A stretch of 64,000 nt of DNA from Streptomyces sp. SAI-127. GTDB lineage: Bacteria > Actinomycetota > Actinomycetes > Streptomycetales > Streptomycetaceae. Shown in pieces: positions 1 to 64,000 of this stretch. The stretch lies in assembly GCF_029894425.1 (NCBI RefSeq), contig NZ_JARXYJ010000001.1, forward strand, positions 7,770,501 to 7,834,500, given 5' to 3'. A program made the position numbers and the translations under genes. Numbering within the stretch: position 1 is the stretch's first letter; every line of letters starts with the position of its first letter. The notes under the pieces are model-generated. The model had not been told where the DNA came from. It searched no databases and worked only from the letters and a program-made list of their open reading frames with translations.

Positions 1-703
1 TGGTGACGAGGGAACCGAAGTCCTTGTCGCCGGTGTTGACGTGGTCGGTGCCGACGACGGTGCCGCCGAGCTTCTTGAACTGCTCGTTGAAGATCTTCGC
101 GAGGCCGGCGCCGTAGGTCTGCTTGTCGTCGACGACGAAGACCTTCTTCTTCTTGAGGCCGTTGTACGCGTAGTCGGCGGCGAAGCTGCCCTGGAGCTCG
201 TCGGTGGTGGCGGTGCGGAAGTACGTCTTGTACGGCCGCTTCTTGTCCGTCTGCCAGTTCTTGCCCTGGGTCAGCTCGGGGTTGGTGTTCGAGGGGGAGA
301 TCTGGACCATGTTGGCCGAGGAGAACACCTGCTGCATGGTCTGGGCGACGCCGGAGTTCAGCGGGCCGACGGCGCCGACGGCGGTCTTGTCGCCGGTGAT
401 GGTGGTGGCGTTGGACTGACCGGTGGCGGGCTGCGCCTTGTCGTCGTAGGCCTTCAGCTTGAAGGTGACGCCGGGGACGAGCTTGTTCTTGTTGGCGTCG
501 TCGACGGCGATCTGAGCGCCGTACTGGATGCCGAGACCCGTGGTGGAGTTCTCGCCGGAGAGCGGGGCGTCCACGCCGATCGTCAGGGTGGTGCCACCCC
601 CGCCTTCGCTGTCGCCGCCACTGTCGTCTCGGGAGCCGCAGGCGGTGAGCGTCAGAGCTCCAGTCGCGAAGACGGAGGTCAGTATCACCATGGAACGTCG
701 CAC
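1..703 (-). CDS. Branched-chain amino acid ABC transporter substrate-binding lipoprotein (C-terminus beyond window)
   Basis: Extracytoplasmic solute-binding protein of the LivK/periplasmic-binding-protein type I class, which delivers branched-chain amino acids or related compounds to an ABC permease. The visible 234 codons begin with a short signal peptide ending in the lipobox LTAC, so the mature protein is anchored to the membrane by a lipidated Cys. A Gly/Ser-rich linker follows, then the family's opening strand 'LTIGVDAPLSGENSTTG'. The GTG start at 703 is chosen because GGAAAGGA lies about 7 bases upstream; the in-frame ATG four codons later has no such site. The 3' end and any liv permease genes lie left of the window. 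Specificity is inferred from the family, not proven. Confidence 0.9.
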   Translation of the reverse strand, partial: MRRSMVILTSVFATGALTLTACGSRDDSGGDSEGGGGTTLTIGVDAPLSGENSTTGLGIQYGAQIAVDDANKNKLVPGVTFKLKAYDDKAQPATGQSNATTITGDKTAVGAVGPLNSGVAQTMQQVFSSANMVQISPSNTNPELTQGKNWQTDKKRPYKTYFRTATTDELQGSFAADYAYNGLKKKKVFVVDDKQTYGAGLAKIFNEQFKKLGGTVVGTDHVNTGDKDFGSLVT

Positions 704-919
704 AATCAGGTCCTTTCCGCAGGCACACGCGCCCTCGTGGGTGCGGCCTTGTGCCGCGCTGGTACCGAACTCCCGATGGAGCGGTGACTGGCCGTGACTC
801 TAAGCCCGGTTTGCAGGCAGGGGCATCGCTGTGCGCTGGCTTGTGACTTTCTTGTTATGACGGGGTGGATGGTGCGCTTCCGCCGAGGGGGCTCTCAGCC
901 GGTTTGGCGGAATTTCCCC

Positions 920-1489
920 TCAGTCCGCATTTTGAGAACCTGCACTTCCGCTTGGCCGTCCGGCCTGTGACGCCGTCCCAGTGGCGCAGGCGCCTCGAAG
1001 GAGCTCGAAAAGGTCGTGGGAGTAGGCCCGGCCGAAGATGAAACTGTGGTGTTGTATTGCGCGCGTGTTACGGAGCGTCACGTCAAGAAATGGTAGGTCG
1101 GCATTCAGCGGCAGACCCGAACAGTCGGAAACCGATATCTCCACGGTGACCCGGCGGGTCGTGCCGGGGTGCACGGTGAAGGCCTCGGGCAGGGCGTGGG
1201 CGGTGAGGCCGGTGAAGGCGGCGCCGGTGACCCGGAGGGTGACGGGGGGTCCGCTGCGGACGTCGACGGCGAAGCGGAAGCGGCCGCTGGTGGGGTGGGC
1301 GCCGGCGGTTTCGGGGAGTCCGGCGGGTCCGAGGTACCGCCAGGCGGTGACGTTGGCGGGCCAGGGGACGGGGGTGTCCGGGACCTTCGTGCGGTGCTCG
1401 TCGGCCAGAACGCGGGGGAGGAGGATGCCGGCCGCGAGCAGGGTGAGCGCGGCCGTTGCCAGAGTGGTCCTGCGGGCCCTGGGCGACAC
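920..1489 (-). CDS. Hypothetical secreted or membrane-anchored protein
   Basis: A 189-residue protein I do not recognise. It has an Arg-rich N-terminus (SPRARR) followed by one hydrophobic segment (about residues 7-30), consistent with a signal peptide or N-terminal anchor. A beta-rich extracellular-looking domain follows, with one Cys near residue 120 and one near 170. The GTG at 1489 is preferred because GGGAG sits 5 bases upstream; an in-frame TTG at 1513 and another GTG at 1501 are alternatives. It is transcribed alone, with about 215 bases between it and the binding-protein gene downstream. No catalytic motif is visible. Confidence 0.65.
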   Translation of the reverse strand: MSPRARRTTLATAALTLLAAGILLPRVLADEHRTKVPDTPVPWPANVTAWRYLGPAGLPETAGAHPTSGRFRFAVDVRSGPPVTLRVTGAAFTGLTAHALPEAFTVHPGTTRRVTVEISVSDCSGLPLNADLPFLDVTLRNTRAIQHHSFIFGRAYSHDLFELLRGACATGTASQAGRPSGSAGSQNAD

Positions 1490-1849
1490 AGCTTCTCCCA
1501 CCGCGATGTCCAACGGTCCGTCAGGCGTGTCGCGTCGGCGCCGATGACGTCGTGACTCTCCCCCGCCGCCGGTGAGTTGACGGGCTCGACGGGGCCGATT
1601 CCGGTCATGGGAGAACGGTAGGGGTGCCGGGGGTTCGTGCCCAGTCGGTGTGCGCCCCAGGGCCTGCCCGGCGGGTCATGCCGACGTCGCGGGGTCTGGC
1701 ACGCACTCCCCCAAGGGGGACCCCAGCCGCGTTGTCGTCCCCTTGCCCACCTCTCGGATTCGCTCGAGCGGGGGGACACCCATGACCCCGCTCACCCGCA
1801 CTGATCAGGCACCGGTGCGTGAAGTCGGCCCCGATCCGCCGGACAGGCC
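1490..1849. other. Intergenic region with dispersed repeat pieces
   Basis: About 360 bases without a convincing gene; reading frames here lack a ribosome site and a recognisable product. It must hold the promoter of the leftward gene starting at 1489. It also contains two G/C palindromic pieces of the dispersed type described separately. Confidence 0.6.
1705..1783. repeat. Dispersed Streptomyces-type palindromic repeat pieces
   Basis: Positions 1705-1725 read ACTCCCCCAAGGGGGACCCCA, a near palindrome. Positions 1735-1783 carry a CTCTCGGATTCGCTCGAGCG core followed by a G-run and ACACCCAT. Such C-run/CTCGAGCG/G-run blocks recur in Streptomyces genomes between and sometimes inside genes. A related piece lies inside a methyltransferase gene at 22105-22134. 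Function unknown. Confidence 0.5.
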
Positions 1850-2311
1850 CTAGCGGCCGGGGGCGTCCCGGAGCAGGCAGGTGAGTCGGGCGGTGCAGAC
1901 GCGTCGGCCCTCCTCGTCGCTGATCACGATCTCGTACGTCGCGGTGGAGCGCCCCCGGTGCACCGGTGTGGCCACTCCGGTGACCAGCCCGGAGCGGGCG
2001 CCGCGGTGGTGTGTGCAGTTCAGGTCGACTCCCACCGCGATCTTCGAACTCCCGGCGTGCAGCATGGAGCCGACGGATCCCAGGGTTTCGGCGAGCACGG
2101 CCGAGGCGCCTCCGTGCAGCAGCCCGTACGGCTGGGTGTTGCCCTCGACGGGCATGGTGCCGACGACCCGTTCCGCCGAGGCCTCGACGATCTGCACGCC
2201 CATGCGGGTGCCCAGGTGGCCGGCCGAGAACATGGCGACGAGGTCGACGCCGAGCGCCGCGTACTCGTCGATGACCTCTTGGGGAAACGTGGCGTGCTGC
2301 TGCTCACCCAT
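1850..2311 (-). CDS. PaaI-like hotdog-fold thioesterase
   Basis: A 153-residue acyl-CoA thioesterase-type protein of the PaaI/YbgC hotdog superfamily, which hydrolyses thioesters in the cytoplasm. The family signature is clear: 'GLLHGGASAVLAETLGS' holds the helix-capping His-Gly-Gly and the catalytic acidic residue, followed by the strand 'AVGVDLNCTHHRGA'. The ATG at 2311 is preceded by GGAG at 8 bases. The upstream fdhF-like gene ends 53 bases away on the same strand, so the two are probably cotranscribed. The physiological substrate is not evident; a role in clearing aberrant aryl- or acyl-CoA esters is a family-level guess. Confidence 0.88.
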   Translation of the reverse strand: MGEQQHATFPQEVIDEYAALGVDLVAMFSAGHLGTRMGVQIVEASAERVVGTMPVEGNTQPYGLLHGGASAVLAETLGSVGSMLHAGSSKIAVGVDLNCTHHRGARSGLVTGVATPVHRGRSTATYEIVISDEEGRRVCTARLTCLLRDAPGR

Positions 2312-2364
2312 GGGGCGGGCTCCGTTCGTCCTGGTCGCTACGACTGCCTGCGCTGAGCAAACGC

Positions 2365-4644
<2,280 letters not shown>

Positions 4645-4812
4645 CGGACTCTCTCCTTCGCACACACATGTGAGGTACGTCTCCGATCCTCGCACGCGCC
4701 GCTGACAACGGCGTTTGCCGGGTCTGCGGGAAGCGGCAGCAGAGCTTGCGCCTTGTGTGCCGTCGGCAGCGGGCGGGTCTGACTGTCAGTGGGGCGTGGC
4801 AGGATCGGGGGC

Positions 4813-7542
4813 GTGGCAGAGACAGCAGCGAAGAAGACCGACACCAGCCCCGGCGGCAGCCGCCCGCGTCTGATGCTCATGGACGGGCACTCGCTGGCCT
4901 ATCGCGCGTTCTTCGCGCTGCCCGCGGAGAACTTCACCACCGCGACCGGCCAGCCGACGAACGCGATCTACGGCTTCGCGTCGATGCTGGCCAACACCCT
5001 GCGCGACGAGGCCCCCACCCACTTCGCGGTGGCCTTCGACGTGTCCCGCAAGACCTGGCGCTCCGAGGAGTTCACGGAGTACAAGGCCAACCGCTCGAAG
5101 ACCCCCGACGAGTTCAAGGGCCAGGTCGAGCTGATCGGCGAGCTCCTCGACGCGATGCACGTCTCGCGCTTCGCGATCGACGGCTTCGAGGCCGACGACG
5201 TCATCGCCACGCTCGCCACGCAGGCCGAGGCCGAGGGCTTCGACGTGCTGATCGTCACCGGTGACCGCGACTCCTTCCAGCTGGTCAGCGACCACACCAC
5301 CGTGCTCTACCCGACGAAGGGCGTCTCGGAGCTGACCCGGTTCACCCCGGAGAAGGTCTTCGAGAAGTACGGCCTGACGCCCGCCCAGTACCCCGACTTC
5401 GCGGCCCTGCGCGGCGACCCGTCCGACAACCTCCCCGGCATCCCCGGCGTCGGCGAGAAGACCGCGGCGAAGTGGATCAACCAGTTCGGTTCGTTCGCGG
5501 AGCTGGTCGAGCGCGTCGAGGAGGTCAAGGGCAAGGCCGGACAGAACCTCCGCGACCACCTGGAGGCCGTCAAGCTCAACCGCCGCCTCACCGAGATGGT
5601 GCGCACGGTGGAGCTCCCGAAGGCGGTCACCGACCTGGAGCGCGCTCCGTACGACCGCAAGACCCTCGCGATGATCCTCGACACCCTGGAGATCAGGAAC
5701 CCCTCCCTGCGGGAGCGCCTCCTGGCCGTCGACCCGGGTGCGGAGGAGGCCGAGGGCGCCCCGGTCGTCGCGCCCGGCGTGGAGCTGGACGGCACGGTGC
5801 TCGGCACCGGCGAGCTGGCCGGCTGGCTCGCCGAGCACGGTGCGCAGCAGGCCCTCGGCCTGGCCACCGTCGACACCTGGGCCCTCGGCACCGGCTCGGT
5901 CGCCGAGGTCGCGCTCGCCGCGTCCGGCGGTGCGGCCGCCTGGTTCGACCCGTCCCAGCTGGACGAGGCCGACGAGAGGGCCTGGGTCGCCTGGCTCGCC
6001 GACGCCGACCGGCCCAAGGTCCTGCACAACGCCAAGGGCGCCATGCGGGTCTTCGCCGAGCACGACTGGAGCGTCGCCGGTGTCGGCATGGACACCGCGC
6101 TCGCCGCGTACCTGGTCAAGCCGGGGCGCCGGTCCTTCGACCTGGACGCGCTGTCCCTCGAGTACCTGGGCCGGGAGCTGGCCCCCGCGGCGACGGCCGA
6201 CGGACAGCTCGCCTTCGGCGCGGACGACGGTGCCGAGGCCGAGGCGCTGATGATCCAGGCCCGGGCCGTGCTCGATCTGGGCTCGGCCTTCGAAAGCCGC
6301 CTGGAGGAGGTCGGGGCCGCGGATCTGCTGCGGGACATGGAGCTGCCCACCTCCGCCCTGCTGGCCCGCATGGAGCGGCACGGCATCGCGGCCGACCGGG
6401 CCCACCTCGAGGCCATGGAGCAGATGTTCGCGGGCGCGGTCCAGCAGGCCGTGAAGGAGGCGCACGCGGCGGCCGGGCACGAGTTCAACCTCGGCTCGCC
6501 CAAGCAGCTCCAGGAAGTCCTCTTCGGTGAGCTGGGCCTGCCCAAGACGAAGAAGACGAAGACCGGCTACACGACGGACGCCGACGCGCTGGCCTGGCTC
6601 GCGGCCCAGACGGACAACGAACTGCCGGTGATCATGCTCCGGCACCGTGAGCAGGCCAAGCTCCGGGTGACCGTCGAGGGGCTCATCAAGACGATCGCCG
6701 CGGACGGGCGTATCCATACGACGTTCAACCAGACGGTCGCGGCCACGGGCCGTCTGTCGTCGACGGATCCGAACCTCCAGAACATTCCGGTCCGCACCGA
6801 CGAGGGGCGGGCGATCCGGCGGGGCTTCGTGGTGGGGGAGGGCTTCGAGTCCCTCATGACCGCCGACTACAGCCAGATCGAGCTGCGGGTGATGGCCCAC
6901 CTCTCCGAGGATGAGGGGCTCATCGAGGCGTTCACGTCGGGGGAGGACCTGCACACGACCGCCGCCTCACAGGTGTTCTCCGTGGAGCCCGGAGGGGTCG
7001 ACGCGGAGATGCGGCGGAAGATCAAGGCGATGTCGTACGGGCTGGCGTACGGGTTGTCCGCGTTCGGGCTCTCGCAGCAGCTGAACATCGAGGCGGGGGA
7101 GGCGCGGGCCCTCATGGACGCGTACTTCGAGCGGTTCGGTGGGGTGCGGGACTATCTGCGGCGGGCGGTCGACGAGGCCCGGGCGACGGGGTACACGGCG
7201 ACGCTCTTCGGGCGCCGGCGGTATCTGCCCGACCTCAACAGCGACAACCGTCAGCGGCGTGAGGCGGCTGAGCGGATGGCTCTCAACGCGCCGATCCAGG
7301 GGACGGCTGCGGACATCGTCAAGATCGCGATGCTCAAGGTGGACGGTGCGCTGCGGGAGGCCGGCCTCGCCTCCCGGATGCTGCTCCAGGTCCACGACGA
7401 AATCGTGCTGGAGATCGCGCCGGGGGAGCGGGTGGCCGCGGAGGAGATCGTCCGCCGCGAGATGTCCGACGCCGTGCATCTGAACGTGCCGCTGGGTGTC
7501 TCGGTGGGGGACGGGACGGACTGGGAGTCCGCCGCGCACTAG
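4813..7542 (+). CDS. polA: DNA polymerase I
   Basis: Repair and Okazaki-fragment polymerase of 909 residues. The N-terminal 5'-3' nuclease domain (about 15-290) shows MDGHSLAYRAFF and the helix-three-turn-helix 'GDPSDNLPGIPGVGEKTA' near 197. The polymerase domain has motif A DYSQIELR near 683, motif B 'RRKIKAMSYGLAYG' near 734 and motif C QVHDEIVLE near 858. The middle proofreading-like domain (about 310-480) has VDTW where active enzymes have D-x-E, so 3'-5' editing is probably lost, as in other actinobacterial homologues. The GTG at 4813 is chosen because the protein then begins AETAAKKTDTSPGG as in related species; the ribosome site is weak. Transcribed alone. Confidence 0.97.
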   Translation: MAETAAKKTDTSPGGSRPRLMLMDGHSLAYRAFFALPAENFTTATGQPTNAIYGFASMLANTLRDEAPTHFAVAFDVSRKTWRSEEFTEYKANRSKTPDEFKGQVELIGELLDAMHVSRFAIDGFEADDVIATLATQAEAEGFDVLIVTGDRDSFQLVSDHTTVLYPTKGVSELTRFTPEKVFEKYGLTPAQYPDFAALRGDPSDNLPGIPGVGEKTAAKWINQFGSFAELVERVEEVKGKAGQNLRDHLEAVKLNRRLTEMVRTVELPKAVTDLERAPYDRKTLAMILDTLEIRNPSLRERLLAVDPGAEEAEGAPVVAPGVELDGTVLGTGELAGWLAEHGAQQALGLATVDTWALGTGSVAEVALAASGGAAAWFDPSQLDEADERAWVAWLADADRPKVLHNAKGAMRVFAEHDWSVAGVGMDTALAAYLVKPGRRSFDLDALSLEYLGRELAPAATADGQLAFGADDGAEAEALMIQARAVLDLGSAFESRLEEVGAADLLRDMELPTSALLARMERHGIAADRAHLEAMEQMFAGAVQQAVKEAHAAAGHEFNLGSPKQLQEVLFGELGLPKTKKTKTGYTTDADALAWLAAQTDNELPVIMLRHREQAKLRVTVEGLIKTIAADGRIHTTFNQTVAATGRLSSTDPNLQNIPVRTDEGRAIRRGFVVGEGFESLMTADYSQIELRVMAHLSEDEGLIEAFTSGEDLHTTAASQVFSVEPGGVDAEMRRKIKAMSYGLAYGLSAFGLSQQLNIEAGEARALMDAYFERFGGVRDYLRRAVDEARATGYTATLFGRRRYLPDLNSDNRQRREAAERMALNAPIQGTAADIVKIAMLKVDGALREAGLASRMLLQVHDEIVLEIAPGERVAAEEIVRREMSDAVHLNVPLGVSVGDGTDWESAAH

Positions 7543-7600
7543 CCTCCGGCGGTTGAGCGGGTTCGGTTTCGGGTGCGGGTTCGGTGGGGGCGGGCGTTGT

Positions 7601-7620
7601 GCGCAGTTCCCCGCGCCCCT
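7601..7620 (+). repeat. Dispersed 20-bp repeat, copy 1
   Basis: GCGCAGTTCCCCGCGCCCCT. The exact reverse complement occurs at 8085-8104 and the same orientation again at 18083-18102. This word is widespread in Streptomyces intergenic DNA. Confidence 0.8.
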
Positions 7621-7695
7621 GGGTGCCTGCGGCGGCCCGTTTCGGCTTCGGTGGGGGCGGGTGTAGCGCGTGGGGTTCGGTGGGTGGGTCGGGGC

Positions 7696-7793
7696 CGGGG
7701 TGGGGGGTGTCCGTCCTCGGTCCGGCGGCTCGGTCCCTTGAGTGGTGCCCTGTGACGGACGCCGGCCGCTGCGGGCGGACACCCCCCACCCCG
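7696..7793. repeat. 18-bp perfect inverted repeat with 62-base loop
   Basis: CGGGGTGGGGGGTGTCCG at 7696-7713 pairs perfectly with its reverse complement at 7776-7793. It lies 150-250 bases after the polA stop. It could act as a late terminator or mRNA 3' barrier, or be an uncharacterised repeat element; no T-run follows. Confidence 0.75.
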
Positions 7794-7816
7794 TCCCCTT
7801 CCCGCCGTACGCGGCT

Positions 7817-8069
7817 ACCGGCCCGTCGTGGCGCGCGGTGTGGTGACCGGCCCGTCGTGGTGCGCGGCGCGGCGACCGGCCCATCGTGGCGCGCGGTGCG
7901 GCGACCGGCCCGTCGAGGCGCGCGAGGTGACGAACAATCCCTCGTGGCGCAGGGTGCGGCGACCGGCCCGTCGTGGTGCGCGAGGTGGCGAACGGTCCCT
8001 CGTGGGGTGGGGTGCGGTGATCGGTCCGTCGTGGTGCGCGAGGTGGTGATCGGTCCGTCGTGGCGCGGG
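7817..8069 (+). repeat. 29-bp tandem repeat (minisatellite), about 8.7 copies
   Basis: Units begin at 7817, 7846, 7875, 7904, 7933, 7962, 7991, 8020 and a partial one at 8049. Each is a variant of ACCGGCCCGTCGTGGTGCGC followed by a nine-base tail such as GGTGCGGCG or GAGGTGGTG. Copies differ by several substitutions, and ACC/AAC/ATC alternate at the unit start. The spacing is exactly 29 throughout. There are no unique spacers, so this is not a CRISPR array. Confidence 0.9.
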
Positions 8070-8084
8070 TGACTGCAACTCCCC

Positions 8085-8104
8085 AGGGGCGCGGGGAACT
8101 GCGC
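8085..8104 (-). repeat. Dispersed 20-bp repeat, copy 2 (inverted)
   Basis: AGGGGCGCGGGGAACTGCGC, the exact inverse complement of 7601-7620. The two copies bracket the 29-bp tandem array. Confidence 0.8.
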
Positions 8105-8254
8105 GACCAGCCCCCACCGGCCCGCACCCGCCCGACAACCCGACCCGGCACCCCCATAGGCGCCCCGCCCAAGCCCAGCGCAGCTGCCCGCGGCCGTCAC
8201 TCGCCTGGACGTCACAACAACGCCCCCGGCCGCACCCCCGGCCAGGATGCGCTC

Positions 8255-8674
8255 ATGGGTATACGCATGCTCCACCGCCGGACGGCACCCGCACAGGCGT
8301 ACGCCGCCCCGTCCTCCGCGCAGCGTCCCGTTCCGGCCCACGCGGCCGCCGCAAGCACCGCCCGCATTCCCTACGACCTGGCGACACTCCTGCGCCGAGT
8401 CCCGGCACGCTTCACCACTACCGTGCGCCATGCCGCCACAGAGCTACGGCACCGCGTCACCGACGCCGTAGAACAAGAAGAGCCGTCCGGCCATCGGCTC
8501 TGGGCCGAGCTGGCGCTCAGTTATCTGGCCCTTGCCCTCACCCTGCTGCCCCGGTCCCGTCCGATGCCCACCATGACGGTGTTCATGGCGACGACGGCGG
8601 ACATTGTCAGCGAGCGAGCGGGAGGCCGGTCTCTTCCTCGGCATCGGACACCGGGGCCGGGCGCCACAGCCTGA
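8255..8674 (+). CDS. Conserved hypothetical protein
   Basis: A 139-residue protein I cannot assign to a function. It begins MGIRMLHRRTAPAQ, has a basic helical middle (LLRRVPARF, TELRHRVTDAV) and then a hydrophobic segment near residues 90-105 (WAELALSYLALALTLL), suggesting membrane association. The ATG at 8255 has only a weak AGGA-like site. Its last 68 bases overlap the convergent DUF4184 gene, which is unusual and raises the possibility of a shortened or altered C-terminus. Confidence 0.55.
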   Translation: MGIRMLHRRTAPAQAYAAPSSAQRPVPAHAAAASTARIPYDLATLLRRVPARFTTTVRHAATELRHRVTDAVEQEEPSGHRLWAELALSYLALALTLLPRSRPMPTMTVFMATTADIVSERAGGRSLPRHRTPGPGATA

Positions 8675-9452
8675 CCCCCGCGGCGTACAGCAGTATCCCG
8701 AGCACCAGGCCGGCGCCCGCGCCGAAGCAGAGGGTCGGGATCAGTTCCCAGGGCTTCGCGGTGGAGCCCCAGTACGCCCACCACCGCGAGGCCCGCTGCA
8801 ACGCGCCCACCGTCATGCACCCGCCGATCACGGCCACGGCCCACCACCTGTCCCGCACCGACAGGACAGGGACGCCCCGCGGCTCGGTCGCCACGGGTGC
8901 CCGGCGCAGCGCGTACCCGCAGAACACGGCGATCACCACCGCGGCCAGCGCCGAACCGCCGTACTGCAGGTACCAGTACAGAGGCGACCCGGCCACCTCG
9001 CGGCCCAGGACGGGGAACAGCCGCATCCCCCACCGGTCGAGATGCGTGAACGCGTCCCACACGACATGGGTCAGTGCTCCGAGGACGGCGGAGGCGTACC
9101 AGCGCACGGCCAGTGCCGCAGTCACGCGCGCGCGTGGCGCCCCGCAGCTCAGCAGCGTCGCCACCCCGCCCTGTCGCCCTCGTGGCAGCAGGGCCACCAG
9201 TGGTTCTCGCAGCAGCAGCCACAGACCCACCAGTGCCCAGGCGACGAGCACGTCGATCGTGAAGACGCCCGGGAAGGAGTGCGTGACGGTGCCGAACTCC
9301 ATCGCCCCGGACACCACACTTGCCGCGTAATAGGTCATGTCGGGAGAGAAGGATCCGGCCACGAGCACGGCCGGAACCAGTCGGCCACGCCCGGTTCCGT
9401 CGGTGCGTACCGCGGGCAGTACCGCCGCCGCATGGCTCAGGGTGAACGGCAA
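8607..9452 (-). CDS. DUF4184 family membrane protein
   Basis: Integral membrane protein of 281 residues matching the DUF4184 family, whose members start PFTLSHAAAVLP. Several hydrophobic helices are visible, with a conserved acidic/His cluster 'GSFSPDMTYY' and 'ALTHVVWDAFTHLDRWG', typical of the family and possibly metal-binding. The start is TTG at 9452 because GAGGAG lies 5 bases upstream and the conserved N-terminus begins exactly there; upstream in-frame codons lack a site. The biochemical function is unknown. Its 3' end overlaps the convergent gene at 8255-8674. Confidence 0.85.
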   Translation of the reverse strand: MPFTLSHAAAVLPAVRTDGTGRGRLVPAVLVAGSFSPDMTYYAASVVSGAMEFGTVTHSFPGVFTIDVLVAWALVGLWLLLREPLVALLPRGRQGGVATLLSCGAPRARVTAALAVRWYASAVLGALTHVVWDAFTHLDRWGMRLFPVLGREVAGSPLYWYLQYGGSALAAVVIAVFCGYALRRAPVATEPRGVPVLSVRDRWWAVAVIGGCMTVGALQRASRWWAYWGSTAKPWELIPTLCFGAGAGLVLGILLYAAGVRLWRPAPVSDAEEETGLPLAR

Positions 9453-9760
9453 CGGGGCTCCTCGCGGCGGTCGTTGGCCGGGCGGCGGCCCGGGTGATCG
9501 GTCCCGTCCAGTATGAGCGACGCGATCCCGCACCGATCGAACATGGCCAACCGGTGAATATCGGGCACGAACCGGTGTCCGTGAAAAGGAAGTTGTCGTA
9601 GGGTCACACGGGTCACCGCGCTGGGGAGCTCGGTCGAACGTGCGAATCAGGAATTGCCGCGCGTCTCAGGGGCAACCTCCAGGGTGGCTCGACTGTCACA
9701 ACCGGACGAGAGCGACAGACGAACAAGGGCGCTCGGGCGTCCACAGGAGGGGTTCACTTT
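9453..9760. other. Divergent promoter region and long leader of the lytic transglycosylase gene
   Basis: About 308 bases without a gene between two divergent genes. A TAGGGT hexamer at 9600-9605 is a plausible -10 for the rightward gene. It would give a leader of about 150 bases that could fold, for example GAGCG near 9710 with CGCTC near 9735. Some cell-wall hydrolase genes in Streptomyces have c-di-AMP (ydaO) leaders. I could not match that consensus here and make no such claim. Confidence 0.4.
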
Positions 9761-11497
9761 ATGGCGGCGCAATTCGGCAGGAGGCTGCGCAAGGGAGCGG
9801 TGACCACCGCCGTGGCCGCAGCCGCGGTCGCGGCACTGTCGGCCTCCCAGGCTCCGGGGGTGACGGCCGACGACAACGGCAGATCCACCGCCGCCGACGC
9901 CCAGCCCACTCCCGACGCGACCGCCGGTGACAACGGCGCCACCGGCAACTCGCCGTACTACACGGACCTTCCGCCGCTGAACACCCCGAGCCCCGCGCCG
10001 ACCGACGGCACCTCGACCACCTCTCCGGTCGAGTCCGAGGCGGGCATACCGGCGACCGTCCTCGCCGCCTACAAGAAGGCCGCGGCCGAACTCCAGGAGT
10101 CCAAGCCCGGCTGCAACCTGCCCTGGCAGCTCCTCGCCGCCATCGGCCAGGTCGAGTCGGGCCAGGCCCGCGGCGGCCGGGTCGACGCGGAGGGCACCAC
10201 GACCTCCAAGATCCTCGGCCCCCAGCTCGACGGCAACGGCTTCGCGCTCATCAAGGACACCGACAACGGTGCCTACGACGGTGACAGCGCCTACGACTCG
10301 GCCGTCGGGCCCATGCAGTTCATCCCGTCCACCTGGGCGTGGGCCGGCCGCGACGGCAACGGCGACGGCGTGAAGGACCCGAACAACATCTACGACGCCT
10401 CCCTCGCCGCCGGGCACTACCTGTGCCGCAACGGCTGGGACCTGTCGACCCAGGGCGACCTGGACAGCGCGGTCCTCAGCTACAACCCCTCGCGGGACTA
10501 CCTCAACACGGTCCTGTCGTGGCTGGAGTACTTCCGCAAGGGCACCTACGAGATCCCGGACGGCACCGGCACGATCCCGGACAACCGCAGCGACGGCAGC
10601 AGCGGCAACAGCGGCAGCGGTGGCTCGAACTCCTCGCCGGCGTTGCCCTCGACGCCGCGCCCGCCGAAGCCGAGCACGCCCGGCTCGCCGAGCCCGACCC
10701 CGCCCTCGACCACCCCGCCGTCGTCGGGGACCCCCACCCCTCCGGCCCCGACGACCCCGGTCACGCCCACCCAGTCCGTGGACCACCTGGAGGACTCGGG
10801 CACCGCGAAGCTCACCGCCATGGCGGGCGACGCGTTCACCGAGCAGATCAGCACCAAGGCCGAGAACGCCGCCGGCAAGGGCGTCGCCAAGGTCCGGATC
10901 CGCTTCACGATCGTCGGCGACACCGACGCCGTCTTCACCGGCGGCGAGAAGGTCGCCACCGCTCTGACGAACAGCTCAGGCGTGGCCACCGCGCCCGCGC
11001 TCCAGGCGGGCGAGACCACCGGCGCCTTCACGGTCCGCGCCACTCTCATCGGCCGCACGGTCACCGGCCCGGACTACACGGCCACCGTCACCCAGCGCGT
11101 CGCCGACGCCCTCGTGCGCACCAGCGACACCGCGCTGACCTGCACACCGGGCGGCGAGTTCGCCGACGCGGTCCAGGTCAAGGCCACCTACAAGGACGCC
11201 GTCGCCGACAAGGTCGCGGCCACCGCCACCCTGATCAAGTCGGCCGACGACGCGACCGAGAACGACAAGGGCCCCTACTTCAAGGACGCCGACGGCAAGA
11301 CCGTCCGCACCCTGACGGGCCTCACCACGGACGCCGACGGCCTGCTGAAGCTGCCGCAGCTCTACTCCGACGACACCACCGGCACCTTCGTCCTCCGCAT
11401 CACCACCGCGGGCGGCGCGACGATCGACGTGACGCTGACCGTGGCGGCCGCTGAGACCTCCGCGAGCCCGTCGCCCAGCCCCAGCGCGAGTTCGTAA
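9761..11497 (+). CDS. Secreted lytic murein transglycosylase with Ig-like repeats
   Basis: A 578-residue exported cell-wall enzyme. Residues 1-35 form a signal peptide (RRLRKG then an Ala/Val-rich core). Residues about 95-270 form an Slt35/MltB-type lysozyme-like domain: 'LLAAIGQVESGQARGG' carries the catalytic Glu, followed by 'AVGPMQFIPSTWAWAGRDGN' and 'NNIYDASLAAGHYLCRNGWD'. It should cleave the glycan strand to 1,6-anhydro products. A Ser/Pro/Thr linker (about 275-345) then leads to two Big/Ig-like beta domains (about 345-560), probably for wall binding or spacing. ATG with AGGAGG about 10 bases upstream. Followed by a strong hairpin. Confidence 0.92.
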   Translation: MAAQFGRRLRKGAVTTAVAAAAVAALSASQAPGVTADDNGRSTAADAQPTPDATAGDNGATGNSPYYTDLPPLNTPSPAPTDGTSTTSPVESEAGIPATVLAAYKKAAAELQESKPGCNLPWQLLAAIGQVESGQARGGRVDAEGTTTSKILGPQLDGNGFALIKDTDNGAYDGDSAYDSAVGPMQFIPSTWAWAGRDGNGDGVKDPNNIYDASLAAGHYLCRNGWDLSTQGDLDSAVLSYNPSRDYLNTVLSWLEYFRKGTYEIPDGTGTIPDNRSDGSSGNSGSGGSNSSPALPSTPRPPKPSTPGSPSPTPPSTTPPSSGTPTPPAPTTPVTPTQSVDHLEDSGTAKLTAMAGDAFTEQISTKAENAAGKGVAKVRIRFTIVGDTDAVFTGGEKVATALTNSSGVATAPALQAGETTGAFTVRATLIGRTVTGPDYTATVTQRVADALVRTSDTALTCTPGGEFADAVQVKATYKDAVADKVAATATLIKSADDATENDKGPYFKDADGKTVRTLTGLTTDADGLLKLPQLYSDDTTGTFVLRITTAGGATIDVTLTVAAAETSASPSPSPSASS

Positions 11498-11512
11498 CCA
11501 CCGGAGCCACCT

Positions 11513-11554
11513 CGAAGGGCGTCCTTTCCGCCACGGCGGACAGGGCGCCCTTCG
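11513..11554 (+). terminator. Stem-loop terminator after the transglycosylase gene
   Basis: CGAAGGGCG (11513-11521) pairs with CGCCCTTCG (11546-11554), with an inner CCGCC/GGCGG stem. It begins 16 bases after the stop codon. There is no U-tract, as usual in Streptomyces. Confidence 0.7.
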
Positions 11555-11643
11555 TCCGTGCGCGAGCTGTTCTCATCTCGCCCGCCCGTTGCTACGGTGC
11601 CGGACCTGACGATGTATCAGTTCCCGTGCGCCGGGAGGTGGAT

Positions 11644-11778
11644 ATGCGCGCCCTGATCGCCGCCGCGACCGGTCTGGCCCTCGCGTTCGCGCTGGTCCTC
11701 ACCATCACCGCACTCGGCACACCGAGCGGCGGGACGTCCCCGAAACCGCTGCTGACCACAGTGCCCGCACACCCGTGA
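11644..11778 (+). CDS. Small membrane-anchored peptide (44 aa)
   Basis: A 44-residue product with one hydrophobic helix (LIAAATGLALAFALVLTITAL) and a short Ser/Pro tail; it could be a signal-anchor peptide. GGGAGG stands 5 bases before the ATG, and the stop is 15 bases ahead of the DUF3068 gene, so the two form one unit. It resembles the short conserved Streptomyces peptides usually annotated as SPW_0924 family next to DUF3068 genes. Function unknown. Confidence 0.7.
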   Translation: MRALIAAATGLALAFALVLTITALGTPSGGTSPKPLLTTVPAHP

Positions 11779-11793
11779 CCCCGGGAGGCCGAG

Positions 11794-12777
11794 ATGCGCC
11801 GCAAGACCAGCCTGGTCCTGCTCGCCCTCGCCGTGTTCTTCGCGGCGCTGTCCCCGCTGCTGCGCTGGTACGCCTTCCCGCGCCTGGCCAAGATCCCCGC
11901 CAACCAGTACCAGGACATGGTCCTCGAGGCGAAGGACGCGACCCTCATCGACTACGGCTCGATGACCGCGAAGAAGGTCCCCAAGGTCACCATCGTGCAG
12001 ACCCTCAAGGGCAACGTGGAGGCCTCCGAGAAGATCGAGCAGACGGCCGGGAAGGACGTCGTCGTCTGGGACGGACTGTCCTACGTCGTCGGCCCCGACG
12101 GCAAGATGGTCTCCAAGATCCCCGAGCGCTACATCTTCGACGCCCACACCCAGGAACCCGTCCACGCCACCGGCGAGATGGTCGACGGCGACCCGGTCAA
12201 GCGTGCGGGCATCGAGTTCAAGTTCCCGTTCCTGACGGAGAAACGGGACTACGAGTACTTCGACGCCCAGGCCCGCACCTCGGCCCCCATCCACTACAAG
12301 GGCACCCAGACCTTCCGCGGCGTCGACGTCTACTACTTCGAGCAGACCATCCCCTGGACCAAGGTGCCCTTCCCGAAGACCATGCCGGTCCAGGGCATCA
12401 CCCCCGCGTCCATCGCCAAGACCGGCACCACCCGCTGGTACACCACGGTCCGCAAGTTCTGGGTCGAACCCCTCACCGGCGCCCCCGTCTACGGCGAGGA
12501 GCTCCACACGGAGGAACTGCGCGGCGGCACCCTCCTCGGCGGCCGGGACAAGGTGACCGTCTTCGCCGGCGACGTGAAGATGCGCGAGGACTACATCAGG
12601 CACACGGTCGACCTGGTCAAGTCGAACCGCACCCTCGTCCTCCTCATGACCTCGTACCTGCCGTGGGGCTTCCTGACCCTGGGCCTCCTGCTGCTGGCAC
12701 TGTCGCTCTGGCTGGAAGCCCGCAGCCGACGCCCGGCCGCCACGAAGGTCGAGGAACCCGAACCGGTCACGGCCTGA
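11794..12777 (+). CDS. DUF3068 (PorA-like) family membrane protein
   Basis: A 327-residue protein with an N-terminal membrane helix (residues 5-22), a large extracytoplasmic beta-rich domain and a C-terminal membrane helix (about 285-312) followed by a short basic tail. This is the DUF3068 architecture. Motifs include VVWDGLSYVVGPDGK and WYTTVRKFWVEPLTG. The ATG is preceded by GGGAGG. The molecular function is not known; actinobacterial members are sometimes named after mycobacterial-type porin PorA on the basis of weak similarity. Its last 11 bases overlap the convergent hrpB gene. Confidence 0.85.
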   Translation: MRRKTSLVLLALAVFFAALSPLLRWYAFPRLAKIPANQYQDMVLEAKDATLIDYGSMTAKKVPKVTIVQTLKGNVEASEKIEQTAGKDVVVWDGLSYVVGPDGKMVSKIPERYIFDAHTQEPVHATGEMVDGDPVKRAGIEFKFPFLTEKRDYEYFDAQARTSAPIHYKGTQTFRGVDVYYFEQTIPWTKVPFPKTMPVQGITPASIAKTGTTRWYTTVRKFWVEPLTGAPVYGEELHTEELRGGTLLGGRDKVTVFAGDVKMREDYIRHTVDLVKSNRTLVLLMTSYLPWGFLTLGLLLLALSLWLEARSRRPAATKVEEPEPVTA

Positions 12778-15241
12778 GCCGTGCCTTGGTGTGCCGCGTC
12801 GGCTCGGCGCCCGCCGGGTCCTCGGGCCACGGATGCTTCGGATACCGGCCGCGCAACTCCGCCCGGACGCCCTTGTAGCCGTCCTTCCAGAAGGACGCGA
12901 GATCGGCGGTGACGGCCGCGGGGCGCCCCGCAGGGGAGAGGAGATGGACGAGGAGGGGCACGCCGGCTATCCGGGGCGACTCCTGCAGCCCGAACATCTC
13001 CTGCAACTTCACCGCGAGAACGGGCTGTTCGGGGCTGCCGTAGTCGATCCGGATCCTGGACCCACTCGGTACGGCGATCCGCTCGGGCGCCAGCTCCTCC
13101 AGTCGCGTGGCCTCACCGGAGGCCCAGGGGAGGAGCCTTTGCAGTGCCTGTCCGGCGTCGATGCGCGCCAGGTCGGCCCGTCGCCGGGCACGGCTCAGCT
13201 CCGGCTCCAGCCACTCGTCCACGCGCGCGTGGAGCGCGTCCTCGGAGACCTCGGGCCACGGGTCGCCCAGGTGGTGGCGCAGGAACGCGAGCCGTTGCCG
13301 CAGTACCCCGGCGTCGGGCGTCCACCGCAGCAGCCGTAGCCCTTCCTGGCGGAGCCCTTCGAGAAGTGCCTCGCGTACGAGGACGGCGTCGGCGTCTCTC
13401 AACGGCCGTGCCGCGAGCTCGATCGCCCCGAGCCGCTCCACCCGCCGTGCCACGACGTCCCCGTCGGCCCACTGCACCTCCTCGCGCTCGGAATACAGGG
13501 AGGCGGCCGCCGACCGGGCCGTGTCCTCGTCGATCACGGCAGCGAGCTGCACACGCGCGTGCCCCTTTCCGACGGGCCGGTCCGCCACGGCGACGGCGAG
13601 CCAGGGCGAGCCCCGCAGCGGGGAGCCGTCGGAGAGCTCGGCGCGGGTGCCGGAGGCCATGAGATAGGACCCCGAGTCGGCTCTGGCGACCCGTTCGGGG
13701 AAGGCGAGCGCGGCGACGAGACCGTCGTTCCCGGCAGCCGGCTCGGTGAACTCCGCCGAGGCGGACCGCAGCCGCCGTACCTCGGTCCGCCACCGTCCCG
13801 CATAGGCGTCACCGCCCCGCCGCGCGGTCCGGACGGCGGCCGCCAGGTCGTCGCCGTACTCCCGCGGCGGCTCCTCCGACAAGAGCGCGACCGTCTCGGC
13901 GCCGGCACCCGAGGTGTCCAGCAGCGCCCGCCCCAGCCGGGGATGCAGGCCCAGACGAGCCAGGCGCACACCGCGCGCGGTCGCCCGTCCGTCGGCGTCC
14001 ACCGCCCCCACGGCCGTCAGCACGCCCCGCGCGGCCGCCATCGCCCCGCCCGGCGGTGGGTCCAGAAGAGCCAGCCCGGACGCGTCCGGATCGCCCCAGC
14101 AGGCCACCTGCAACGCGAACGCCGTCAGGTCGGCCACCTTGATCTCCGGCGACGGGAAGCGCGGCAGACGGGCGTCCTCGGCCTCAGCCCAGCACCGGTA
14201 CACCGCACCCGGCGCCTCACGTCCGGCGCGGCCCGCCCGCTGGCGCCCGGCCGCCTGCGAGGCCCGTACCGTCGCGAGGGCGCTCAGCCCGCGCGCGTGG
14301 TCGACGCGCGGCTCCCGGGCGAGCCCCGAGTCGACGACCACCCGCACTCCGGGCACGGTCAGGGACGACTCGGCCACGGAGGTCGCCAGGACCACCCGCC
14401 GCCGCTCCCCGCCCGTCAGCACCGCGTCCTGCACGGCCGCCGGAGCCCGGCCGTGCACCTGGAGCACCTCCACGTCACCGAGACCGCCCAACCGGCCGGC
14501 CACGCGCGCGATCTCCCCCACGCCCGGCAGGAAGCACAGCACGTCCCCCTCCCGCTCGGACAGCGCCCGCCGTACGACCGACGCCACGTGCGCGAGCAGT
14601 GCGGGATCGACGCGCATGCCGTGCGGCGGCCGTACCGGACGGGCCGGTGGCGCCCACACGACCTCCACCGGATGCGGGACACCCTCCGCCTCGACCACGG
14701 GCGCGTCCCCCAGCAACCGGGCCCACCCCTGCGCGTCGGTCGTCGCGGACGCGGCCACCAGCCGCAGCTCCGGCCGCAGGGCCTGCCGTACGTCCCACAG
14801 GAAGGCCGCCGTCGTGTCCGCGTCCAGGTGCCGTTCGTGGCACTCGTCGATCACCACCACGTCGACGCCCGCCAGCTCCTGGTCGCGCTGGAGCCGCTGG
14901 AGCAGCACGCCCGTCGTGACGACCTCCACGCGCGCGTGCCGTCCGACCACCCGCTCGCCGCGCACGCTGTAGCCGACGCTGCCGCCGACCTTCTCACCCA
15001 ACAGCCACGCCATCCGCCGGGCCGCCGCGCGGGCGGCGATCCGGCGGGGCTCGGCGACGACGACCTTCCGCGCGGGTGCGTCCGAGTCCAGCAGGCCGGC
15101 GAGGGCCAGCGGCACGAGGGTCGTCTTGCCCGTGCCGGGCGGCGCGACGAGGACGGCCGTTCCGTGGCCTTCCAGGGCGTCGCGCAGCGCGGGCAGGGCG
15201 CCGCGTACGGGAAGGGAGTCCAGGGCGTCGTAACGGATCAC
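12767..15241 (-). CDS. hrpB: ATP-dependent RNA helicase HrpB
   Basis: Superfamily 2 DExH helicase of 824 residues, the usual HrpB length. Walker A is APPGTGKTTL near residue 33, motif II is DECHERH near 134, and motif VI lies in 'ASQAAGRQRAGRAGREAPG'. An HA2/OB-like middle region follows, then the HrpB-specific C-terminal domain ending near 'PAAVTADLASFWKDGYKGVR'. The GTG at 15241 matches the conserved start IRYDALDSLPVRGALP; only a weak G-run precedes it. HrpB substrates in actinobacteria are unknown. Convergent with the DUF3068 gene (11-base overlap); 31 bases separate it from the methyltransferase gene upstream, so cotranscription is likely. Confidence 0.93.
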   Translation of the reverse strand: MIRYDALDSLPVRGALPALRDALEGHGTAVLVAPPGTGKTTLVPLALAGLLDSDAPARKVVVAEPRRIAARAAARRMAWLLGEKVGGSVGYSVRGERVVGRHARVEVVTTGVLLQRLQRDQELAGVDVVVIDECHERHLDADTTAAFLWDVRQALRPELRLVAASATTDAQGWARLLGDAPVVEAEGVPHPVEVVWAPPARPVRPPHGMRVDPALLAHVASVVRRALSEREGDVLCFLPGVGEIARVAGRLGGLGDVEVLQVHGRAPAAVQDAVLTGGERRRVVLATSVAESSLTVPGVRVVVDSGLAREPRVDHARGLSALATVRASQAAGRQRAGRAGREAPGAVYRCWAEAEDARLPRFPSPEIKVADLTAFALQVACWGDPDASGLALLDPPPGGAMAAARGVLTAVGAVDADGRATARGVRLARLGLHPRLGRALLDTSGAGAETVALLSEEPPREYGDDLAAAVRTARRGGDAYAGRWRTEVRRLRSASAEFTEPAAGNDGLVAALAFPERVARADSGSYLMASGTRAELSDGSPLRGSPWLAVAVADRPVGKGHARVQLAAVIDEDTARSAAASLYSEREEVQWADGDVVARRVERLGAIELAARPLRDADAVLVREALLEGLRQEGLRLLRWTPDAGVLRQRLAFLRHHLGDPWPEVSEDALHARVDEWLEPELSRARRRADLARIDAGQALQRLLPWASGEATRLEELAPERIAVPSGSRIRIDYGSPEQPVLAVKLQEMFGLQESPRIAGVPLLVHLLSPAGRPAAVTADLASFWKDGYKGVRAELRGRYPKHPWPEDPAGAEPTRHTKARLRP

Positions 15242-15272
15242 GCCCCCAGTGTCGTACGACTGCCGGAACGCC

Positions 15273-16256
15273 TCAGTCGCGCTCGCACACGAAGATCGCA
15301 CTCCCGGGGATCAGATTCCCGCGCAGCGGAGACCAGCCGCCCCACTCCGAGGTGTTCCACACCGGCCACTCCGGCTCCACCAGGTCGACCAGGCGGAAGC
15401 CGCCGGCGACCACGTCACGCACCCGGTCGCCGATCGTGCGGTGGTGCTCGACGTACACCGCGCGGCCCTGCTCGTCCTGTTCGACGTAGGGCGTGCGGTC
15501 GAAGTAGGAGGCGGACACGGAGAGGCCCTCGGGGCCGGGCTCGTCCGGGAAGGCCCAGCGGATGGGGTGGGTGACCGAGAAGACGAAGCGGCCGCCCGGG
15601 CGCAGGACGCGCCGCACCTCCTTGAGGACCAGTACCGGGTCGGCGACGAACGGCAGCGCGCCGTACGCCGAGCACGCCAGGTCGAACGAGGCGTCCGCGA
15701 AGGGCAGCGCGCCCGCGTCGGCGCACACCAGGGGGAAGGACGTACCGATGCGCAGGGCGTGCTGGAGCTGGCGGTGGGAGATGTCCAGGGCGACCGGGCG
15801 GGCGCCCTGCGCCGCCAGCCAGCGCGCGCACTGGGCGGCGCCGGCGCCGATCTCCAGGACGTCCCTGCCCTTGAGGTCCTCGGGCGGGCCCAGCAGCTCG
15901 GCCTCCACCTCGTCGAGACCCTCGGGGCCCCACACGAAGCGGTCGTCGCCGAGGAACGTGCCGTGCTCGACCTGGTACTCGTCCGCGTTGCGGTCCCACC
16001 AGCCCCGGTTGGCCCGGGAGCTCTCGGTGACGTCCGCGTCACGCCGGGTGGCCTGCGACTCCGCGTCCGGACCCGTCTCCTGCTGGTGTGATGCGGGCTC
16101 TTGGATGATCGGCTCCCTCGTATTAGTCTGCGGGCTCTTCCGGCGGACCGTCGTGACGACGTCACGAATGGGACGTCGGCGGGTCCGCGTGGCCTCGTGA
16201 GACTGGTTTTCTGCCGGGTATGCGGCGATCCGCCCCGGGTGTGCGCCTTCGCGCAT
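15273..16256 (-). CDS. Class I SAM-dependent methyltransferase (start uncertain)
   Basis: Rossmann-fold methyltransferase. Motif I is 'DVLEIGAGAAQCARWL', followed by ARPVALDISHRQLQ (acidic loop) and 'DLACSAYGALPFVADP', with 'VRRVLRPGGRFVFSVTHPIRW' typical of UbiE/Methyltransf_11 proteins. The conserved core begins around RRDADVTESSRANRGWWDRN. The start is a real problem. No ATG, GTG or TTG occurs in frame between that core and the ATG at 16256, yet 16256 lies at the -35 element of the divergent rpsA promoter. The true start may be a rare codon such as one of two ATC codons (16106-16109) behind GGGAG. The function is certain; the N-terminus is not. Confidence 0.8.
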   Translation of the reverse strand: MREGAHPGRIAAYPAENQSHEATRTRRRPIRDVVTTVRRKSPQTNTREPIIQEPASHQQETGPDAESQATRRDADVTESSRANRGWWDRNADEYQVEHGTFLGDDRFVWGPEGLDEVEAELLGPPEDLKGRDVLEIGAGAAQCARWLAAQGARPVALDISHRQLQHALRIGTSFPLVCADAGALPFADASFDLACSAYGALPFVADPVLVLKEVRRVLRPGGRFVFSVTHPIRWAFPDEPGPEGLSVSASYFDRTPYVEQDEQGRAVYVEHHRTIGDRVRDVVAGGFRLVDLVEPEWPVWNTSEWGGWSPLRGNLIPGSAIFVCERD

Positions 16257-16284
16257 TGACCCTGTCCGGCTGCCCCCGTATGCT
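16256..16284 (+). promoter_or_regulatory. Probable housekeeping promoter of rpsA
   Basis: TTGACC at 16256-16261, a spacer of exactly 17 bases, then TATGCT at 16279-16284. This is a near-consensus sigma-HrdB promoter. Transcription would begin near 16291, giving rpsA a leader of about 190 bases. Confidence 0.8.
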
Positions 16285-16364
16285 ACAAGTTGCGCTGCGG
16301 GCCTGCGCTCCTCAGACGTAGCAGGCTGCGCTCGCATCTGTTGTATGTCCCCTCGGTTGTCGAG

Positions 16365-16388
16365 GCGCCACCATTGGTTGTGTGGCGC
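16365..16388 (+). promoter_or_regulatory. Stem-loop in the rpsA leader
   Basis: GCGCCAC (16365-16371) pairs with GTGGCGC (16382-16388) across a 10-base loop, about 90 bases before the rpsA start. S1 genes are autoregulated at the translation level in other bacteria, so a leader structure is plausible, but no known element is matched. Confidence 0.45.
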
Positions 16389-16479
16389 TTCCTTGGCTGT
16401 CCGGCTTCTTCAGAGCGAAACAGGCTCCCGGCGTAAGCAGTACCTACGACTCACTGTCCGTACCGGAGCCCTTTCCCAC

Positions 16480-17991
16480 ATGACGAGCAGCACCGAGACC
16501 ACCTCTACCACTCCGCAGGTAGCGGTCAACGACATCGGTAACGAGGAAGCCTTCCTCGCCGCGATCGACGAGACGATCAAGTACTTCAACGACGGCGACA
16601 TCGTCGACGGCGTCATCGTGAAGGTCGACCGGGACGAGGTCCTGCTCGACATCGGTTACAAGACCGAAGGCGTTATCCCGAGCCGCGAGCTCTCCATCAA
16701 GCACGACGTCGACCCCAACGAGGTCGTCGCCGTGGGCGATGAGATCGAGGCCCTCGTTCTCCAGAAGGAGGACAAGGAAGGCCGTCTGATCCTGTCCAAG
16801 AAGCGCGCTCAGTACGAGCGTGCCTGGGGCACGATCGAAAAGATCAAGGAAGAAGACGGCATCGTCACCGGTACCGTCATCGAGGTCGTCAAGGGTGGTC
16901 TCATCCTCGACATCGGCCTCCGTGGCTTCCTGCCGGCCTCCCTCGTCGAGATGCGCCGCGTTCGCGACCTCCAGCCTTACGTGGGCAAGGAGCTCGAGGC
17001 CAAGATCATCGAGCTGGACAAGAACCGCAACAACGTGGTCCTGTCCCGCCGTGCCTGGCTCGAGCAGACCCAGTCCGAGGTTCGCCAGACGTTCCTCACG
17101 ACCCTCCAGAAGGGTCAGGTCCGCTCCGGTGTGGTCTCCTCGATCGTCAACTTCGGTGCCTTCGTGGACCTGGGTGGCGTCGACGGACTGGTCCACGTCT
17201 CCGAGCTCTCCTGGAAGCACATCGACCACCCGTCCGAGGTTGTCGAGGTCGGCCAGGAAGTCACCGTCGAGGTTCTCGACGTCGACATGGACCGCGAGCG
17301 TGTCTCCCTGTCGCTGAAGGCGACCCAGGAAGACCCGTGGCAGCAGTTCGCCCGGACCCACCAGATCGGCCAGGTCGTGCCCGGCAAGGTCACGAAGCTG
17401 GTTCCGTTCGGTGCGTTCGTCCGCGTGGACGAGGGCATCGAGGGTCTGGTCCACATCTCCGAGCTGGCCGAGCGCCACGTGGAGATCCCGGAGCAGGTCG
17501 TCCAGGTCAACGACGAGATCTTCGTCAAGGTCATCGACATCGACCTCGAGCGCCGTCGCATCAGCCTCTCGCTGAAGCAGGCCAACGAGGCGTTCGGTGC
17601 CGACCCGGCCTCGGTCGAGTTCGACCCGACCCTGTACGGCATGGCCGCGTCGTACGACGACCAGGGCAACTACATCTACCCCGAGGGCTTCGACCCCGAG
17701 ACCAACGACTGGCTCGAGGGCTACGAGACCCAGCGCGAGGCGTGGGAGCACCAGTACGCCGAGGCGCAGACCCGCTTCGAGCAGCACCAGCAGCAGGTCA
17801 TCAAGTCCCGCGAGGCCGACGCGGCTGCTGCCGCCGAGGGCGGGGACGCCGCGGGTGCGGCTCCGGCCGCCGGTGGCGGCGGTGGCGGTGGCGGTTCGTA
17901 CTCCTCCGAGGGTGCGGACACCTCCGGCGCGCTGGCTTCGGACGAGGCGCTTGCCGCGCTGCGCGAGAAGCTGGCCGGTGGGCAGAGCTGA
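16480..17991 (+). CDS. rpsA: 30S ribosomal protein S1
   Basis: Ribosomal protein S1, 503 residues, which recruits mRNA to the small subunit. Four S1 OB-fold repeats are visible at about 35-105, 120-190, 205-275 and 290-360. Repeats three and four are the best preserved, with 'VNFGAFVDLGGVDGLVHVSE' and 'VPFGAFVRVDEGIEGLVHIS'. Actinobacterial S1 has four repeats rather than the six of E. coli. A low-complexity acidic/Gly-rich tail (AAAAAEGGDAAG, GGGGGGGG) follows. Codon use is more even than in the neighbours, as expected for a highly expressed gene. The ATG at 16480 begins the conserved MTSSTETTS; the nearest GGAG is about 12 bases upstream. Confidence 0.97.
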   Translation: MTSSTETTSTTPQVAVNDIGNEEAFLAAIDETIKYFNDGDIVDGVIVKVDRDEVLLDIGYKTEGVIPSRELSIKHDVDPNEVVAVGDEIEALVLQKEDKEGRLILSKKRAQYERAWGTIEKIKEEDGIVTGTVIEVVKGGLILDIGLRGFLPASLVEMRRVRDLQPYVGKELEAKIIELDKNRNNVVLSRRAWLEQTQSEVRQTFLTTLQKGQVRSGVVSSIVNFGAFVDLGGVDGLVHVSELSWKHIDHPSEVVEVGQEVTVEVLDVDMDRERVSLSLKATQEDPWQQFARTHQIGQVVPGKVTKLVPFGAFVRVDEGIEGLVHISELAERHVEIPEQVVQVNDEIFVKVIDIDLERRRISLSLKQANEAFGADPASVEFDPTLYGMAASYDDQGNYIYPEGFDPETNDWLEGYETQREAWEHQYAEAQTRFEQHQQQVIKSREADAAAAAEGGDAAGAAPAAGGGGGGGGSYSSEGADTSGALASDEALAALREKLAGGQS

Positions 17992-18017
17992 ACGCCCACT
18001 GAGCAGTAGCTCTTGAC

Positions 18018-18051
18018 TGAGGGACCGTACCTTTCGGGGTGCGGTCCCTCA
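18018..18051 (+). terminator. rpsA terminator hairpin
   Basis: TGAGGGACCG (18018-18027) pairs perfectly with CGGTCCCTCA (18042-18051), loop TACCTTTCGGGGTG, 26 bases after the rpsA stop. Confidence 0.88.
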
Positions 18052-18082
18052 GCGTTTGTCCGACGGGCGGTGGGGGCTTGTC

Positions 18083-18102
18083 GCGCAGTTCCCCGCGCCC
18101 CT
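18083..18102 (+). repeat. Dispersed 20-bp repeat, copy 3
   Basis: Identical to 7601-7620 (GCGCAGTTCCCCGCGCCCCT). It sits just after the rpsA terminator and before the PAC2 gene. Confidence 0.8.
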
Positions 18103-18205
18103 GTCATGAAAAGGCCGTAAGAGAGGGCCTGATCAAGCGTCGGGGTGGGAATGCCGCTGTTCCAGGGCGTGTTGAAGCGTATGAACACGAGGAGGAGCGG
18201 TCACA

Positions 18206-19144
18206 GTGCTTGATCCGCAGGGTTTGTACGCATGGGAGCCCAAGGGGCTCGCCGTTGTAGACATGGCGCTCGCCCAGGAGTCGGCCGGCTTGGTCATGCT
18301 CTACCACTTCGACGGATACATCGACGCGGGCGAGACCGGCGACCAGATCGTCGACCGGCTGCTCGACTCGCTGCCCCACCAGGTCGTCGCCCGTTTCGAC
18401 CACGACCGGCTCGTCGACTACCGCGCCCGCCGTCCGCTGCTCACCTTCAAGCGTGACCGCTGGACGGAGTACGAGGAGCCCACGATCGACGTGCGGCTCG
18501 TCCAGGACGCCACCGGAGCGCCCTTCCTGCTGCTCTCGGGGCCGGAGCCGGACGTGGAGTGGGAACGCTTCGCCGCCGCCGTCCAGCAGATCGTGGAGCG
18601 GCTCGGCGTCCGGCTGTCCGTGAACTTCCACGGCATCCCGATGGGCGTCCCGCACACCCGCCCCGTCGGCCTCACCCCGCACGGCAACCGCCACGACCTC
18701 GTCCCCGGCCACCGCAGCCCCTTCGACGAGGCACAGGTGCCCGGCAGCGCCGAGGCCCTGGTCGAGTACCGGCTCATGGAGGCCGGTCACGACGTCCTGG
18801 GCGTCGCGGCGCACGTCCCGCACTACATCGCGCGCTCGACCTACCCGGACGCGGCCCTGACCGTCCTGGAGGCCATCACGGCCGCCACCGGCATGGTCCT
18901 GCCCGGCATCGCCCACGCCCTGCGCACCGACGCCCACCGCACCCAGACCGAGATCGAGCGCCAGATCCAGGAGGGCGACGAGGACCTCGTGGCCCTCGTC
19001 CAGGGCCTCGAGCACCAGTACGACGCGGCGGCGGGCGCGGAGACCAGGGGCAACATGCTGGCCGAGCCGGTGGACATTCCGTCGGCGGACGAGATCGGCC
19101 TGGAGTTCGAGCGCTTCCTGGCGGAACGAGAAGGCGACAACTGA
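18206..19144 (+). CDS. PAC2 family protein (proteasome assembly chaperone-like)
   Basis: A 312-residue cytoplasmic protein of the PAC2 superfamily: '[20 protein letters not shown]' near the N-terminus, '[20 protein letters not shown]', and '[18 protein letters not shown]'. Eukaryotic and archaeal PAC2 relatives help assemble 20S proteasomes, and actinobacteria carry proteasomes, so a similar role is possible but unproven. GTG at 18206 with GAGGAGGAG about 8 bases upstream is a clear start. The C-terminus is a helical acidic region ending in [13 protein letters not shown]. It stands between rpsA and coaE and is conserved in this order in related genomes. Confidence 0.85.
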
Positions 19145-19203
19145 GGCACGCGCCCCAGGTTTCCTTCCGTACCACCCCTACACCGGCCCCCGAGCGGAGC
19201 GTC

Positions 19204-19209
19204 TAGGCT
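19204..19209 (+). promoter_or_regulatory. Candidate -10 of a leaderless coaE transcript
   Basis: TAGGCT ends 7 bases before the coaE ATG, and there is no ribosome site between them. No good -35 is seen. Confidence 0.5.
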
Positions 19210-19216
19210 TCCGGTC

Positions 19217-19834
19217 ATGCTGAAGGTGGGCCTGACCGGCGGTATCGGCGCCGGCAAGAGTGAGGTGTCGAGGCTCCTCGTGGACCACGGCGCCGTCCTG
19301 ATCGACGCGGACCGCATCGCGCGCGAGGTCGTCGCGCCGGGCACGCCCGGCCTCGCCGCGGTCGTGGCGGCCTTCGGTGAGGACGTACTCGCCGAGGACG
19401 GCGGCCTCGACCGCCCCAAGCTGGGCTCCATCGTCTTCGCCGACCCGGACCGGCTCGCCGTACTGAACTCGATCGTGCATCCGCTGGTGGGCGCCCGCTC
19501 CCGCGAGCTCGAATCCGCCGCGGCCGAGGACGCCGTCGTCGTCCACGACGTCCCGCTCCTCGCGGAGAACGCCCTCGCGCCGCTCTACGACCTCGTGGTC
19601 GTCGTCGACGCGAGCCCCGAGACCCAGCTCGACCGGCTCGTCAGGCTGCGCGGCATGTCCGACCAGGACGCACGCGCGCGTATGGCCGCCCAGGCGACAC
19701 GCGAGAAGCGCCTGGAGATCGCGGACGTCGTGATCGACAACGACGTACCCCTGGAAGAGCTGCGGCGACGCGTGCAGGAGGTATGGGGCGAACTCGTACG
19801 CCGGGCACGCGCGTCCCGGACGTCTCAGGAATAG
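19217..19834 (+). CDS. coaE: Dephospho-CoA kinase
   Basis: Catalyses the last step of coenzyme A synthesis, ATP-dependent phosphorylation of the ribose 3'-OH of dephospho-CoA. 205 residues. The P-loop is [12 protein letters not shown] at residues 5-16, followed by '[15 protein letters not shown]' (substrate-binding DAD), '[17 protein letters not shown]', and the lid '[17 protein letters not shown]'. The C-terminus has the usual '[19 protein letters not shown]'. The absence of a Shine-Dalgarno sequence and a TAGGCT 7 bases upstream suggest leaderless translation. The length equals the bacterial single-domain form; some mycobacterial CoaE proteins carry an extra C-terminal domain that is missing here. 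Confidence 0.95.
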
Positions 19835-19884
19835 CGTCCCCCTGTCCGGGCGTTGAACCCTTCCAGTGAGGGAAGGACTTTGCC

Positions 19885-20265
19885 GTGCCCGAGACCAGCG
19901 GATCGACCGGACGTACTCCGGAGACCCATGTCATCGACTACCGCGCAGCGGAGCAGTTGCTCTCCGCGCGGGACCCGCGGGGCGCGGTGAAGCTGCTCGA
20001 CTCCGTCATCGCCGCCCACCCGGAGAACACCGCGGCCCGGCTGCTGCGCGCGCGGGCCTTCTTCGCCGCCGCGCAACTGCGGCCCGCCGAGCTGGAGTTC
20101 ACCATCGTCCTGGAGCGCGAGCCGGACAACGCCTTCGCCCACTTCGCACTCGCCCGCACCTATGAGCGACAGGGCCGGCCCGACCAGGCCAGGCGTCACT
20201 TCAGGCTGGCGGCCGCGCTGGACCCGAAGCCGGAGTTCCTGAAGGCGGCGCGGTTCGACACCTGA
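19885..20265 (+). CDS. Tetratricopeptide repeat protein
   Basis: A 126-residue soluble protein with about three TPR units: 'AEQLLSARDPRGAVKLLDSV', 'AARLLRARAFFAAAQLRPAE' and 'AFAHFALARTYERQGRPDQA'. Such repeats form a helical scaffold for protein contacts; no partner can be named. GTG at 19885 with AAGGA about 8 bases upstream. It follows coaE by 50 bases in the same direction, so cotranscription is possible. Confidence 0.88.
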   Translation: MPETSGSTGRTPETHVIDYRAAEQLLSARDPRGAVKLLDSVIAAHPENTAARLLRARAFFAAAQLRPAELEFTIVLEREPDNAFAHFALARTYERQGRPDQARRHFRLAAALDPKPEFLKAARFDT

Positions 20266-20278
20266 GCGTGTCGGCCCG

Positions 20279-20554
20279 CTACCCGCGTCGGTTTTCCGGC
20301 GGGCGGTACGGCGGGACGTCGGGACCCGGCTGATAATGCGGGCCCTGCCGGATGTGCCGGAGGATCATCGCCATGTCGGCGGTGATCACCAGCCACAGCA
20401 CTCCGCAGGCGATCGCCCACCCGGGGCGGCCCGCCAGCGCGAACGCGGCCGTACCGAAGACCGCCCAGACCACCCCCCACACGCTCAGCCAGAACCGCAT
20501 GCGCAGTGCACTGCGCGCTGTCGTCGGCTCACTGCCCGTACGCATCGGGATCAC
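20279..20554 (-). CDS. DUF6343-type small membrane protein
   Basis: A 91-residue protein with two hydrophobic helices ('FWLSVWGVVWAVFGTAAFAL' and WAIACGVLWLVITADMAMIL) and a Pro-rich cytoplasmic tail ending PPYRPPENRRG. It matches my recollection of the DUF6343 family; function unknown. The start is ambiguous among GTG 20557, GTG 20554 and ATG 20545. GGGAGG lies 4 bases before the second GTG, which I chose. Convergent with the TPR gene (13 bases between stops). Confidence 0.75.
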   Translation of the reverse strand: MIPMRTGSEPTTARSALRMRFWLSVWGVVWAVFGTAAFALAGRPGWAIACGVLWLVITADMAMILRHIRQGPHYQPGPDVPPYRPPENRRG

Positions 20555-20622
20555 CACTCCTCCCTTGCAACGTACTCTTCGGAACGGACGTTGACCAAAG
20601 GGCCGAAGAGGGGGGTCACCGC

Positions 20623-21522
20623 GTGCTTCCGGACGCCGACGAACTGGCCGAGGTGCTGGTGGAACTCGCTGTACCGCACGAGGACGTGGGCGAACTCGTA
20701 CGGATGGGCCGACGGGTCATGGACGACCCGGAGCTGCAGCGGTTCCTGGAACACTCCGTCGACGAACTCGTCCGGGACATGGGCAGGGCCGACGACCCGG
20801 TCGTCCTGCCCGAGCTCGACTGGCCGGCCGGCGCCCTCCAACGCTGCTTCCCCGTCTACGTGTTCGTGGCGGCGCTGCCCCACACGCACGCGTACCACCG
20901 CTCGCGCGGCATCCCGGCCGAGGTGTCCCGGCGCACCCTCGCCGACCTCGGCCGGAACATGGCCGTGCACCGCAGGCGGTACGGCAGGACGGGCGTGGAG
21001 TCACCGCGCTGGCTGACCCGGCACTCCCGGGGCGAGCTGTACCAGCTGGGGCGACTCCAGTTCGAGCGGACGCGGTACGGGCCGTGGAACAGCCGGACGC
21101 TCACGGCCGCCGGACTGGACATCGCCCCCGGCACGCCCTGTCTGAGCCTGCACATCCCCGACTTCCTCGGCCCGCTGTCACCGGAGGCCTGCGATCGCTC
21201 GCTCGCCCTGGCCGCCGAGTTCTTCGCCCGGCATTTCCCGGAGGAGCCGTATGGTGCCGCGCTGTGCCATTCCTGGCTGCTCGACCCGCAGTTGAAGGGG
21301 TATCTGCCCGCGGACTCCAACATCGTCCGGTACCAGGAGCGCTTCCGGCTGGCCCCCGAGGACCCGCAGCCGGAGGACGCCGAGCCGGTGCAGTTCGTGT
21401 TCGGGGATCCGGAGCTGTCGGTGGAGAGCCTGCCGAGGCGGACGGCGCTGGAGCGGGCCGTCGGTGATCATCTGCGGGCGGGCGGGCACTGGTACATCGG
21501 GCACGGCTGGTTTCCCCTGTAG
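20623..21522 (+). CDS. Acyltransferase domain-containing protein (GNAT-like)
   Basis: A 299-residue protein resembling the actinobacterial two-domain acyltransferases (N-terminal N-acyltransferase domain plus GNAT-like C-terminal domain). An acidic helical N-terminus is followed by 'QRCFPVYVFVAALPHTHAYH', 'WLTRHSRGELYQLGRLQFER' and 'LSLHIPDFLGPLSPEACDRS'. The C-terminus contains 'CHSWLLDPQLKGYLPADSNI' and GHWYIGHGWFPL. Substrate unknown. GTG at 20623 follows GAGGGGGG by about 9 bases. A methyltransferase gene follows after 124 bases in the same direction. Confidence 0.72.
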   Translation: MLPDADELAEVLVELAVPHEDVGELVRMGRRVMDDPELQRFLEHSVDELVRDMGRADDPVVLPELDWPAGALQRCFPVYVFVAALPHTHAYHRSRGIPAEVSRRTLADLGRNMAVHRRRYGRTGVESPRWLTRHSRGELYQLGRLQFERTRYGPWNSRTLTAAGLDIAPGTPCLSLHIPDFLGPLSPEACDRSLALAAEFFARHFPEEPYGAALCHSWLLDPQLKGYLPADSNIVRYQERFRLAPEDPQPEDAEPVQFVFGDPELSVESLPRRTALERAVGDHLRAGGHWYIGHGWFPL

Positions 21523-21646
21523 TTCAGGTGCTTTGGAGTTCGGGCCCTTCAAGTCGCGGGCTCCCTTTGCCACCCGGACGGGTGAATCTGTGCGAGTCGG
21601 GAACGGCCGTGCGGACACGGGCCGTTGGATGGGCATGGAGCTGAGG

Positions 21647-22363
21647 ATGCGAGCGGGACATCAGGGGACGGGACCTGGGGCGATCACCCCGGACGGGTGC
21701 GCGGTCGAGCTCTACTCGAGGCTGCGGATCGGGCCGGAGCCGGACATCATCGCCGGGGCGGTGCCCGCGGGGGCGCACATCCTGGAGCTGGGCTGTGGTG
21801 TGGGGCGCATGACCCGTCCGCTGCTGGAGCGGGGTTTCACGATCACGGCGGTGGACGAGTCCCCCGACATGCTGGAGCGCGTGCGCGGGGCACGGACGAT
21901 ATGCGGCACGATCGAGGACCTCGACCTGGGCGAGACGTTCGACGTGGTGATGCTCGCGTCGTTCCTCGTGCACCACGGCGACCTGCAGGTGCGACGCGGG
22001 ATGCTGCGCACCTGTGCCCGGCACGTGGCGGCGGGCGGCAGTGTACTGATCCAGCGCGAGGGCGAGGACTATCACTCCGATCTGCCGCGCGAGCGCAGCG
22101 AGATGGGGGTCCCCCCGGCCGAAGGCTGGGGGAGGGTCGACCCCAGCGGTTACACCGTGCGGATCGTCTCCTCGGAGCCGGTGGCAGAGGGCGTGAACTC
22201 GGTGTACGCGGAGTACGAGTTCCCGGACGCGACCTGGACCCAGACGTTCCAGTCCCGCCCACTGACGAAGGAGCAGTTCGAGGAGGCGCTGGCGGAGGCG
22301 GGGTTGAAGGTGGACCGGTATCTGACGGAGGACCGGATATGGGTGCGGGCGGTGGCGGCCTGA
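21647..22363 (+). CDS. Class I SAM-dependent methyltransferase
   Basis: A 238-residue enzyme with motif I AHILELGCGVGRMTRPLL, the acidic loop 'TITAVDESPDMLERVRGA' and motif IV 'ETFDVVMLASFLVHHGD'. The acceptor cannot be predicted. The ATG at 21647 is supported by GGAG 6 bases upstream; ATGs at 21635 and 21629 are less well placed. The segment MGVPPAEGWG is encoded by a dispersed G/C palindrome (22105-22134) and looks like an in-frame insertion between the fold's later strands, so this protein probably carries about ten extra residues relative to homologues. Confidence 0.85.
   Translation: MRAGHQGTGPGAITPDGCAVELYSRLRIGPEPDIIAGAVPAGAHILELGCGVGRMTRPLLERGFTITAVDESPDMLERVRGARTICGTIEDLDLGETFDVVMLASFLVHHGDLQVRRGMLRTCARHVAAGGSVLIQREGEDYHSDLPRERSEMGVPPAEGWGRVDPSGYTVRIVSSEPVAEGVNSVYAEYEFPDATWTQTFQSRPLTKEQFEEALAEAGLKVDRYLTEDRIWVRAVAA
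22105..22134 (+). repeat. Dispersed palindrome inserted in a coding sequence
   Basis: GGGGGTCCCCCCGGCCGAAG followed by GCTGGGGGAG. C/G runs flank a CCGGCCGAAGG core, and it is related to the pieces at 1705-1783. It reads in frame as GVPPAEGWG within the methyltransferase. This word recurs in Streptomyces genomes. Confidence 0.65.
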
Positions 22364-22455
22364 AGGAAAAGGTTGTGGAGCGGCGATGAGTTCGGGTGCG
22401 GGTGCGGGTCTACCTCTGCGACAGCAACACGGACCGCTTCCCACAGGAGACCCCG

Positions 22456-22923
22456 ATGTCCGAGACCACCGTCCCCGTCACCCGTACCGCCGCTTCCTCC
22501 GCCGCCGCCCCTGTCATCGCCGAGTCCTCGACCGTACGCGGCCGCCGGGCCCGGATCGCCCTGCGCACCCTGCAGGTCGTGCTCGCCCTCTTCTACGTCG
22601 TCGCGAGCGCGCTCCCCAAGCTGATCGCGCACCCCTCGGCCGCCGAGGGCTTCGACAAAATGGGCTGGGGCAGCGCGGGGATGTACATCATCGGCGTGCT
22701 CGAACTGGCCGGTGGGATCGCCCTGTTGATCCCGGTGCTGCAGTCGGTGGCGGCCATGGCGCTGAGCGGGCTGATGGTCGGCGCGTTCGTCGTCCAGCTC
22801 ACCTACTTCGACGGGGAGAACGCGGCGACTCCGCTCATCCTGATCGTCCCGCTCGCCCTGATCGCCTGGGCCCGGCGCCGGCACAACGCGGACCTGCTGC
22901 GACTGGTGCGACGACGGGCGTGA
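22456..22923 (+). CDS. DoxX family membrane protein
   Basis: A 155-residue protein with four predicted membrane helices, the DoxX/SURF4-like layout: 'LRTLQVVLALFYVVASALPK', 'GMYIIGVLELAGGIALLIPV', 'AALSGLMVGAFV'-type and 'TPLILIVPLALIAWA' segments. The KLIAHPSAAEGFDKMGWG loop between helices one and two is characteristic. Members are linked to redox or respiratory functions, but none is proven here. ATG with AGGAG 6 bases upstream. A 21-bp hairpin follows. Confidence 0.88.
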   Translation: MSETTVPVTRTAASSAAAPVIAESSTVRGRRARIALRTLQVVLALFYVVASALPKLIAHPSAAEGFDKMGWGSAGMYIIGVLELAGGIALLIPVLQSVAAMALSGLMVGAFVVQLTYFDGENAATPLILIVPLALIAWARRRHNADLLRLVRRRA

Positions 22924-22938
22924 GGAGAGCCGCCCCAC

Positions 22939-23000
22939 GGCCACCACCGTGAGGCCGGTGCCCTGCCCTTCGGGAGGGGACCGGCCTCACGGTGGTGGCC
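22939..23000. terminator. Strong bidirectional terminator, 21-bp perfect stem
   Basis: GGCCACCACCGTGAGGCCGG plus T (22939-22959) pairs perfectly with 22980-23000, and the 20-base loop itself can fold (CCCTGCCCTTCGGGAGGG). It lies between the convergent DoxX and S4 genes and should terminate both. Confidence 0.9.
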
Positions 23001-23045
23001 GACGGTTGCTTGTCCGCCGACGCCGGAGCAGCGTCCTGTTGCGCC

Positions 23046-23774
23046 TCAGCGTCCGGTACTGCCCGAGTGGCCGCCCCTGTTCGAGCGTCTGTCCCGGTCG
23101 GAGCGGCGTGCCCCGCCCGGACTGTCGGGGCTGCCCGAGCCGTCGGGCCCACCGGAGCCGGCGATCGCGTCCCGGTCGCCGAATCCCTCCGAGCCGCTGT
23201 GCCCGCCCGGGCCGCCGAAGCGGGTGCGGCGGTTGCCTTCCGTGAGGCCGCGCAGGCGTTCCAGCTCGCGGCGGTCGCGCTTGGTCGGGCGGCCGGTGCC
23301 GCGATCGCGGAGGCCGGCGGGGGCGACGGCCGTGCGAGGCGGGGGCGGAGGAGAGTTGTCGACGTAGCACTGAACGGCCACGGGGGCGCCGACCCGCTTG
23401 CGGATCAGACGCTTGACGACGACGATCCGCTCCCGGCCCTCCTGGCGGACGCGCACCTCGTCGCCGACGCGCAGGGAGTGGGCGGGCTTCACGCGCTCGC
23501 CGTTCACCTGTACATGCCCGCCCCGGCATGCGGTGGCTCCGGCGGAACGGGTCTTGAACAGCCGGACGGACCAGATCCAGCTGTCGATCCGCACGCTCTC
23601 GCCGTTCTGCGGCCCGGCGGCCTCCGCGGCGGCGACCGCGGCGGCGATCTTCGGGTCCGGTGCCTCGGGGGCCGTGCGGCCGGGGTCGGCGACCTTCGCG
23701 TCAGGAGCCTCGGCCGTCGTTCCGGCCCGGCCCGTCCCACCGGTCTCGTTGTCGTCCGTACGTTCCACAGCCAT
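23046..23774 (-). CDS. RNA-binding S4 domain protein (Hsp15-like)
   Basis: A 242-residue protein with a central S4 domain (about 60-130): 'RIDSWIWSVRLFKTRSAGAT' and 'GGHVQVNGERVKPAHSLRVG', the signature of the HslR/Hsp15 family. That family binds 50S subunits carrying stalled peptidyl-tRNA in E. coli. Here the S4 core is flanked by an acidic/Ala-rich N-terminus of about 60 residues and a Gly/Ser/Arg-rich disordered tail of about 80 residues, so it is almost twice the usual Hsp15 size. ATG at 23774; GGAG is only 2-3 bases away and TAAGGT lies 7 bases upstream, so a leaderless transcript is likely. Confidence 0.88.
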   Translation of the reverse strand: MAVERTDDNETGGTGRAGTTAEAPDAKVADPGRTAPEAPDPKIAAAVAAAEAAGPQNGESVRIDSWIWSVRLFKTRSAGATACRGGHVQVNGERVKPAHSLRVGDEVRVRQEGRERIVVVKRLIRKRVGAPVAVQCYVDNSPPPPPRTAVAPAGLRDRGTGRPTKRDRRELERLRGLTEGNRRTRFGGPGGHSGSEGFGDRDAIAGSGGPDGSGSPDSPGGARRSDRDRRSNRGGHSGSTGR

Positions 23775-23781
23775 GGCTCCG

Positions 23782-23787
23782 ACCTTA
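23782..23787 (-). promoter_or_regulatory. Candidate -10 for the S4 gene
   Basis: TAAGGT on the minus strand, 7 bases before the ATG at 23774. Confidence 0.5.
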
Positions 23788-23875
23788 GTACTCGGGGCCG
23801 TGTACGCCGGGTGGGTTTTCCGGGCGGCGCCCGGAGTGGTGGCCGGCCCCCACGCTCACGGCTCGGACGTGCCCG

Positions 23876-23881
23876 TACCGT
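23876..23881 (+). promoter_or_regulatory. Candidate -10 for the uracil-DNA glycosylase gene
   Basis: TACCGT 6 bases before the ATG at 23888, with no ribosome site. Confidence 0.5.
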
Positions 23882-23887
23882 GGAACG

Positions 23888-24619
23888 ATGAACGCCCTCG
23901 CCGATCTCGACCGCCGGATCGCGGGCTGTCGCGCCTGCCCGCGGCTGGTCGACTGGCGGGAGGAGGTGGCCCGCACCAAGCGTGCCGCGTTCGCCGACTG
24001 GACGTACTGGGGGCGCCCGGTGCCCGGCTTCGGGCCGGCGGACGCGCGGATGCTGATCGTCGGGCTCGCGCCGGCCGCGCACGGCGGGAACCGTACCGGG
24101 CGGATGTTCACCGGTGACCGTTCCGGGGACGTGCTGTACCAGGCGCTGTACGACATCGGGCTCGCCTCGCAGCCGACCGCCGTGACCGCGGACGACGGCC
24201 TGGAGCTGTACGGCGTGCGGGTCACCTCGCCCGTGCACTGTGCCCCGCCCGCCAACAAGCCCACCCCGGGAGAGCGCGACACCTGTCGGCCCTGGCTGGT
24301 CCAGGAGCTGAACCTGCTGCGGCCCACGCTGCGGAGCGTGGTCGTGCTGGGCGCCTTCGGCTGGCAGGCGGCGCTGCCCGCGTTCGCGGAGGCGGGCTGG
24401 ACCGTGCCCCGGCCGCGGCCCGCCTTCGGACACGGCGCGCGCGTCCCGCTCGACGGCCTCGAGCTCTTCGGCTGTTTCCACGTCAGCCAGCGCAACACCT
24501 TCACCGGCAAGCTCACGCCCGGGATGCTGCGGGACGTGCTGCGCACGGCTGCCGAGACGGCAGGACTGCCTGGTCGCACCGCCGAAAACCGGACGACGAG
24601 AGCGCCGTACGACGGTTAG
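23888..24619 (+). CDS. Family 5 uracil-DNA glycosylase (UdgB type)
   Basis: Removes uracil and other deaminated bases from DNA. 243 residues. Four cysteines suited to a [4Fe-4S] cluster are at 14, 17 (GCRACPRL), about 118 (SPVHCAPPANKPTP) and about 133 (RDTCRPWL). Motif I is GLAPAAHGGNRTGRMFTGD, where the Ala-His-Gly in place of a catalytic Asp or Asn is the mark of family 5. Motif II 'CFHVSQRNTFTGKLT' lies near the C-terminus. The ATG lies 6 bases after TACCGT, so it is probably leaderless. Divergent from the S4 gene with 113 bases between starts. Confidence 0.92.
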   Translation: MNALADLDRRIAGCRACPRLVDWREEVARTKRAAFADWTYWGRPVPGFGPADARMLIVGLAPAAHGGNRTGRMFTGDRSGDVLYQALYDIGLASQPTAVTADDGLELYGVRVTSPVHCAPPANKPTPGERDTCRPWLVQELNLLRPTLRSVVVLGAFGWQAALPAFAEAGWTVPRPRPAFGHGARVPLDGLELFGCFHVSQRNTFTGKLTPGMLRDVLRTAAETAGLPGRTAENRTTRAPYDG

Positions 24620-24622
24620 GGT
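24617..24622 (+). promoter_or_regulatory. Candidate -10 for the proline iminopeptidase gene
   Basis: TAGGGT overlaps the last bases of the glycosylase gene and ends 6 bases before the ATG at 24629. Confidence 0.5.
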
Positions 24623-24628
24623 CGCCGG

Positions 24629-25597
24629 ATGCCCCTCTACCCGGAGATCGAACCGTACGAGCACGGCATGCTCGACGTCGGCGACGGCAACCACGTGTAC
24701 TGGGAGACCTGCGGGAATCCGGACGGCAAGCCGGCGGTGGTGCTGCACGGTGGGCCGGGGTCCGGCTGCACACCGTGGGTGCGTCGGCTGTTCGATCCGG
24801 CCGCGTACCGGATCGTGCTCCTCGACCAGCGCGGCGCCGGGCGGTCGACGCCGCACGCGAGCGCGTACGACACCGACATGAGCGTCAACACGACCCCGCA
24901 TCTCATCGCGGACCTGGAGCTGCTGCGACGGCATCTGGGGATCGAGCGGTGGCTGGTGTGGGGTATCTCCTTCGGGTCGATGCTCGGGCTGCGGTACGCG
25001 CAGACGCATCCGGAGGCCGTGACGGAGCTGGTGCTGACCGGGATCGCGACCGGCGCGAATCCCGAAGTCACCCTGCTCACCAGGGGACTCGGGAAGATCT
25101 TCCCGGCGGCGTTCGAACGGTTTGTCGGAGAGCTGCCGGTCGAGGAGCGGGCCGGGAACCTCGCCGCCGCCTACAACCGGTTGCTGGAGTCGCCCGATCC
25201 GGAGGTGCGCGAGCGGGCGGCGCGGGCATGGACCGACTGGGAGACCGCGATCGAGTCGGCGCCGCCGCGGTCGGTGCCGCGCTACGAGGACCCGGTGTTC
25301 CGGCAGGGCTTCGCCCGTACCGTCACCCACTACTGGGGCAACGATCACTTCCTGGGCGAGGCCAACGACGAGGGCGTCGTCCTGCGCGACGCGCCCCTCC
25401 TCAAGGATGTCCCCGGCACCCTCGTCCAGGGCAGCCTCGACTTCGGCAATCTCCTCGGCACCGTCTGGCTGCTCCATCACGCCTGGCCCGGCAGCGAGTT
25501 GACGGTGATCGACGACGGCGCACACTTCGCGGGGGAGCGGGGTGTGGACGTGATGGTGGCGGCGACGGACAAGTACGCGCGCGGTCGGCCCCGCTAG
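24629..25597 (+). CDS. pip: Proline iminopeptidase (prolyl aminopeptidase)
   Basis: Alpha/beta-hydrolase of peptidase family S33, 322 residues, which removes N-terminal proline from peptides in the cytoplasm. 'VVLHGGPGSGCTPWVRRLFD' is the HGGPG oxyanion motif. DQRGAGRSTPHA is the family DQRGxGRS box. WGISFGSMLGLRYAQTHP holds the nucleophile Ser in GxSxG, and the catalytic His is in VIDDGAHFAGE. No ribosome site; TAGGGT lies 6 bases before the ATG. The stop shares CTAG with the stop of the convergent GntR gene. Confidence 0.93.
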   Translation: MPLYPEIEPYEHGMLDVGDGNHVYWETCGNPDGKPAVVLHGGPGSGCTPWVRRLFDPAAYRIVLLDQRGAGRSTPHASAYDTDMSVNTTPHLIADLELLRRHLGIERWLVWGISFGSMLGLRYAQTHPEAVTELVLTGIATGANPEVTLLTRGLGKIFPAAFERFVGELPVEERAGNLAAAYNRLLESPDPEVRERAARAWTDWETAIESAPPRSVPRYEDPVFRQGFARTVTHYWGNDHFLGEANDEGVVLRDAPLLKDVPGTLVQGSLDFGNLLGTVWLLHHAWPGSELTVIDDGAHFAGERGVDVMVAATDKYARGRPR

Positions 25598-26262
25598 ATC
25601 ATCTCGGCCGAGTCCCCGAACAGCTGCCGTACCGTCGACTCGTAGTTGGTCCGCACGTGCGCGAGGGCGTGCGCGCGGGCCCGCTCTGGGTCGCCGGACG
25701 CGATCGCCTCGTACAAGTCCCGGTGCTCGACGAGGAGTTGGGGCCACTCCTCGTTCCGCCGGGTCATCCAGCGCAGCCGCCCCGCAACCGGTTCCAGGGC
25801 GTCGACCAGCAGGCTGTTGCGGGCCATGGCCACGATGCTGTCGTGCAGACGGCTGTTGACGTCCGTGATCGCCTCCGCGTCGCCCGCCTCGGTCGCGGTC
25901 GCCGCGAGGGCGAGGAGCCGCTCGACCTCGGCGAGGTCCTGAGGGGTCGCGCGCGCCGCGGCGAGGCCGGCGGCGTACACCTCCAACGCCTCGCGCAGCT
26001 CGAAGAGTTCCTTGACGTCGTTCGGGGTCAGGCGCCGTACGACCGTCCGGCGGGGCGTCTCGAAGTGGACGAAGCCCTCGGCGACCAGGGCGCGGATCGC
26101 CTCGCGGACCGGCACCCGGGAGACCCCGAAGCGCTCGGCGAGCTCCCGCTCGACCAACCGGTCGCCCGGACGCAGCCCGCCCGCGATGATCTCCTGCCGC
26201 AGGGTGGCCAGGACGCGTTCGCGGACGGCGCCGAGGGGCTCGATGTTCGTCGTGGAGCTCAT
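25594..26262 (-). CDS. GntR family (FCD subfamily) transcriptional regulator
   Basis: A 222-residue repressor-type protein. An N-terminal winged helix (about 10-75) shows 'GLRPGDRLVERELAERFGVS' and RVPVREAIRALVAEGFV. The C-terminal all-helical FCD ligand domain (about 85-215) shows LRERL-type 'LFELREALEVYAAGLAAARA', RLHDSIVAMARN and the metal/ligand His in 'LVEHRDLYEAIASGDPERAR'. It is divergent from the NCS1 permease gene, and a perfect TTTGGTATACCAAA palindrome sits in that promoter region. It therefore probably controls the permease/racemase unit in response to a purine- or hydantoin-type ligand (inference). Confidence 0.92.
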   Translation of the reverse strand: MSSTTNIEPLGAVRERVLATLRQEIIAGGLRPGDRLVERELAERFGVSRVPVREAIRALVAEGFVHFETPRRTVVRRLTPNDVKELFELREALEVYAAGLAAARATPQDLAEVERLLALAATATEAGDAEAITDVNSRLHDSIVAMARNSLLVDALEPVAGRLRWMTRRNEEWPQLLVEHRDLYEAIASGDPERARAHALAHVRTNYESTVRQLFGDSAEMI

Positions 26263-26354
26263 GGAGCCATCTTCCCCGACTCCGGAGCTGTTTTACGAAG
26301 CGTTAACGGACGCGACATCGGCCCGAACTCTTGACGGCGGGACCATGTGCGCAG

Positions 26355-26368
26355 TTTGGTATACCAAA
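26355..26368. promoter_or_regulatory. Probable GntR (FCD) operator
   Basis: TTTGGTATACCAAA is a perfect 14-bp palindrome and an ideal TGGTATACCA-type FCD-regulator site. It lies 52 bases before the permease GTG and overlaps the expected -10 area downstream of TTGACG (26331-26336), consistent with repression. Confidence 0.85.
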
Positions 26369-26419
26369 ACTGGATGCCAGGCGGCCGCCATCCTCCTGTC
26401 CCCTGTCCCTGGAGGTCCC

Positions 26420-27898
26420 GTGTCCCTCGCCGACCGTGCCGAAGTCACCGGCACACCAGCGTTCGTCCCCGATCCCCGGCTCACCAACGAAGACCTGGCG
26501 CCCGCAGGCAAGCGCAACTGGAAGGTCTTCGACCTTTTCGCCATGTGGATGTCCGACGTCCACAACCTGGGCAACTACACCTTCGCGGCCGGTCTGCTGG
26601 TCCTCGGCATGAACGTGTGGCAGGTCTTCACGTCCCTGCTCGTCGGCTTCGTGCTGATCTACGTCGGCATGAACTGGATGGGGAAGATCGGCCAGCGCCA
26701 CGGCGTGCCGTTCCCCGTCGTCAGCCGCATCAGCTTCGGTGTGTGGGGCGCCAACATCCCCGCCCTCATCCGGGCCGTGATCGCCATCATGTGGTACGGC
26801 ATCCAGACCTATCTGGCCTCCGTCGCCGTCAACGTGATGCTGCTGGCCGCCTGGCCGGGCCTGGAGTCCTGGACGCACAGCTCCTTCCTCGGCCTCGACG
26901 CGCTCGGCTGGGTCTCCTTCCTCTCCCTGTGGCTGATCCAGGCGCTGATCATCAGCCAGGGCATGGAGTCCGTGCGGAAGTTCCAGGACTTCTGCGGTCC
27001 CGCGATCTGGCTGGTCATGATCGCGCTGGCGATCTGGGTGCTGGCCAAGGCCGGCTGGAGCATCTCGCTCACCACCACCCCGCACCCGGTCTCCGTCGGT
27101 GAGCAGTGGCGGCAGTGGTTTGGCGCGATCGGCCTGATCCTCGCCACCTACGGCACGCTGATGCTCAACTTCTGCGACTTCTCGCGCTTCGCACCGGACT
27201 ACAAGACCGTCCGCCGGGGCAACTTCTGGGGCCTGCCCATCAACTCCACGGCCTTCGTGGTCGTCTCCGTGATCGTCACCGCGGGCTCGCTGGAGGTCTG
27301 GGGCCAGGCCATCACCGACCCGGCGGAACTCGTCGCCAAGGTCGGCAACACCTGGGTGATGGTCCTGGGCGCGCTCACCTTCGCCATCGCCACCATGGGC
27401 GTCAACATCGTCGCCAACTTCGTCTCACCGGCGTACGACCTCGCCAACGTCTGGCCGCAGAAGATCACCTTCAGGGTCGGCGGCATGATCAGCACGGTCG
27501 CCGCGCTGCTCGTGACCCCGTGGAACCTCTTCTCCAACCCCACGGTCGTCAACTACTTCCTCGGCGGCCTCGGCGCCTTCCTCGGCCCGCTGTTCGGCGT
27601 GATCATGCTCGACTACTACTGGGTCAAGAAGGGCCGCGTGGACGTGGACGAGCTGTTCAAGGCCGAGCCCGGCTCCCGCTACTACTACCGCAAGGGGGTC
27701 AACCCCAAGGCCCTGTGGGCGTTCCTGCCGGCGGCCGCGGTCGCGGGCGTCCTCGCCCTGGTCAAGACGTTCAGCGACGTGGCCCCGTACTCCTGGTTCA
27801 TCGGTACGGCGCTCGCGGCCGGCCTGTACGCGCTGCTGTGCCGGAGCGAGCGCACGGCCGACTCCGTCGCTGTGACCGAGAAGCCTCTGGAGGTCTGA
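26420..27898 (+). CDS. NCS1 family nucleobase/hydantoin:cation symporter
   Basis: A 492-residue permease with about twelve membrane helices. The NCS1 family imports allantoin, hydantoins, cytosine, uracil or purines with Na+ or H+. The N-terminal 'DLFAMWMSDVHNLGNYTFAA' is the conserved helix-one motif; 'PVVSRISFGVWGANIPALIR' and 'MLNFCDFSRFAPDYKTVRRG' are family signatures. GTG at 26420 follows GGAGG by 4 bases. The racemase gene begins 5 bases after the stop, and the divergent GntR gene with its operator implies inducible expression. Exact substrate unknown; allantoin or a hydantoin is suggested by the racemase. Confidence 0.92.
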   Translation: MSLADRAEVTGTPAFVPDPRLTNEDLAPAGKRNWKVFDLFAMWMSDVHNLGNYTFAAGLLVLGMNVWQVFTSLLVGFVLIYVGMNWMGKIGQRHGVPFPVVSRISFGVWGANIPALIRAVIAIMWYGIQTYLASVAVNVMLLAAWPGLESWTHSSFLGLDALGWVSFLSLWLIQALIISQGMESVRKFQDFCGPAIWLVMIALAIWVLAKAGWSISLTTTPHPVSVGEQWRQWFGAIGLILATYGTLMLNFCDFSRFAPDYKTVRRGNFWGLPINSTAFVVVSVIVTAGSLEVWGQAITDPAELVAKVGNTWVMVLGALTFAIATMGVNIVANFVSPAYDLANVWPQKITFRVGGMISTVAALLVTPWNLFSNPTVVNYFLGGLGAFLGPLFGVIMLDYYWVKKGRVDVDELFKAEPGSRYYYRKGVNPKALWAFLPAAAVAGVLALVKTFSDVAPYSWFIGTALAAGLYALLCRSERTADSVAVTEKPLEV

Positions 27899-27903
27899 GG
27901 AAC

Positions 27904-28623
27904 GTGCGGATCGTCGTCACCAACTGCAACACCACGCAGGAGATGACCGAGGAGATCGTACGAGGTGCCCGGGCCGCCGCAGGCCCGGGCACCGCCGTGC
28001 TCGGGCTCACCCCGCGGTGGGGACCCGAGTCCGCGGAGAGCTGGCTCGACAGCTATCTCTCCGCGGCGGCGGTCATCGACCTGCTGCGCACGTACGACGG
28101 TCCTCCCTACGACGCCGTCGTCATGGCCGGCTTCGGCGAGCACGGCCGGGAGGGCGTCCGGGAGCTGGTGGACGTACCGGTCGTCGACATCACCGAGGCC
28201 GCCGCCCATCTGGCCTGTCTGCTCGGCCGGCGCTACGGCGTGGTGACCACGCTGGAGCGGTCGTGCGGACAGATCGAGGACAGCCTGGAGCTGGCGGGGG
28301 TGGGGCGCAACTGCGCCGCCGTCGTCGGGACCGGCCTGGGGGTTCTCGACATGAGCGACGCCGACCGCACGGAGGCCGCGTTCCTGGCGGCCGCCGAGCG
28401 GGTGCGGGAGGCGGGCGCCGAGGTCCTGGTGCTGGGGTGCGCGGGGATGACCGGGCTGCAGCGGACGGTGGGGGAGAAGCTGGGGCTTCCCGTCGTCGAC
28501 GGGGTGGGGGCGGCGGTGAAGCTCGCGGAGTCCCTGGTGGGGCTGGGGCTGAACACCAGTCGGGCGGGCGGGTATGCGAGGCCGGTGCCGAAGAGGCGGG
28601 TGTGGGGAGGGCGGTCCGATTGA
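27904..28623 (+). CDS. Asp/Glu/hydantoin racemase family protein
   Basis: A 239-residue cofactor-independent racemase fold protein. Two catalytic Cys regions are expected. The second is clear as LVLGCAGMTGLQ, but the first, which lies around VMAGFGEHGREG, has Gly in place of Cys. The N-terminus 'RIVVTNCNTTQEMTEEIVRG' matches hydantoin/allantoin racemases (HpxA/HyuE-like), whose N-terminal N-x-N binds substrate. GTG at 27904 overlaps the GAGG of its own ribosome site. Cotranscribed with the NCS1 permease. If the first Cys is really absent, the enzyme may act as an isomerase with altered chemistry, such as a maleate or decarboxylase relative. Confidence 0.82.
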   Translation: MRIVVTNCNTTQEMTEEIVRGARAAAGPGTAVLGLTPRWGPESAESWLDSYLSAAAVIDLLRTYDGPPYDAVVMAGFGEHGREGVRELVDVPVVDITEAAAHLACLLGRRYGVVTTLERSCGQIEDSLELAGVGRNCAAVVGTGLGVLDMSDADRTEAAFLAAAERVREAGAEVLVLGCAGMTGLQRTVGEKLGLPVVDGVGAAVKLAESLVGLGLNTSRAGGYARPVPKRRVWGGRSD

Positions 28624-28629
28624 CCCCTT

Positions 28630-29079
28630 TCAGGGGAGCCAGACATACCGCACGTCCGGCTCCCGCTCCTCGTTGCCGCTGCCGTCGGTGCGCTCGGCCT
28701 CGACGAAGCCGTGACGTTCGTAGAAGCGGTGGGCCGGCTTGTTGACCTGGAAGGTCCACAGGCTCAGCCCCCGCGGACTGCGCTCCTTGGCGAGCGCGAC
28801 GAACCGGTCGCCGATGCCGCGCCCCCGCCAGTCGGGGTCGAGATAGAGCTGGGACAGCAGATCGCCGGCGAGGACCATGAGGCCCACGACCTGTTCCTCC
28901 GCCACAGCCACCCACGTCTCCCGCGACGGCACCACGACGTCCCGGATGTAGGCGTGCACCTCGTCGTCGGACCGGGGCCGTACGACCGTCGGCAACGCGG
29001 CGCCGAAGGACCGCAGATAGACGTCGGCCGTGGCGGAGGCGTCGGAGGTGGTGGCCCGGCGGATGACGACCGCGCTCAC
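28630..29079 (-). CDS. GNAT family N-acetyltransferase
   Basis: A 149-residue acetyltransferase. 'AVVIRRATTSDASATADVYL' opens the fold; 'LSQLYLDPDWRGRGIGDRFV' is motif A with the acetyl-CoA pyrophosphate loop RGRGIG; 'LSLWTFQVNKPAHRFYERHG' is motif B with the usual FYERHGF. The acceptor is unknown. The GTG at 29079 overlaps the ridA stop (GTGA), so the two genes are translationally coupled. Its 3' end lies 7 bases from the convergent racemase stop. Confidence 0.9.
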   Translation of the reverse strand: MSAVVIRRATTSDASATADVYLRSFGAALPTVVRPRSDDEVHAYIRDVVVPSRETWVAVAEEQVVGLMVLAGDLLSQLYLDPDWRGRGIGDRFVALAKERSPRGLSLWTFQVNKPAHRFYERHGFVEAERTDGSGNEEREPDVRYVWLP

Positions 29080-29489
29080 CGCGAGGCCCTCTCCGGTACG
29101 ACGGCCGTGGCCGTGATCTCCACCAACTGGCCCGTGTAGCCGAGGCAGGCGACCCCGATCAGCGTCGACGAGTGCGGGCCGGTGCTCAGCCCGGACGCCT
29201 CCACGACCTCCCACACGGCGGACAGCACCGCCGGCTCGCTGCTCACGACGTGCACGTCGGTGGCCAGCACATGCTCCAAGTCGCTTCCCACCGCGTGCAG
29301 TTGCTCCCGAAGGTTCGCGATCACCTGCTCGGCCTGCCGCGCGGGATCCCCCTCACCGACGAGATTCCCCTTCGCGTCCAGCGGAACGGACCCGGCCAGA
29401 AACGCGAGCTTCGTACCGGCCTCGACGACGGAGGCGTGGGAGTAGGTCGGCGGCGGGAACAGGGCCGGTGCGGTGACGCGCTGGATCAC
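29076..29489 (-). CDS. RidA family protein
   Basis: A 137-residue member of the RidA/YjgF/YER057c family, whose archetype hydrolyses reactive enamine/imine intermediates from PLP enzymes. Motifs are 'FPPPTYSHASVVEAGTKLAF', 'QAEQVIANLREQLHAVGSDL' and 'GPHSSTLIGVACLGYTGQLV'. In archetypal RidA the imine-binding Arg occurs in the RxxVxV stretch before the last strand. Here that stretch reads SSTLIGVACL without Arg, so this is probably an Rid subgroup lacking the classic deaminase activity. GTG with AGGAG 5 bases upstream; coupled to the downstream GNAT gene. Confidence 0.88.
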   Translation of the reverse strand: MIQRVTAPALFPPPTYSHASVVEAGTKLAFLAGSVPLDAKGNLVGEGDPARQAEQVIANLREQLHAVGSDLEHVLATDVHVVSSEPAVLSAVWEVVEASGLSTGPHSSTLIGVACLGYTGQLVEITATAVVPERASR

Positions 29490-29629
29490 GTGGACTCCTG
29501 GGGCGAACGGCGGACAACTTTCCGATCATCGGGGGCGGGGGGCGGGACCGCACCTGAATTTCCGCGACCGGAAAAACGGGTTGCATCACCCACCGCGTAA
29601 TTCCGTGGAGGGGCCGCCTCAGGGCTTCG

Positions 29630-29635
29630 TACGCT
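29630..29635 (+). promoter_or_regulatory. Candidate -10 for the nucleotidyltransferase gene
   Basis: TACGCT 6 bases before the ATG at 29642, with no ribosome site. Confidence 0.5.
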
Positions 29636-29641
29636 GCGCCC

Positions 29642-30406
29642 ATGGCCCCCACACTCGCCGACGCCGCCTTCCTCGACGCCACCGCCGACCGGCTCGCCGC
29701 CCTCCCCGCCGTCCGGGCCGTCGCCCTCGGCGGCTCCCGGGCCCAGGGGACCGCACGGCCGGACAGCGACTGGGACCTGGCCGTCTACTACCGGGGTGCC
29801 TTCCACCCGGCCGATCTCCGTGCCGTCGGCTGGGAGGGCGAGGTGTCCGAGATCGGCGGCTGGGGCGGCGGGGTGTTCAACGGGGGTGCCTGGCTGACGA
29901 TCGACGGGCGGCGGGTCGACGTCCACTACCGGGACCTCGACGTGGTGGAACGGGAGCTGGCGGAGGCGCAGGAGGGGCGGTTCCGGGTGGAGCCTTTGCT
30001 GTTCCATCTCGCGGGAATCCCCACCTATCTGATCGTGGCCGAACTCGCGATCAACCAGGTCCTGAGGGGTGACCTCCCGCGCCCCGCGACCTACCCGCCG
30101 AAACTCCGTGCCTCGGCCGCCGCCCGCTGGCGCGACACCGCCCACGCCACCCTCGCCTACGCCGAGGCCCACCACGCCCCGGCCGCCCGCCTCACCGAGA
30201 CGGCCGGAGCCCTCGCCACGTCCGCCGTGCAGATGGGGCACTCGGTGCTGGCGGGGCGGAGGGAGTGGGTGACGAACGAGAAACGGCTGCTGGAGCGGGC
30301 CGGACTGCGGGACGTCGACCGGATCGTCGAGTCCTTGACGGCATCACCCGGGTCGGCCGTCCGCGCGGTGGCGGAGCTCCGGGAGCTGTTCGACACAGCG
30401 AACTGA
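29642..30406 (+). CDS. Nucleotidyltransferase domain protein
   Basis: A 254-residue protein of the pol-beta superfamily. 'ALGGSRAQGTARPDSDWDLA' near residue 34 contains the GS motif and the D-x-D metal ligands, and the third carboxylate is in DGRRVDVHYRDLD. The C-terminal half (about 110-250) is a helical domain of the kind used for substrate binding in aminoglycoside or MNT-type nucleotidyltransferases. It could modify a small molecule or a protein/RNA; nothing nearby indicates which, and no HEPN partner is adjacent. The start is probably leaderless. Confidence 0.83.
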   Translation: MAPTLADAAFLDATADRLAALPAVRAVALGGSRAQGTARPDSDWDLAVYYRGAFHPADLRAVGWEGEVSEIGGWGGGVFNGGAWLTIDGRRVDVHYRDLDVVERELAEAQEGRFRVEPLLFHLAGIPTYLIVAELAINQVLRGDLPRPATYPPKLRASAAARWRDTAHATLAYAEAHHAPAARLTETAGALATSAVQMGHSVLAGRREWVTNEKRLLERAGLRDVDRIVESLTASPGSAVRAVAELRELFDTAN

Positions 30407-30604
30407 GCGGCCGTCGGACGTCTGCGGCTCACCTTCCCGGGTTGCGTTCATAAAGAACGTGGCCTTTGCACACATCGTCACACGCGAGTAACACAAGCGT
30501 CCCGGACCGTCCAAGAACGCGATCTACCGTGGACACCACAGCCCAACGCCCGGCCACCGTCGCCCGAAGGCACACCCCCGCCTCCCCCAGACGACAGGAG
30601 CCCT

Positions 30605-32590
30605 GTGTCCCGCCCCGCCGTACGGATGCACCTACCGCCCTGGCTCGCGCACGCTCTCCGAGCTCAGCGTGGGCCGATTCCCTGGAACGCCGTGGTGCGG
30701 GGTGCGTTGTCGGCCGGGCCCATCCTGCTGGTCGCCGTCCTCGCCGACCGCACCTCCCTCGGTGTCGTCGCCGCCATCGCCGCCATGCTCGCCGGGATCA
30801 ACGACCGGCCCGGCAGCCGGCGGGCCTCCGTCAAGCGGATCGGGGTGCCGGCGCTCGCGGGGGCGGTCGGGATGTTCGTGGGGACCACCGCGGGGGAACA
30901 CATCGGGGCGCTCCCACTGACCGTGCTGCTGACCCTTGTCGGGCTGGTCGCGGGGGGTGTCAGCGCCGTCGGACCCGTCGCCTCCGGAGCCGGTACGCAG
31001 CTGCTGGTCGCTTCGGCGATCGGGGCGGGCATGCCGTTGCCGGAGGAAGGCGGGCCGCGGGCCGTCGTGTATCTCGGCGGGGCCTGCTGGCTGCTCGCGC
31101 TGCGGCTCGTGCTGCCCACCCCCGGTGCCATCGCCGGGGACTTCCGGTTCGACGGCGAACGGGAGGCCGTCGCCGAGGTGTACGAGGCCGTCGCCGCCCT
31201 CCTGGACGCCGTGGGAAGTGAGAACGCCACCTCGCGACGCGTCGCGCTCACCGCAGCCCTCGATCACGCGCAGGACGCGCTCACCGGGCCCCGGCTGCGG
31301 CGGTACGCCAGCTCGTCCGCCGAGCGGCGGCTGCATGCGCAGTACGCCGCCGCGCTGCCGCTCGCCGAGGCCGCCACCGCGCTCGCCTGGGCGGAGGAAG
31401 CGGTGCCCGGGCGGGCCTCCGCGGGGCCCCGGCGGCTCGCCGTCGCCGTACGGGAGAACACGCACACCGGGCCGTTGCCCGCGCCCGCCCGGTCGGCGCC
31501 CGCGCTGCGGGCACTCGACGACGCGTTGCTGCGGGCCGCCGACGCCTTCGACGGGGGCCGGGGCGGGGATCTGCACAAGCGCCGGCTCACCGTCCGGGGC
31601 GCGCTGCGGTCCGTTTTCGGGGCCGGCGGGCGGGAGTACGGGCTGCGGGTCGCCCTCTGCTTCGGGGCGAGCGTCGCCGTGGCACAGGCGCTGCACCACT
31701 CCCACTGGTACGGGGAGCACCAGCACTGGTACTGGCTGCCCGCCACCACCGTCTTCCTCGTCAAGCCCGACCTCGGACCGCTCGCCTCCCGGGTGCTGTG
31801 CCGGGCCGCCGGGACCGTCCTCGGCGCGCTGGTCTTCGCCGGGTTCGCGCTCGTGCTGCCGCGGCCCGAAGGGCTCATCGCGCTCGTCGCCGTCAGCGGG
31901 GCACTCATTCCCGTCGCCACACGGCACTTCGCCGCGCAGACCGCCGTCGTCACGGTCCTCGTCCTGGCGCTCGTGATGGTGGGCGGCGAGCCGCAGGCCT
32001 CCGCCGGCCGGATCACCGAGACCCTGCTCGCCTGCGCGATCGTGCTGATCGTGGGGCATCTCCCCATGCCGGGGCAGCGGGGTGGGGGAGTGCGGTCCCG
32101 GCTGGCCGCGGCGAGTGGCGCGGCCGAGGCGTACCTCACGCATGTTCTGCGGGAGACCGAACGGCCCGTCCCACGGGAGAGGGCGCGGCCTCTTCCACGG
32201 CAGACCACGCGGCCTGTCCCACGAGGCGCCGGGTCCTTCGTACGGGACACCCCCACCGACGACACCCCCACCGACGACGCCCGCGCCCGGCGCTGGACAC
32301 TCCGCCGCGAGGCCTACCGCGCGCTCGCCGAGGCCCGTACCGCCATCGCCCTCGCCGCCGCCGAACTCCCCGCCCTCGCCCGGCACTCGGAGGGCGCCGA
32401 CGAGATCGTCGCCGTGCTCGAAGGGATCGTCGACACGACCACCGCGTGCGCCGTCCACCTCGACGACTCCGGGCGGCTCGCCCCCGAACAGGTCCGACGG
32501 CTCACCGAACTCCTCGGCGAACTCGGCCGACTTGACGAGGGGCGCGGGCGAGTGGGGGTCCGGCTTCCCGACGTTCCCCTCGCCGGTTAG
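30605..32590 (+). CDS. FUSC family membrane transporter
   Basis: A 661-residue membrane protein of the FUSC/aromatic-acid exporter family. It has an N-terminal helix bundle (about 25-165), a cytoplasmic helical region (about 180-340), and a second bundle (about 345-490) with 'HQHWYWLPATTVFLVKPDLG' and the conserved 'FAAQTAVVTVLVLALVMVGG'. The C-terminal region has imperfect Pro/Arg repeats (ERPVPRERARPLPRQTTRPV) and a duplicated DTPTD unit, suggesting slippage. GTG at 30605 with AGGAG 4 bases upstream. The substrate is probably an aromatic or other hydrophobic acid (family inference). Confidence 0.88.
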   Translation: MSRPAVRMHLPPWLAHALRAQRGPIPWNAVVRGALSAGPILLVAVLADRTSLGVVAAIAAMLAGINDRPGSRRASVKRIGVPALAGAVGMFVGTTAGEHIGALPLTVLLTLVGLVAGGVSAVGPVASGAGTQLLVASAIGAGMPLPEEGGPRAVVYLGGACWLLALRLVLPTPGAIAGDFRFDGEREAVAEVYEAVAALLDAVGSENATSRRVALTAALDHAQDALTGPRLRRYASSSAERRLHAQYAAALPLAEAATALAWAEEAVPGRASAGPRRLAVAVRENTHTGPLPAPARSAPALRALDDALLRAADAFDGGRGGDLHKRRLTVRGALRSVFGAGGREYGLRVALCFGASVAVAQALHHSHWYGEHQHWYWLPATTVFLVKPDLGPLASRVLCRAAGTVLGALVFAGFALVLPRPEGLIALVAVSGALIPVATRHFAAQTAVVTVLVLALVMVGGEPQASAGRITETLLACAIVLIVGHLPMPGQRGGGVRSRLAAASGAAEAYLTHVLRETERPVPRERARPLPRQTTRPVPRGAGSFVRDTPTDDTPTDDARARRWTLRREAYRALAEARTAIALAAAELPALARHSEGADEIVAVLEGIVDTTTACAVHLDDSGRLAPEQVRRLTELLGELGRLDEGRGRVGVRLPDVPLAG

Positions 32591-32606
32591 GGCCGGTGGG
32601 GAGGAG

Positions 32607-33588
32607 TCACACCCGTACCCACACGGGTGCGTGGTCCGACCCGGGCGTTCCCACCCGCCTCATCGGATCCTCGTCCACCGACGGCAGTACGAGGGCGTCG
32701 TCCCGGTGCTCGGGCAGGCCCGTCCCCGCCTCCACGATGCGGCGGGCCAGACGGTGGCTCACCAGGACATGGTCGATCAGTTCGGCGCGTCCGAAGCTGA
32801 CGCGGGAGAAGCGGCGCTTTTCGAGTATGCGCGGGGCGATGTCCCACAGCCGGAACGGGTCGCCGAGGTCGGACTTGTTGAACGCGCGCGGTTTGTCGAG
32901 CTCGGAGCCGGGCGGGCCCAGCAGGATCTGTGTGGTGGCGGCGTTCACCACGTCGTTCATGTCGCCGAGGACGATCACGTCCCGTTCGGGTCCCGGCGCC
33001 TTCGAGCAGGAAGTCCGCGAGGGCGCGCAGGGTCGTCGCCTCGGCCGCCCGCCGGTAGAGGGCGTAGGCGCCGAAGCGGGCCCTTTCGGCCTCGTCGTGC
33101 GGCTGGAAGCGGCTCCGGTCCCGGTTGCCCGGATACGACAGCAGCTTCGACTTGAGATGGGCGACCGCCACCTGGAGTACCCCGTCGCCGGTCTCGGTCT
33201 CCACGGCGAGGAAGCCGCGGCTCGTCTCCCCGTCGTGCGTGTCCGGCTCGGTGCCGTCGTCACCCTGCACGGGGCGCAGCTTGTCCGCGAACACATGGGT
33301 GTCCCGCCGTATCCGCAGGGGGGTGCGGCTGAGGAAACCGACGCGGATGCCCCTGCGGTCCGCGTGCCGGGAGAGCGCGATGTGCCAGTCCCCGCCGATC
33401 GCCTTGACCAGATCGGCGAGTGTCTCCTCCTGCCTGACCTCCTGGACGCCCAGCAGCGCCGGGTCGAGCGCGGTGATCACGGAGGCCAGGGCCTCCACTT
33501 TCGCCTCGTACTCGGCCTCGGTCCTGGGAGCGCCGTCGCCGCTGCGCGGCAGCATCAGATTCTCTAGATTCCAGGTGCCGACGAGCAT
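32607..33588 (-). pseudogene. Endonuclease/exonuclease/phosphatase family gene, frameshifted
   Basis: The intact product would be about 326 residues. The first part reads MLVGTWNLENLMLPRSGDG, then 'LLGVQEVRQEETLADLVKAI' (Mg-binding Glu) and 'VAVAHLKSKLLSYPGNRDRS'. It is in one frame from the ATG at 33588 (AAGGGG upstream) to ADFLLEGAG near 33000. The rest, PERDVIVLGDMNDVVNAAT (D-x-N) through 'AELIDHVLVSHRLARRIVEA' and GSDHAPVWVRV, continues in another frame to the stop at 32607. Removing a single base near 32991 (GGGACCC to GGGCCC on the coding strand) restores one protein. This is either a real inactivating mutation or a sequencing error; the two halves are otherwise well preserved, so any mutation is recent. 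Confidence 0.88.
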
Positions 33589-33714
33589 GCCGGACCCCTT
33601 CCGGAAGGCGTACGACGGGCGGTGTGGTGAGGCCAGGGTGCATGCGCTCGTGCCGCCGCGACAGAGCGGCGACGGGATGCGCGGTTCACCCACTGCGAGG
33701 GCACGACCGCGTCG

Positions 33715-33720
33715 TACGGT
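33715..33720 (+). promoter_or_regulatory. Candidate -10 for the mtaD-like gene
   Basis: TACGGT 6 bases before the ATG at 33727. Confidence 0.5.
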
Positions 33721-33726
33721 GCCTGT

Positions 33727-35079
33727 ATGACGCCTTCTCCCGCAGGTCTCATCATCTCCCCGTGCACGGTGCTCACGCACGACGATCAAGAGCAGGTCGG
33801 GTTCGTGCAGGACGCCGCGATCGTCGTACGGGAGGGTGTCATCGAGTCGGTGATCAGCAGTGCGGAGGCGGAGGAACTGCCCGCGGCCGAGCGCATCGAC
33901 GGGCGGGGGCAGATCGCCCTTCCCGGGCTCGTCAACTGCCACACCCACGCGCCCATGGTCGCCCTGCGCGGGGTCGCGGAGGATCTGCCGACCGAGGAGT
34001 GGTTCAACGACGTCGTCTGGCCGATCGAGTCCAACCTCACCGAGAAGGATGTGGAGTTGGGGGCGCGGCTGGCCTGCGCCGAGATGATCCGGGGCGGTGT
34101 CACCTGCTTCGCCGACCACTACTTCTCGATGGACGCCGTCGCCGAGGTCGTCGAGGAGTGCGGGATCCGGGCGCACCTCGGGGAGGCGTACTTCTCCTCT
34201 CAGGGGCCCCAAGGGCGGGAGAAATCCCTGGAGTTCGCTCTGCGGCACCGCGGCGGCGCCGGTGGCCGCATCACCACGGCGCTTGCCCCGCACGCGCCCT
34301 ACACCGTGGACGACGGCGACCTCACCGCGACCGCCGAACTCGCCCGGGAGCACGGCCTGCCCGTCCATCTCCACGCCGCCGAGAACCGCGACCAGGCCGA
34401 GAAGAGCCTCGCCCGGCACGGGGTGACGCCCATCGAGGTGTTGCGGCGCACCGGGATCCTCGACACGGACGTCCTGATCGCGCACGGCTCCGGCATCCTC
34501 GACAGCGACCTACCGATTCTCGCAAGTGCCGTCGGCCGTACGGCTGTTGCGACCGCCCCGCGCGGCTACCTCAAGTTCGCCTGGCCCACCACCACGCCCG
34601 TGCGTGCCCTCCACGACATCGGTGTCCCCGTCGGACTCGCCACGGACGGGGCCGCCTCCAACAACTCCCTCGACGTATGGGAGTCGATGGCGCTCACCGC
34701 ACTGATCCAGAAGTCGACGACCGGTGACCCACGCTGGCTGACGTCTCGTCAGGCGCTGCATCACGCGAGCCTCCAGAGTGCCCGCGCGGTCGGCCTCGGC
34801 GAGGTCGTCGGCAGCATCGCGCCCGGTCGGCGTGCCGACATCATCCTGGTCGATCTCACCGGCCCGCACACCCAGCCCGTCCACGACCTCGCCGCCACCC
34901 TGGTCCACAGCGCCCGCTCCTCCGACGTCCGTACGACGATCGTCGACGGCCGCGTGCTGATGCGGGACCGTGAGCTGCTGACCATCGATGTCCCGTCGGT
35001 GGCAGGGGAGTTGAGCAGGCGCCTGCCCGCCCTCCTCGACCGCAGCCACGGCAGGCGGATCCAGGACTACGACACCTGA
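33727..35079 (+). CDS. Amidohydrolase, MtaD/TrzA-type adenosine-derivative deaminase
   Basis: A 450-residue metal-dependent deaminase of the ATZ/TRZ subgroup. Its relatives deaminate S-adenosylhomocysteine, 5'-methylthioadenosine or 8-oxoguanine. 'ALPGLVNCHTHAPMVALRGV' carries the HxH metal site; VHLHAAENRDQAEKS has the third His and the catalytic Glu spacing; DVLIAHGSGILDS holds a further His; 'VGLATDGAASNNSLDVWESM' holds the metal Asp. N- and C-terminal beta pieces complete the composite domain. Probably leaderless. The specific substrate is not determinable from sequence alone; SAH/MTA deaminase is the best guess. Confidence 0.88.
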   Translation: MTPSPAGLIISPCTVLTHDDQEQVGFVQDAAIVVREGVIESVISSAEAEELPAAERIDGRGQIALPGLVNCHTHAPMVALRGVAEDLPTEEWFNDVVWPIESNLTEKDVELGARLACAEMIRGGVTCFADHYFSMDAVAEVVEECGIRAHLGEAYFSSQGPQGREKSLEFALRHRGGAGGRITTALAPHAPYTVDDGDLTATAELAREHGLPVHLHAAENRDQAEKSLARHGVTPIEVLRRTGILDTDVLIAHGSGILDSDLPILASAVGRTAVATAPRGYLKFAWPTTTPVRALHDIGVPVGLATDGAASNNSLDVWESMALTALIQKSTTGDPRWLTSRQALHHASLQSARAVGLGEVVGSIAPGRRADIILVDLTGPHTQPVHDLAATLVHSARSSDVRTTIVDGRVLMRDRELLTIDVPSVAGELSRRLPALLDRSHGRRIQDYDT

Positions 35080-35195
35080 AATCCGGCCCAGGAAAGGCGC
35101 TTTGGTGCCAACTGACGGTGACCGGTGGGACACGGTGGGTCGGTTCACGCTACACAGGAAAGCCGGGACTGCATCCGTCTGAGGGGGCCGGCGCG

Positions 35196-35411
35196 GTGGA
35201 CCTGACGATCAATGTCGCGGTGTTGCTCGCTGTCGTCATCTTCGTGCGGATTCGCCGCCGCGTGCAGGCTCGAAGCCGCTCCGACCAGTGGCTGACCGTG
35301 GCCATCGTGCTCGTCCTCGGCATCCTGGTCGCCCCGACCGCCTTCGGCCAGGGGGTCCTGGACGTCGTGGGCCAACTCGCCCAGGGCGTCACCGAGTCCG
35401 GCAGCCCGTGA
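35196..35411 (+). CDS. Small two-helix membrane protein
   Basis: A 71-residue product with two hydrophobic stretches ('LTINVAVLLAVVIFVRIRRR' and 'LTVAIVLVLGILVAPTAFGQ') separated by a basic loop, ending in a short Gly/Ser tail. GTG at 35196 with GAGGGGG about 9 bases upstream. It closely precedes the P450 promoter. I do not recognise the family. Confidence 0.65.
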   Translation: MDLTINVAVLLAVVIFVRIRRRVQARSRSDQWLTVAIVLVLGILVAPTAFGQGVLDVVGQLAQGVTESGSP

Positions 35412-35423
35412 TCTCCGCGCCGC

Positions 35424-35429
35424 TAGGCT
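35424..35429 (+). promoter_or_regulatory. Candidate -10 for the cytochrome P450 gene
   Basis: TAGGCT 7 bases before the ATG at 35437, with no ribosome site. Confidence 0.5.
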
Positions 35430-35436
35430 GAGGCCC

Positions 35437-36606
35437 ATGGATCCCGCCGACGGCCTCCTCGAGCACCCCTACGACGTGTACCGGCGCCTGCGTGACACCG
35501 CGCCCGTGCATCGGATCGCCGGGCCCGACGGGACGCCCGCCTGGATCGTCACGCGGTACGACGACGTGCGGGCGGCTCTGGCCGATCCGCGGTTGTCGTT
35601 GGACAAGCGGTACGCCACGGCGGGGACCTACAAGGGGTTCTCGTTGCCGCCCGCGCTCGACGCCAACCTGCTCAACATGGATCCGCCGGACCACGCCCGG
35701 ATCCGCCGGCTGGTCGGGCGGGCCTTCACCCCGCGTCGGATCGAGCGGTTGCGCGGGCCGATCCGGCGCACCGCCGACCGGCTCCTCGACGCGCTCGGTT
35801 CCCATGGGACCACCGATCTCATCGCCTCCTACGCCGCGCCCCTCCCGATCACGGTCATCTGTGACCTGCTCGGCATTCCGGACGAGCACCGCCTGGACTT
35901 CCGGGTGTGGACCGACACCCTCGTCGCGCCGGACCCGGCGGCCGGACCCGCGGCGGGCAAGGAGGCGGTCGTGGCGATGCTCGGCTTCTTCACGCGGCTC
36001 CTCGCCGACAAGCGCCGGGAACCCGCCGACGACCTGCTCTCCGATCTGATCGCCGTCCGCGACGAGGGCGACCGGCTCAGCGAGGACGAGCTGATGTCGC
36101 TGGCCTTCCTCATCCTCTTCGCCGGGTACGAGAACACCGTGCAGCTGATCGGGAACGCGGTGCTCGCCCTGTTCCACCACCCCGGACAGCTCGCCGCCCT
36201 GCGCGAGGACCCGGCCCGGCTCCCCGCGGCCACCGAGGAGTTCCTCCGCTACGAGGGCCCCGCCCTGCTGGCCATCCGCCGCTTCCCCGTCGAGGACGTC
36301 ACCATTGGCGGGGTCACCGTTCCCGCGGGCGAGACGGTCTGGGTCTCCCCGTCCGCCGCCAACCGCGACCCCGACCGCTTTCCCGACCCCGACCGTCTGG
36401 ACCTCGCCCGCGACGCCTCCGGCCACCTCGCTCTCGGCCACGGCATCCACTACTGCCTCGGCGCCCCGCTGGCCCGCGCCGAGACCGAGATCGCCCTGGC
36501 CGCGCTGCTGGAACGGTTCCCGGATCTCGCGCTCGCCGAGCCCACCCCGAGGTGGCGCAACTCCCTGCGCGCCCGAGGCCTGCTCGCACTCCAGGTGTCG
36601 TTCTGA
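35437..36606 (+). CDS. Cytochrome P450
   Basis: A soluble bacterial class I P450 of 389 residues, CYP105/107-like. The I-helix is FLILFAGYENTVQLIG with the acid-Asn-Thr form of the oxygen-activation motif. The K-helix ExxR is in ATEEFLRYEG. The haem loop is 'LALGHGIHYCLGAPLARAE', with the ligand Cys near 340; the canonical Phe at the start of FGxGxHxC is Leu here. The substrate is unknown. No ferredoxin, ferredoxin reductase or biosynthetic genes adjoin, so it must use redox partners encoded elsewhere. Probably leaderless. Confidence 0.93.
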   Translation: MDPADGLLEHPYDVYRRLRDTAPVHRIAGPDGTPAWIVTRYDDVRAALADPRLSLDKRYATAGTYKGFSLPPALDANLLNMDPPDHARIRRLVGRAFTPRRIERLRGPIRRTADRLLDALGSHGTTDLIASYAAPLPITVICDLLGIPDEHRLDFRVWTDTLVAPDPAAGPAAGKEAVVAMLGFFTRLLADKRREPADDLLSDLIAVRDEGDRLSEDELMSLAFLILFAGYENTVQLIGNAVLALFHHPGQLAALREDPARLPAATEEFLRYEGPALLAIRRFPVEDVTIGGVTVPAGETVWVSPSAANRDPDRFPDPDRLDLARDASGHLALGHGIHYCLGAPLARAETEIALAALLERFPDLALAEPTPRWRNSLRARGLLALQVSF

Positions 36607-36699
36607 ATCAACCCCTCCCGGAATTTCCCGCGACAGCGATGAGTTCCGCCCCTCCCCGCGGTCACCACACCGGACGGACCGTCGCACAGGAGGGACCCC

Positions 36700-37401
36700 A
36701 TGGCGCTTCCGGAGATCGTCTCTCGGGACGAATGGCGCGCGGCGCGCGCGGATCTGCTGGTCAGGGAGAAGGCGGCCACGCGCGCGCGGGACGCCCTCAA
36801 CGCCGAGCGGCGCAGGCTTCCCATGGTCGAGGTCGAGGAGGAGTACGTCTTCGAAGGCGGTGACGGCAAGGCCACCCTGCTCGACCTCTTCGAGGGGCGC
36901 GGCCAGCTCGTTGTCTACCACTTCATGTTCGCGCCCGAGTGGGACGCGGGCTGCCGCAGCTGCTCCGCCTTCCTGGACCAGATAGGACACCTGGCCCATC
37001 TGCAGGCGCGGGGGACGACGTTCGCGGCCGTGTCGAGAGCGCCGTATACGAAAATCCTGCCGTTCAAGGCGCGGATGGGATGGACCGTGCCCTGGTACTC
37101 GTCGTACGGCGGTGACTTCAACCACGACTTCGGGGCCACCCTGGAGATCGACGACGAACCGGCCGAGCGGCCCGGCATCAGCTGCTTCCTGCGCGACCGC
37201 GACCGGGTCTTCCACACCTATTCGACCTATGAACGCGGCCTCGACGGACTCGGCTCGACCACCAGCTTCCTCGACCTCACCGCACTGGGACGGCAGGAGG
37301 AATGGGAGGAACCCAAGGGGCGCGCGTCCGCTCTCGGGGCGCCCGCAGGCAGCGTACGCATTCGGTATCACGACGAGTACGAGGAATGGCACGGAGAGTG
37401 A
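36700..37401 (+). CDS. DUF899 family thioredoxin-like protein
   Basis: A 233-residue protein of the DUF899 (AhpC/TSA-like) family. The signature 'YHFMFAPEWDAGCRSCSAFL' contains the C-x-x-C-like pair at the position of the thioredoxin active site. 'FAAVSRAPYTKILPFKARMG' and 'WYSSYGGDFNHDFGATLEID' are family motifs. A redox or peroxide-related role is inferred from the fold. The ATG follows AGGAGGG by 5 bases. Single gene; 93 bases separate it from the P450 stop. Confidence 0.88.
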   Translation: MALPEIVSRDEWRAARADLLVREKAATRARDALNAERRRLPMVEVEEEYVFEGGDGKATLLDLFEGRGQLVVYHFMFAPEWDAGCRSCSAFLDQIGHLAHLQARGTTFAAVSRAPYTKILPFKARMGWTVPWYSSYGGDFNHDFGATLEIDDEPAERPGISCFLRDRDRVFHTYSTYERGLDGLGSTTSFLDLTALGRQEEWEEPKGRASALGAPAGSVRIRYHDEYEEWHGE

Positions 37402-37518
37402 GACAGATCGTCACACCGTGACGGGACCCTCACACTCCGGGGTGAACTTGTGTCGGCTACGTCTCAGTACGGCAACTCACCGAGGCTTTCGGGCCCTGGA
37501 AGGCGTTAACTCCTACAA

Positions 37519-37537
37519 GCGCTCCTACGGGGAGCGC
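37519..37537 (+). promoter_or_regulatory. Leader stem-loop before the 62-residue gene
   Basis: GCGCTCC/GGAGCGC with a TACGG loop, ending 10 bases before the GGAGG ribosome site of the next gene. It could modulate translation. Confidence 0.4.
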
Positions 37538-37558
37538 AACGCTTTCTGGAGGTGCAGG

Positions 37559-37747
37559 GTGGTGAACGGGCGAACAGTGCTCGAACGCTTTCCCGCTGGC
37601 GGGCCGCGCGGATCGTGGCCGGCGGAGGAGTTCGCGCAGGCGAGGCGTCTTGAGGGACTGCCGGCGGAGGTCGTCATGGACCTCGCGACGGACACGTTCC
37701 TGGTGATCGTCCGCAGTGGAGAGGCAGCGGTAGACGCTGTCGCGTGA
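37559..37747 (+). CDS. Small conserved hypothetical protein (62 aa)
   Basis: A 62-residue acidic soluble product beginning VVNGRTVLERFPAGGPRGSW and ending in DLATDTFLVIVRSGEAAVDAVA. The GTG start is fixed by GGAGG 6 bases upstream. I recall very similar short proteins in other Streptomyces but no functional assignment. It is preceded by a leader of more than 100 bases with a stem-loop and followed by a GCCCGCC/GGCGGGC hairpin shared with the convergent ABC exporter gene. Confidence 0.72.
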   Translation: MVNGRTVLERFPAGGPRGSWPAEEFAQARRLEGLPAEVVMDLATDTFLVIVRSGEAAVDAVA

Positions 37748-37749
37748 GG

Positions 37750-39693
37750 TCAGCCCGCCTCCTTGGCGGGCACCTTTACCGTGAACTGCTCGGCCTGGAG
37801 CGAGTACAGCTCCGCGTAGACACCACCGGAGGCCAGGAGCTCGTCGGGCGTGCCCGACTCCACGAGTCGGCCCTGCTCCAGGACGTGCACCAGGTCCGCG
37901 TGGCGCACGGACGCCAGCCGATGGGTGATCAGGATGACCGTCTGACCGGTGCCGGACAGCGCGCGGATCTTCTCGAAGACCTCCAGCTCGGCCCGGGCGT
38001 CCAGGGCGGCCGTCGGCTCGTCCACGATCAGGATGCGACCGCGCCGGTAGGCGGCCCGGGCGATCCCGAGCCGCTGCCACTGCCCGCCGGACAGCTCGTG
38101 CCCGCCGCTGAAGTTGCGGGCCAGCAGGGTGTCCAGGCCGCGCGGCAGATCGGCCAGCACCTCCCCGGCCCCGGCCTCGGCGACCGCGCCGGACACCCGC
38201 TCCTCGGTGAGCGGCACCGAGGAGCGGCCCACCGCCACATTGACGCGGGCGGTGAACGGCCACCGCTTGAAGTCCTGGGCGACCATCGCGACCCGCTCGG
38301 CGAGCAGCTGCCGGTCCGCGTGCGCCGCGTCCACGTCGTCCCACAGGATCCGGCCCCGGTCGGGGGCGTACAGCCCCGCGAGCAGCTTGACCAGGGTGGT
38401 CTTGCCGGAGCCGTTCTCCCCGACCAGCGCGACGATCTTGCCGAGCGGCAGGGTGAGTGTCACGTCGTCGAGCGCGGGGCGGGTCGCGTCACCCGGGTAG
38501 GTGAAGGAGACGTTCTCGAAGCGGATCTCGCGCGGCTCGTCCGGCAGCGCGGACCCGCCCTCCGGGATCGCCCGCTCGGCCGCCTCCGTGTGGAGCCGCT
38601 GGAGGTCGCCGACGAACAGGGCCTCCTCGTGCAGCGCGTTCATCTCGATGACCAGGGTGTTCAGGCTCTGCGAGCCGGTGCGCACGGCGATCACGGCCGT
38701 ACCCGCCACCGACAGCGCCATCGCGCCCGCCAGCAGCAGCCCGCCCAGTGTCGCGTACGTCGCCACCGTCGCCAGGCCCGTCCAGGCCGCCGCTATCAGC
38801 CCCGTCCGGGCCGCGAGCCTCGCCAGTCGGGCCTGCTCCGTCTCCGCCGTCTCCGCCATCGCGCGGTAGTGCCTGAGCAGGAACGGCCCCACCCCGTGGA
38901 CGCGGATCTCGGGCGCCGCCTCCGGCTCGATCAGCAGGGCACCGAGGAGGCGGCCCGCCCGCACGTGCTGCACCCAGGTGTGGAAGGACTCGTACTGGCG
39001 GCGCGCGATGGTCAGCGCGCCCCAGCCGCTCGGGATCGTCATCGTGACCAGCAGCGGCAGCAGCGCCGGGTGCAGCACGGTCAGCACGCCGGCGGCCGCG
39101 ATCAGCGAGATCATCGCGTTCACCACCCGCGTCGCGAAAGAGATCATCCGGCGGGCCGAGGTGGCGCCGTACTGCGCGGTGTCCAGCAGCTTGTGGAAGG
39201 CATGGTCCTCGATCGCGGCCAGCTCGACGGTGGCCGCCCGCTCCAGATACCGCTCGGTCGCCACCCGCTCCACCTTGGGCTCGAGGCGGCCGGTGGCATG
39301 CGTCGACGCGGCCCGCAGCAGCGCCCCGAGGAGCATCATGGCGGCCATGGTGGCCAACGCGGGCACGGCCCCCCGCAGCCGGTCCTCCAGCGCGCCCCCG
39401 CCGATCAGCCGCCCCAGCACACTGTTGACCGCGAGCAGACTCACCGCCTGCGCGAGACCCCGGGTCACCTCGGCGGCCAGCACGGTCCGCGCGGCCCGCC
39501 GGTCAGCCTGCCAGGCCAGCCGGAGACTCGCCGACAACAGCGACGGCAGCCGCGCCACCATGGCCCGGAACCCCAGCTCCAGAAACGCGTCGGAGTGGGA
39601 GTTCCAGCCCGTGTCGTACCTCAGCGGCCCTCCGAAGAGCAGCCGTTCCGACTCGGAGACTCCGGGCTGCTCAGTGCCACGCCGTTTCCCCAC
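37750..39693 (-). CDS. ABC exporter, fused permease and ATPase
   Basis: A 647-residue half-transporter. An N-terminal region of about 350 residues has five to six membrane helices (for example MMLLGALLRAAS, MISLIAAAGVLTVL). The C-terminal ATPase shows Walker A GENGSGKTTL, Q-loop MVAQDFKRWPF, signature HELSGGQWQRLGIARA, Walker B RILIVDEPTAALD and H-loop ILITHRLASVRHAD. Homodimer assembly is expected because no partner is adjacent. GTG at 39693 follows GGAGG by 6 bases. The exported substrate is unknown; lipid, peptide or drug are family options. Confidence 0.93.
   Translation of the reverse strand: MGKRRGTEQPGVSESERLLFGGPLRYDTGWNSHSDAFLELGFRAMVARLPSLLSASLRLAWQADRRAARTVLAAEVTRGLAQAVSLLAVNSVLGRLIGGGALEDRLRGAVPALATMAAMMLLGALLRAASTHATGRLEPKVERVATERYLERAATVELAAIEDHAFHKLLDTAQYGATSARRMISFATRVVNAMISLIAAAGVLTVLHPALLPLLVTMTIPSGWGALTIARRQYESFHTWVQHVRAGRLLGALLIEPEAAPEIRVHGVGPFLLRHYRAMAETAETEQARLARLAARTGLIAAAWTGLATVATYATLGGLLLAGAMALSVAGTAVIAVRTGSQSLNTLVIEMNALHEEALFVGDLQRLHTEAAERAIPEGGSALPDEPREIRFENVSFTYPGDATRPALDDVTLTLPLGKIVALVGENGSGKTTLVKLLAGLYAPDRGRILWDDVDAAHADRQLLAERVAMVAQDFKRWPFTARVNVAVGRSSVPLTEERVSGAVAEAGAGEVLADLPRGLDTLLARNFSGGHELSGGQWQRLGIARAAYRRGRILIVDEPTAALDARAELEVFEKIRALSGTGQTVILITHRLASVRHADLVHVLEQGRLVESGTPDELLASGGVYAELYSLQAEQFTVKVPAKEAG
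37753..37771. terminator. Short hairpin between convergent genes
   Basis: GCCCGCC/GGCGGGC with a TCCTT loop, located in the last codons of the ABC exporter gene and just after the stop of the 62-residue gene. Confidence 0.5.
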
Positions 39694-39801
39694 CGCAGAC
39701 CTCCCCCGATGCCGGACGGGGCCACTATGGCGGGGCGGGCCGCAGGGAGGGAGGGCGCAAAGGGGAGCGGAGAAAACACGCGGGCGTACAACGCGCCGCA
39801 A

Positions 39802-39818
39802 AGGGGCGCGGGGCTGCG
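39802..39818 (-). repeat. Degenerate copy of the dispersed repeat
   Basis: AGGGGCGCGGGGCTGCG matches the 20-bp dispersed word (reverse orientation) with two bases missing after the G-run. It lies in the gap upstream of the ABC exporter gene. Confidence 0.5.
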
Positions 39819-39890
39819 TCAGTATGCGGCTCCGCCGCGGGCGCGCCGGCCCTCACGGACCCGCACGCGATCGACCGCCTTCCGGCGGAG

Positions 39891-40337
39891 CTAACCCGCC
39901 GAGGTGACCGGCCGGGACCAACTGGGAGAGGTCCCCGTCAGCCGGCACAACGCCAGGTAGAGAGGGATGGGCGGCGTGTACGGCAGCGTCCCCTCGGCCC
40001 GGTGAACAAGAGACGGCACCACCGGGGCGTCCGGAACAACCGCCCCGGTGGCGTACTGGGCGGGCCTGGGCCATTCGAGCGCGTAGTCGGAGTCGGCGGG
40101 AACGATCCACCACCAGTGCGTGTCATCGGCGTACACGCACCCGACCCGCGGCAAGCGGGACACCAGCTGCCTGCTCAACTGCGCCGGCACCCCCACCGCG
40201 TCGCAGCCCAACGGCACCGTCATCCCCTCCGGAACGGCCAGCCTGCGCGGCGTTACCGGCGCCCGCAGCCCGCGGCCGAGGCGGACCAGCGTGTCCATGG
40301 TCAGCACCTGGCCGCCGGATCCGCTGCTCACGCCCAT
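39891..40337 (-). CDS. Hypothetical protein coupled to an anti-sigma-like ATPase gene
   Basis: A 148-residue protein without a recognisable domain. It contains VPAQLSRQLVSRLPRVGCV and an unusual Trp triplet in DDTHWWWIVPADSDYALEW. The ATG at 40337 overlaps the end of the upstream ATPase gene by 10 bases; a GTG at 40331 would give the classic GTGA four-base overlap, and an ATG at 40298 is a third option. The tight coupling suggests it works with the ATPase, perhaps in sensing or complex formation. Confidence 0.65.
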   Translation of the reverse strand: MGVSSGSGGQVLTMDTLVRLGRGLRAPVTPRRLAVPEGMTVPLGCDAVGVPAQLSRQLVSRLPRVGCVYADDTHWWWIVPADSDYALEWPRPAQYATGAVVPDAPVVPSLVHRAEGTLPYTPPIPLYLALCRLTGTSPSWSRPVTSAG

Positions 40338-40990
40338 GCGCCCGCGCCCCCCGCTCCGTGACCGCGCGCTTCCCCCACGGGCTCCGCTCTGTGATGCTCC
40401 TCGGCCTCGTCCCCCTGGCCCGACCCCTCGGAGGGAACCGGCTTGGGACGGGCTCCCCAGCCCAGATCGTTGCGTGGGCCGGTGTCCTCGCGGGGCTCGT
40501 CCGCCTTGCGCGGCAGCTCGGCCCAGACCAGCAGACCGGGGCCGTGCTCATGGGCGCCCCACGCGTGACAGAGGGAGTCGACGAGGAGCAGTCCCCTCCC
40601 GTGCTCCTCTTCGCCGCGCTGCGGGGACGGGTGCGGTTCACCCGGCGCACAGCCCTCGTCGCGTACGGCTATTCGCACCAGGTCGTCATCGTCGTGCAGC
40701 TCGCAGACCACACGGCTGCTCGCGGTGTGCACGATGGCGTTGGTGACCAGCTCGGAGACGACCAGGGCGGCCGAGTCGCAGGTGTCCTCGCAGACCGACC
40801 AATGGGTCAGCCGCGCCCTCGTCAGGCGTCTGGCCTGCGCGGGAGAACCCGGATGCGCGGCCAGCTCGAAACGGAACCGGCGCCGGGCAGCGGCCCTGTC
40901 GGGCCCCTCTCCCGGGACAGCACCGAGACCCTGGGGGTGGCCTACGGCAGCGTCTGTTCCTAAGGGCGGGGACGGAATCACGCTTGCCAC
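40328..40990 (-). CDS. Anti-sigma-factor-like ATP-binding protein (HATPase)
   Basis: A 220-residue protein with one GHKL ATP-binding domain (about 45-165) of the RsbW/SpoIIAB type, as in the AbaA/WhiJ-associated ATPases of Streptomyces. The N box is ALVVSELVTNAIVHT, the G1 box is VRDEGCAPGEP and the G2 box is HGRGLLLVDSLCHAWG. A long Pro/Glu-rich, probably disordered tail follows. The GTG at 40990 has GGGG 5 bases upstream; GTG 40981 or TTG 41017 are alternatives. It is divergent from the XRE-type regulator gene. It may bind a sigma factor or the regulator; the partner is unknown. Confidence 0.85.
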   Translation of the reverse strand: MASVIPSPPLGTDAAVGHPQGLGAVPGEGPDRAAARRRFRFELAAHPGSPAQARRLTRARLTHWSVCEDTCDSAALVVSELVTNAIVHTASSRVVCELHDDDDLVRIAVRDEGCAPGEPHPSPQRGEEEHGRGLLLVDSLCHAWGAHEHGPGLLVWAELPRKADEPREDTGPRNDLGWGARPKPVPSEGSGQGDEAEEHHRAEPVGEARGHGAGGAGAWA

Positions 40991-41007
40991 TATCGCCCCG
41001 TCGTGAA

Positions 41008-41042
41008 CACTTGGCAAGTGTCACTCTGAAAAATGCAGAGTG
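41008..41042. promoter_or_regulatory. Tandem dyads in the divergent WhiJ/AbaA-type promoter region
   Basis: CACTTG-G-CAAGTG (41008-41020, extendable to GTGAACACTTGGCAAGTGTC) is followed by CACTCTG-N7-CAGAGTG (41022-41042). Both are candidate operator half-site pairs between the ATPase and XRE regulator genes. Binding is inferred. Confidence 0.55.
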
Positions 41043-41239
41043 CTGTGTGACGCGGTGAGAGGCCGTGGCACACTGCTCGCAACAGCATCTTGAGCGGCGC
41101 CAGTTGGGATCACCGGAGATCCGTACGTAGCGGTATTCGTATCCGTACAGATCTTCGAATTAGGTCTTCGAATGGCGCCGCTGGGCTGTCAGCATGCTGG
41201 TGGCCGTGACGCCCGTACATGACTTCGTGGAGGTGGAGC

Positions 41240-42100
41240 GTGAGCGAACCGCGGTCCGCGCCGACGGTCGGCCAGGTCGTCCTCGGCCGGCGCCTGCTGG
41301 ACCTGCGGGAACGTGCCGGGCTCAAGCGCGAGGAGGCCGCCCGTATCCTCCGGGTCGCCCCCGCGACCGTCCGCCGTATGGAGATGGCCGAGGTAGGGCT
41401 CAAGATCCCGTACCTCCAGCTTCTGCTGAAGGCCTACGGTGTCGGTGACCAGGAGGCCGAGGACTTCGTCCAGCTCGCCGAGGACGCCAACCGCCCCGGC
41501 TGGTGGCAGCGTTTCCACGACGTGCTGCCCGGCTGGTTCTCGATGCACGTCAGCCTGGAGGGCGCGGCCGCGCTCATCCGCGAGTACGAGCCGCACTTCG
41601 TCCCCGGTCTGCTGCAGACGGAGGACTACGCACGTGGCGTCCTGCGCTCGGGCGCCATCGGCCAGACCAGCCCCGAGGACATCGAGCGCCATGTCGCCCT
41701 GCGCATGGAACGGCAGGGACTGCTCACCCGTCAGGACGCGCCCCGGTTGTGGGTCGTCATGGACGAGACCGTGCTGCGCCGCCCCGTCGGCGGCCCGGAG
41801 GTGATGCGTGCCCAGATCGACAAACTGCTCGAGGCAACGAAGCTGCCCCACGTGACGCTCCAGGTCGCCCCGTTCGCCAACGGGCCGCACCCCGGCACGT
41901 ACGGGCCCTTCGTGCTCTTCCGATTCGCCGTGCCCGAACTTCCGGACATGGTCTACAGCGAGTACCTGACCGGCGCGGTCTATCTGGACGCGCGCGTCGA
42001 GGTGGCGACCCATCTCGAGGTCATGGACCGCATGGCGGCGCAGGCCGCTACGGCACATCGCACGAAGGAGATCCTCCGGGATCTCCGCAAGGAGCTGTGA
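41240..42100 (+). CDS. XRE family regulator with DUF5753 domain (WhiJ-like)
   Basis: A 286-residue DNA-binding protein. Helix-turn-helix at about 10-65: 'RRLLDLRERAGLKREEAARI' and LRVAPATVRRMEMAEVGLK. The DUF5753 domain at about 100-280: 'WFSMHVSLEGAAALIREYEP', 'FVPGLLQTEDYARGVLRSGA', and 'LPDMVYSEYLTGAVYLDARV'. These proteins form large paralogous families in Streptomyces, including WhiJ and AbaA-locus regulators that influence sporulation and antibiotic onset. GTG at 41240 with GGAGG 6 bases upstream. The DUF397 partner gene starts immediately after the stop. Confidence 0.93.
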   Translation: MSEPRSAPTVGQVVLGRRLLDLRERAGLKREEAARILRVAPATVRRMEMAEVGLKIPYLQLLLKAYGVGDQEAEDFVQLAEDANRPGWWQRFHDVLPGWFSMHVSLEGAAALIREYEPHFVPGLLQTEDYARGVLRSGAIGQTSPEDIERHVALRMERQGLLTRQDAPRLWVVMDETVLRRPVGGPEVMRAQIDKLLEATKLPHVTLQVAPFANGPHPGTYGPFVLFRFAVPELPDMVYSEYLTGAVYLDARVEVATHLEVMDRMAAQAATAHRTKEILRDLRKEL

Positions 42101-42355
42101 ATGAATCGCATCAAGCCGCGCCGACCCGTCTACAACGGCATGCCTGCCCGGGAGTTGGGGAGCGAAGGCTGGCACAAGCCGTGGAGCGGCGGCAACGGCG
42201 GCAACTGCCTGGAGGCGATGAAGCTCGCCGACGGCCGGATCGCCGTCCGTCAGTCCACCGATCCTGACGGACCGGCGCTGATCTACACCACCGACGAGAT
42301 GACCGCGTTCATCGAGGGCGCGAAGGCGGGGGTGGCCGACTTCCTGCTCTCCTGA
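42101..42355 (+). CDS. DUF397 domain protein
   Basis: An 84-residue small protein of the DUF397 family. The defining core is WHKPWSGGNGGNCLEAMKLA followed by GRIAVRQSTDPDGPALIYT and DEMTAFIEGAKAGVADFLL. DUF397 proteins almost always sit beside XRE-DUF5753 regulators and may modulate them like an antitoxin or co-regulator. The ATG directly follows the upstream TGA (no gap), with GGAG 6 bases before it, so translation is coupled. Confidence 0.92.
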   Translation: MNRIKPRRPVYNGMPARELGSEGWHKPWSGGNGGNCLEAMKLADGRIAVRQSTDPDGPALIYTTDEMTAFIEGAKAGVADFLLS

Positions 42356-42358
42356 CCT

Positions 42359-42387
42359 CAGTGCTCAATTGATCAGTGCTCATTGAT
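42359..42387 (+). repeat. Tandem direct repeat
   Basis: CAGTGCTCAATTGAT (42359-42373) is followed immediately by CAGTGCTCATTGAT (42374-42387), one base shorter. It is A/T-rich relative to the surroundings and is a possible regulator-binding site. Confidence 0.65.
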
Positions 42388-42417
42388 GGGTAATCACTTA
42401 GTGGTTGAGATCGACAC

Positions 42418-42585
42418 TCAGAACCAGGACGCCATGCGGCGCGGGGCGTCCACCAGCCTGCTGACGGCCACCACCGACAGCGGTGGCTGCTCCGCCTTGT
42501 GGGGGCCGAGGCTCAGGCCGTAGTAGATCTGCTCGATCGACGGCGGTCCGACCGCGAGATTGCGCCGGACCGCCGTCCGCTGGGA
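42418..42585 (-). pseudogene. C-terminal remnant of an unrecognised gene
   Basis: An open stretch of 56 codons without its own start. It reads TAVRRNLAVGPPSIEQIYYG, then LSLGPHKAEQPPLSVVAVSR and LVDAPRRMASWF before a TGA at 42418. Residue composition and third-base G/C look like true coding sequence. Just upstream, another frame reads PLLPRDERTLIPADGGPAQ, so a frame change may have occurred near 42565. Parent family not recognised. Confidence 0.5.
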
Positions 42586-42696
42586 TCAGCGTGCGCTCGT
42601 CCCTGGGCAGGAGCGGACGGGCGGGGGCTCCTTCGAAGGCAGGATCCGGGGGATCAGCGGAGGCAGGACCGGGGGATCAGCGGATGCCGGTGTCTC

Positions 42697-44146
42697 CTAC
42701 GACGCCTGTGTCCCGCCCGGCGGCAGCGCCCCGCACAGTGCGTCCAGCGCCGCCGCGTACGCGTGCTCGGAAGGTGTCGCGTACCCCACGACCAGGCCGT
42801 CGTGGGCCGGCATGTCCGTGTCCGGGTGACGGAACTCCGCGAGCCCGTCCAGCGCCACGCCCTGCCAGATCGCGGCCTTGACGGCGGACCGCTCGGTGCC
42901 CGGAGGCAGCCGCAGCACCGCGTGCAGCCCCGCCGCGACCCCGCTGGCCTCGATGTGCGGCGCGCGCTCGGCCAGCGCGGCGACGAGCCGGTCCCGGCGG
43001 CCGCGGTACCGCTGCCGCATCTGCCGTACGTGACGGTCGTAGGACCCCGAGACGATGAGGTCGGCGAGGGCCAGCTGGTCGAGCACGCTCGCCCAGGCCT
43101 CCCGCTCGCCCTTGGCCGCGAGCACGTCACCGACGTACCGCTCGGGCAGCACCATCCACCCCAGCCGCACCGCGGGTGAGAGGCTCTTGCTGACCGAGCC
43201 GATCAGGATCACCCGCTCGGGGTCGAGGCTCTGCAGGGCGCCGACGGGCTTGCGGTCGTAGCGGAACTCCCCGTCGTAGTCGTCCTCCAGCACCACCGCG
43301 CCACGCGCGCGTGCCCAGTCGACCACCGCGGCCCGGCGCTCGGCGTGCAGCGGACCGCCGGTGGGGAACTGGTGCGCGGGCGTGAGCAGTACGGCCCGCT
43401 CGCGGGTCAGCCGGTCGACGCGTGCGCCGTGTTCGTCGAGGGGGAGCGGCACGGTCCGTACGCCCTCGGCCGCCAGCAGCTCCCGGTGGAAGGGCAGTCC
43501 GTACGCCTCCACGGCCAGGGGGCCGCGCAGGGGCCGCCGGCCACCGCCACCGGCGCCCCCGAAGAGCAGCCGCAGGGCATGCGCGAACCCGGAGCAGATG
43601 ACGATCCGGTCCGGCTCCGTCCGCACGCCACGCGCGCGTGCGAGGTATCCGGCGAGGGCCGCTCTGAGCTCCGGCCGTCCGGCGGGGTCACCGGGCCCGA
43701 AGACCTCGTTGGGTGCCTGGTGGAGGGCCCGGCGGTAGGAGGCGAGCCAGGCGGTTCGGGGGAAGCCGGAGGCGTCAGGGGTGCCTTGGCGGAGGTCGTG
43801 ACGGGTGGAACGCGCGCGCGGGTGGGGGGCCGGCTTCCTCGGGCGTACGGCGGGATGGAGCGGCCGGGACCGTTCGGCGACGCGGGTGCCGGAGCCCTGG
43901 CGGGCGGTGAGCCAGCCCTCGGCGACGAGTTCGGCGTAGGCGTCGGCCACCGTGTTGCGGGCGACGCCGAGGTCGGCGGCGAGTGAGCGGGTAGGGCGGC
44001 AGCCGGGTGCCGGGGGCGAGCCGCCCGCTGTCTACGGCGTCCCGCAGCGCCCGGATCAGCGCGGCCCGCTTGCTCCCCGGACCGGAGAGCTCGAGGTGCA
44101 GGTCGGAGCCGATCCGCTCCGCGTAATTGACCCATGATTCCGCCAT
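42697..44146 (-). pseudogene. MocR/PdxR-type regulator (GntR + aminotransferase), frameshifted
   Basis: The intact protein would be about 482 residues: a GntR winged helix fused to a fold-type I PLP aminotransferase domain. The N-terminus 'MAESWVNYAERIGSDLHLEL' to APGTRLPP is in one frame from the ATG at 44146. From RSLAADLGVARNTVADAYAE onward the product is in another frame to the stop at 42697. Deleting one base at about 43992 (CCCTACCCGC to CCCTCCCGC) restores LPPSRSLAADLG. The PLP Lys is in GSVSKSLSPAVRLGWMV, and the Asp in LEDDYDGEFRYDR is kept. The gene is divergent from an AhpD-like gene, the usual arrangement. It is a recent mutation or a sequencing error. Confidence 0.88.
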
Positions 44147-44154
44147 GGAAGTGC

Positions 44155-44186
44155 ACCCTACAGCCGGTCTTTCCGGGCCGTAGGTT
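44155..44186. promoter_or_regulatory. Divergent -10 elements between the MocR-type and AhpD-like genes
   Basis: TAGGGT on the minus strand (44155-44160) lies 8 bases before the regulator ATG. TAGGTT on the plus strand (44181-44186) lies 6 bases before the AhpD-like ATG. Only 46 bases separate the two starts, so the promoters overlap and the regulator probably controls both. Confidence 0.5.
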
Positions 44187-44192
44187 CATCAC

Positions 44193-44669
44193 ATGACGAC
44201 GAACACGAACGTGACAGGTACGGCTCGGCTGAACTTCGCGAAGGCCGCCCCGAAGGTGTTCCGGGCCCTGATCGGCTTCGACGCGGCCGCCCGCGAGGGC
44301 CTCGACCCCACCCTCGTCGAACTGATCCAGATCCGCGCCTCCCACCTCAACCACTGCGCGTACTGCCTCCACATGCACACCAACGACGCCCGCAAGGCCG
44401 GTGAGACGGAGGACCGCCTGCACATGGTCCCGGTCTGGCGAGAGGCCCGCCATTTCTTCACGGAGAAGGAACAGGCCGCCCTGGCCCTCACGGAGGCGGT
44501 GACGCTGGTGGCCGACGGCGGAGTCCCCGACACGGTCTACGCGGAGGCCGCGGCCCGCTTCGACGAGCAGGAACTGGCCCACGTCCTGTCCTTGATCCTC
44601 GCGATCAACACATGGAACAGGGTGGCGCTGTCGACGGCGAAGGTGGCGGGGACGGACGAGCGGGGGTGA
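44193..44669 (+). CDS. Carboxymuconolactone decarboxylase / AhpD-like protein
   Basis: A 158-residue all-helical protein of the AhpD/CMD superfamily. 'ELIQIRASHLNHCAYCLHMH' is the E-x8-C-x-x-C-x3-H active-site pattern of AhpD-type alkylhydroperoxidases. 'ARHFFTEKEQAALALTEAVT' is the second signature. A peroxidase or thiol-disulphide role is inferred. The neighbouring divergent MocR-type regulator is the frequent partner of such genes in actinobacteria. Probably leaderless. Confidence 0.9.
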   Translation: MTTNTNVTGTARLNFAKAAPKVFRALIGFDAAAREGLDPTLVELIQIRASHLNHCAYCLHMHTNDARKAGETEDRLHMVPVWREARHFFTEKEQAALALTEAVTLVADGGVPDTVYAEAAARFDEQELAHVLSLILAINTWNRVALSTAKVAGTDERG

Positions 44670-44835
44670 GGGAGGGGGGCCGCCAGAGGAGCGGGCGGGG
44701 GAGGGCCCTGGCTGTGTCCTGCGGCTCCCGGGCCACCGGTCCGGCGGCCCCCTCTCGTGCCGGTCCCTCGATCCACCGCGACGGCGCGCCCCAGCGGTGC
44801 CCAACCCGCCCGCCCCCCTCGGCCCGTCCGCCGCC

Positions 44836-46323
44836 CTACGCCGTCATCGGCCGGTCGTACGGCCCGATGGGTGCCGGCAGTCGCGAACTCCCCGTCAGAT
44901 ACCGGTCGACCGCCGCCGCGACCGCGCGCCCCTCGGCGATCGCCCACACGATCAACGACTGCCCCCGAGCGGCGTCCCCCGCAGCGAACACCCCGGGCAC
45001 ATTCGTACCGAACCCCGCATCCCGCGCGACCGTCCCCCGGGGCTCCATCCCCAGCCCCAACTGCTCCACGAGCCCATCCCCCAGGTCAGGCCCGGAGAAC
45101 CCCAGCGCCAGCAGCACAAGGTCGGCGGGAAGCGTCCGCCCCGTCCCCGCCACCGGCCGCCGCGCCGCGTCCACCTCGACGAGATGCAGCGACCGCACAT
45201 GTCCGTCCCCGTCCCCGGTGAAGCGCAGCGTGGACGCCGCGAACAACCGCGCGTCCGCGTCGGCCGCGGGCGCGGTCTCCAGGTCCCGGGCCTCCTCGTG
45301 CGCCGCCGACAGCCGGTAGATCTTCGGATACGTGGGCCACGGCTCGGCATCCTCGTCCCGTTCACCCCCGGGCTGCGCATAGATGTCCAACTGGGTCACG
45401 GAGGCGGCCCCTTCACGCACCGCGGTCCCCAGACAGTCGGCCCCCGTGTCACCTCCACCCACGATCACGACATGCTTCCCGGCGGCCGACATCGGGGACA
45501 CCGCCAGATCCCCCTCGCGTACCCGGTTGGCCAACGGCAGATACTCCATGGCCTGCTGAACCCCGGCCAAATCCCGCCCCGGCACGTCCAGCTCGCGCCA
45601 CGCCGTGGCCCCGGTGGCGATCACCACCGCGTCGTACCGCGACCTGAGCTCCGCCGCCCCTACGTCGCGCCCGACCACCGTGGACGTACGGAACTTCGTC
45701 CCCTCGGCCCGCATCTGCTCGATCCGCCGCTCCAGATGGTGCTTCTCCATCTTGAACTCGGGGATGCCGTACCGCATGAGCCCGCCGAGCCGGTCGTCCT
45801 TCTCGTAGACGGCGACCGTGTGGCCCGCCCGGGTCAACTGCTGTGCCGCGGCGAGCCCGGTCGGCCCCGACCCGATCACCGCGACGGTCCGCCCGGACAA
45901 CCGGTCCGGTGGTCGCGGCGGCGCGAACCCGAGCTCCCAGGCCCGGTCGGCGACGGCCGCCTCGACGTTCTTGATGGTGACGGCCGGCTGGTTGATGGCG
46001 AGGACACACCCCGCCTCGCACGGCGCCGGACACAACTTCCCCGTGAACTCGGGGAAGTTGTTCGTCGCGTGCAGCCGGTCGGCGGCCTGCCGCCAGTCCT
46101 CCCGGGAGACCAGGTCGTTCCACTCGGGGATGAGATTCCCCAGCGGACAGGCTTCGTGGCAGAACGGGATGCCGCAGTCCATGCAGCGGTCCGCCTGCTT
46201 GCTGATGATGGGCAGCAACGCCCCGGGGACGTACACCTCGTCCCAGTCCCGGACCCGCTCCTCGACCGGCCTGCGGGGCCAGTCCTGGCGAGGTGTGGTC
46301 ATGAATCCCTTGGGATCGGCCAT
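44836..46323 (-). CDS. gltD: Glutamate synthase small subunit (orphan GltD)
   Basis: A 495-residue FAD/NADPH and Fe-S flavoprotein. The GltD N-terminus has two Cys clusters, 'ADRCMDCGIPFCHEACPLGN' and 'CPAPCEAGCVLAINQPAVTI'. The FAD GxGxxG is VAVIGSGPTGLAAA, the NADPH GGGDTG site is HVVIVGGGDTGADCLG, and the C-terminal FAD contact is GVFAAGDAARGQSLIVWAI. It transfers electrons from NADPH to the GltB large subunit, which makes glutamate from glutamine and 2-oxoglutarate. No gltB is adjacent, so it may be a second copy or serve another oxidoreductase. ATG with GGAAG 6 bases upstream. Confidence 0.93.
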   Translation of the reverse strand: MADPKGFMTTPRQDWPRRPVEERVRDWDEVYVPGALLPIISKQADRCMDCGIPFCHEACPLGNLIPEWNDLVSREDWRQAADRLHATNNFPEFTGKLCPAPCEAGCVLAINQPAVTIKNVEAAVADRAWELGFAPPRPPDRLSGRTVAVIGSGPTGLAAAQQLTRAGHTVAVYEKDDRLGGLMRYGIPEFKMEKHHLERRIEQMRAEGTKFRTSTVVGRDVGAAELRSRYDAVVIATGATAWRELDVPGRDLAGVQQAMEYLPLANRVREGDLAVSPMSAAGKHVVIVGGGDTGADCLGTAVREGAASVTQLDIYAQPGGERDEDAEPWPTYPKIYRLSAAHEEARDLETAPAADADARLFAASTLRFTGDGDGHVRSLHLVEVDAARRPVAGTGRTLPADLVLLALGFSGPDLGDGLVEQLGLGMEPRGTVARDAGFGTNVPGVFAAGDAARGQSLIVWAIAEGRAVAAAVDRYLTGSSRLPAPIGPYDRPMTA

Positions 46324-46503
46324 GGCCGTCTTCCTTGCTCGCGCTGGTGACGCCCTCGCGTCCGCCGTGGCCGTGCGTCATCGGGCGGCACTCCTGCGGA
46401 ACTCCTTCCGGCCACGATACGGCCGATCGGCCACTCGCGCAGAGTGCCGGTAAGCCGCTGGGACAGCGCTTTCTCCGCGCTCGGAGGACGGTGTGCGCGA
46501 CGC

Positions 46504-46983
46504 TCACGTGAGGGCCAGCACGTACGCCAGCGCCGCCGCGCCCGAGGCGACCGCGCGGATGTGGTTCCACATCGTCCACTCGCGCACATACGTCGGCCAG
46601 TACGCCGCCGCCTCAGGGGTGCCCGGGTCCAGCTTGAGCAGGGCGTCGTTGCGGGGCACGTTCGCCACCATCGTCAGCCCGAACGACCCGAACAGATACA
46701 GCGCGCTGCCCACCAGCAGCTCCACCGTCCCCTCGTCCGGCCAGAGCACGAACGTCACCACCGCGATCACCGCGCACAGCACCGCGGAGCCCGCGAACAC
46801 GGCCATGAACGGCGGCCGCACCGCGGTCACATTGATCGCGTTCATCGCGGCGACGCCCTGCGCGGGCGGCAACTCGGCGAGCCCCCTCATCACAAAGGTC
46901 GAGAACGCACAGAAGACCCCGGCCACCAGCCCGGTCCCGAGCACCCCCAGCACGACCAACCAGAAGTAAGGCCCGTCGATCAT
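46504..46983 (-). CDS. DUF1772 / anthrone oxygenase family membrane protein
   Basis: A 159-residue protein with four hydrophobic helices in the DUF1772 pattern: 'YFWLVVLGVLGTGLVAGVFC', 'PPFMAVFAGSAVLCAVIAVV', 'SALYLFGSFGLTMVANVPRN' and HIRAVASGAAALAYVLALT. The motif NVPRNDALLK and the Trp-rich WTMWNHIR are typical. Some relatives are anthrone oxygenases of polyketide pathways, but most are uncharacterised. ATG at 46983; GTGs two codons upstream are alternatives, and GGAG precedes them. The gltD gene follows after 180 bases. Confidence 0.85.
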   Translation of the reverse strand: MIDGPYFWLVVLGVLGTGLVAGVFCAFSTFVMRGLAELPPAQGVAAMNAINVTAVRPPFMAVFAGSAVLCAVIAVVTFVLWPDEGTVELLVGSALYLFGSFGLTMVANVPRNDALLKLDPGTPEAAAYWPTYVREWTMWNHIRAVASGAAALAYVLALT

Positions 46984-47192
46984 CACCACACCAGCTCCCG
47001 CCTCCGGCCGAGCCCCAGGCCCAGCGCCACCCGTTCCCACCAGTCAATCCCGCCCCCACCTCCCGGACCATGGCCATGGCGCGCACCCCCATAACCGAAC
47101 GTCCACCCCACCCGAACGCCTGAGGTCCGTCACACCAGTTGTTCCGCCGGTCGTCCGTCTCCGCCGGGCCCCAGCAGCAGGTGCCGGAGCCC

Positions 47193-47906
47193 TCAACCCG
47201 GCGCCTGAGCCACCCCCTCCACCATTCCCATGACCCGCCACCCCCTGAGCACCGCCTCCACACCCCCCGAGATCCGTCGCCGCGCCTCGTGCCGCGTCAC
47301 CCCGCTCATCAGCAACGTGTCATACGGCGTGTCCACATGCCGCACGGAAGCCACCACCGCCGAGATCACCGCGCCCTCCGACAAGGCTCGTCCCGCCGCG
47401 CTCCGCCCCACACGCCCGCTGCCGCGCAGGGACGCATGCGAGGCGATGGCCCGAGCCCGCTCGTCAGGGCACCCCGGAAACAACCGCTGTATCTCCGCCG
47501 CGAACGCCTCGGTGAACCGCACGTCCTCCGCCGCCCGCCGCCGCGCGTCCCGCACCCGGCGCCGCCGCCGTGCCTCCGCGTCGGCCAGGCACCGCTCCTC
47601 GGCCCGCGCCAGCCCCGCCTCCTCGACGAGGACGCCCTGCCGTTCGTAACGCCCCCTGCGCCGGCTGAACCGCACGACGACCGCCGACAGCGCACTCTCC
47701 TCCCGCGAGCGGCGCGTGAGCGCGGTGTCGCCGCGCGGCAGGAACACCAGGTGCCCGAGGTCGGCGCAGTCGAGACACCGCGGCGCCCCGCCCTCGACGA
47801 CGAGCATCGCCAACGGCCCGCCCCGGCACTCCGCACAGTGCCGTCTCCGCAACGGCTGGACGACAAGGGGTCCGCCGGGGGTCGGGGGAGTCGCGAGGCC
47901 TGTCAT
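47193..47906 (-). CDS. DUF2293 domain protein
   Basis: A 237-residue soluble protein. The N-terminus has a zinc-finger-like Cys set, RRHCAECRGG and APRCLDCADLGH, then a basic helical middle (EARRRRRVRDARRRAAED). The C-terminal DUF2293 domain shows 'FAAEIQRLFPGCPDERARAI', GRVGRSAAGRAL and VRHVDTPYDTLLMSGVTRHEA. Function unknown; the basic composition and Cys pairs suggest nucleic-acid contact. The start at 47906 lacks a good ribosome site. Divergent from the kinase-like gene. Confidence 0.8.
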   Translation of the reverse strand: MTGLATPPTPGGPLVVQPLRRRHCAECRGGPLAMLVVEGGAPRCLDCADLGHLVFLPRGDTALTRRSREESALSAVVVRFSRRRGRYERQGVLVEEAGLARAEERCLADAEARRRRRVRDARRRAAEDVRFTEAFAAEIQRLFPGCPDERARAIASHASLRGSGRVGRSAAGRALSEGAVISAVVASVRHVDTPYDTLLMSGVTRHEARRRISGGVEAVLRGWRVMGMVEGVAQAPG

Positions 47907-48031
47907 GAGGGGTTCATTCCCCGGCCATGCTCATTACTGACACCGACCAACCGGTGTGTGATCCCTGCCCGCAGCCCACCGGGTCCACGAGCGCGACGCC
48001 TTCGGAACATCGGCTGACGCATCATGGCCGT

Positions 48032-48664
48032 GTGCGACTCGAAGCGATCACCTGGGAACGGCTCGGCGAGCAGCTGGCCGACCGGCTCCTCGACCTGCAG
48101 CCGGCCGACGGCAGCCCCTGGCCCCGAGTCGCCCTCGACGGCGCCCCGGCAGCCCGCCCCGGTGAACTCGCCGAGCGTGTCGCCGAGGCTCTGCGGATAC
48201 GCGGCCGCCCTTCGCTCGTCGTCGGCACGGAGGGCTTCCTGCGCCCCGCCTCGCTCCGTCTGGAATACGGCCACCACGACCTGGAGGCCTACTACAGCGG
48301 CTGGTTCGACACCGGCGCTCTCTGGCGCGAGGTCTTCGGCCCCCTCGAACCCGGCGGCGACGGCCGAGTCCTGCCCGACCTGTGGGACCCGGTCACCGAC
48401 CGCGCCACTCGCAGTTCCTACGTCCATCTCCCGCCCGGCGGCGTCCTGTTGCTCCACGGCCCCCTCCTGCTGCGCCACTGGTTCCCCTTCGACCTGACCG
48501 TCCACGTCCTCCTCTCCGAGGGCGCGCTCCGCCGCCGTACCCCCGAGCCCGACCACTGGACCCTCCCCGCCTACGAGCGCTACGCCGACGAGACCGACCC
48601 GGCCGGCACGGCCGACGTCCTCGTCCGCGCCGACGACCCCCGCCACCCGGCGTGGAGCGGCTGA
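48032..48664 (+). CDS. Uridine kinase-like protein
   Basis: A 210-residue protein usually annotated as uridine kinase in Streptomyces. It has the P-loop-kinase-like layout, but the usual GxxxxGK[ST] loop is replaced by RVALDGAPAARPGELAER. Other motifs are 'LEYGHHDLEAYYSGWFDTGA', GGVLLLHGPLLLRHWFP and VHVLLSEGALRRRT. With no Lys in the P-loop, true kinase activity is doubtful. The GTG at 48032 starts the conserved RLEAITWERLGEQLAD; an ATG at 47927 in frame is less likely. CATCAT six bases upstream may be a -10. Confidence 0.75.
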   Translation: MRLEAITWERLGEQLADRLLDLQPADGSPWPRVALDGAPAARPGELAERVAEALRIRGRPSLVVGTEGFLRPASLRLEYGHHDLEAYYSGWFDTGALWREVFGPLEPGGDGRVLPDLWDPVTDRATRSSYVHLPPGGVLLLHGPLLLRHWFPFDLTVHVLLSEGALRRRTPEPDHWTLPAYERYADETDPAGTADVLVRADDPRHPAWSG

Positions 48665-48823
48665 CCCGGGCCGTCCGGGGACCGTGGCGTCGCTGCCCGA
48701 GCCCGGCCGCCGTCACCGAAGGGTTCCGGGTGCGGGCCCCCGCGGGCGCGACGAGAATGTAGGGCGCCGGGACTTGCGGTGCCGTCCGCGCCGCGCCGGC
48801 CGTCCGGCACCGGGAGGTACTCC

Positions 48824-49255
48824 ATGACCACCGCCGGAGACATCATGCACCGGGGTGCCCAGTGGATCCCCGCCCACGAGACCCTCGACCGCGCCGCCCA
48901 GCTGATGCGTGAACTCGGCGTGGGCGCCCTGCCCATCAGTGACGCGAACGAACGGCTGTGCGGCATTCTCACCGACCGCGACATCGTCATCGGCTGTGTG
49001 GCCGTGGGCCACGACCCGGCCAAGGTCACCGCGGGAGAGATGGCCCAGGGCACACCCCGCTGGATCGACGCGAGCGCCGACGTCGCCGACGTCCTGCACG
49101 AGATGGAGGAGCACCGGATCCGCAGGCTCCCCGTCATCGAGAACAAGCGCCTGGTGGGCATGATCAGTGAGTCCGACCTGGCCCGGCACCTGACGGACGA
49201 GCAGATCGCCGGCTGGGCCGAGAGCGTCTATGCGCGCAGCTCCACCACCCACTGA
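48824..49255 (+). CDS. CBS domain pair protein
   Basis: A 143-residue stand-alone Bateman module of two CBS motifs. The first is MTTAGDIMHRGAQWIPAHE to GILTDRDIVIGCVAVG, and the second is GEMAQGTPRWIDASADVADV to LVGMISESDLARHLTDEQ. Such modules bind adenosine nucleotides and act as regulatory subunits; many Streptomyces members respond to stress or hypoxia. ATG with GGGAGG 6 bases upstream. The adjacent convergent gene encodes the Mg2+ channel CorA, which may or may not be coincidental. Confidence 0.92.
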   Translation: MTTAGDIMHRGAQWIPAHETLDRAAQLMRELGVGALPISDANERLCGILTDRDIVIGCVAVGHDPAKVTAGEMAQGTPRWIDASADVADVLHEMEEHRIRRLPVIENKRLVGMISESDLARHLTDEQIAGWAESVYARSSTTH

Positions 49256-49276
49256 CCGTCCCGCGGACGACCCCCG

Positions 49277-50404
49277 TCAAAGCCAGCCGTTGCGCCGGAA
49301 GCCGCGGTAGAGCACGCCACAGGCTACGGCTATGACGCCCATGACCAACGGGTAGCCGAACGTCCAGTGCAGCTCCGGCATGTGGTCGAAGTTCATGCCG
49401 TACACACCGCAGACCATCGTCGGGACGGCGATCACCGCGGCCCAGGCCGTGATCTTCCGCATGTCCTCGTTCTGCGAGACCGTCACCTGCGCTAGGTGGG
49501 CCTGCAGGATCGAGTTGAGCAGTTCGTCGAACGCGGCGATCTGCTCCTTGGCGCGCAGCAGATGGTCGGAGACATCGCGGAAGTACGCCTGTATCTCCGG
49601 GGCGATGACGTGGATCGGGCGTGTGGAGAGCTCCTCGAGCGGGCGGCTGAGCGGGACCACCGCCCGCTTCAGCTCCAGGAGTTCGCGCTTGAGCTGGTAG
49701 ATGCGGCCCGGGTCGACCCGGGCGCCGTTCTCCGCGAACACCGCCGTCTCGACCAGGTCGATGTCCGACTGCATCGAGTCGGTGACGTCCAGGTAGTCGT
49801 CGACCACATGATCCGCGATCGCGTGCAGCACCGCGGCCGGCCCCTTGGCGAGCTGCTGAGGGTCGGACTCCAGCTCCTCGCGCAGCGGACCCAGCGATCC
49901 GTGACTGCCGTGCCGCACCGTGATCACGAAGTCCTCGCCGGCGAACACCATGATCTCTCCGGTGTTGACCACTTCGCTCGTCGCCGTGAGCTCCTCGTGC
50001 TCGACGTAGCAGACCGTCTTGAACACCGCGAACAGCGTCTCGCCGTAGCGCTCCACCTTCGGGCGCTGATGGGCCTCGACCGCGTCCTCGACGGCCAGCG
50101 GGTGCAGGTCGAAGAGGTCCGCGATGCCCTCGAACTCATGGTCCGACGGCTCGTGCAGTCCGAGCCAGACGAAGCCGTCCCGGCTCTTGCGCACCCGCTC
50201 CACGGTGTCGACCAGATCACCGTCGACCGGGATGCGGGATCCCTCCCTGTACGTCACGCAGTTGACGACCGAGGTGCCCAGCGGGGAGCGGGCGTGATGG
50301 CTCAGGTCGACGCGCGGGCGCCGCCGGGCCAGCCGGGCCACCTTGCGCAGGCCGCCGACGCTGCCGAGGCTCGTGACCTTTCGCAGATTCCCTGCCATGG
50401 ACAT
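49277..50404 (-). CDS. corA: CorA family Mg2+/Co2+ transporter
   Basis: A 375-residue pentameric channel subunit. A long cytoplasmic N-terminal domain precedes two C-terminal membrane helices. The selectivity motif YGMNF follows the first helix (AWAAVIAVPTMVCGVYGMNF), and the second helix ends the protein with GVLYRGFRRNGWL. The stalk helix contains 'LRAKEQIAAFDELLNSILQA' and VTVSQNEDMRKITAW. ATG at 50404 with GAGGAG 6 bases upstream; the ATG two codons later is possible. Regulation by Mg2+ binding in the cytoplasmic domain is family knowledge. Confidence 0.93.
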   Translation of the reverse strand: MSMAGNLRKVTSLGSVGGLRKVARLARRRPRVDLSHHARSPLGTSVVNCVTYREGSRIPVDGDLVDTVERVRKSRDGFVWLGLHEPSDHEFEGIADLFDLHPLAVEDAVEAHQRPKVERYGETLFAVFKTVCYVEHEELTATSEVVNTGEIMVFAGEDFVITVRHGSHGSLGPLREELESDPQQLAKGPAAVLHAIADHVVDDYLDVTDSMQSDIDLVETAVFAENGARVDPGRIYQLKRELLELKRAVVPLSRPLEELSTRPIHVIAPEIQAYFRDVSDHLLRAKEQIAAFDELLNSILQAHLAQVTVSQNEDMRKITAWAAVIAVPTMVCGVYGMNFDHMPELHWTFGYPLVMGVIAVACGVLYRGFRRNGWL

Positions 50405-50645
50405 CCGGATCTCCTCGCGTGGATCTCCCAGCGACGCGTGTCTGCGTCCTGGCGGGCCAGTTTGCCAGGCCGACGTAAGCGTCGGGTGAGCCTGTGGGCA
50501 TGGAGGGTTCCGCTTGGTTCCCGCCTGTGGACAACCGGCCGGCGCCCGCCTCGGCGCCGTCGCCTCGTCGGACGGAGGCCGGCCAGGTCGCCGTAGGACC
50601 GCGTCGTCCGTTTCGGACAAGCCCGCCAACTGGGATCATCGCGGC

Positions 50646-51440
50646 ATGACACGAACCGACCGGTATCTCCTCGACAACCGGCAGACGGAGGCGGGAGAGC
50701 GCTTCGACGCCTTCGCCACCCTCTTCGACCCCACGACCTTCCGGCACATCGAAGGATTCGGCATCGGATCCGGCTGGCGCTGCTGGGAGGTCGGCGCGGG
50801 CGGCACGTCCGTGGTGTCCTGGCTGGCCAAGAAGGTCGGTCCGACCGGAAAGGTCGTCGCGACCGACATCGACACCACGCGCCTGGCCGCGGCGGGCCGC
50901 CCGCCGGTGGACGTACGCGTTCACGACGTGAGCGCCGAGGAACCGCCGGGGGAGGACTTCGACCTGGTGCACGCCCGGCTCGTCCTCGTCCATGTGCCGG
51001 ACCGGGAACGGGCGTTGCGGTCGATGATCAAGTCCCTGCGCCCCGGCGGACGGCTCCTGCTGGAGGACGCCGACCCCGCCCTGCAACCCCTGACCTGCCC
51101 CGACGAGCGCGGCCCCGAGCAGCAACTGGCGAACCGGCTGCGCCAGGGGTTCCGCCGGCTGCTCGCCGACCGCGGCGCCGACCTCTCCTACGGCCGCACC
51201 CTCCCGCGCCTGCTTCGCGAGGCCGGTCTGCGCCAGGTGACGGCCGACGCCTACTTCCCGCTCGCCTCGCCGGCCTGTGCCGCCCTGGAGTCCGCCACGA
51301 TCCGCCAGATCCGCGAGCAGCTCGTCACGGCGGGCCTCGCCACGGACGAGGACATCGACCGCCACCTCGCCAACGTCGCCACCGGCACGATGGACCTGGC
51401 CACGGCCCCGTTGATCTCGGCATGGGGCCGCAAGGCGTAG
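50646..51440 (+). CDS. SAM-dependent methyltransferase
   Basis: A 264-residue class I methyltransferase. Motif I is CWEVGAGGTSVVSWLAKKVG, the acidic loop is KVVATDIDTTRLAA, motif IV is EDFDLVHARLVLVHVPDRER, and MIKSLRPGGRLLLEDADP follows. The N-terminus RTDRYLLDNRQTEAGERFD is characteristic of a group common in actinobacteria and near natural-product loci, but the substrate here is unknown. No ribosome site; GATCAT 6 bases before the ATG is a weak -10. Divergent from corA with about 240 bases between starts. Confidence 0.87.
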   Translation: MTRTDRYLLDNRQTEAGERFDAFATLFDPTTFRHIEGFGIGSGWRCWEVGAGGTSVVSWLAKKVGPTGKVVATDIDTTRLAAAGRPPVDVRVHDVSAEEPPGEDFDLVHARLVLVHVPDRERALRSMIKSLRPGGRLLLEDADPALQPLTCPDERGPEQQLANRLRQGFRRLLADRGADLSYGRTLPRLLREAGLRQVTADAYFPLASPACAALESATIRQIREQLVTAGLATDEDIDRHLANVATGTMDLATAPLISAWGRKA

Positions 51441-51477
51441 GACGGGCGCGGAAGCCGGGGCGCCGGGCTGCCGGTCG

Positions 51478-52416
51478 TCAGTCCGGCAGCGGAGGTCTCC
51501 CGCCCACCCGCTCCACGGCCAGCGCTCCCGCCCGGCATCCGTCCGCCACCGCGTCCTCGGGTGCGGCGCCCGCCAGCAGGGCCGCGAGGAACGCGCCCGT
51601 GAAGGCGTCGCCCGCCCCGGTCGTGTCCCGGGGCGTCGCCGCTACGGCGGGCACGTGGGCGTACACGCTGCCGGAGCGCGCGATGACCGCGCCCTCCGCG
51701 CCCTGCTTGACGACCACCAGCGGGACGTGGCGGCTCAGCTTGGCCGCCGCGTCCGCCGCGTCGGGCAGCCCGGTGAGCAGACACGCCTCGTCCCGGCTCG
51801 GCAGCAGAACGTCCACCCCCTCGACCAGCGAGAGGCAGCGGTCCACCCCCAGCTTCCGGAGGAAGCCCGCCGACGCAGGATCGAGGCTCACCGGAACACC
51901 ACGCGCGTGTGCCGACTCCATGGCCACCGCCACCAGCGCCCGGCTCGGCTCCGAGAACAGCAGATAGCCCGACAGGTGCAGCCATGCCACGCCGTCGAGC
52001 AGCGCGTCCGACCAGTCGTCCGGCTCCAGCCGCAACGAGGCGCCGCTGTCCGTGAGTAACGTCCGCTCGGCGCCCTCACCGGCGTCCACGAGGCAGATCA
52101 CCGTCCCGGTCGGCGCCTCCGGATCGACGACGAGCCGCGGCCGTACCCCGCACTCGGCCAGCTCCCGCTCGTGCCACGCGGCCGCCTCCGCGCCCACCCG
52201 CCCCAGCAGCCGCACCACCGCACCGCCCCCGCGGGCGGCCCAGCAGGCCACGTTGGCCCCTGCCCCGCCCGGCACCGTACGGATCGCGGCAGCGGTGTCC
52301 GTGCCCGCGGCGAGCGGCCCCCGGTGCCGGGCGACGACGTCCGTGATGACGTCCCCGACGACCAGCAGGGCGCCCCCGCGGTCGGCCGCGGCGGTACCGA
52401 GCCCGTCCGTCTTCAC
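51478..52416 (-). CDS. PfkB family sugar kinase, likely pseudouridine kinase
   Basis: A 312-residue ribokinase-like enzyme. The N-terminal PfkB signature is in IRTVPGGAGANVACWAARGG, and the C-terminal signature with the catalytic Asp is in 'DTTGAGDAFTGAFLAALLAG'. Its GTG start overlaps the stop of the pseudouridine-5'-phosphate glycosidase gene by four bases (GTGA). By analogy with the PsuK-PsuG pathway, it should phosphorylate pseudouridine before glycosidic cleavage. The assignment rests on this coupling; PfkB sequences alone do not define the sugar. Confidence 0.88.
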   Translation of the reverse strand: MKTDGLGTAAADRGGALLVVGDVITDVVARHRGPLAAGTDTAAAIRTVPGGAGANVACWAARGGGAVVRLLGRVGAEAAAWHERELAECGVRPRLVVDPEAPTGTVICLVDAGEGAERTLLTDSGASLRLEPDDWSDALLDGVAWLHLSGYLLFSEPSRALVAVAMESAHARGVPVSLDPASAGFLRKLGVDRCLSLVEGVDVLLPSRDEACLLTGLPDAADAAAKLSRHVPLVVVKQGAEGAVIARSGSVYAHVPAVAATPRDTTGAGDAFTGAFLAALLAGAAPEDAVADGCRAGALAVERVGGRPPLPD

Positions 52417-53321
52417 GCCCCGGCCCGGGCCGCCGCGATCCGCCCCGCCAGCCGCACGTTGCCGCGCACCGCCGCCAGGTTGGCGCTCAGCGAGGCGCCG
52501 CCGGTGTGCCGCACCAGGTAGTCCAGCAGAAACGGCGTGACCCCTTGACCGGTGACCCCCGCCTCCTCACACGCCTGCAGCGCGGCCGCGAGCACACGCG
52601 CGTGCAAGTCGGGATCCAGCTGCTCCTCCTCGGGGACGGGGTTGGCGACGATCAGCGCAGAGCCGGGCGCGCCCAGCGCTTCCCGCGCCCGCATGACCTC
52701 CGCGACCTGCTGCGGGGAGTCCAGCCGCCACTCCACGGGGTAGCCGGAGTCGGACAGATAGAAGCCGGGGAAGCGGTCCGTCCCGTACCCGGCGACCGCC
52801 ACCCCCAGCGTCTCCAGTCGCTGGAGCGTCGCCGGCACGTCCAGGATGGACTTCACGCCCGCGCACACCACGGTGATCGGTGTGCGCGCCAGCAGGCCGA
52901 GGTCGGCCGACTCGTCCTGGGTCGTCGTCCACTCGCGGTGCACCCCGCCGAGCCCGCCCGTCGCGAACACCTCCACCCCGGCCAGGGCCGCCAGCTGCGC
53001 CGTGGCCGACACGGTGGTCGCCCCGCTCACCCCCGCGGCCACCGCGAGCGGCAGATCCCGGTGACCCAGCTTGCGGATCCCGTCCTCGTTGGCGACCCGC
53101 TCCAACTGCTCCTTGTCCAGGCCGACCAGGGGCCGCCCGTCCAGTACGGCGATCGTCGCCGGTACGGCTCCCTGCCGCCGTACGACGTCCTCCAGCTCCA
53201 GCGCCACCTGCAGATTGCGCGGACGCGGCAGCCCGTGCGCGATGATCGTGGACTCCAGGGCCACCACGGGTCGACGCGCGTCGATCGCCTCGCGCACCTC
53301 TTCGGACACCACCAGCACCAC
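52413..53321 (-). CDS. psuG: Pseudouridine-5'-phosphate glycosidase
   Basis: A 302-residue enzyme that splits pseudouridine 5'-phosphate into uracil and ribose 5-phosphate. Conserved stretches are 'VVALESTIIAHGLPRPRNLQ' (catalytic Glu), 'VEVFATGGLGGVHREWTTTQ' (His and Mn-site region), 'TPITVVCAGVKSILDVPATL' (catalytic Lys) and 'GQGVTPFLLDYLVRHTGGAS'. GTG at 53321 follows GGAGG by 7 bases. The downstream PfkB kinase gene overlaps the stop, forming a complete pseudouridine salvage pair. No dedicated nucleoside transporter is adjacent. Confidence 0.95.
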   Translation of the reverse strand: MVLVVSEEVREAIDARRPVVALESTIIAHGLPRPRNLQVALELEDVVRRQGAVPATIAVLDGRPLVGLDKEQLERVANEDGIRKLGHRDLPLAVAAGVSGATTVSATAQLAALAGVEVFATGGLGGVHREWTTTQDESADLGLLARTPITVVCAGVKSILDVPATLQRLETLGVAVAGYGTDRFPGFYLSDSGYPVEWRLDSPQQVAEVMRAREALGAPGSALIVANPVPEEEQLDPDLHARVLAAALQACEEAGVTGQGVTPFLLDYLVRHTGGASLSANLAAVRGNVRLAGRIAAARAGA

Positions 53322-53420
53322 GGGCCTGCCTCCTGTCGTTCGGTCTTCCCTCATCTCTGGCGGGCCGCACGTCCGGTCAAACCCTTGCGGGCTGTGGAGG
53401 ACGACACCAGCCTGGGAAGC

Positions 53421-53849
53421 ATGAAGGACAACTCGACACGTCTCGACCATGTCGTCCTCTGGGTCCGTGACCCGGTGGCATCGGCCGACTTCTACGAGAA
53501 GACCCTGGGCATGGAACCCGTGAGGCTCACCGACTTCGCCGCGGGGGCGGTGTCCTTCCCCTCCGTACGGCTCAACGACGAGACCATCTTCGACCTCATG
53601 CCGCTCACCATGGCGGACCACATGAAAATGGTCCCTGGCGCTGCCGAGAGCGCGGGACACCCCGTCAATCATGTCTGCCTGGCCCTGCCCGCCGACGATT
53701 TCGAGACACTCCGCGCCCGCATCGAGGAAGGGTCCGTGCCCGTCTCGGACTTCTCCCGCGACTCCTTCGGCGCCCGCGGTATGGCCCGGCGCAGCTTCTA
53801 CTTCCGGGACCCGGACGGGAACGTCTTCGAGGCGCGCCACTACGACTGA
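53421..53849 (+). CDS. VOC (glyoxalase/bleomycin-resistance fold) protein
   Basis: A 142-residue metal-site fold protein with paired beta-alpha-beta units. 'TRLDHVVLWVRDPVASADFY' gives the first His and 'GHPVNHVCLALPADDFETLR' the second unit's His. 'RSFYFRDPDGNVFEARHYD' is the C-terminal signature with the acidic ligand. It could be a lyase, dioxygenase or binding protein; no resistance role can be claimed. ATG with GGGAAG close upstream. Divergent from psuG with about 100 bases between starts. Confidence 0.88.
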   Translation: MKDNSTRLDHVVLWVRDPVASADFYEKTLGMEPVRLTDFAAGAVSFPSVRLNDETIFDLMPLTMADHMKMVPGAAESAGHPVNHVCLALPADDFETLRARIEEGSVPVSDFSRDSFGARGMARRSFYFRDPDGNVFEARHYD

Positions 53850-53864
53850 CGCGGACCGACGTGC

Positions 53865-53899
53865 GAGGGGGCCACACGCCACGCGCGTGTGGCTCCCTC
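53865..53899. terminator. Bidirectional terminator between VOC and formaldehyde dehydrogenase genes
   Basis: GAGGGGGCCACACGC (53865-53879) pairs with GCGTGTGGCTCCCTC (53885-53899), with one G-T mismatch-type pair and a 5-base loop. Confidence 0.85.
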
Positions 53900-53909
53900 C
53901 TGCGATACG

Positions 53910-55136
53910 TCAGACCGGCCGTACGCCGGTCAGCGCTCCGTGCGGGTCGAGCACGTACTTACGGCTGGCGCCCTGGTCGAACTCGGCATAGCCACGCGGT
54001 GCGTCGTCCAGTCCGATGACGGTCGCGTTGACCGCCTTGGCGATGTGCACACGGCCGTGCAGGATCGCCATCATCAGACTCCGGTGGTACTTCATCACGG
54101 GGCACTGTCCGGTGGTGAAGCGGTGGCTCTTGGCCCAGCCGAGCCCGAGCCGTACCTTCAGCGTCCCGCTCCTGGCGTCGTCGTCGACCCCACCGGGGTC
54201 ATCGGTGACGTACAGGCCGGGGATACCCAGCGCACCGCCCGCGCGTGTGATCCCCATCAGCGAGTTGAGGACCGTCGCGGGTGCCTCCGGGGCGTCCCTG
54301 CCGTGAGCACGGGCCTCGAAGCCCACCGCGTCGACCGCGGCGTCCACCTCGGGCTCCCCGAGGATCTGCGCGATCTGGTCCTCCACGCTGCCCTGCGACA
54401 CGTCGACCGTCTCGCAGCCGAAGCTCCGCGCCTGGGCCAGACGCTCGGCGTTGAGATCGCCGACGATGACCACGGCGGCCCCGAGGAGCTGCGCCGACGC
54501 GGCCGCCGCCAGACCCACCGGGCCCGCCCCGGCGACGTACACGGTCGAACCGACGCCCGCGCCCGAACTCACGACGCCGTGGAAGCCGGTCGGGAAGATG
54601 TCCGACAGCATGGTCAGATCGAGCAGCTTCTCGCGGGCCTCGTCCCGGTCGGGGAACCTCAGCAGATTGAAGTCCGCGTACGGCACCATGGCGAACTCGG
54701 CCTGGCCGCCGACCCAGCCGCCCATGTCGACATAGCCGTAGGCCGCCCCGGGGCGGGACGCGTTGACGTTCAGGCAGATGCCGGTCTTGCGTTCCTTGCA
54801 GTTACGACACCGCCCGCAGGCGATGTTGAACGGTACGGAGACGATGTCGCCGACGCCGATGAACTCGACGTCCGGACCCCGTTCGACGACTTCGCCGGTG
54901 ATCTCGTGTCCGAGGACCAGTCCCTCGGGCGCGGTCGTCCGTCCGCGCACCATGTGCTGGTCGCTGCCGCAGATGTTGGTGGCGAGGACCTTGAGGACGA
55001 CCCCGTGCCGGCACTTCCTGCCGACCGCTTCGGGGGACACCCCCGGTCCGTCCTGGAGCTCAAGCGTCGGGTGGTCGACGGTCCTGACCTCCACAGCGCC
55101 CGGCTTGAGATACGCGACTGCCCTGTTTCCGCTCAT
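53910..55136 (-). CDS. fdhA: Glutathione-independent formaldehyde dehydrogenase (zinc MDR family)
   Basis: A 408-residue zinc-dependent medium-chain dehydrogenase. Catalytic zinc ligands are in 'VLATNICGSDQHMVRGRTTA' and LVLGHEITGEVVERG. The structural-zinc Cys set is CGRCRNCKERKTGIC. The NAD fold is GSTVYVAGAGPVGLAAAASA. The long insertion 'DVSQGSVEDQIAQILGEPEV' and 'GVDDDARSGTLKVRLGLGWA' match the Pseudomonas FdhA type rather than the GSH- or mycothiol-dependent enzymes. It oxidises formaldehyde to formate with tightly bound NAD. ATG at 55136; only a weak GGGA lies 13 bases upstream. Confidence 0.92.
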   Translation of the reverse strand: MSGNRAVAYLKPGAVEVRTVDHPTLELQDGPGVSPEAVGRKCRHGVVLKVLATNICGSDQHMVRGRTTAPEGLVLGHEITGEVVERGPDVEFIGVGDIVSVPFNIACGRCRNCKERKTGICLNVNASRPGAAYGYVDMGGWVGGQAEFAMVPYADFNLLRFPDRDEAREKLLDLTMLSDIFPTGFHGVVSSGAGVGSTVYVAGAGPVGLAAAASAQLLGAAVVIVGDLNAERLAQARSFGCETVDVSQGSVEDQIAQILGEPEVDAAVDAVGFEARAHGRDAPEAPATVLNSLMGITRAGGALGIPGLYVTDDPGGVDDDARSGTLKVRLGLGWAKSHRFTTGQCPVMKYHRSLMMAILHGRVHIAKAVNATVIGLDDAPRGYAEFDQGASRKYVLDPHGALTGVRPV

Positions 55137-55267
55137 GTCTGATCGCCGTCCCTTCGGCTCCGATCCCTCGGATGCCAGTGGCTGTGCGCATGGCGGAGTC
55201 TGCTACCGGGTCGGCCTTCCGGCCAGCCGTCGCGCGCGGTCCTTCACGAAGGGATGCCGCCCGAGCG

Positions 55268-55822
55268 TCAGAACAGCGGCTCCGGCAGCACGCCCTCCAG
55301 CGCGAGCAGCTTCCGCTTGGTCTCCAGACCGCCGCCGAACCCGCCGATGCCGCCGTCGCTCTCCACGACCCGATGGCAGGGCACCACGACCGGCAGCGGA
55401 TTGGAGCCCATGGCCACCCCCACGGCCTGCGCGGCACCCGGCTGGCCGACCCGTCCGGCCAGATCGCCGTACCCGACGACCTGGCCGTACCGCACACCGG
55501 ACGCCAGCTCGCGCAGCACCTGCCGGTTGAAGCCCGAGATCAGCGACCAGTCCAGGGACAGCTCGAAGTCGTGCCGTTCGCCCGCGAAGTACGCCTCGAC
55601 CTGGCGCATCGCCTCGGCCAGCAGCGCGGAGCCGGGCGCCTCGACGGGCTCGGCGCCGAGCCGGGACGCGAGCCGCTCCAGTGCTTTGTCGCGGACCGGC
55701 TCGGTGGCGTGGAAGACCACGTTGACCAGACCCTCGTCGGTCGCGGCCAGCAGCAGCGGCCCGATGTCCGTGCCGACGACGGTCCACACGACCCGCTGCT
55801 CGTCCTGCCCTTGGCTGTTCAT
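55268..55822 (-). CDS. ogt: Methylated-DNA-[protein]-cysteine S-methyltransferase
   Basis: A 184-residue suicidal DNA repair protein that removes O6-alkyl groups from guanine. The active-site PCHR is in LPVVVPCHRVVESDGG; the helix-turn-helix 'VRYGQVVGYGDLAGRVGQPG' and AAQAVGVAMGSNP (Asn hinge) are intact. The C-terminus 'IGGFGGGLETKRKLLALEGV' is typical. The leaderless-looking start has TACGGT 6 bases before the ATG. The N-terminal domain is short, as in Ogt. Confidence 0.94.
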   Translation of the reverse strand: MNSQGQDEQRVVWTVVGTDIGPLLLAATDEGLVNVVFHATEPVRDKALERLASRLGAEPVEAPGSALLAEAMRQVEAYFAGERHDFELSLDWSLISGFNRQVLRELASGVRYGQVVGYGDLAGRVGQPGAAQAVGVAMGSNPLPVVVPCHRVVESDGGIGGFGGGLETKRKLLALEGVLPEPLF

Positions 55823-55828
55823 GCGTCC

Positions 55829-55834
55829 ACCGTA
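55829..55834 (-). promoter_or_regulatory. Candidate -10 for ogt
   Basis: TACGGT on the minus strand, 6 bases before the ATG at 55822. Confidence 0.5.
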
Positions 55835-55878
55835 CGAGCCGGCACTGACAACGCCCGGCGGTCCGCGTGAACAGGCCG

Positions 55879-56748
55879 CTACCCGCGCAGCGCGTCCCGC
55901 ACCACGTCCGGCTTGTTGGTGATGATGCCGTCGACGCCGTGCCCGGCGACCAGCCGTGCGGCGTCCGCGGTGTTGACGGTCCAGGCGGAGACCTCGAGCG
56001 GCTTGCCGTGCGGACCCGTGAAGGCATGGATCGCGGAGACGTACGCCCTGGAGACGGCGGCGTGCGACGGGTTGATCTGGTCGGCGAAGGCCGCGTACGC
56101 GTGCAGGTCCGCCACGGACGGCGCTCCGAGGAAGCCGGTCTTCACTCCGGGCTTGAGATCGTGGACGGTCCGCAGACTGGCCGCGCTGAAGCTCTGCACG
56201 ACCAGCCGGCTCCTGTGCTTGCGGTCGAGCCATCCCTCGTTGCTGAGGAGTTTGAGGGTCTCCTGCTCGATGCCGGGATACAGCTCCGGGTTCTTGAGTT
56301 CGAGCAGCAGCTTCTGATGGTGAAGATCGACGCGGTGCACGTACTGCTCGAGCGTCGGCACGCGTGCGCCCGCGTAGGCGGCGCCGAACCAGCTGCCCGC
56401 GTCCAGACGCGCGATTTCGGCGGCGGTGAAGTCCTTCACCTTCCAGGGCGCCCGACCGGGGAAAACCTGCTCCACGTCGGTGGTGCGCCGGAGGCTGTCG
56501 TCGTGGAGGACGACGAGTTTGCCGTCCCTGGTGCGCTGGACGTCGTTCTCGACCCAGACGGCGCCGAGCCGTGCGGCCTTGTCGACGGCGGTCAGGGTGT
56601 TCTCGGGGGCGTAGGCGGAGGCGCCCCGGTGGGCGATGATCGCGGGCGGTGTGCCGTCCTCGACGGCTCGGACGTCGGTTGCGGGAAGCAGGAGGGCGGC
56701 GGTCCCCAGGAGCGCGGTGGTCGTGGCGGTCGCGGCGCGCGCGTGCAT
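55879..56748 (-). CDS. Secreted glycerophosphodiester phosphodiesterase
   Basis: A 289-residue exported GDPD enzyme that hydrolyses glycerophosphodiesters to glycerol 3-phosphate. Residues 1-31 form a signal peptide (MHARAATATTTALLGTAALL). The catalytic start is PAIIAHRGASAYAPENTLTA (His, Arg, Glu), followed by 'AVWVENDVQRTRDGKLVVLH' (E-x-D metal ligands and the second His) and LLLELKNPELYPG. ATG at 56748 with GAGGAG 5 bases upstream. It probably scavenges phosphate and glycerol from lipid headgroups or teichoic acids outside the cell. Confidence 0.93.
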   Translation of the reverse strand: MHARAATATTTALLGTAALLLPATDVRAVEDGTPPAIIAHRGASAYAPENTLTAVDKAARLGAVWVENDVQRTRDGKLVVLHDDSLRRTTDVEQVFPGRAPWKVKDFTAAEIARLDAGSWFGAAYAGARVPTLEQYVHRVDLHHQKLLLELKNPELYPGIEQETLKLLSNEGWLDRKHRSRLVVQSFSAASLRTVHDLKPGVKTGFLGAPSVADLHAYAAFADQINPSHAAVSRAYVSAIHAFTGPHGKPLEVSAWTVNTADAARLVAGHGVDGIITNKPDVVRDALRG

Positions 56749-56776
56749 ACGTACTCCTCGCGTCGAGCAATCACGT

Positions 56777-56805
56777 ACAGCACAACTGTGACAGCACCGC
56801 GTCAA
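56777..56805 (-). promoter_or_regulatory. Possible promoter of the phosphodiesterase gene
   Basis: TTGACG (56805-56800), a 17-base spacer, then TGCTGT (56782-56777), reading on the minus strand. It has a good -35 and a mediocre -10. Confidence 0.4.
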
Positions 56806-57026
56806 CGGCAGTGGGGTACAGAATGGCCACATCCTGAATGGTCGTGTTCCAAGTCCGCTCACCGGTGCCGCACAACTGGGGCAAGGGCGTGTTTCTTTGC
56901 CGGAAAATCGTTCGACCATTCCGGTGAGGGTCATACTCTCTGCCTCGACCCCGACCGCTCGGGCGGTGCTGGGAAGGGCACATTTCAGGGAATTCCAGGA
57001 CGCAAAAGGGCGGAAGGTAGCCGCGC

Positions 57027-57890
57027 ATGCAAGGCACGGTCGACGGATTCAGTTACGGACTCGTCACACCGCTGGTGGCCTACCTCATGGCCTGCCTCGG
57101 CGGCGCCCTCGGCCTGCGCTGCACCACCAGATCCATGCTGGTCAGCCGGTCCTGGCGACCCGGCTGGCTGGCCCTCGGCTCGGCGGCGATCGGCTCCGGC
57201 ATCTGGACCATGCACTTCGTCGCGATGATGGGGTTCACGGTCGAACAGGCACCCGTCCACTACGACAGGGCCATCACCTTCGCGAGCCTGGGCGTCGCCA
57301 TCGTCATGGTGGGCATCGGGGTCTTCATCGTCGGCTACCGGGGCGCGACCGGAACACCCCTGATGACCGGCGGTGCCGTCACCGGCCTGGGCATCGCCTC
57401 GATGCACTACCTGGGCATGGCGGGGATGCGCCTGAACGGGCAGCTGGAGTACAACACCGTCACCGTCGCCATCTCCGTGGTCATAGCCGTCGTCGCAGCC
57501 ACCGCCGCCCTCTGGGCCGCCGGGCAGGTCAGGGGATTCATGTGGAGCGTGGGCGCGAGCCTGATCATGGGCCTCGCCGTCACGGGCATGCACTACACCG
57601 GCATGGCCGCCCTCAGCGTCCATGTGCACCACTCGTCCGCCCCCGTCGCCGGTGAATCGCCCGCCTCCCTGCTCGCGCCCATGATGATCGGCCCGCTCGC
57701 CTTCCTGCTGCTCGCGGCTGTCGTCGTGATGTTCGATCCGCTGATGGTCATGGGCAAACCCGTGTGGTCCCCCGTCGAGAACAAGCCCGGCGTCCCCGCG
57801 CGCGAACTCGTCCACCACCCGGCCGCCCGCCGCCCCTCGCTCCGCCGGAACCTGAACCACCGCGACTCCCGCACCCCGCAGAACCGCTGA
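57027..57890 (+). CDS. MHYT domain sensor protein
   Basis: A 287-residue integral membrane protein with seven hydrophobic segments and three copies of the MHYT signature: [21 protein letters not shown] and [10 protein letters not shown]. The conserved Met, His and Tyr are proposed to bind copper and sense O2, CO or NO. Unlike many MHYT proteins it has no cytoplasmic GGDEF/EAL or kinase output domain, only a short basic tail, so it must signal through a partner or serve another role. ATG with GGAAGG about 9 bases upstream. Confidence 0.92.
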
Positions 57891-57951
57891 CCCACCGGCC
57901 CCTCCTCCGCCCCGGAACCCCTGATCGGGCCGCGTTGTCAGTGGGGAGTCG

Positions 57952-57957
57952 TACGGT
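57952..57957 (+). promoter_or_regulatory. Candidate -10 for uvrB
   Basis: TACGGT 7 bases before the uvrB ATG, with no ribosome site. No LexA/DinR box is evident. Confidence 0.5.
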
Positions 57958-57964
57958 GGACTCC

Positions 57965-60100
57965 ATGCGGCCCGTTTCCCACATCGAACGTACGGTGGCG
58001 CCCTTCGAGGTCGTCAGCTCCTACCAGCCCAGCGGCGATCAGCCGGCGGCCATCGCCGAGCTGGCCAAGCGCATCGAGGCAGGTGAGAAGGACGTCGTCC
58101 TGCTCGGCGCGACCGGCACCGGAAAGTCCGCCACCACGGCGTGGATGATCGAGAAGCTCCAGCGCCCCACCCTGGTGATGGCCCCGAACAAGACGCTGGC
58201 CGCCCAGCTGGCGAACGAATTCCGCGAGCTGCTGCCGAACAACGCCGTCGAGTACTTCGTCTCGTACTACGACTACTACCAGCCCGAGGCCTACGTCCCG
58301 CAGTCGGACACCTACATCGAGAAGGACTCCTCGATCAACGAGGAGGTGGAGCGCCTGCGCCACTCCGCGACCAACTCGCTGCTCACCCGCCGAGACGTCA
58401 TCGTGGTCGCCTCGGTCTCCTGCATCTACGGCCTCGGTACCCCGCAGGAGTACGTGGACCGCATGGTGGCGCTCAAGGTCGGCGAGGAGATCGACCGCGA
58501 CCAGCTGCTGCGCCGCTTCGTCGACATCCAGTACACGCGCAACGACCTGGCCTTCACCCGCGGCACCTTCCGGGTGCGCGGCGACACCATCGAGATCTTC
58601 CCGGTCTACGAGGAGCTCGCCGTCCGCATCGAGATGTTCGGCGACGAGATCGAGGCACTGTCCACGCTCCACCCGCTCACCGGCGAGATCATCAGCGACG
58701 ACGACCATCTGTACGTCTTCCCGGCCTCGCACTACGTCGCGGGACCCGAGCGCATGGAGCGGGCCGTCAATGACATCGAGAAGGAGCTCGGGGAGCGCCT
58801 GACCGAGCTGGAGAAGCAGGGCAAGCTCCTGGAGGCCCAGCGCCTGAGGATGCGCACGACGTACGACCTCGAGATGCTGCGCCAGATCGGCTCCTGCTCG
58901 GGCGTCGAGAACTACTCGATGCACTTCGACGGCCGCGCGCCCGGTTCCCCGCCGAACACCCTGATCGACTACTTCCCGGACGACTTCCTGCTCGTCATCG
59001 ACGAATCGCACGTGACCGTGCCCCAGATCGGCGCGATGTACGAGGGCGACGCCTCCCGCAAGCGCACCCTCGTCGACCACGGCTTCCGCCTCCCCTCGGC
59101 CCTGGACAACCGCCCCCTCAAGTGGGAGGAGTTCACGGAGCGCATCGGCCAGACCGTCTATCTGTCGGCGACGCCCGGCAAGTACGAGCTCTCGCGCGGG
59201 GACGGCGTCGTCGAGCAGATCATCCGCCCCACCGGCCTGATCGACCCCGAGGTCGTCGTCAAGCCGACCGAGGGCCAGATCGACGACCTGGTGCACGAGA
59301 TCCGCACCCGCACCGAGAAGGACGAGCGCGTCCTGGTCACCACGCTCACCAAGAAGATGGCCGAGGACCTCACCGACTACTTCCTGGAGCTCGGCATCCA
59401 GGTCCGCTATCTGCACAGCGACGTCGACACCCTGCGCCGCGTGGAGTTGCTGCGTGAGCTGCGCTCCGGCGAGTTCGACGTCCTCGTCGGCATCAACCTC
59501 CTGCGCGAGGGCCTCGACCTGCCAGAGGTGTCCCTGGTGGCCATCCTCGACGCCGACAAGGAGGGCTTCCTGCGCTCCGGCACCTCTCTGATCCAGACCA
59601 TCGGCCGCGCCGCGCGCAATGTCTCCGGCCAGGTCCACATGTACGCCGACAAGATCACCCCGGCGATGGAGAAGGCCATCGAGGAGACCAACCGGCGCCG
59701 GGAGAAGCAGGTCGCGTACAACACGGAGCGGGGCATCGACCCCCAGCCGCTGCGCAAGAAGATCAACGACATCGTCGCGCAGATCGCCCGCGAGGACATC
59801 GACACCGAGCAACTGCTCGGCTCCGGCTACCGCCAGGGCAAGGACGGCAAGGCAGCCAAGGCCCCCGTGCCCTCCCTCGGCAAGGCGGCGGCCGGCACCA
59901 AGGCCGCCAAGGGCAAGGCCAAGGAAACCGTCCCGACCGACCGCCCCGCGGCCGAACTCGCCGAGCAGATCGAGGAGATGACGGCACGCATGCGTGCCGC
60001 CGCCGCCGACCTCCAGTTCGAGATCGCGGCCCGCCTGCGCGACGAGGTCTCCGAGATGAAGAAGGAGCTCCGGCAGATGAAGGAGGCCGGCCTGGCCTGA
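57965..60100 (+). CDS. uvrB: UvrABC system protein B
   Basis: The damage-verifying helicase-like subunit of nucleotide excision repair, 711 residues. Walker A is [15 protein letters not shown] near residue 46. The beta-hairpin that clamps DNA is in '[20 protein letters not shown]'. Motif II is [15 protein letters not shown] and motif VI is [15 protein letters not shown]. The C-terminal UVR motif for UvrC/UvrA contact is '[20 protein letters not shown]'. A Lys/Ala-rich stretch of about 30 residues precedes it, as in other actinobacteria. The ATG is taken at [11 protein letters not shown], the conserved start. Confidence 0.97.
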
Positions 60101-60234
60101 CCTCCATCGCCCTGTGTTGCAAGACCGACACAAAGTGCGTTCCGGGGTGCGTCACCGTCAGTGCCCCTGCGTAGGGTTCTGGACAACCGCGGACACCGCG
60201 GCAACTGGGGACAGCAGCGAGAGGGGTTCGGCGC

Positions 60235-60813
60235 GTGACCGTCAACATGACCAAGGGTCAGGCCATCAGTCTGCAGAAGAACGACGGAGGCAGCCTGACC
60301 GCGGTGCGCATGGGCCTCGGCTGGCAGGCGGCTCCCCGGCGCGGCCTGTTCGGCTCGCGCACGCGAGAGGTCGACCTCGACGCCTCCGCCGTCCTGTTCG
60401 CGGACAAGCAGCCCGTCGACGTCGTCTTCTTCCGTCACCTGGTGAGCGACGACGGCTCGGTCAAGCACACCGGTGACAACCTCGTCGGCGGCGTCGGCCA
60501 GGGCGGTGACGACGAGGCGATCCTCGTCGACCTGGCCCGCGTCCCCGTTCACATCGACCAGATCGTCTTCACCGTGAACTCCTTCACGGGCCAGACCTTC
60601 CAGGAGGTGCAGAACGCCTTCTGCCGACTGGTCGACGAGACCAACGGCGACGAGATGGCCCGCTACACGCTCGCCGGCGGCGGCGCCTACACCGCCCAGA
60701 TCATGGCGAAGGTGCACCGGACGGGCCCGGGCTGGACCATGACGGCCCTGGGCACCCCGGCCAACGGCCGCACCTTCCAGGACCTGATGCCGGCGATCCT
60801 GCCGCACCTGTAA
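60235..60813 (+). CDS. TerD family protein
   Basis: A 192-residue Ca2+-binding stress protein of the TerD family. 'LTAVRMGLGWQAAPRRGLFG' opens the first beta-sandwich, 'VDLDASAVLFADKQPVDVVF' and GDNLVGGVGQGGDDEAI form the acidic Ca2+ site, and 'FQEVQNAFCRLVDETNGDEM' is a family motif. In Streptomyces and other bacteria TerD paralogues are linked to tellurite and oxidative stress and to development. The GTG at 60235 follows GAGGGG by about 8 bases; a second start (ATG, four codons on) is possible. The TerD-fusion gene follows after 52 bases, so they probably form one transcript. Confidence 0.93.
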   Translation: MTVNMTKGQAISLQKNDGGSLTAVRMGLGWQAAPRRGLFGSRTREVDLDASAVLFADKQPVDVVFFRHLVSDDGSVKHTGDNLVGGVGQGGDDEAILVDLARVPVHIDQIVFTVNSFTGQTFQEVQNAFCRLVDETNGDEMARYTLAGGGAYTAQIMAKVHRTGPGWTMTALGTPANGRTFQDLMPAILPHL

Positions 60814-60865
60814 CCGGCCCGCCGAGCGGCACCCGACCGACACCACGACACAGGGGGAGAAGGCG

Positions 60866-62965
60866 ATGACGGCCGAGCTGGTGCGGGGGCAGAACCACCC
60901 GCTCTCCCAGGCCCGCCTCGAGATCCGGATCGCGGCCGGTACGCCGATCGTGGCCGGAGCCACGCTCGGCGACGAGCACGGCACGGTGCACGGCGTCGAG
61001 TGGGTCGTCCACCCGGGTGCGCCCGCCCTGCCGGGTCTGGAGGTCTCCCGGCAGGCGGCCGCCGACCACCGCCTCGCGGTCGATCTCGGCGCCGTACCCG
61101 AGGCCGTGCACCGGGTCCATGTGCTGCTCGCCCTGCCCTCGGCGGGCGGACCCGTGCGCTTCGGCGCCGTCGCCGCCCCCTTCGTCGCGGTCACGGGCCT
61201 CGACGGCACCGAGCTCGCCAGCTACACCATCACCGGTCTGGACGCCGAGTCGGCGGTCGTCGCCCTGGAGCTCTACCGACGCCAGGGCGCCTGGAAGGTA
61301 CGCGCCGTCGGCCAGGGCTACGCGGGCGGTCTCACCGAACTCCTCACCGACCAGGGCCTTCCCCAGGCCCACCAGCTCGCGAACACCATCCATGAGGCGG
61401 TGGCCCAGGGGCTGGCCCGAGCCGTGACGCCCCCGGCCCGCACGGCGGACGGCGACCGCGCCCGGCAGACGGCCACGCCGGCACCGGGCCCGGAACACGG
61501 CTCTTCCGCGACGCAGGGCGCCTCCGCTGCCGTACCCCCGCAGCCGCTGTCGTCGTACGGCACACAGCCTCCGGGCACACCGCCGCAGCCGATGGCCCCG
61601 GACGGCGGCCCGGCCTCCGGCGCAGCGCAGCCCGCCTCTCCCTTCGGCGCGCAGGGCGCCCAGGCAACCGGCGGGCCGCAGCCCGGACACGCCCAGGCGC
61701 CCGCGGACGCGTCCGCCGCTCAGCCCCCCGCGCCCACCGTCGGCGGCCCGATCGATTACAGCCACCCCCGACGGCAGAACGCCGCCCCGCCCCCGCCTCC
61801 GCCCGCCGCGCCTCCCGTTCAGCCGGGACAGCCCGCCAGGCCCGTCGCCGGGGACGCGACCGGCTGGTCCATGGACGAGCGGCTCTACAACCAGGTGTGG
61901 GGCATGTTCGAGGACCTGGCCCGCTCCACGGCCGCGTACCGCAGCGCCGTCGACTTCGCCGACTCGCGCATGGAGAAGGAGCTCGACGCGGCCCTCGCCG
62001 ACCCGCGCAGCCGGATCGGCGGGCAGGGCGACGCCGCACGTGAGGCGGCCCGCACCAAGCACGCCCAGCTCGTCGAACAGGCTCGTGCGGCCTACGACCG
62101 GGATCTCGGCCAGCTCACGGCCGAGTCGGAGGTGGTCGAACCCGCCCTGCCCGCGGCGTACGCCCGCTGGGACAACCCCGTCTGGCACGGCTACCGGGTG
62201 CCGTTCGAAGCACCCATGGCCGTGCGCCTGGGCGATCTGCATCTGCCCGAGTGCGCCGAGCTGCGTATCCCGATGCTGATCCGGCTGCCGCTGGAGCGGG
62301 GCCTGTGGATCGACAGCGGAGCCGCCGGATCGCTCGACGGCTCGTTCTTCGACTCCCACGAACTGCACCGCCTCGCCATGGACACGGCCGTGGCGCTCGC
62401 GGCCCGGCTCCTCGCCGTCCACCCCGCCGGGGACTACACCCTGCACGTCATCGACCCGGCCGGCTCGGGGGCGCAGTCGCTCGCCCCGCTGGTGTGGACC
62501 GGCGTGCTCGCGGCCCCGCCCGCCGTCGGCGCCGGGGGCGTGGCGGACGTCCTGGCGCGCCTCACCGAGCGCGTCGACCTCGTGCAGATGGCGGTGCGCG
62601 GAGGCGCGGCCGACTCCCTCCCGCCCGGCCTCGACACCTCCGAGCAACTCCTGATCGTCAACGACTTCCCGCACGGCTTCGACGACCGGGCCGTGACCCA
62701 GCTGCGCTATCTCGCGGACGAGGGACCGTCCGTCGGCGTCCACCTGATGATGGTCGCGGACCGTGAGGAGGCCTCCGCCTACGGCCCGCTCCTCGACCCC
62801 CTGTGGCGCTCGCTCATGCGACTGACCCCGGTGCCCGACGACCATCTCGCCGACCCGTGGGTCGGGCATGCCTGGACCTACGAGCCCGCGCTCGTCCCGC
62901 CCGGCAGCCAGGTGGTCCAGCAGGTCCTGAACCAGGTCGCCAAGGCTCGTACCAAGTATACGTAA
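60866..62965 (+). CDS. TerD domain fused to a degenerate FtsK/HerA-like region
   Basis: A 699-residue multidomain protein. Residues about 1-185 form a TerD-like beta-sandwich ('VRGQNHPLSQARLEIRIAAG', 'FVAVTGLDGTELASYTITGL'). Residues about 190-335 are a Pro/Gln/Ala-rich flexible linker. Residues about 340-420 form a charged helical coil ('WSMDERLYNQVWGMFEDLAR'). The C-terminal 270 residues look like the core of an FtsK/SpoIIIE-HerA-type ATPase: LRIPMLIRLPLERGLWIDS, LHVIDPAGSGAQSLAPL, and LLIVNDFPHGFDDRAVTQLR at the Walker B position. No GxxGxGK[ST] P-loop is present, so ATP hydrolysis is unlikely. ATG with GGGGGAGAAGG upstream. Confidence 0.85.
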   Translation: MTAELVRGQNHPLSQARLEIRIAAGTPIVAGATLGDEHGTVHGVEWVVHPGAPALPGLEVSRQAAADHRLAVDLGAVPEAVHRVHVLLALPSAGGPVRFGAVAAPFVAVTGLDGTELASYTITGLDAESAVVALELYRRQGAWKVRAVGQGYAGGLTELLTDQGLPQAHQLANTIHEAVAQGLARAVTPPARTADGDRARQTATPAPGPEHGSSATQGASAAVPPQPLSSYGTQPPGTPPQPMAPDGGPASGAAQPASPFGAQGAQATGGPQPGHAQAPADASAAQPPAPTVGGPIDYSHPRRQNAAPPPPPPAAPPVQPGQPARPVAGDATGWSMDERLYNQVWGMFEDLARSTAAYRSAVDFADSRMEKELDAALADPRSRIGGQGDAAREAARTKHAQLVEQARAAYDRDLGQLTAESEVVEPALPAAYARWDNPVWHGYRVPFEAPMAVRLGDLHLPECAELRIPMLIRLPLERGLWIDSGAAGSLDGSFFDSHELHRLAMDTAVALAARLLAVHPAGDYTLHVIDPAGSGAQSLAPLVWTGVLAAPPAVGAGGVADVLARLTERVDLVQMAVRGGAADSLPPGLDTSEQLLIVNDFPHGFDDRAVTQLRYLADEGPSVGVHLMMVADREEASAYGPLLDPLWRSLMRLTPVPDDHLADPWVGHAWTYEPALVPPGSQVVQQVLNQVAKARTKYT

Positions 62966-63008
62966 AGGCCTTCTCACCAGGGATTTTGACCTTTCTTTTG
63001 CCAATCGC

Positions 63009-63037
63009 TTTACCTTTACTTGGTGATTGGGTACGGT
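63009..63037 (+). promoter_or_regulatory. Probable promoter of the riboswitch-terC transcript
   Basis: TTTACC (63009-63014), a 17-base spacer, then TACGGT (63032-63037). The start would fall near 63044, just ahead of the riboswitch. The DNA from 62975 to 63030 is conspicuously A/T-rich. Confidence 0.55.
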
Positions 63038-63046
63038 TGGTGGCAC

Positions 63047-63141
63047 GGAGGGGAGTACTCCCTGTCGACTGCGGCGTACCCGTCAATACGGATCAGGCCT
63101 GATCCCGGGGCGTCGGCCCACCGTGGGTGGAAGAGACCTCC
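63047..63141 (+). ncRNA. yybP-ykoY (manganese) riboswitch
   Basis: The 5' strand GGAGGGGAGTA (63047-63057) pairs through GGAGG with CCTCC of the 3' AAGAGACCTCC (63131-63141). Between them CCCGTCAATACGGATCAGG carries the second conserved loop, and GCCCACCGTGGGTGG forms a distal hairpin. GGGGAGUA, CGUCAAUxCG and AGACCUCC are the hallmark blocks of the Mn2+-sensing yybP-ykoY class. The element ends 50 bases before a TerC-family gene, its usual target, so high Mn2+ should raise expression. Confidence 0.87.
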
Positions 63142-63191
63142 GGCAGCGCGACGACGCTGGTTACTTGCCGTTACGTATTGCCGGAGGAACT

Positions 63192-64000
63192 GTGGATGTT
63201 TCCGTGACCCTGTGGGTCCTGACGATCGTGGGCCTCGCCGCCCTCATCGCGGTCGACTTCTTCATCGGCCGCAAGCCGCACGACGTGTCCATCAAGGAAG
63301 CGGGCATCTGGACGGTTGTCTGGATCGCCCTGGCCGGCCTCTTCGGGCTCGGTCTGTTCGTCTTCGGCGGCGGCCAGGCCGGCGGAGAGTTCTTCGCGGG
63401 CTTCATCACCGAGAAGTCCCTGAGCGTGGACAACCTCTTCGTCTTCGTCCTGATCATGGCGAAGTTCGCGGTGCCCTCGCAGTACCAGCAGCGGGTGCTT
63501 CTCGTCGGTGTCCTCATAGCCCTGGTGCTGCGCGCGATCTTCATCGCCGCCGGCGCCGCGATCATCGCCAGCTTCGCCTGGGTGTTCTACATCTTCGGCG
63601 CCTTCCTCATCTGGACCGCCTGGAAGCTCATCCAGGAGGCCCGGGCGGACGAGGAGGAAGAGGAGTTCGAGGAGAACAAGCTGCTCAAGGCCGCCGAGCG
63701 CAGGTTCGGCGTGGCCGACCGCTACCACGGCACCAAGCTGTGGATCGTGGAGAACGGCAAGCGGGTCATGACCCCGATGCTCGTCGTGATGCTCGCCATC
63801 GGCTCCACCGATGTGCTCTTCGCGCTCGACTCGATCCCCGCGATCTTCGGCCTGACCCAGGACCCGTACATCGTCTTCACGGCCAACGCGTTCGCCCTGA
63901 TGGGCCTGCGCCAGCTGTACTTCCTCATCGGCGGCCTGCTGCGGAAGCTGGTCCACCTGAGCTACGGCCTGTCGATCATCCTGGGCTTCATCGGCGTCAA
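63192..64000 (+). CDS. TerC family membrane protein (3' end beyond window)
   Basis: Integral membrane protein of the TerC/Alx family; 269 codons are visible. The start GTG at 63192 has GGAGG 4 bases upstream and reads VDVSVTLWVLTIVGLAALIA. The ion-binding family motifs are present: ITEKSLSVDNLFVFVLIM in helix three and 'MLAIGSTDVLFALDSIPAIF' in a later helix, both with paired Asp/Asn. A charged cytoplasmic loop (ARADEEEEEFEENKLLKAAE) separates the two halves. Relatives such as Alx, MeeY and YkoY export Mn2+ or load it onto secreted enzymes, which fits the riboswitch upstream. The first two genes of the group encode TerD-type proteins. Confidence 0.93.
   Translation, partial: MDVSVTLWVLTIVGLAALIAVDFFIGRKPHDVSIKEAGIWTVVWIALAGLFGLGLFVFGGGQAGGEFFAGFITEKSLSVDNLFVFVLIMAKFAVPSQYQQRVLLVGVLIALVLRAIFIAAGAAIIASFAWVFYIFGAFLIWTAWKLIQEARADEEEEEFEENKLLKAAERRFGVADRYHGTKLWIVENGKRVMTPMLVVMLAIGSTDVLFALDSIPAIFGLTQDPYIVFTANAFALMGLRQLYFLIGGLLRKLVHLSYGLSIILGFIGV

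Follow-up and report, generated by a model that had tools for sequence, protein, structure and literature searches.

The yybP-ykoY class of riboswitches, its manganese ligand and its link to genes for TerC/Alx proteins are well established. The E. coli gene alx responds to alkaline pH, and MntP belongs to an exporter family other than GDT1. Both alx and mntP have been described as manganese-responsive members of the class (PMC9603457). The metal-sensing loop, L3, has been described in two forms, UCAAUUC in L. lactis and ACAUACU in X. oryzae, and in both an invariant A contacts Mn2+ through N7 (PMC6754395). In the view published there, Mn2+ stabilizes helix P1.1 (PMC6754395). The junction, which brings the two legs of the aptamer together, is four-way in crystals; in the mgtA element of a Streptococcus it has been described as three-way (PMC9495176). 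In C. glutamicum, an RF00080 leader is listed for cg2157 (terC), and the 5′ UTR of this gene was seen by RNAseq (PMC3890552). No title in a partial literature search announced a manganese riboswitch before terC of Streptomyces; an annotation in print or in RegPrecise may exist.

We analyzed a 64,000-nt stretch of the genome of Streptomyces sp. SAI-127, here called the window. Near its end, a gene on the plus strand starts with GTG and runs off the window (63192-64000). The initial annotation had placed it in the TerC family, and this was confirmed by Pfam PF03741 (E = 9e-51) and by NCBIfam TIGR03718, 'R_switched_Alx' (353.9 bits against a cut-off of 246.4). Sequence comparison indicates that the leader of this gene is very probably a manganese riboswitch of the yybP-ykoY class that turns ON translation of the TerC/Alx metal-export protein. 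The predicted element adds a member to an already known class. The same class had been named in the initial annotation, and the assignment is supported by separate covariance models, covariation, the identity of the loop, linkage to TerC and a second copy before a GDT1 gene.

The predicted aptamer covers 63045-63142 on the plus strand. All the sequence blocks proposed earlier were found, as was the proposed GGAGG/CCTCC closing stem, which corresponds to P1.1: CGGAGG (63046-63051) pairs with CCTCCG (63137-63142). GGAGUA (63052-63057) forms the 5′ strand of L1. As is typical of the class, an L1 5′ strand, GGGGAGUA, lies between P1.1 and P1.2 (63050-63057); the block GGGGAGTA at these positions comprises the end of P1.1 and L1 and was found at the 5′ end of 81 of 82 aligned sequences. 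P1.2 is formed by CUCC (63058-63061) and GGAA (63129-63132), and P3 by 63072-63082 and 63106-63115. L3, UCAAUAC (DNA TCAATAC, 63083-63089), is enclosed by the block CGTCAATACGG (63081-63091). The hairpin P3.1 (GGAUC ... GAUCC, 63090-63105) lies past L3, and the hairpin P4 (GCCC ... GGGU) occupies 63116-63128. On the return side are the block AAGAGACCTCC (63131-63141) and another class feature, GAGACC (63133-63138), made up of the 3′ strand of L1 (GAGA, 63133-63136, from block comparison across loci) and the return of P1.1; GAGAC was found at the 3′ end of 76 of the 82 aligned sequences. L3 has the seven bases and the invariant A at position 3 that are expected of the class, and A63085 is the predicted counterpart of the Mn2+-coordinating A41 of L. 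lactis.

The structure drawn on the alignment of the genus comprises P1.1, L1, P1.2, P3 (interrupted by one bulge), L3, which bulges out on one side only, P3.1, and a P4 whose length varies. A P2 helix was absent in the aligned genus loci, where a linker of variable length was found instead, and the junction shows three helices. The outermost P1.2 pair is C.A in the window and in 27 of 30 genus loci, and C-G in the other 3; it is C-G or U-A in most of the aligned sequences from outside the genus. The folding energy of the whole leader was not unusual (z = -0.91) and was dismissed as uninformative.

Among the described systems, E. coli alx shares the block order GGGGAGUA / CGUCANUACG / GAGACC, an L3 of the L. 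lactis type (UCAUUAC) and a TerC-family gene, whose product is 37.7% identical to TerC of the window. It differs in the sequences of P1.1 and P1.2, in a longer P4 region, in its expression platform and in being richer in A and U. The yoaB element of L. lactis (PDB 4Y1I) has an L3, UCAAUUC, close to UCAAUAC of the window, with the same invariant A (PMC6754395). Its junction is four-way and it controls a transcription terminator (PMC9190785), whereas the leader in the window has three helices and a predicted ribosome-site switch. The leader of C. glutamicum cg2157 is alike in being a yybP-ykoY leader of an actinobacterial terC gene; it was an Rfam prediction at 49.13 bits at the time (PMC3890552), whereas the copy of RF00080 used here did not match the leader in the window.

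The initial annotation had expected a high-scoring match in a covariance-model search with RF00080 (Manganese). This was not obtained: a copy of the model from release 15 gave no match at the gathering score in the window, and none in 62950-63250 even at E values up to 10. Of 30 related loci, 20 were scanned with the same model, and none gave a match at E values up to 1. By the condition set in the initial annotation, such an outcome alone would refute the class. The negative result carries little weight, however, because the positive control, the E. coli alx leader (401 bases), was also missed at E up to 1 and the mntP control scored 41.6 bits, below the cut-off of 45. The same failure on these controls ruled out the argument that a leader without an RF00080 match is not a manganese riboswitch. 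The gathering score is a detection rule, not a biological one. The consensus of the model shares the L1 block GGGGAGUAG with the leader in the window and differs from it in having a loop of the X. oryzae type, GUCAACAUACU, and an unpaired P1; the TerC-linked leaders scanned were unmatched. Among 296 genomes of the same taxonomic class, scored with stricter filters meant for large searches, none had an RF00080 match at the cut-off and 21 had one at E ≤ 0.1. It was not wholly blind, since a model built from the genus (R1, below) finds the aptamer in 8 of the 10 best of its loci from these 21 genomes; those inspected of the weakly matched loci carry the X. oryzae loop type.

We built two other covariance models: R1 from 30 sequences of the genus alone, and R2 from 76 actinobacterial sequences without members of the genus, which were aligned by R1, so that the two models are not wholly independent. 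In the window, the R2 match at 63045-63142 scored 77.0 bits (E = 2.2e-18); E. coli alx was recovered too, at 51.4 bits (E = 1.9e-11). R1 found alx as well, at E = 3.3e-6, and L1, L3 and GAGACC lined up with their counterparts in this match. Neither model matched the mntP element. Among the 296 genomes, R1 had matches at E ≤ 0.1 in 157, including 26 of the 28 of the genus, and R2 at E ≤ 0.01 in 204, including all 28 of the genus; the counts for RF00080 and R2 (21 at E ≤ 0.1 against 204 at E ≤ 0.01) were obtained at different thresholds. At its cut-off, RF00080 as used here reports nothing for the terC leaders of Streptomyces and of many other Actinomycetia, and the new model detects them. In most of the Streptomyces genomes that we examined, and in numerous further Actinomycetia, terC is probably preceded by a manganese switch. 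Elsewhere in the window, a minus-strand R2 match at 28911-28993 (E = 0.03) lacked the core blocks and was taken as chance, as were weak matches at 57895-57971 on the minus strand (E = 0.18) and at 10938-11021 on the plus strand (E = 3.4).

For covariation we used an alignment, A3, of 82 matches: 71 from 69 loci outside the genus, hand-picked from the listed R1 matches to spread over genera, 10 genus members and alx. A TerC gene lies downstream on the same strand in 72 of the 82 by tblastn, among them alx and all ten members from the genus. The remaining ten comprise one with GDT1 (L119), one with a PGPGW protein (L102) and others with no nameable family. In A3, 95.6% of the cells pair, against 75.7% after shuffling and 38-56% after sliding, in an alignment that was fitted to the structure and leans towards it; related sequences may beat shuffles without any structure. 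Changes on both sides were found in 22 of 29 pairs, in support of the helices P1.1, P1.2, P3, P3.1 and P4. These include all four pairs of P1.2, 8 of the 10 of P3 and 4 of the 5 of P3.1; in P4, 99.7% of the cells are paired and the length varies across relatives. There were 436 cells with both-sided changes against 137 in the control, and the covariation score was 0.568 against 0.213. The covariation of P1.1 and P1.2 is less prone to the effect of fitting, because these helices adjoin conserved blocks and leave little freedom to the alignment. For example, in P1.2 the pair of columns 16-203 is C-G in 36 sequences and U-A in 30, columns 17-202 are U-A in 55 and C-G in 25, and columns 18-201 are C-G in 62 and U-A in 20. 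Most pairs are invariant within the genus, which by itself says little on covariation.

The DNA of the leader was matched in 38 of 61 genomes searched and in 35 of 37 of the genus, its own genome counted. Loci were fetched from 30 of the 38 matched genomes, and all keep the blocks in the same order; the eight other matched genomes are five of the genus and three of other families (E near 1e-3). We also compared 80 TerC loci, whose TerC shows 81-97% identity over the best segment. The leader is detected by R1 in 72 of them and by a strict block pattern in 60. These comparisons indicate that the leader is real, conserved and structured.

The eight TerC loci without the leader were read by eye. 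Two Streptomyces loci, L179 and L218, are missing the whole element and have kept the promoter-like stretch and the ribosome site, and L191 (S. noursei) has kept only the ends of the element; all three look like natural deletions. In L184, L205, L212, L223 and L224 the upstream sequence is unrelated. L223 is the second terC of S. turgidiscabies, whose other terC locus, L180, has the leader. These natural losses give material for comparison.

Two R2 matches per genome were found in 16 of the 28 genus genomes, and the second match was inspected in the genome of the window. This second predicted aptamer (G000:C1:7279028-7279129, L230 1501-1602; R2 E = 2.6e-8) carries the blocks GGGGAGUAGC, UCGACAUACUG and GAGACC and a loop of the X. 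oryzae type; it was missed by RF00080. The gene behind it encodes 193 residues of the GDT1 family of divalent cation/proton antiporters (PF01169, E = 2.8e-37). The two loop forms were then compared with the downstream genes in 128 distinct aptamers of alignments A3, A4 and A5, which were picked from R1 and R2 matches and are not a random sample. Behind the L. lactis form were TerC in 88, GDT1 in 0 and neither gene in 12. The X. oryzae form was followed by GDT1 in 26 (23 by script and 3 by eye), TerC in 0 and neither in 2. Fisher's test on the script counts, which ignores relatedness, gave p = 2.7e-24. In E. coli, the L. lactis form stands before the TerC-family gene alx and the X. oryzae form before mntP. 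Both units were present in 9 of 88 sources (87 genomes and E. coli) among the fetched loci, and the genome of the window is a further case. We suggest, only tentatively, that the manganese riboswitches of Actinomycetia fall into two subtypes that parted long ago and sometimes occur together in a single genome. Their loops might be set to different signals or Mn2+ levels; different Mn2+ thresholds behind the loop-to-gene rule could make metal export staged. In the partial literature search we found no statement of this partition or of the sensitivity gap of RF00080 for TerC-linked actinobacterial leaders.

The distance of about 50 bases between riboswitch and start codon was also as proposed, with 49 bases from the end of the aptamer at 63142 to the GTG at 63192-63194. 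The initial annotation had suggested that the ribosome site GGAGG in this interval could pair with the CTCCG segment at the end of the riboswitch. The sequences agree with this guess: CCTCCGGCA (63137-63145, plus strand) is complementary to TGCCGGAGG (63179-63187, plus strand), which contains the ribosome site (63183-63187). Two mutually exclusive helices, P1.1 and the ribosome-site helix, thus have 63137-63145 in common. In this simple switch layout, one strand would serve both the closing helix of the aptamer and the hairpin of the ribosome site. Within the genus, CCTCCGG of the former strand and GCCGGAGG of the latter are invariant in 30 of 30 loci. Outside it the sequences differ; for example, the switch strands CCTCGAAC (L077), CCTCAGAC (L102) and CCTCCGACC (L071) are matched before the start codon by GTTCGAGG, GTCTGAGG and GGTCGGAGG, respectively. 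We counted the longest helix between the switch strand and the roughly 110 bases behind it, anywhere in that stretch and not limited to the ribosome site. Of the 82 loci, 61 have a helix of at least 7 bp with the 3′ strand of P1.1 and 42 have one of at least 8 bp; among permuted pairs the shares are 36% and 19%. The first of these control values is high owing to the CCTCCGG/CCGGAGG that related sequences have in common. The other 21 loci, including L067 and L080, fall short of a 7-bp helix.

In the folding model, the ribosome site of the free leader was unpaired with a probability of 0.002, the strand TGCCGGAGG was paired with a probability of 0.96-1.0, and the probability of P1.1 was 0.0. When P1.1 was forced, the ribosome site was unpaired at 0.248, at a cost of about 12 kcal/mol; forcing the whole aptamer cost about 15 kcal/mol, in energies that omit the metal-bound L1-L3 contact. 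A simple switch at equilibrium could not bridge a gap of this size, and with P1.1 forced the ribosome site was still only a quarter unpaired. For the palindrome GGGAGTACTCCC (63051-63062), the model gives a probability of 0.69-0.78 of forming a hairpin in the free leader. A conserved role of this hairpin as a trap for L1 was rejected, as outside the genus the P1.2 strand often differs (AUCCC, ACUUC, AUUCC). No terminator-like hairpin was found in 62900-63250, and a translational ON switch is therefore the simplest reading.

In the proposed mechanism, the two legs would be undocked and P1.1 weak at low Mn2+, so that CCTCCGGCA would pair with TGCCGGAGG and the ribosome site would be buried. At high Mn2+, the L1-L3 site would bind the metal, CCTCCG would be held in P1.1, and GGAGG would be exposed; TerC would then be made and would remove or otherwise handle the excess metal. 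Such a platform is consistent with the published stabilization of P1.1 by Mn2+ (PMC6754395). The decision would probably be made during transcription: once the leader is complete, the predicted advantage of the sequestered fold over the metal-free aptamer fold is about 12-15 kcal/mol.

The large gap between the two states at equilibrium could also mean that the platform works by another route, for example by Rho-dependent termination or RNA decay of the unbound leader, with pairing of the ribosome site being secondary. Such routes need no hairpin terminator, and none was found. We consider this unlikely, given that the complement conserved in the genus matches the ribosome site exactly and that several other families keep the pairing with a different sequence. 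The signal, rather than the platform, might be different: the fold would be the same, and the main signal for the L. lactis-type loop before TerC would be alkaline pH or a different ion, Mn2+ being a secondary ligand. Among the fetched aptamers, the TerC-linked and GDT1-linked ones differ in loop type, so their signals could differ, and a link to pH is suggested by the response of alx and by the title of PMC9603457, 'An Intrinsic Alkalization Circuit Turns on mntP Riboswitch'. Cd2+ is also present in an L. lactis structure (PMC6754395). The L. lactis loop is, however, itself a type seen in Mn2+-bound crystals (PMC6754395), and the sensing A is kept in the window, which makes a different main signal improbable.

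A leader that only resembles the class, and is conserved because it binds a protein or has a function as DNA, would agree with the lack of an RF00080 match. Such a leader is hard to reconcile with the detection of alx by both R1 and R2, with the strong covariation of base pairs, and with L179 and L218, which by eye lost the whole element and kept the promoter-like stretch and the ribosome site. We regard this explanation as very remote, and a manganese riboswitch acting on translation as the preferred reading.

The A/T-rich promoter of the initial annotation held in part. Upstream of the leader, TTTACC (63009-63014) and TACGGT (63032-63037), separated by a spacer of 17 nt, form a likely plus-strand promoter (63009-63037) in a stretch that is, by eye, largely conserved in the 30 genus loci, but a scan with the sigma-70 consensus found no promoter site there. 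Transcription from it would start near 63042-63046, at the base of P1.1. The stretch 62990-63037, which surrounds the likely -35 region, carries repeats of CTTTTGCC / CTTTACC / CTTGGT that are largely conserved in the genus and could be a protein-binding site besides the riboswitch. As the operator of a regulon, the CTTTACC repeats were rejected: the sole other CTTTACC in the window, at 37774, lacks the rest of the pattern. Two adjacent ORFs on the same strand, 60235-60813 and 60866-62965, lie directly upstream of the terC leader. The second encodes a TerD domain, which places the leader in a ter-type neighbourhood.

Several other arrangements were seen among the fetched loci. In L067 (412-507), L068 (1849-1942) and L079 (462-558), all of one genus (g71), the gene behind the aptamer encodes a protein of about 280-290 residues and may be a new target of regulation by Mn2+; the proteins from two of the three genomes (L067 and L079) were checked and gave no Pfam match. 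The aptamer of L102 (406-511) precedes the gene for its PGPGW transmembrane protein (PF09656). Divergent pairs of aptamers were found in L077 (1967-2064, minus; 2170-2314, plus) and in L124 (475-574, plus; 228-337, minus). In each pair one aptamer lies before TerC and the weaker one (40.1 and 35.3 bits) before a short hydrophobic reading frame whose first residues are MSISVLLEILAG / MSANLIIEILLG.
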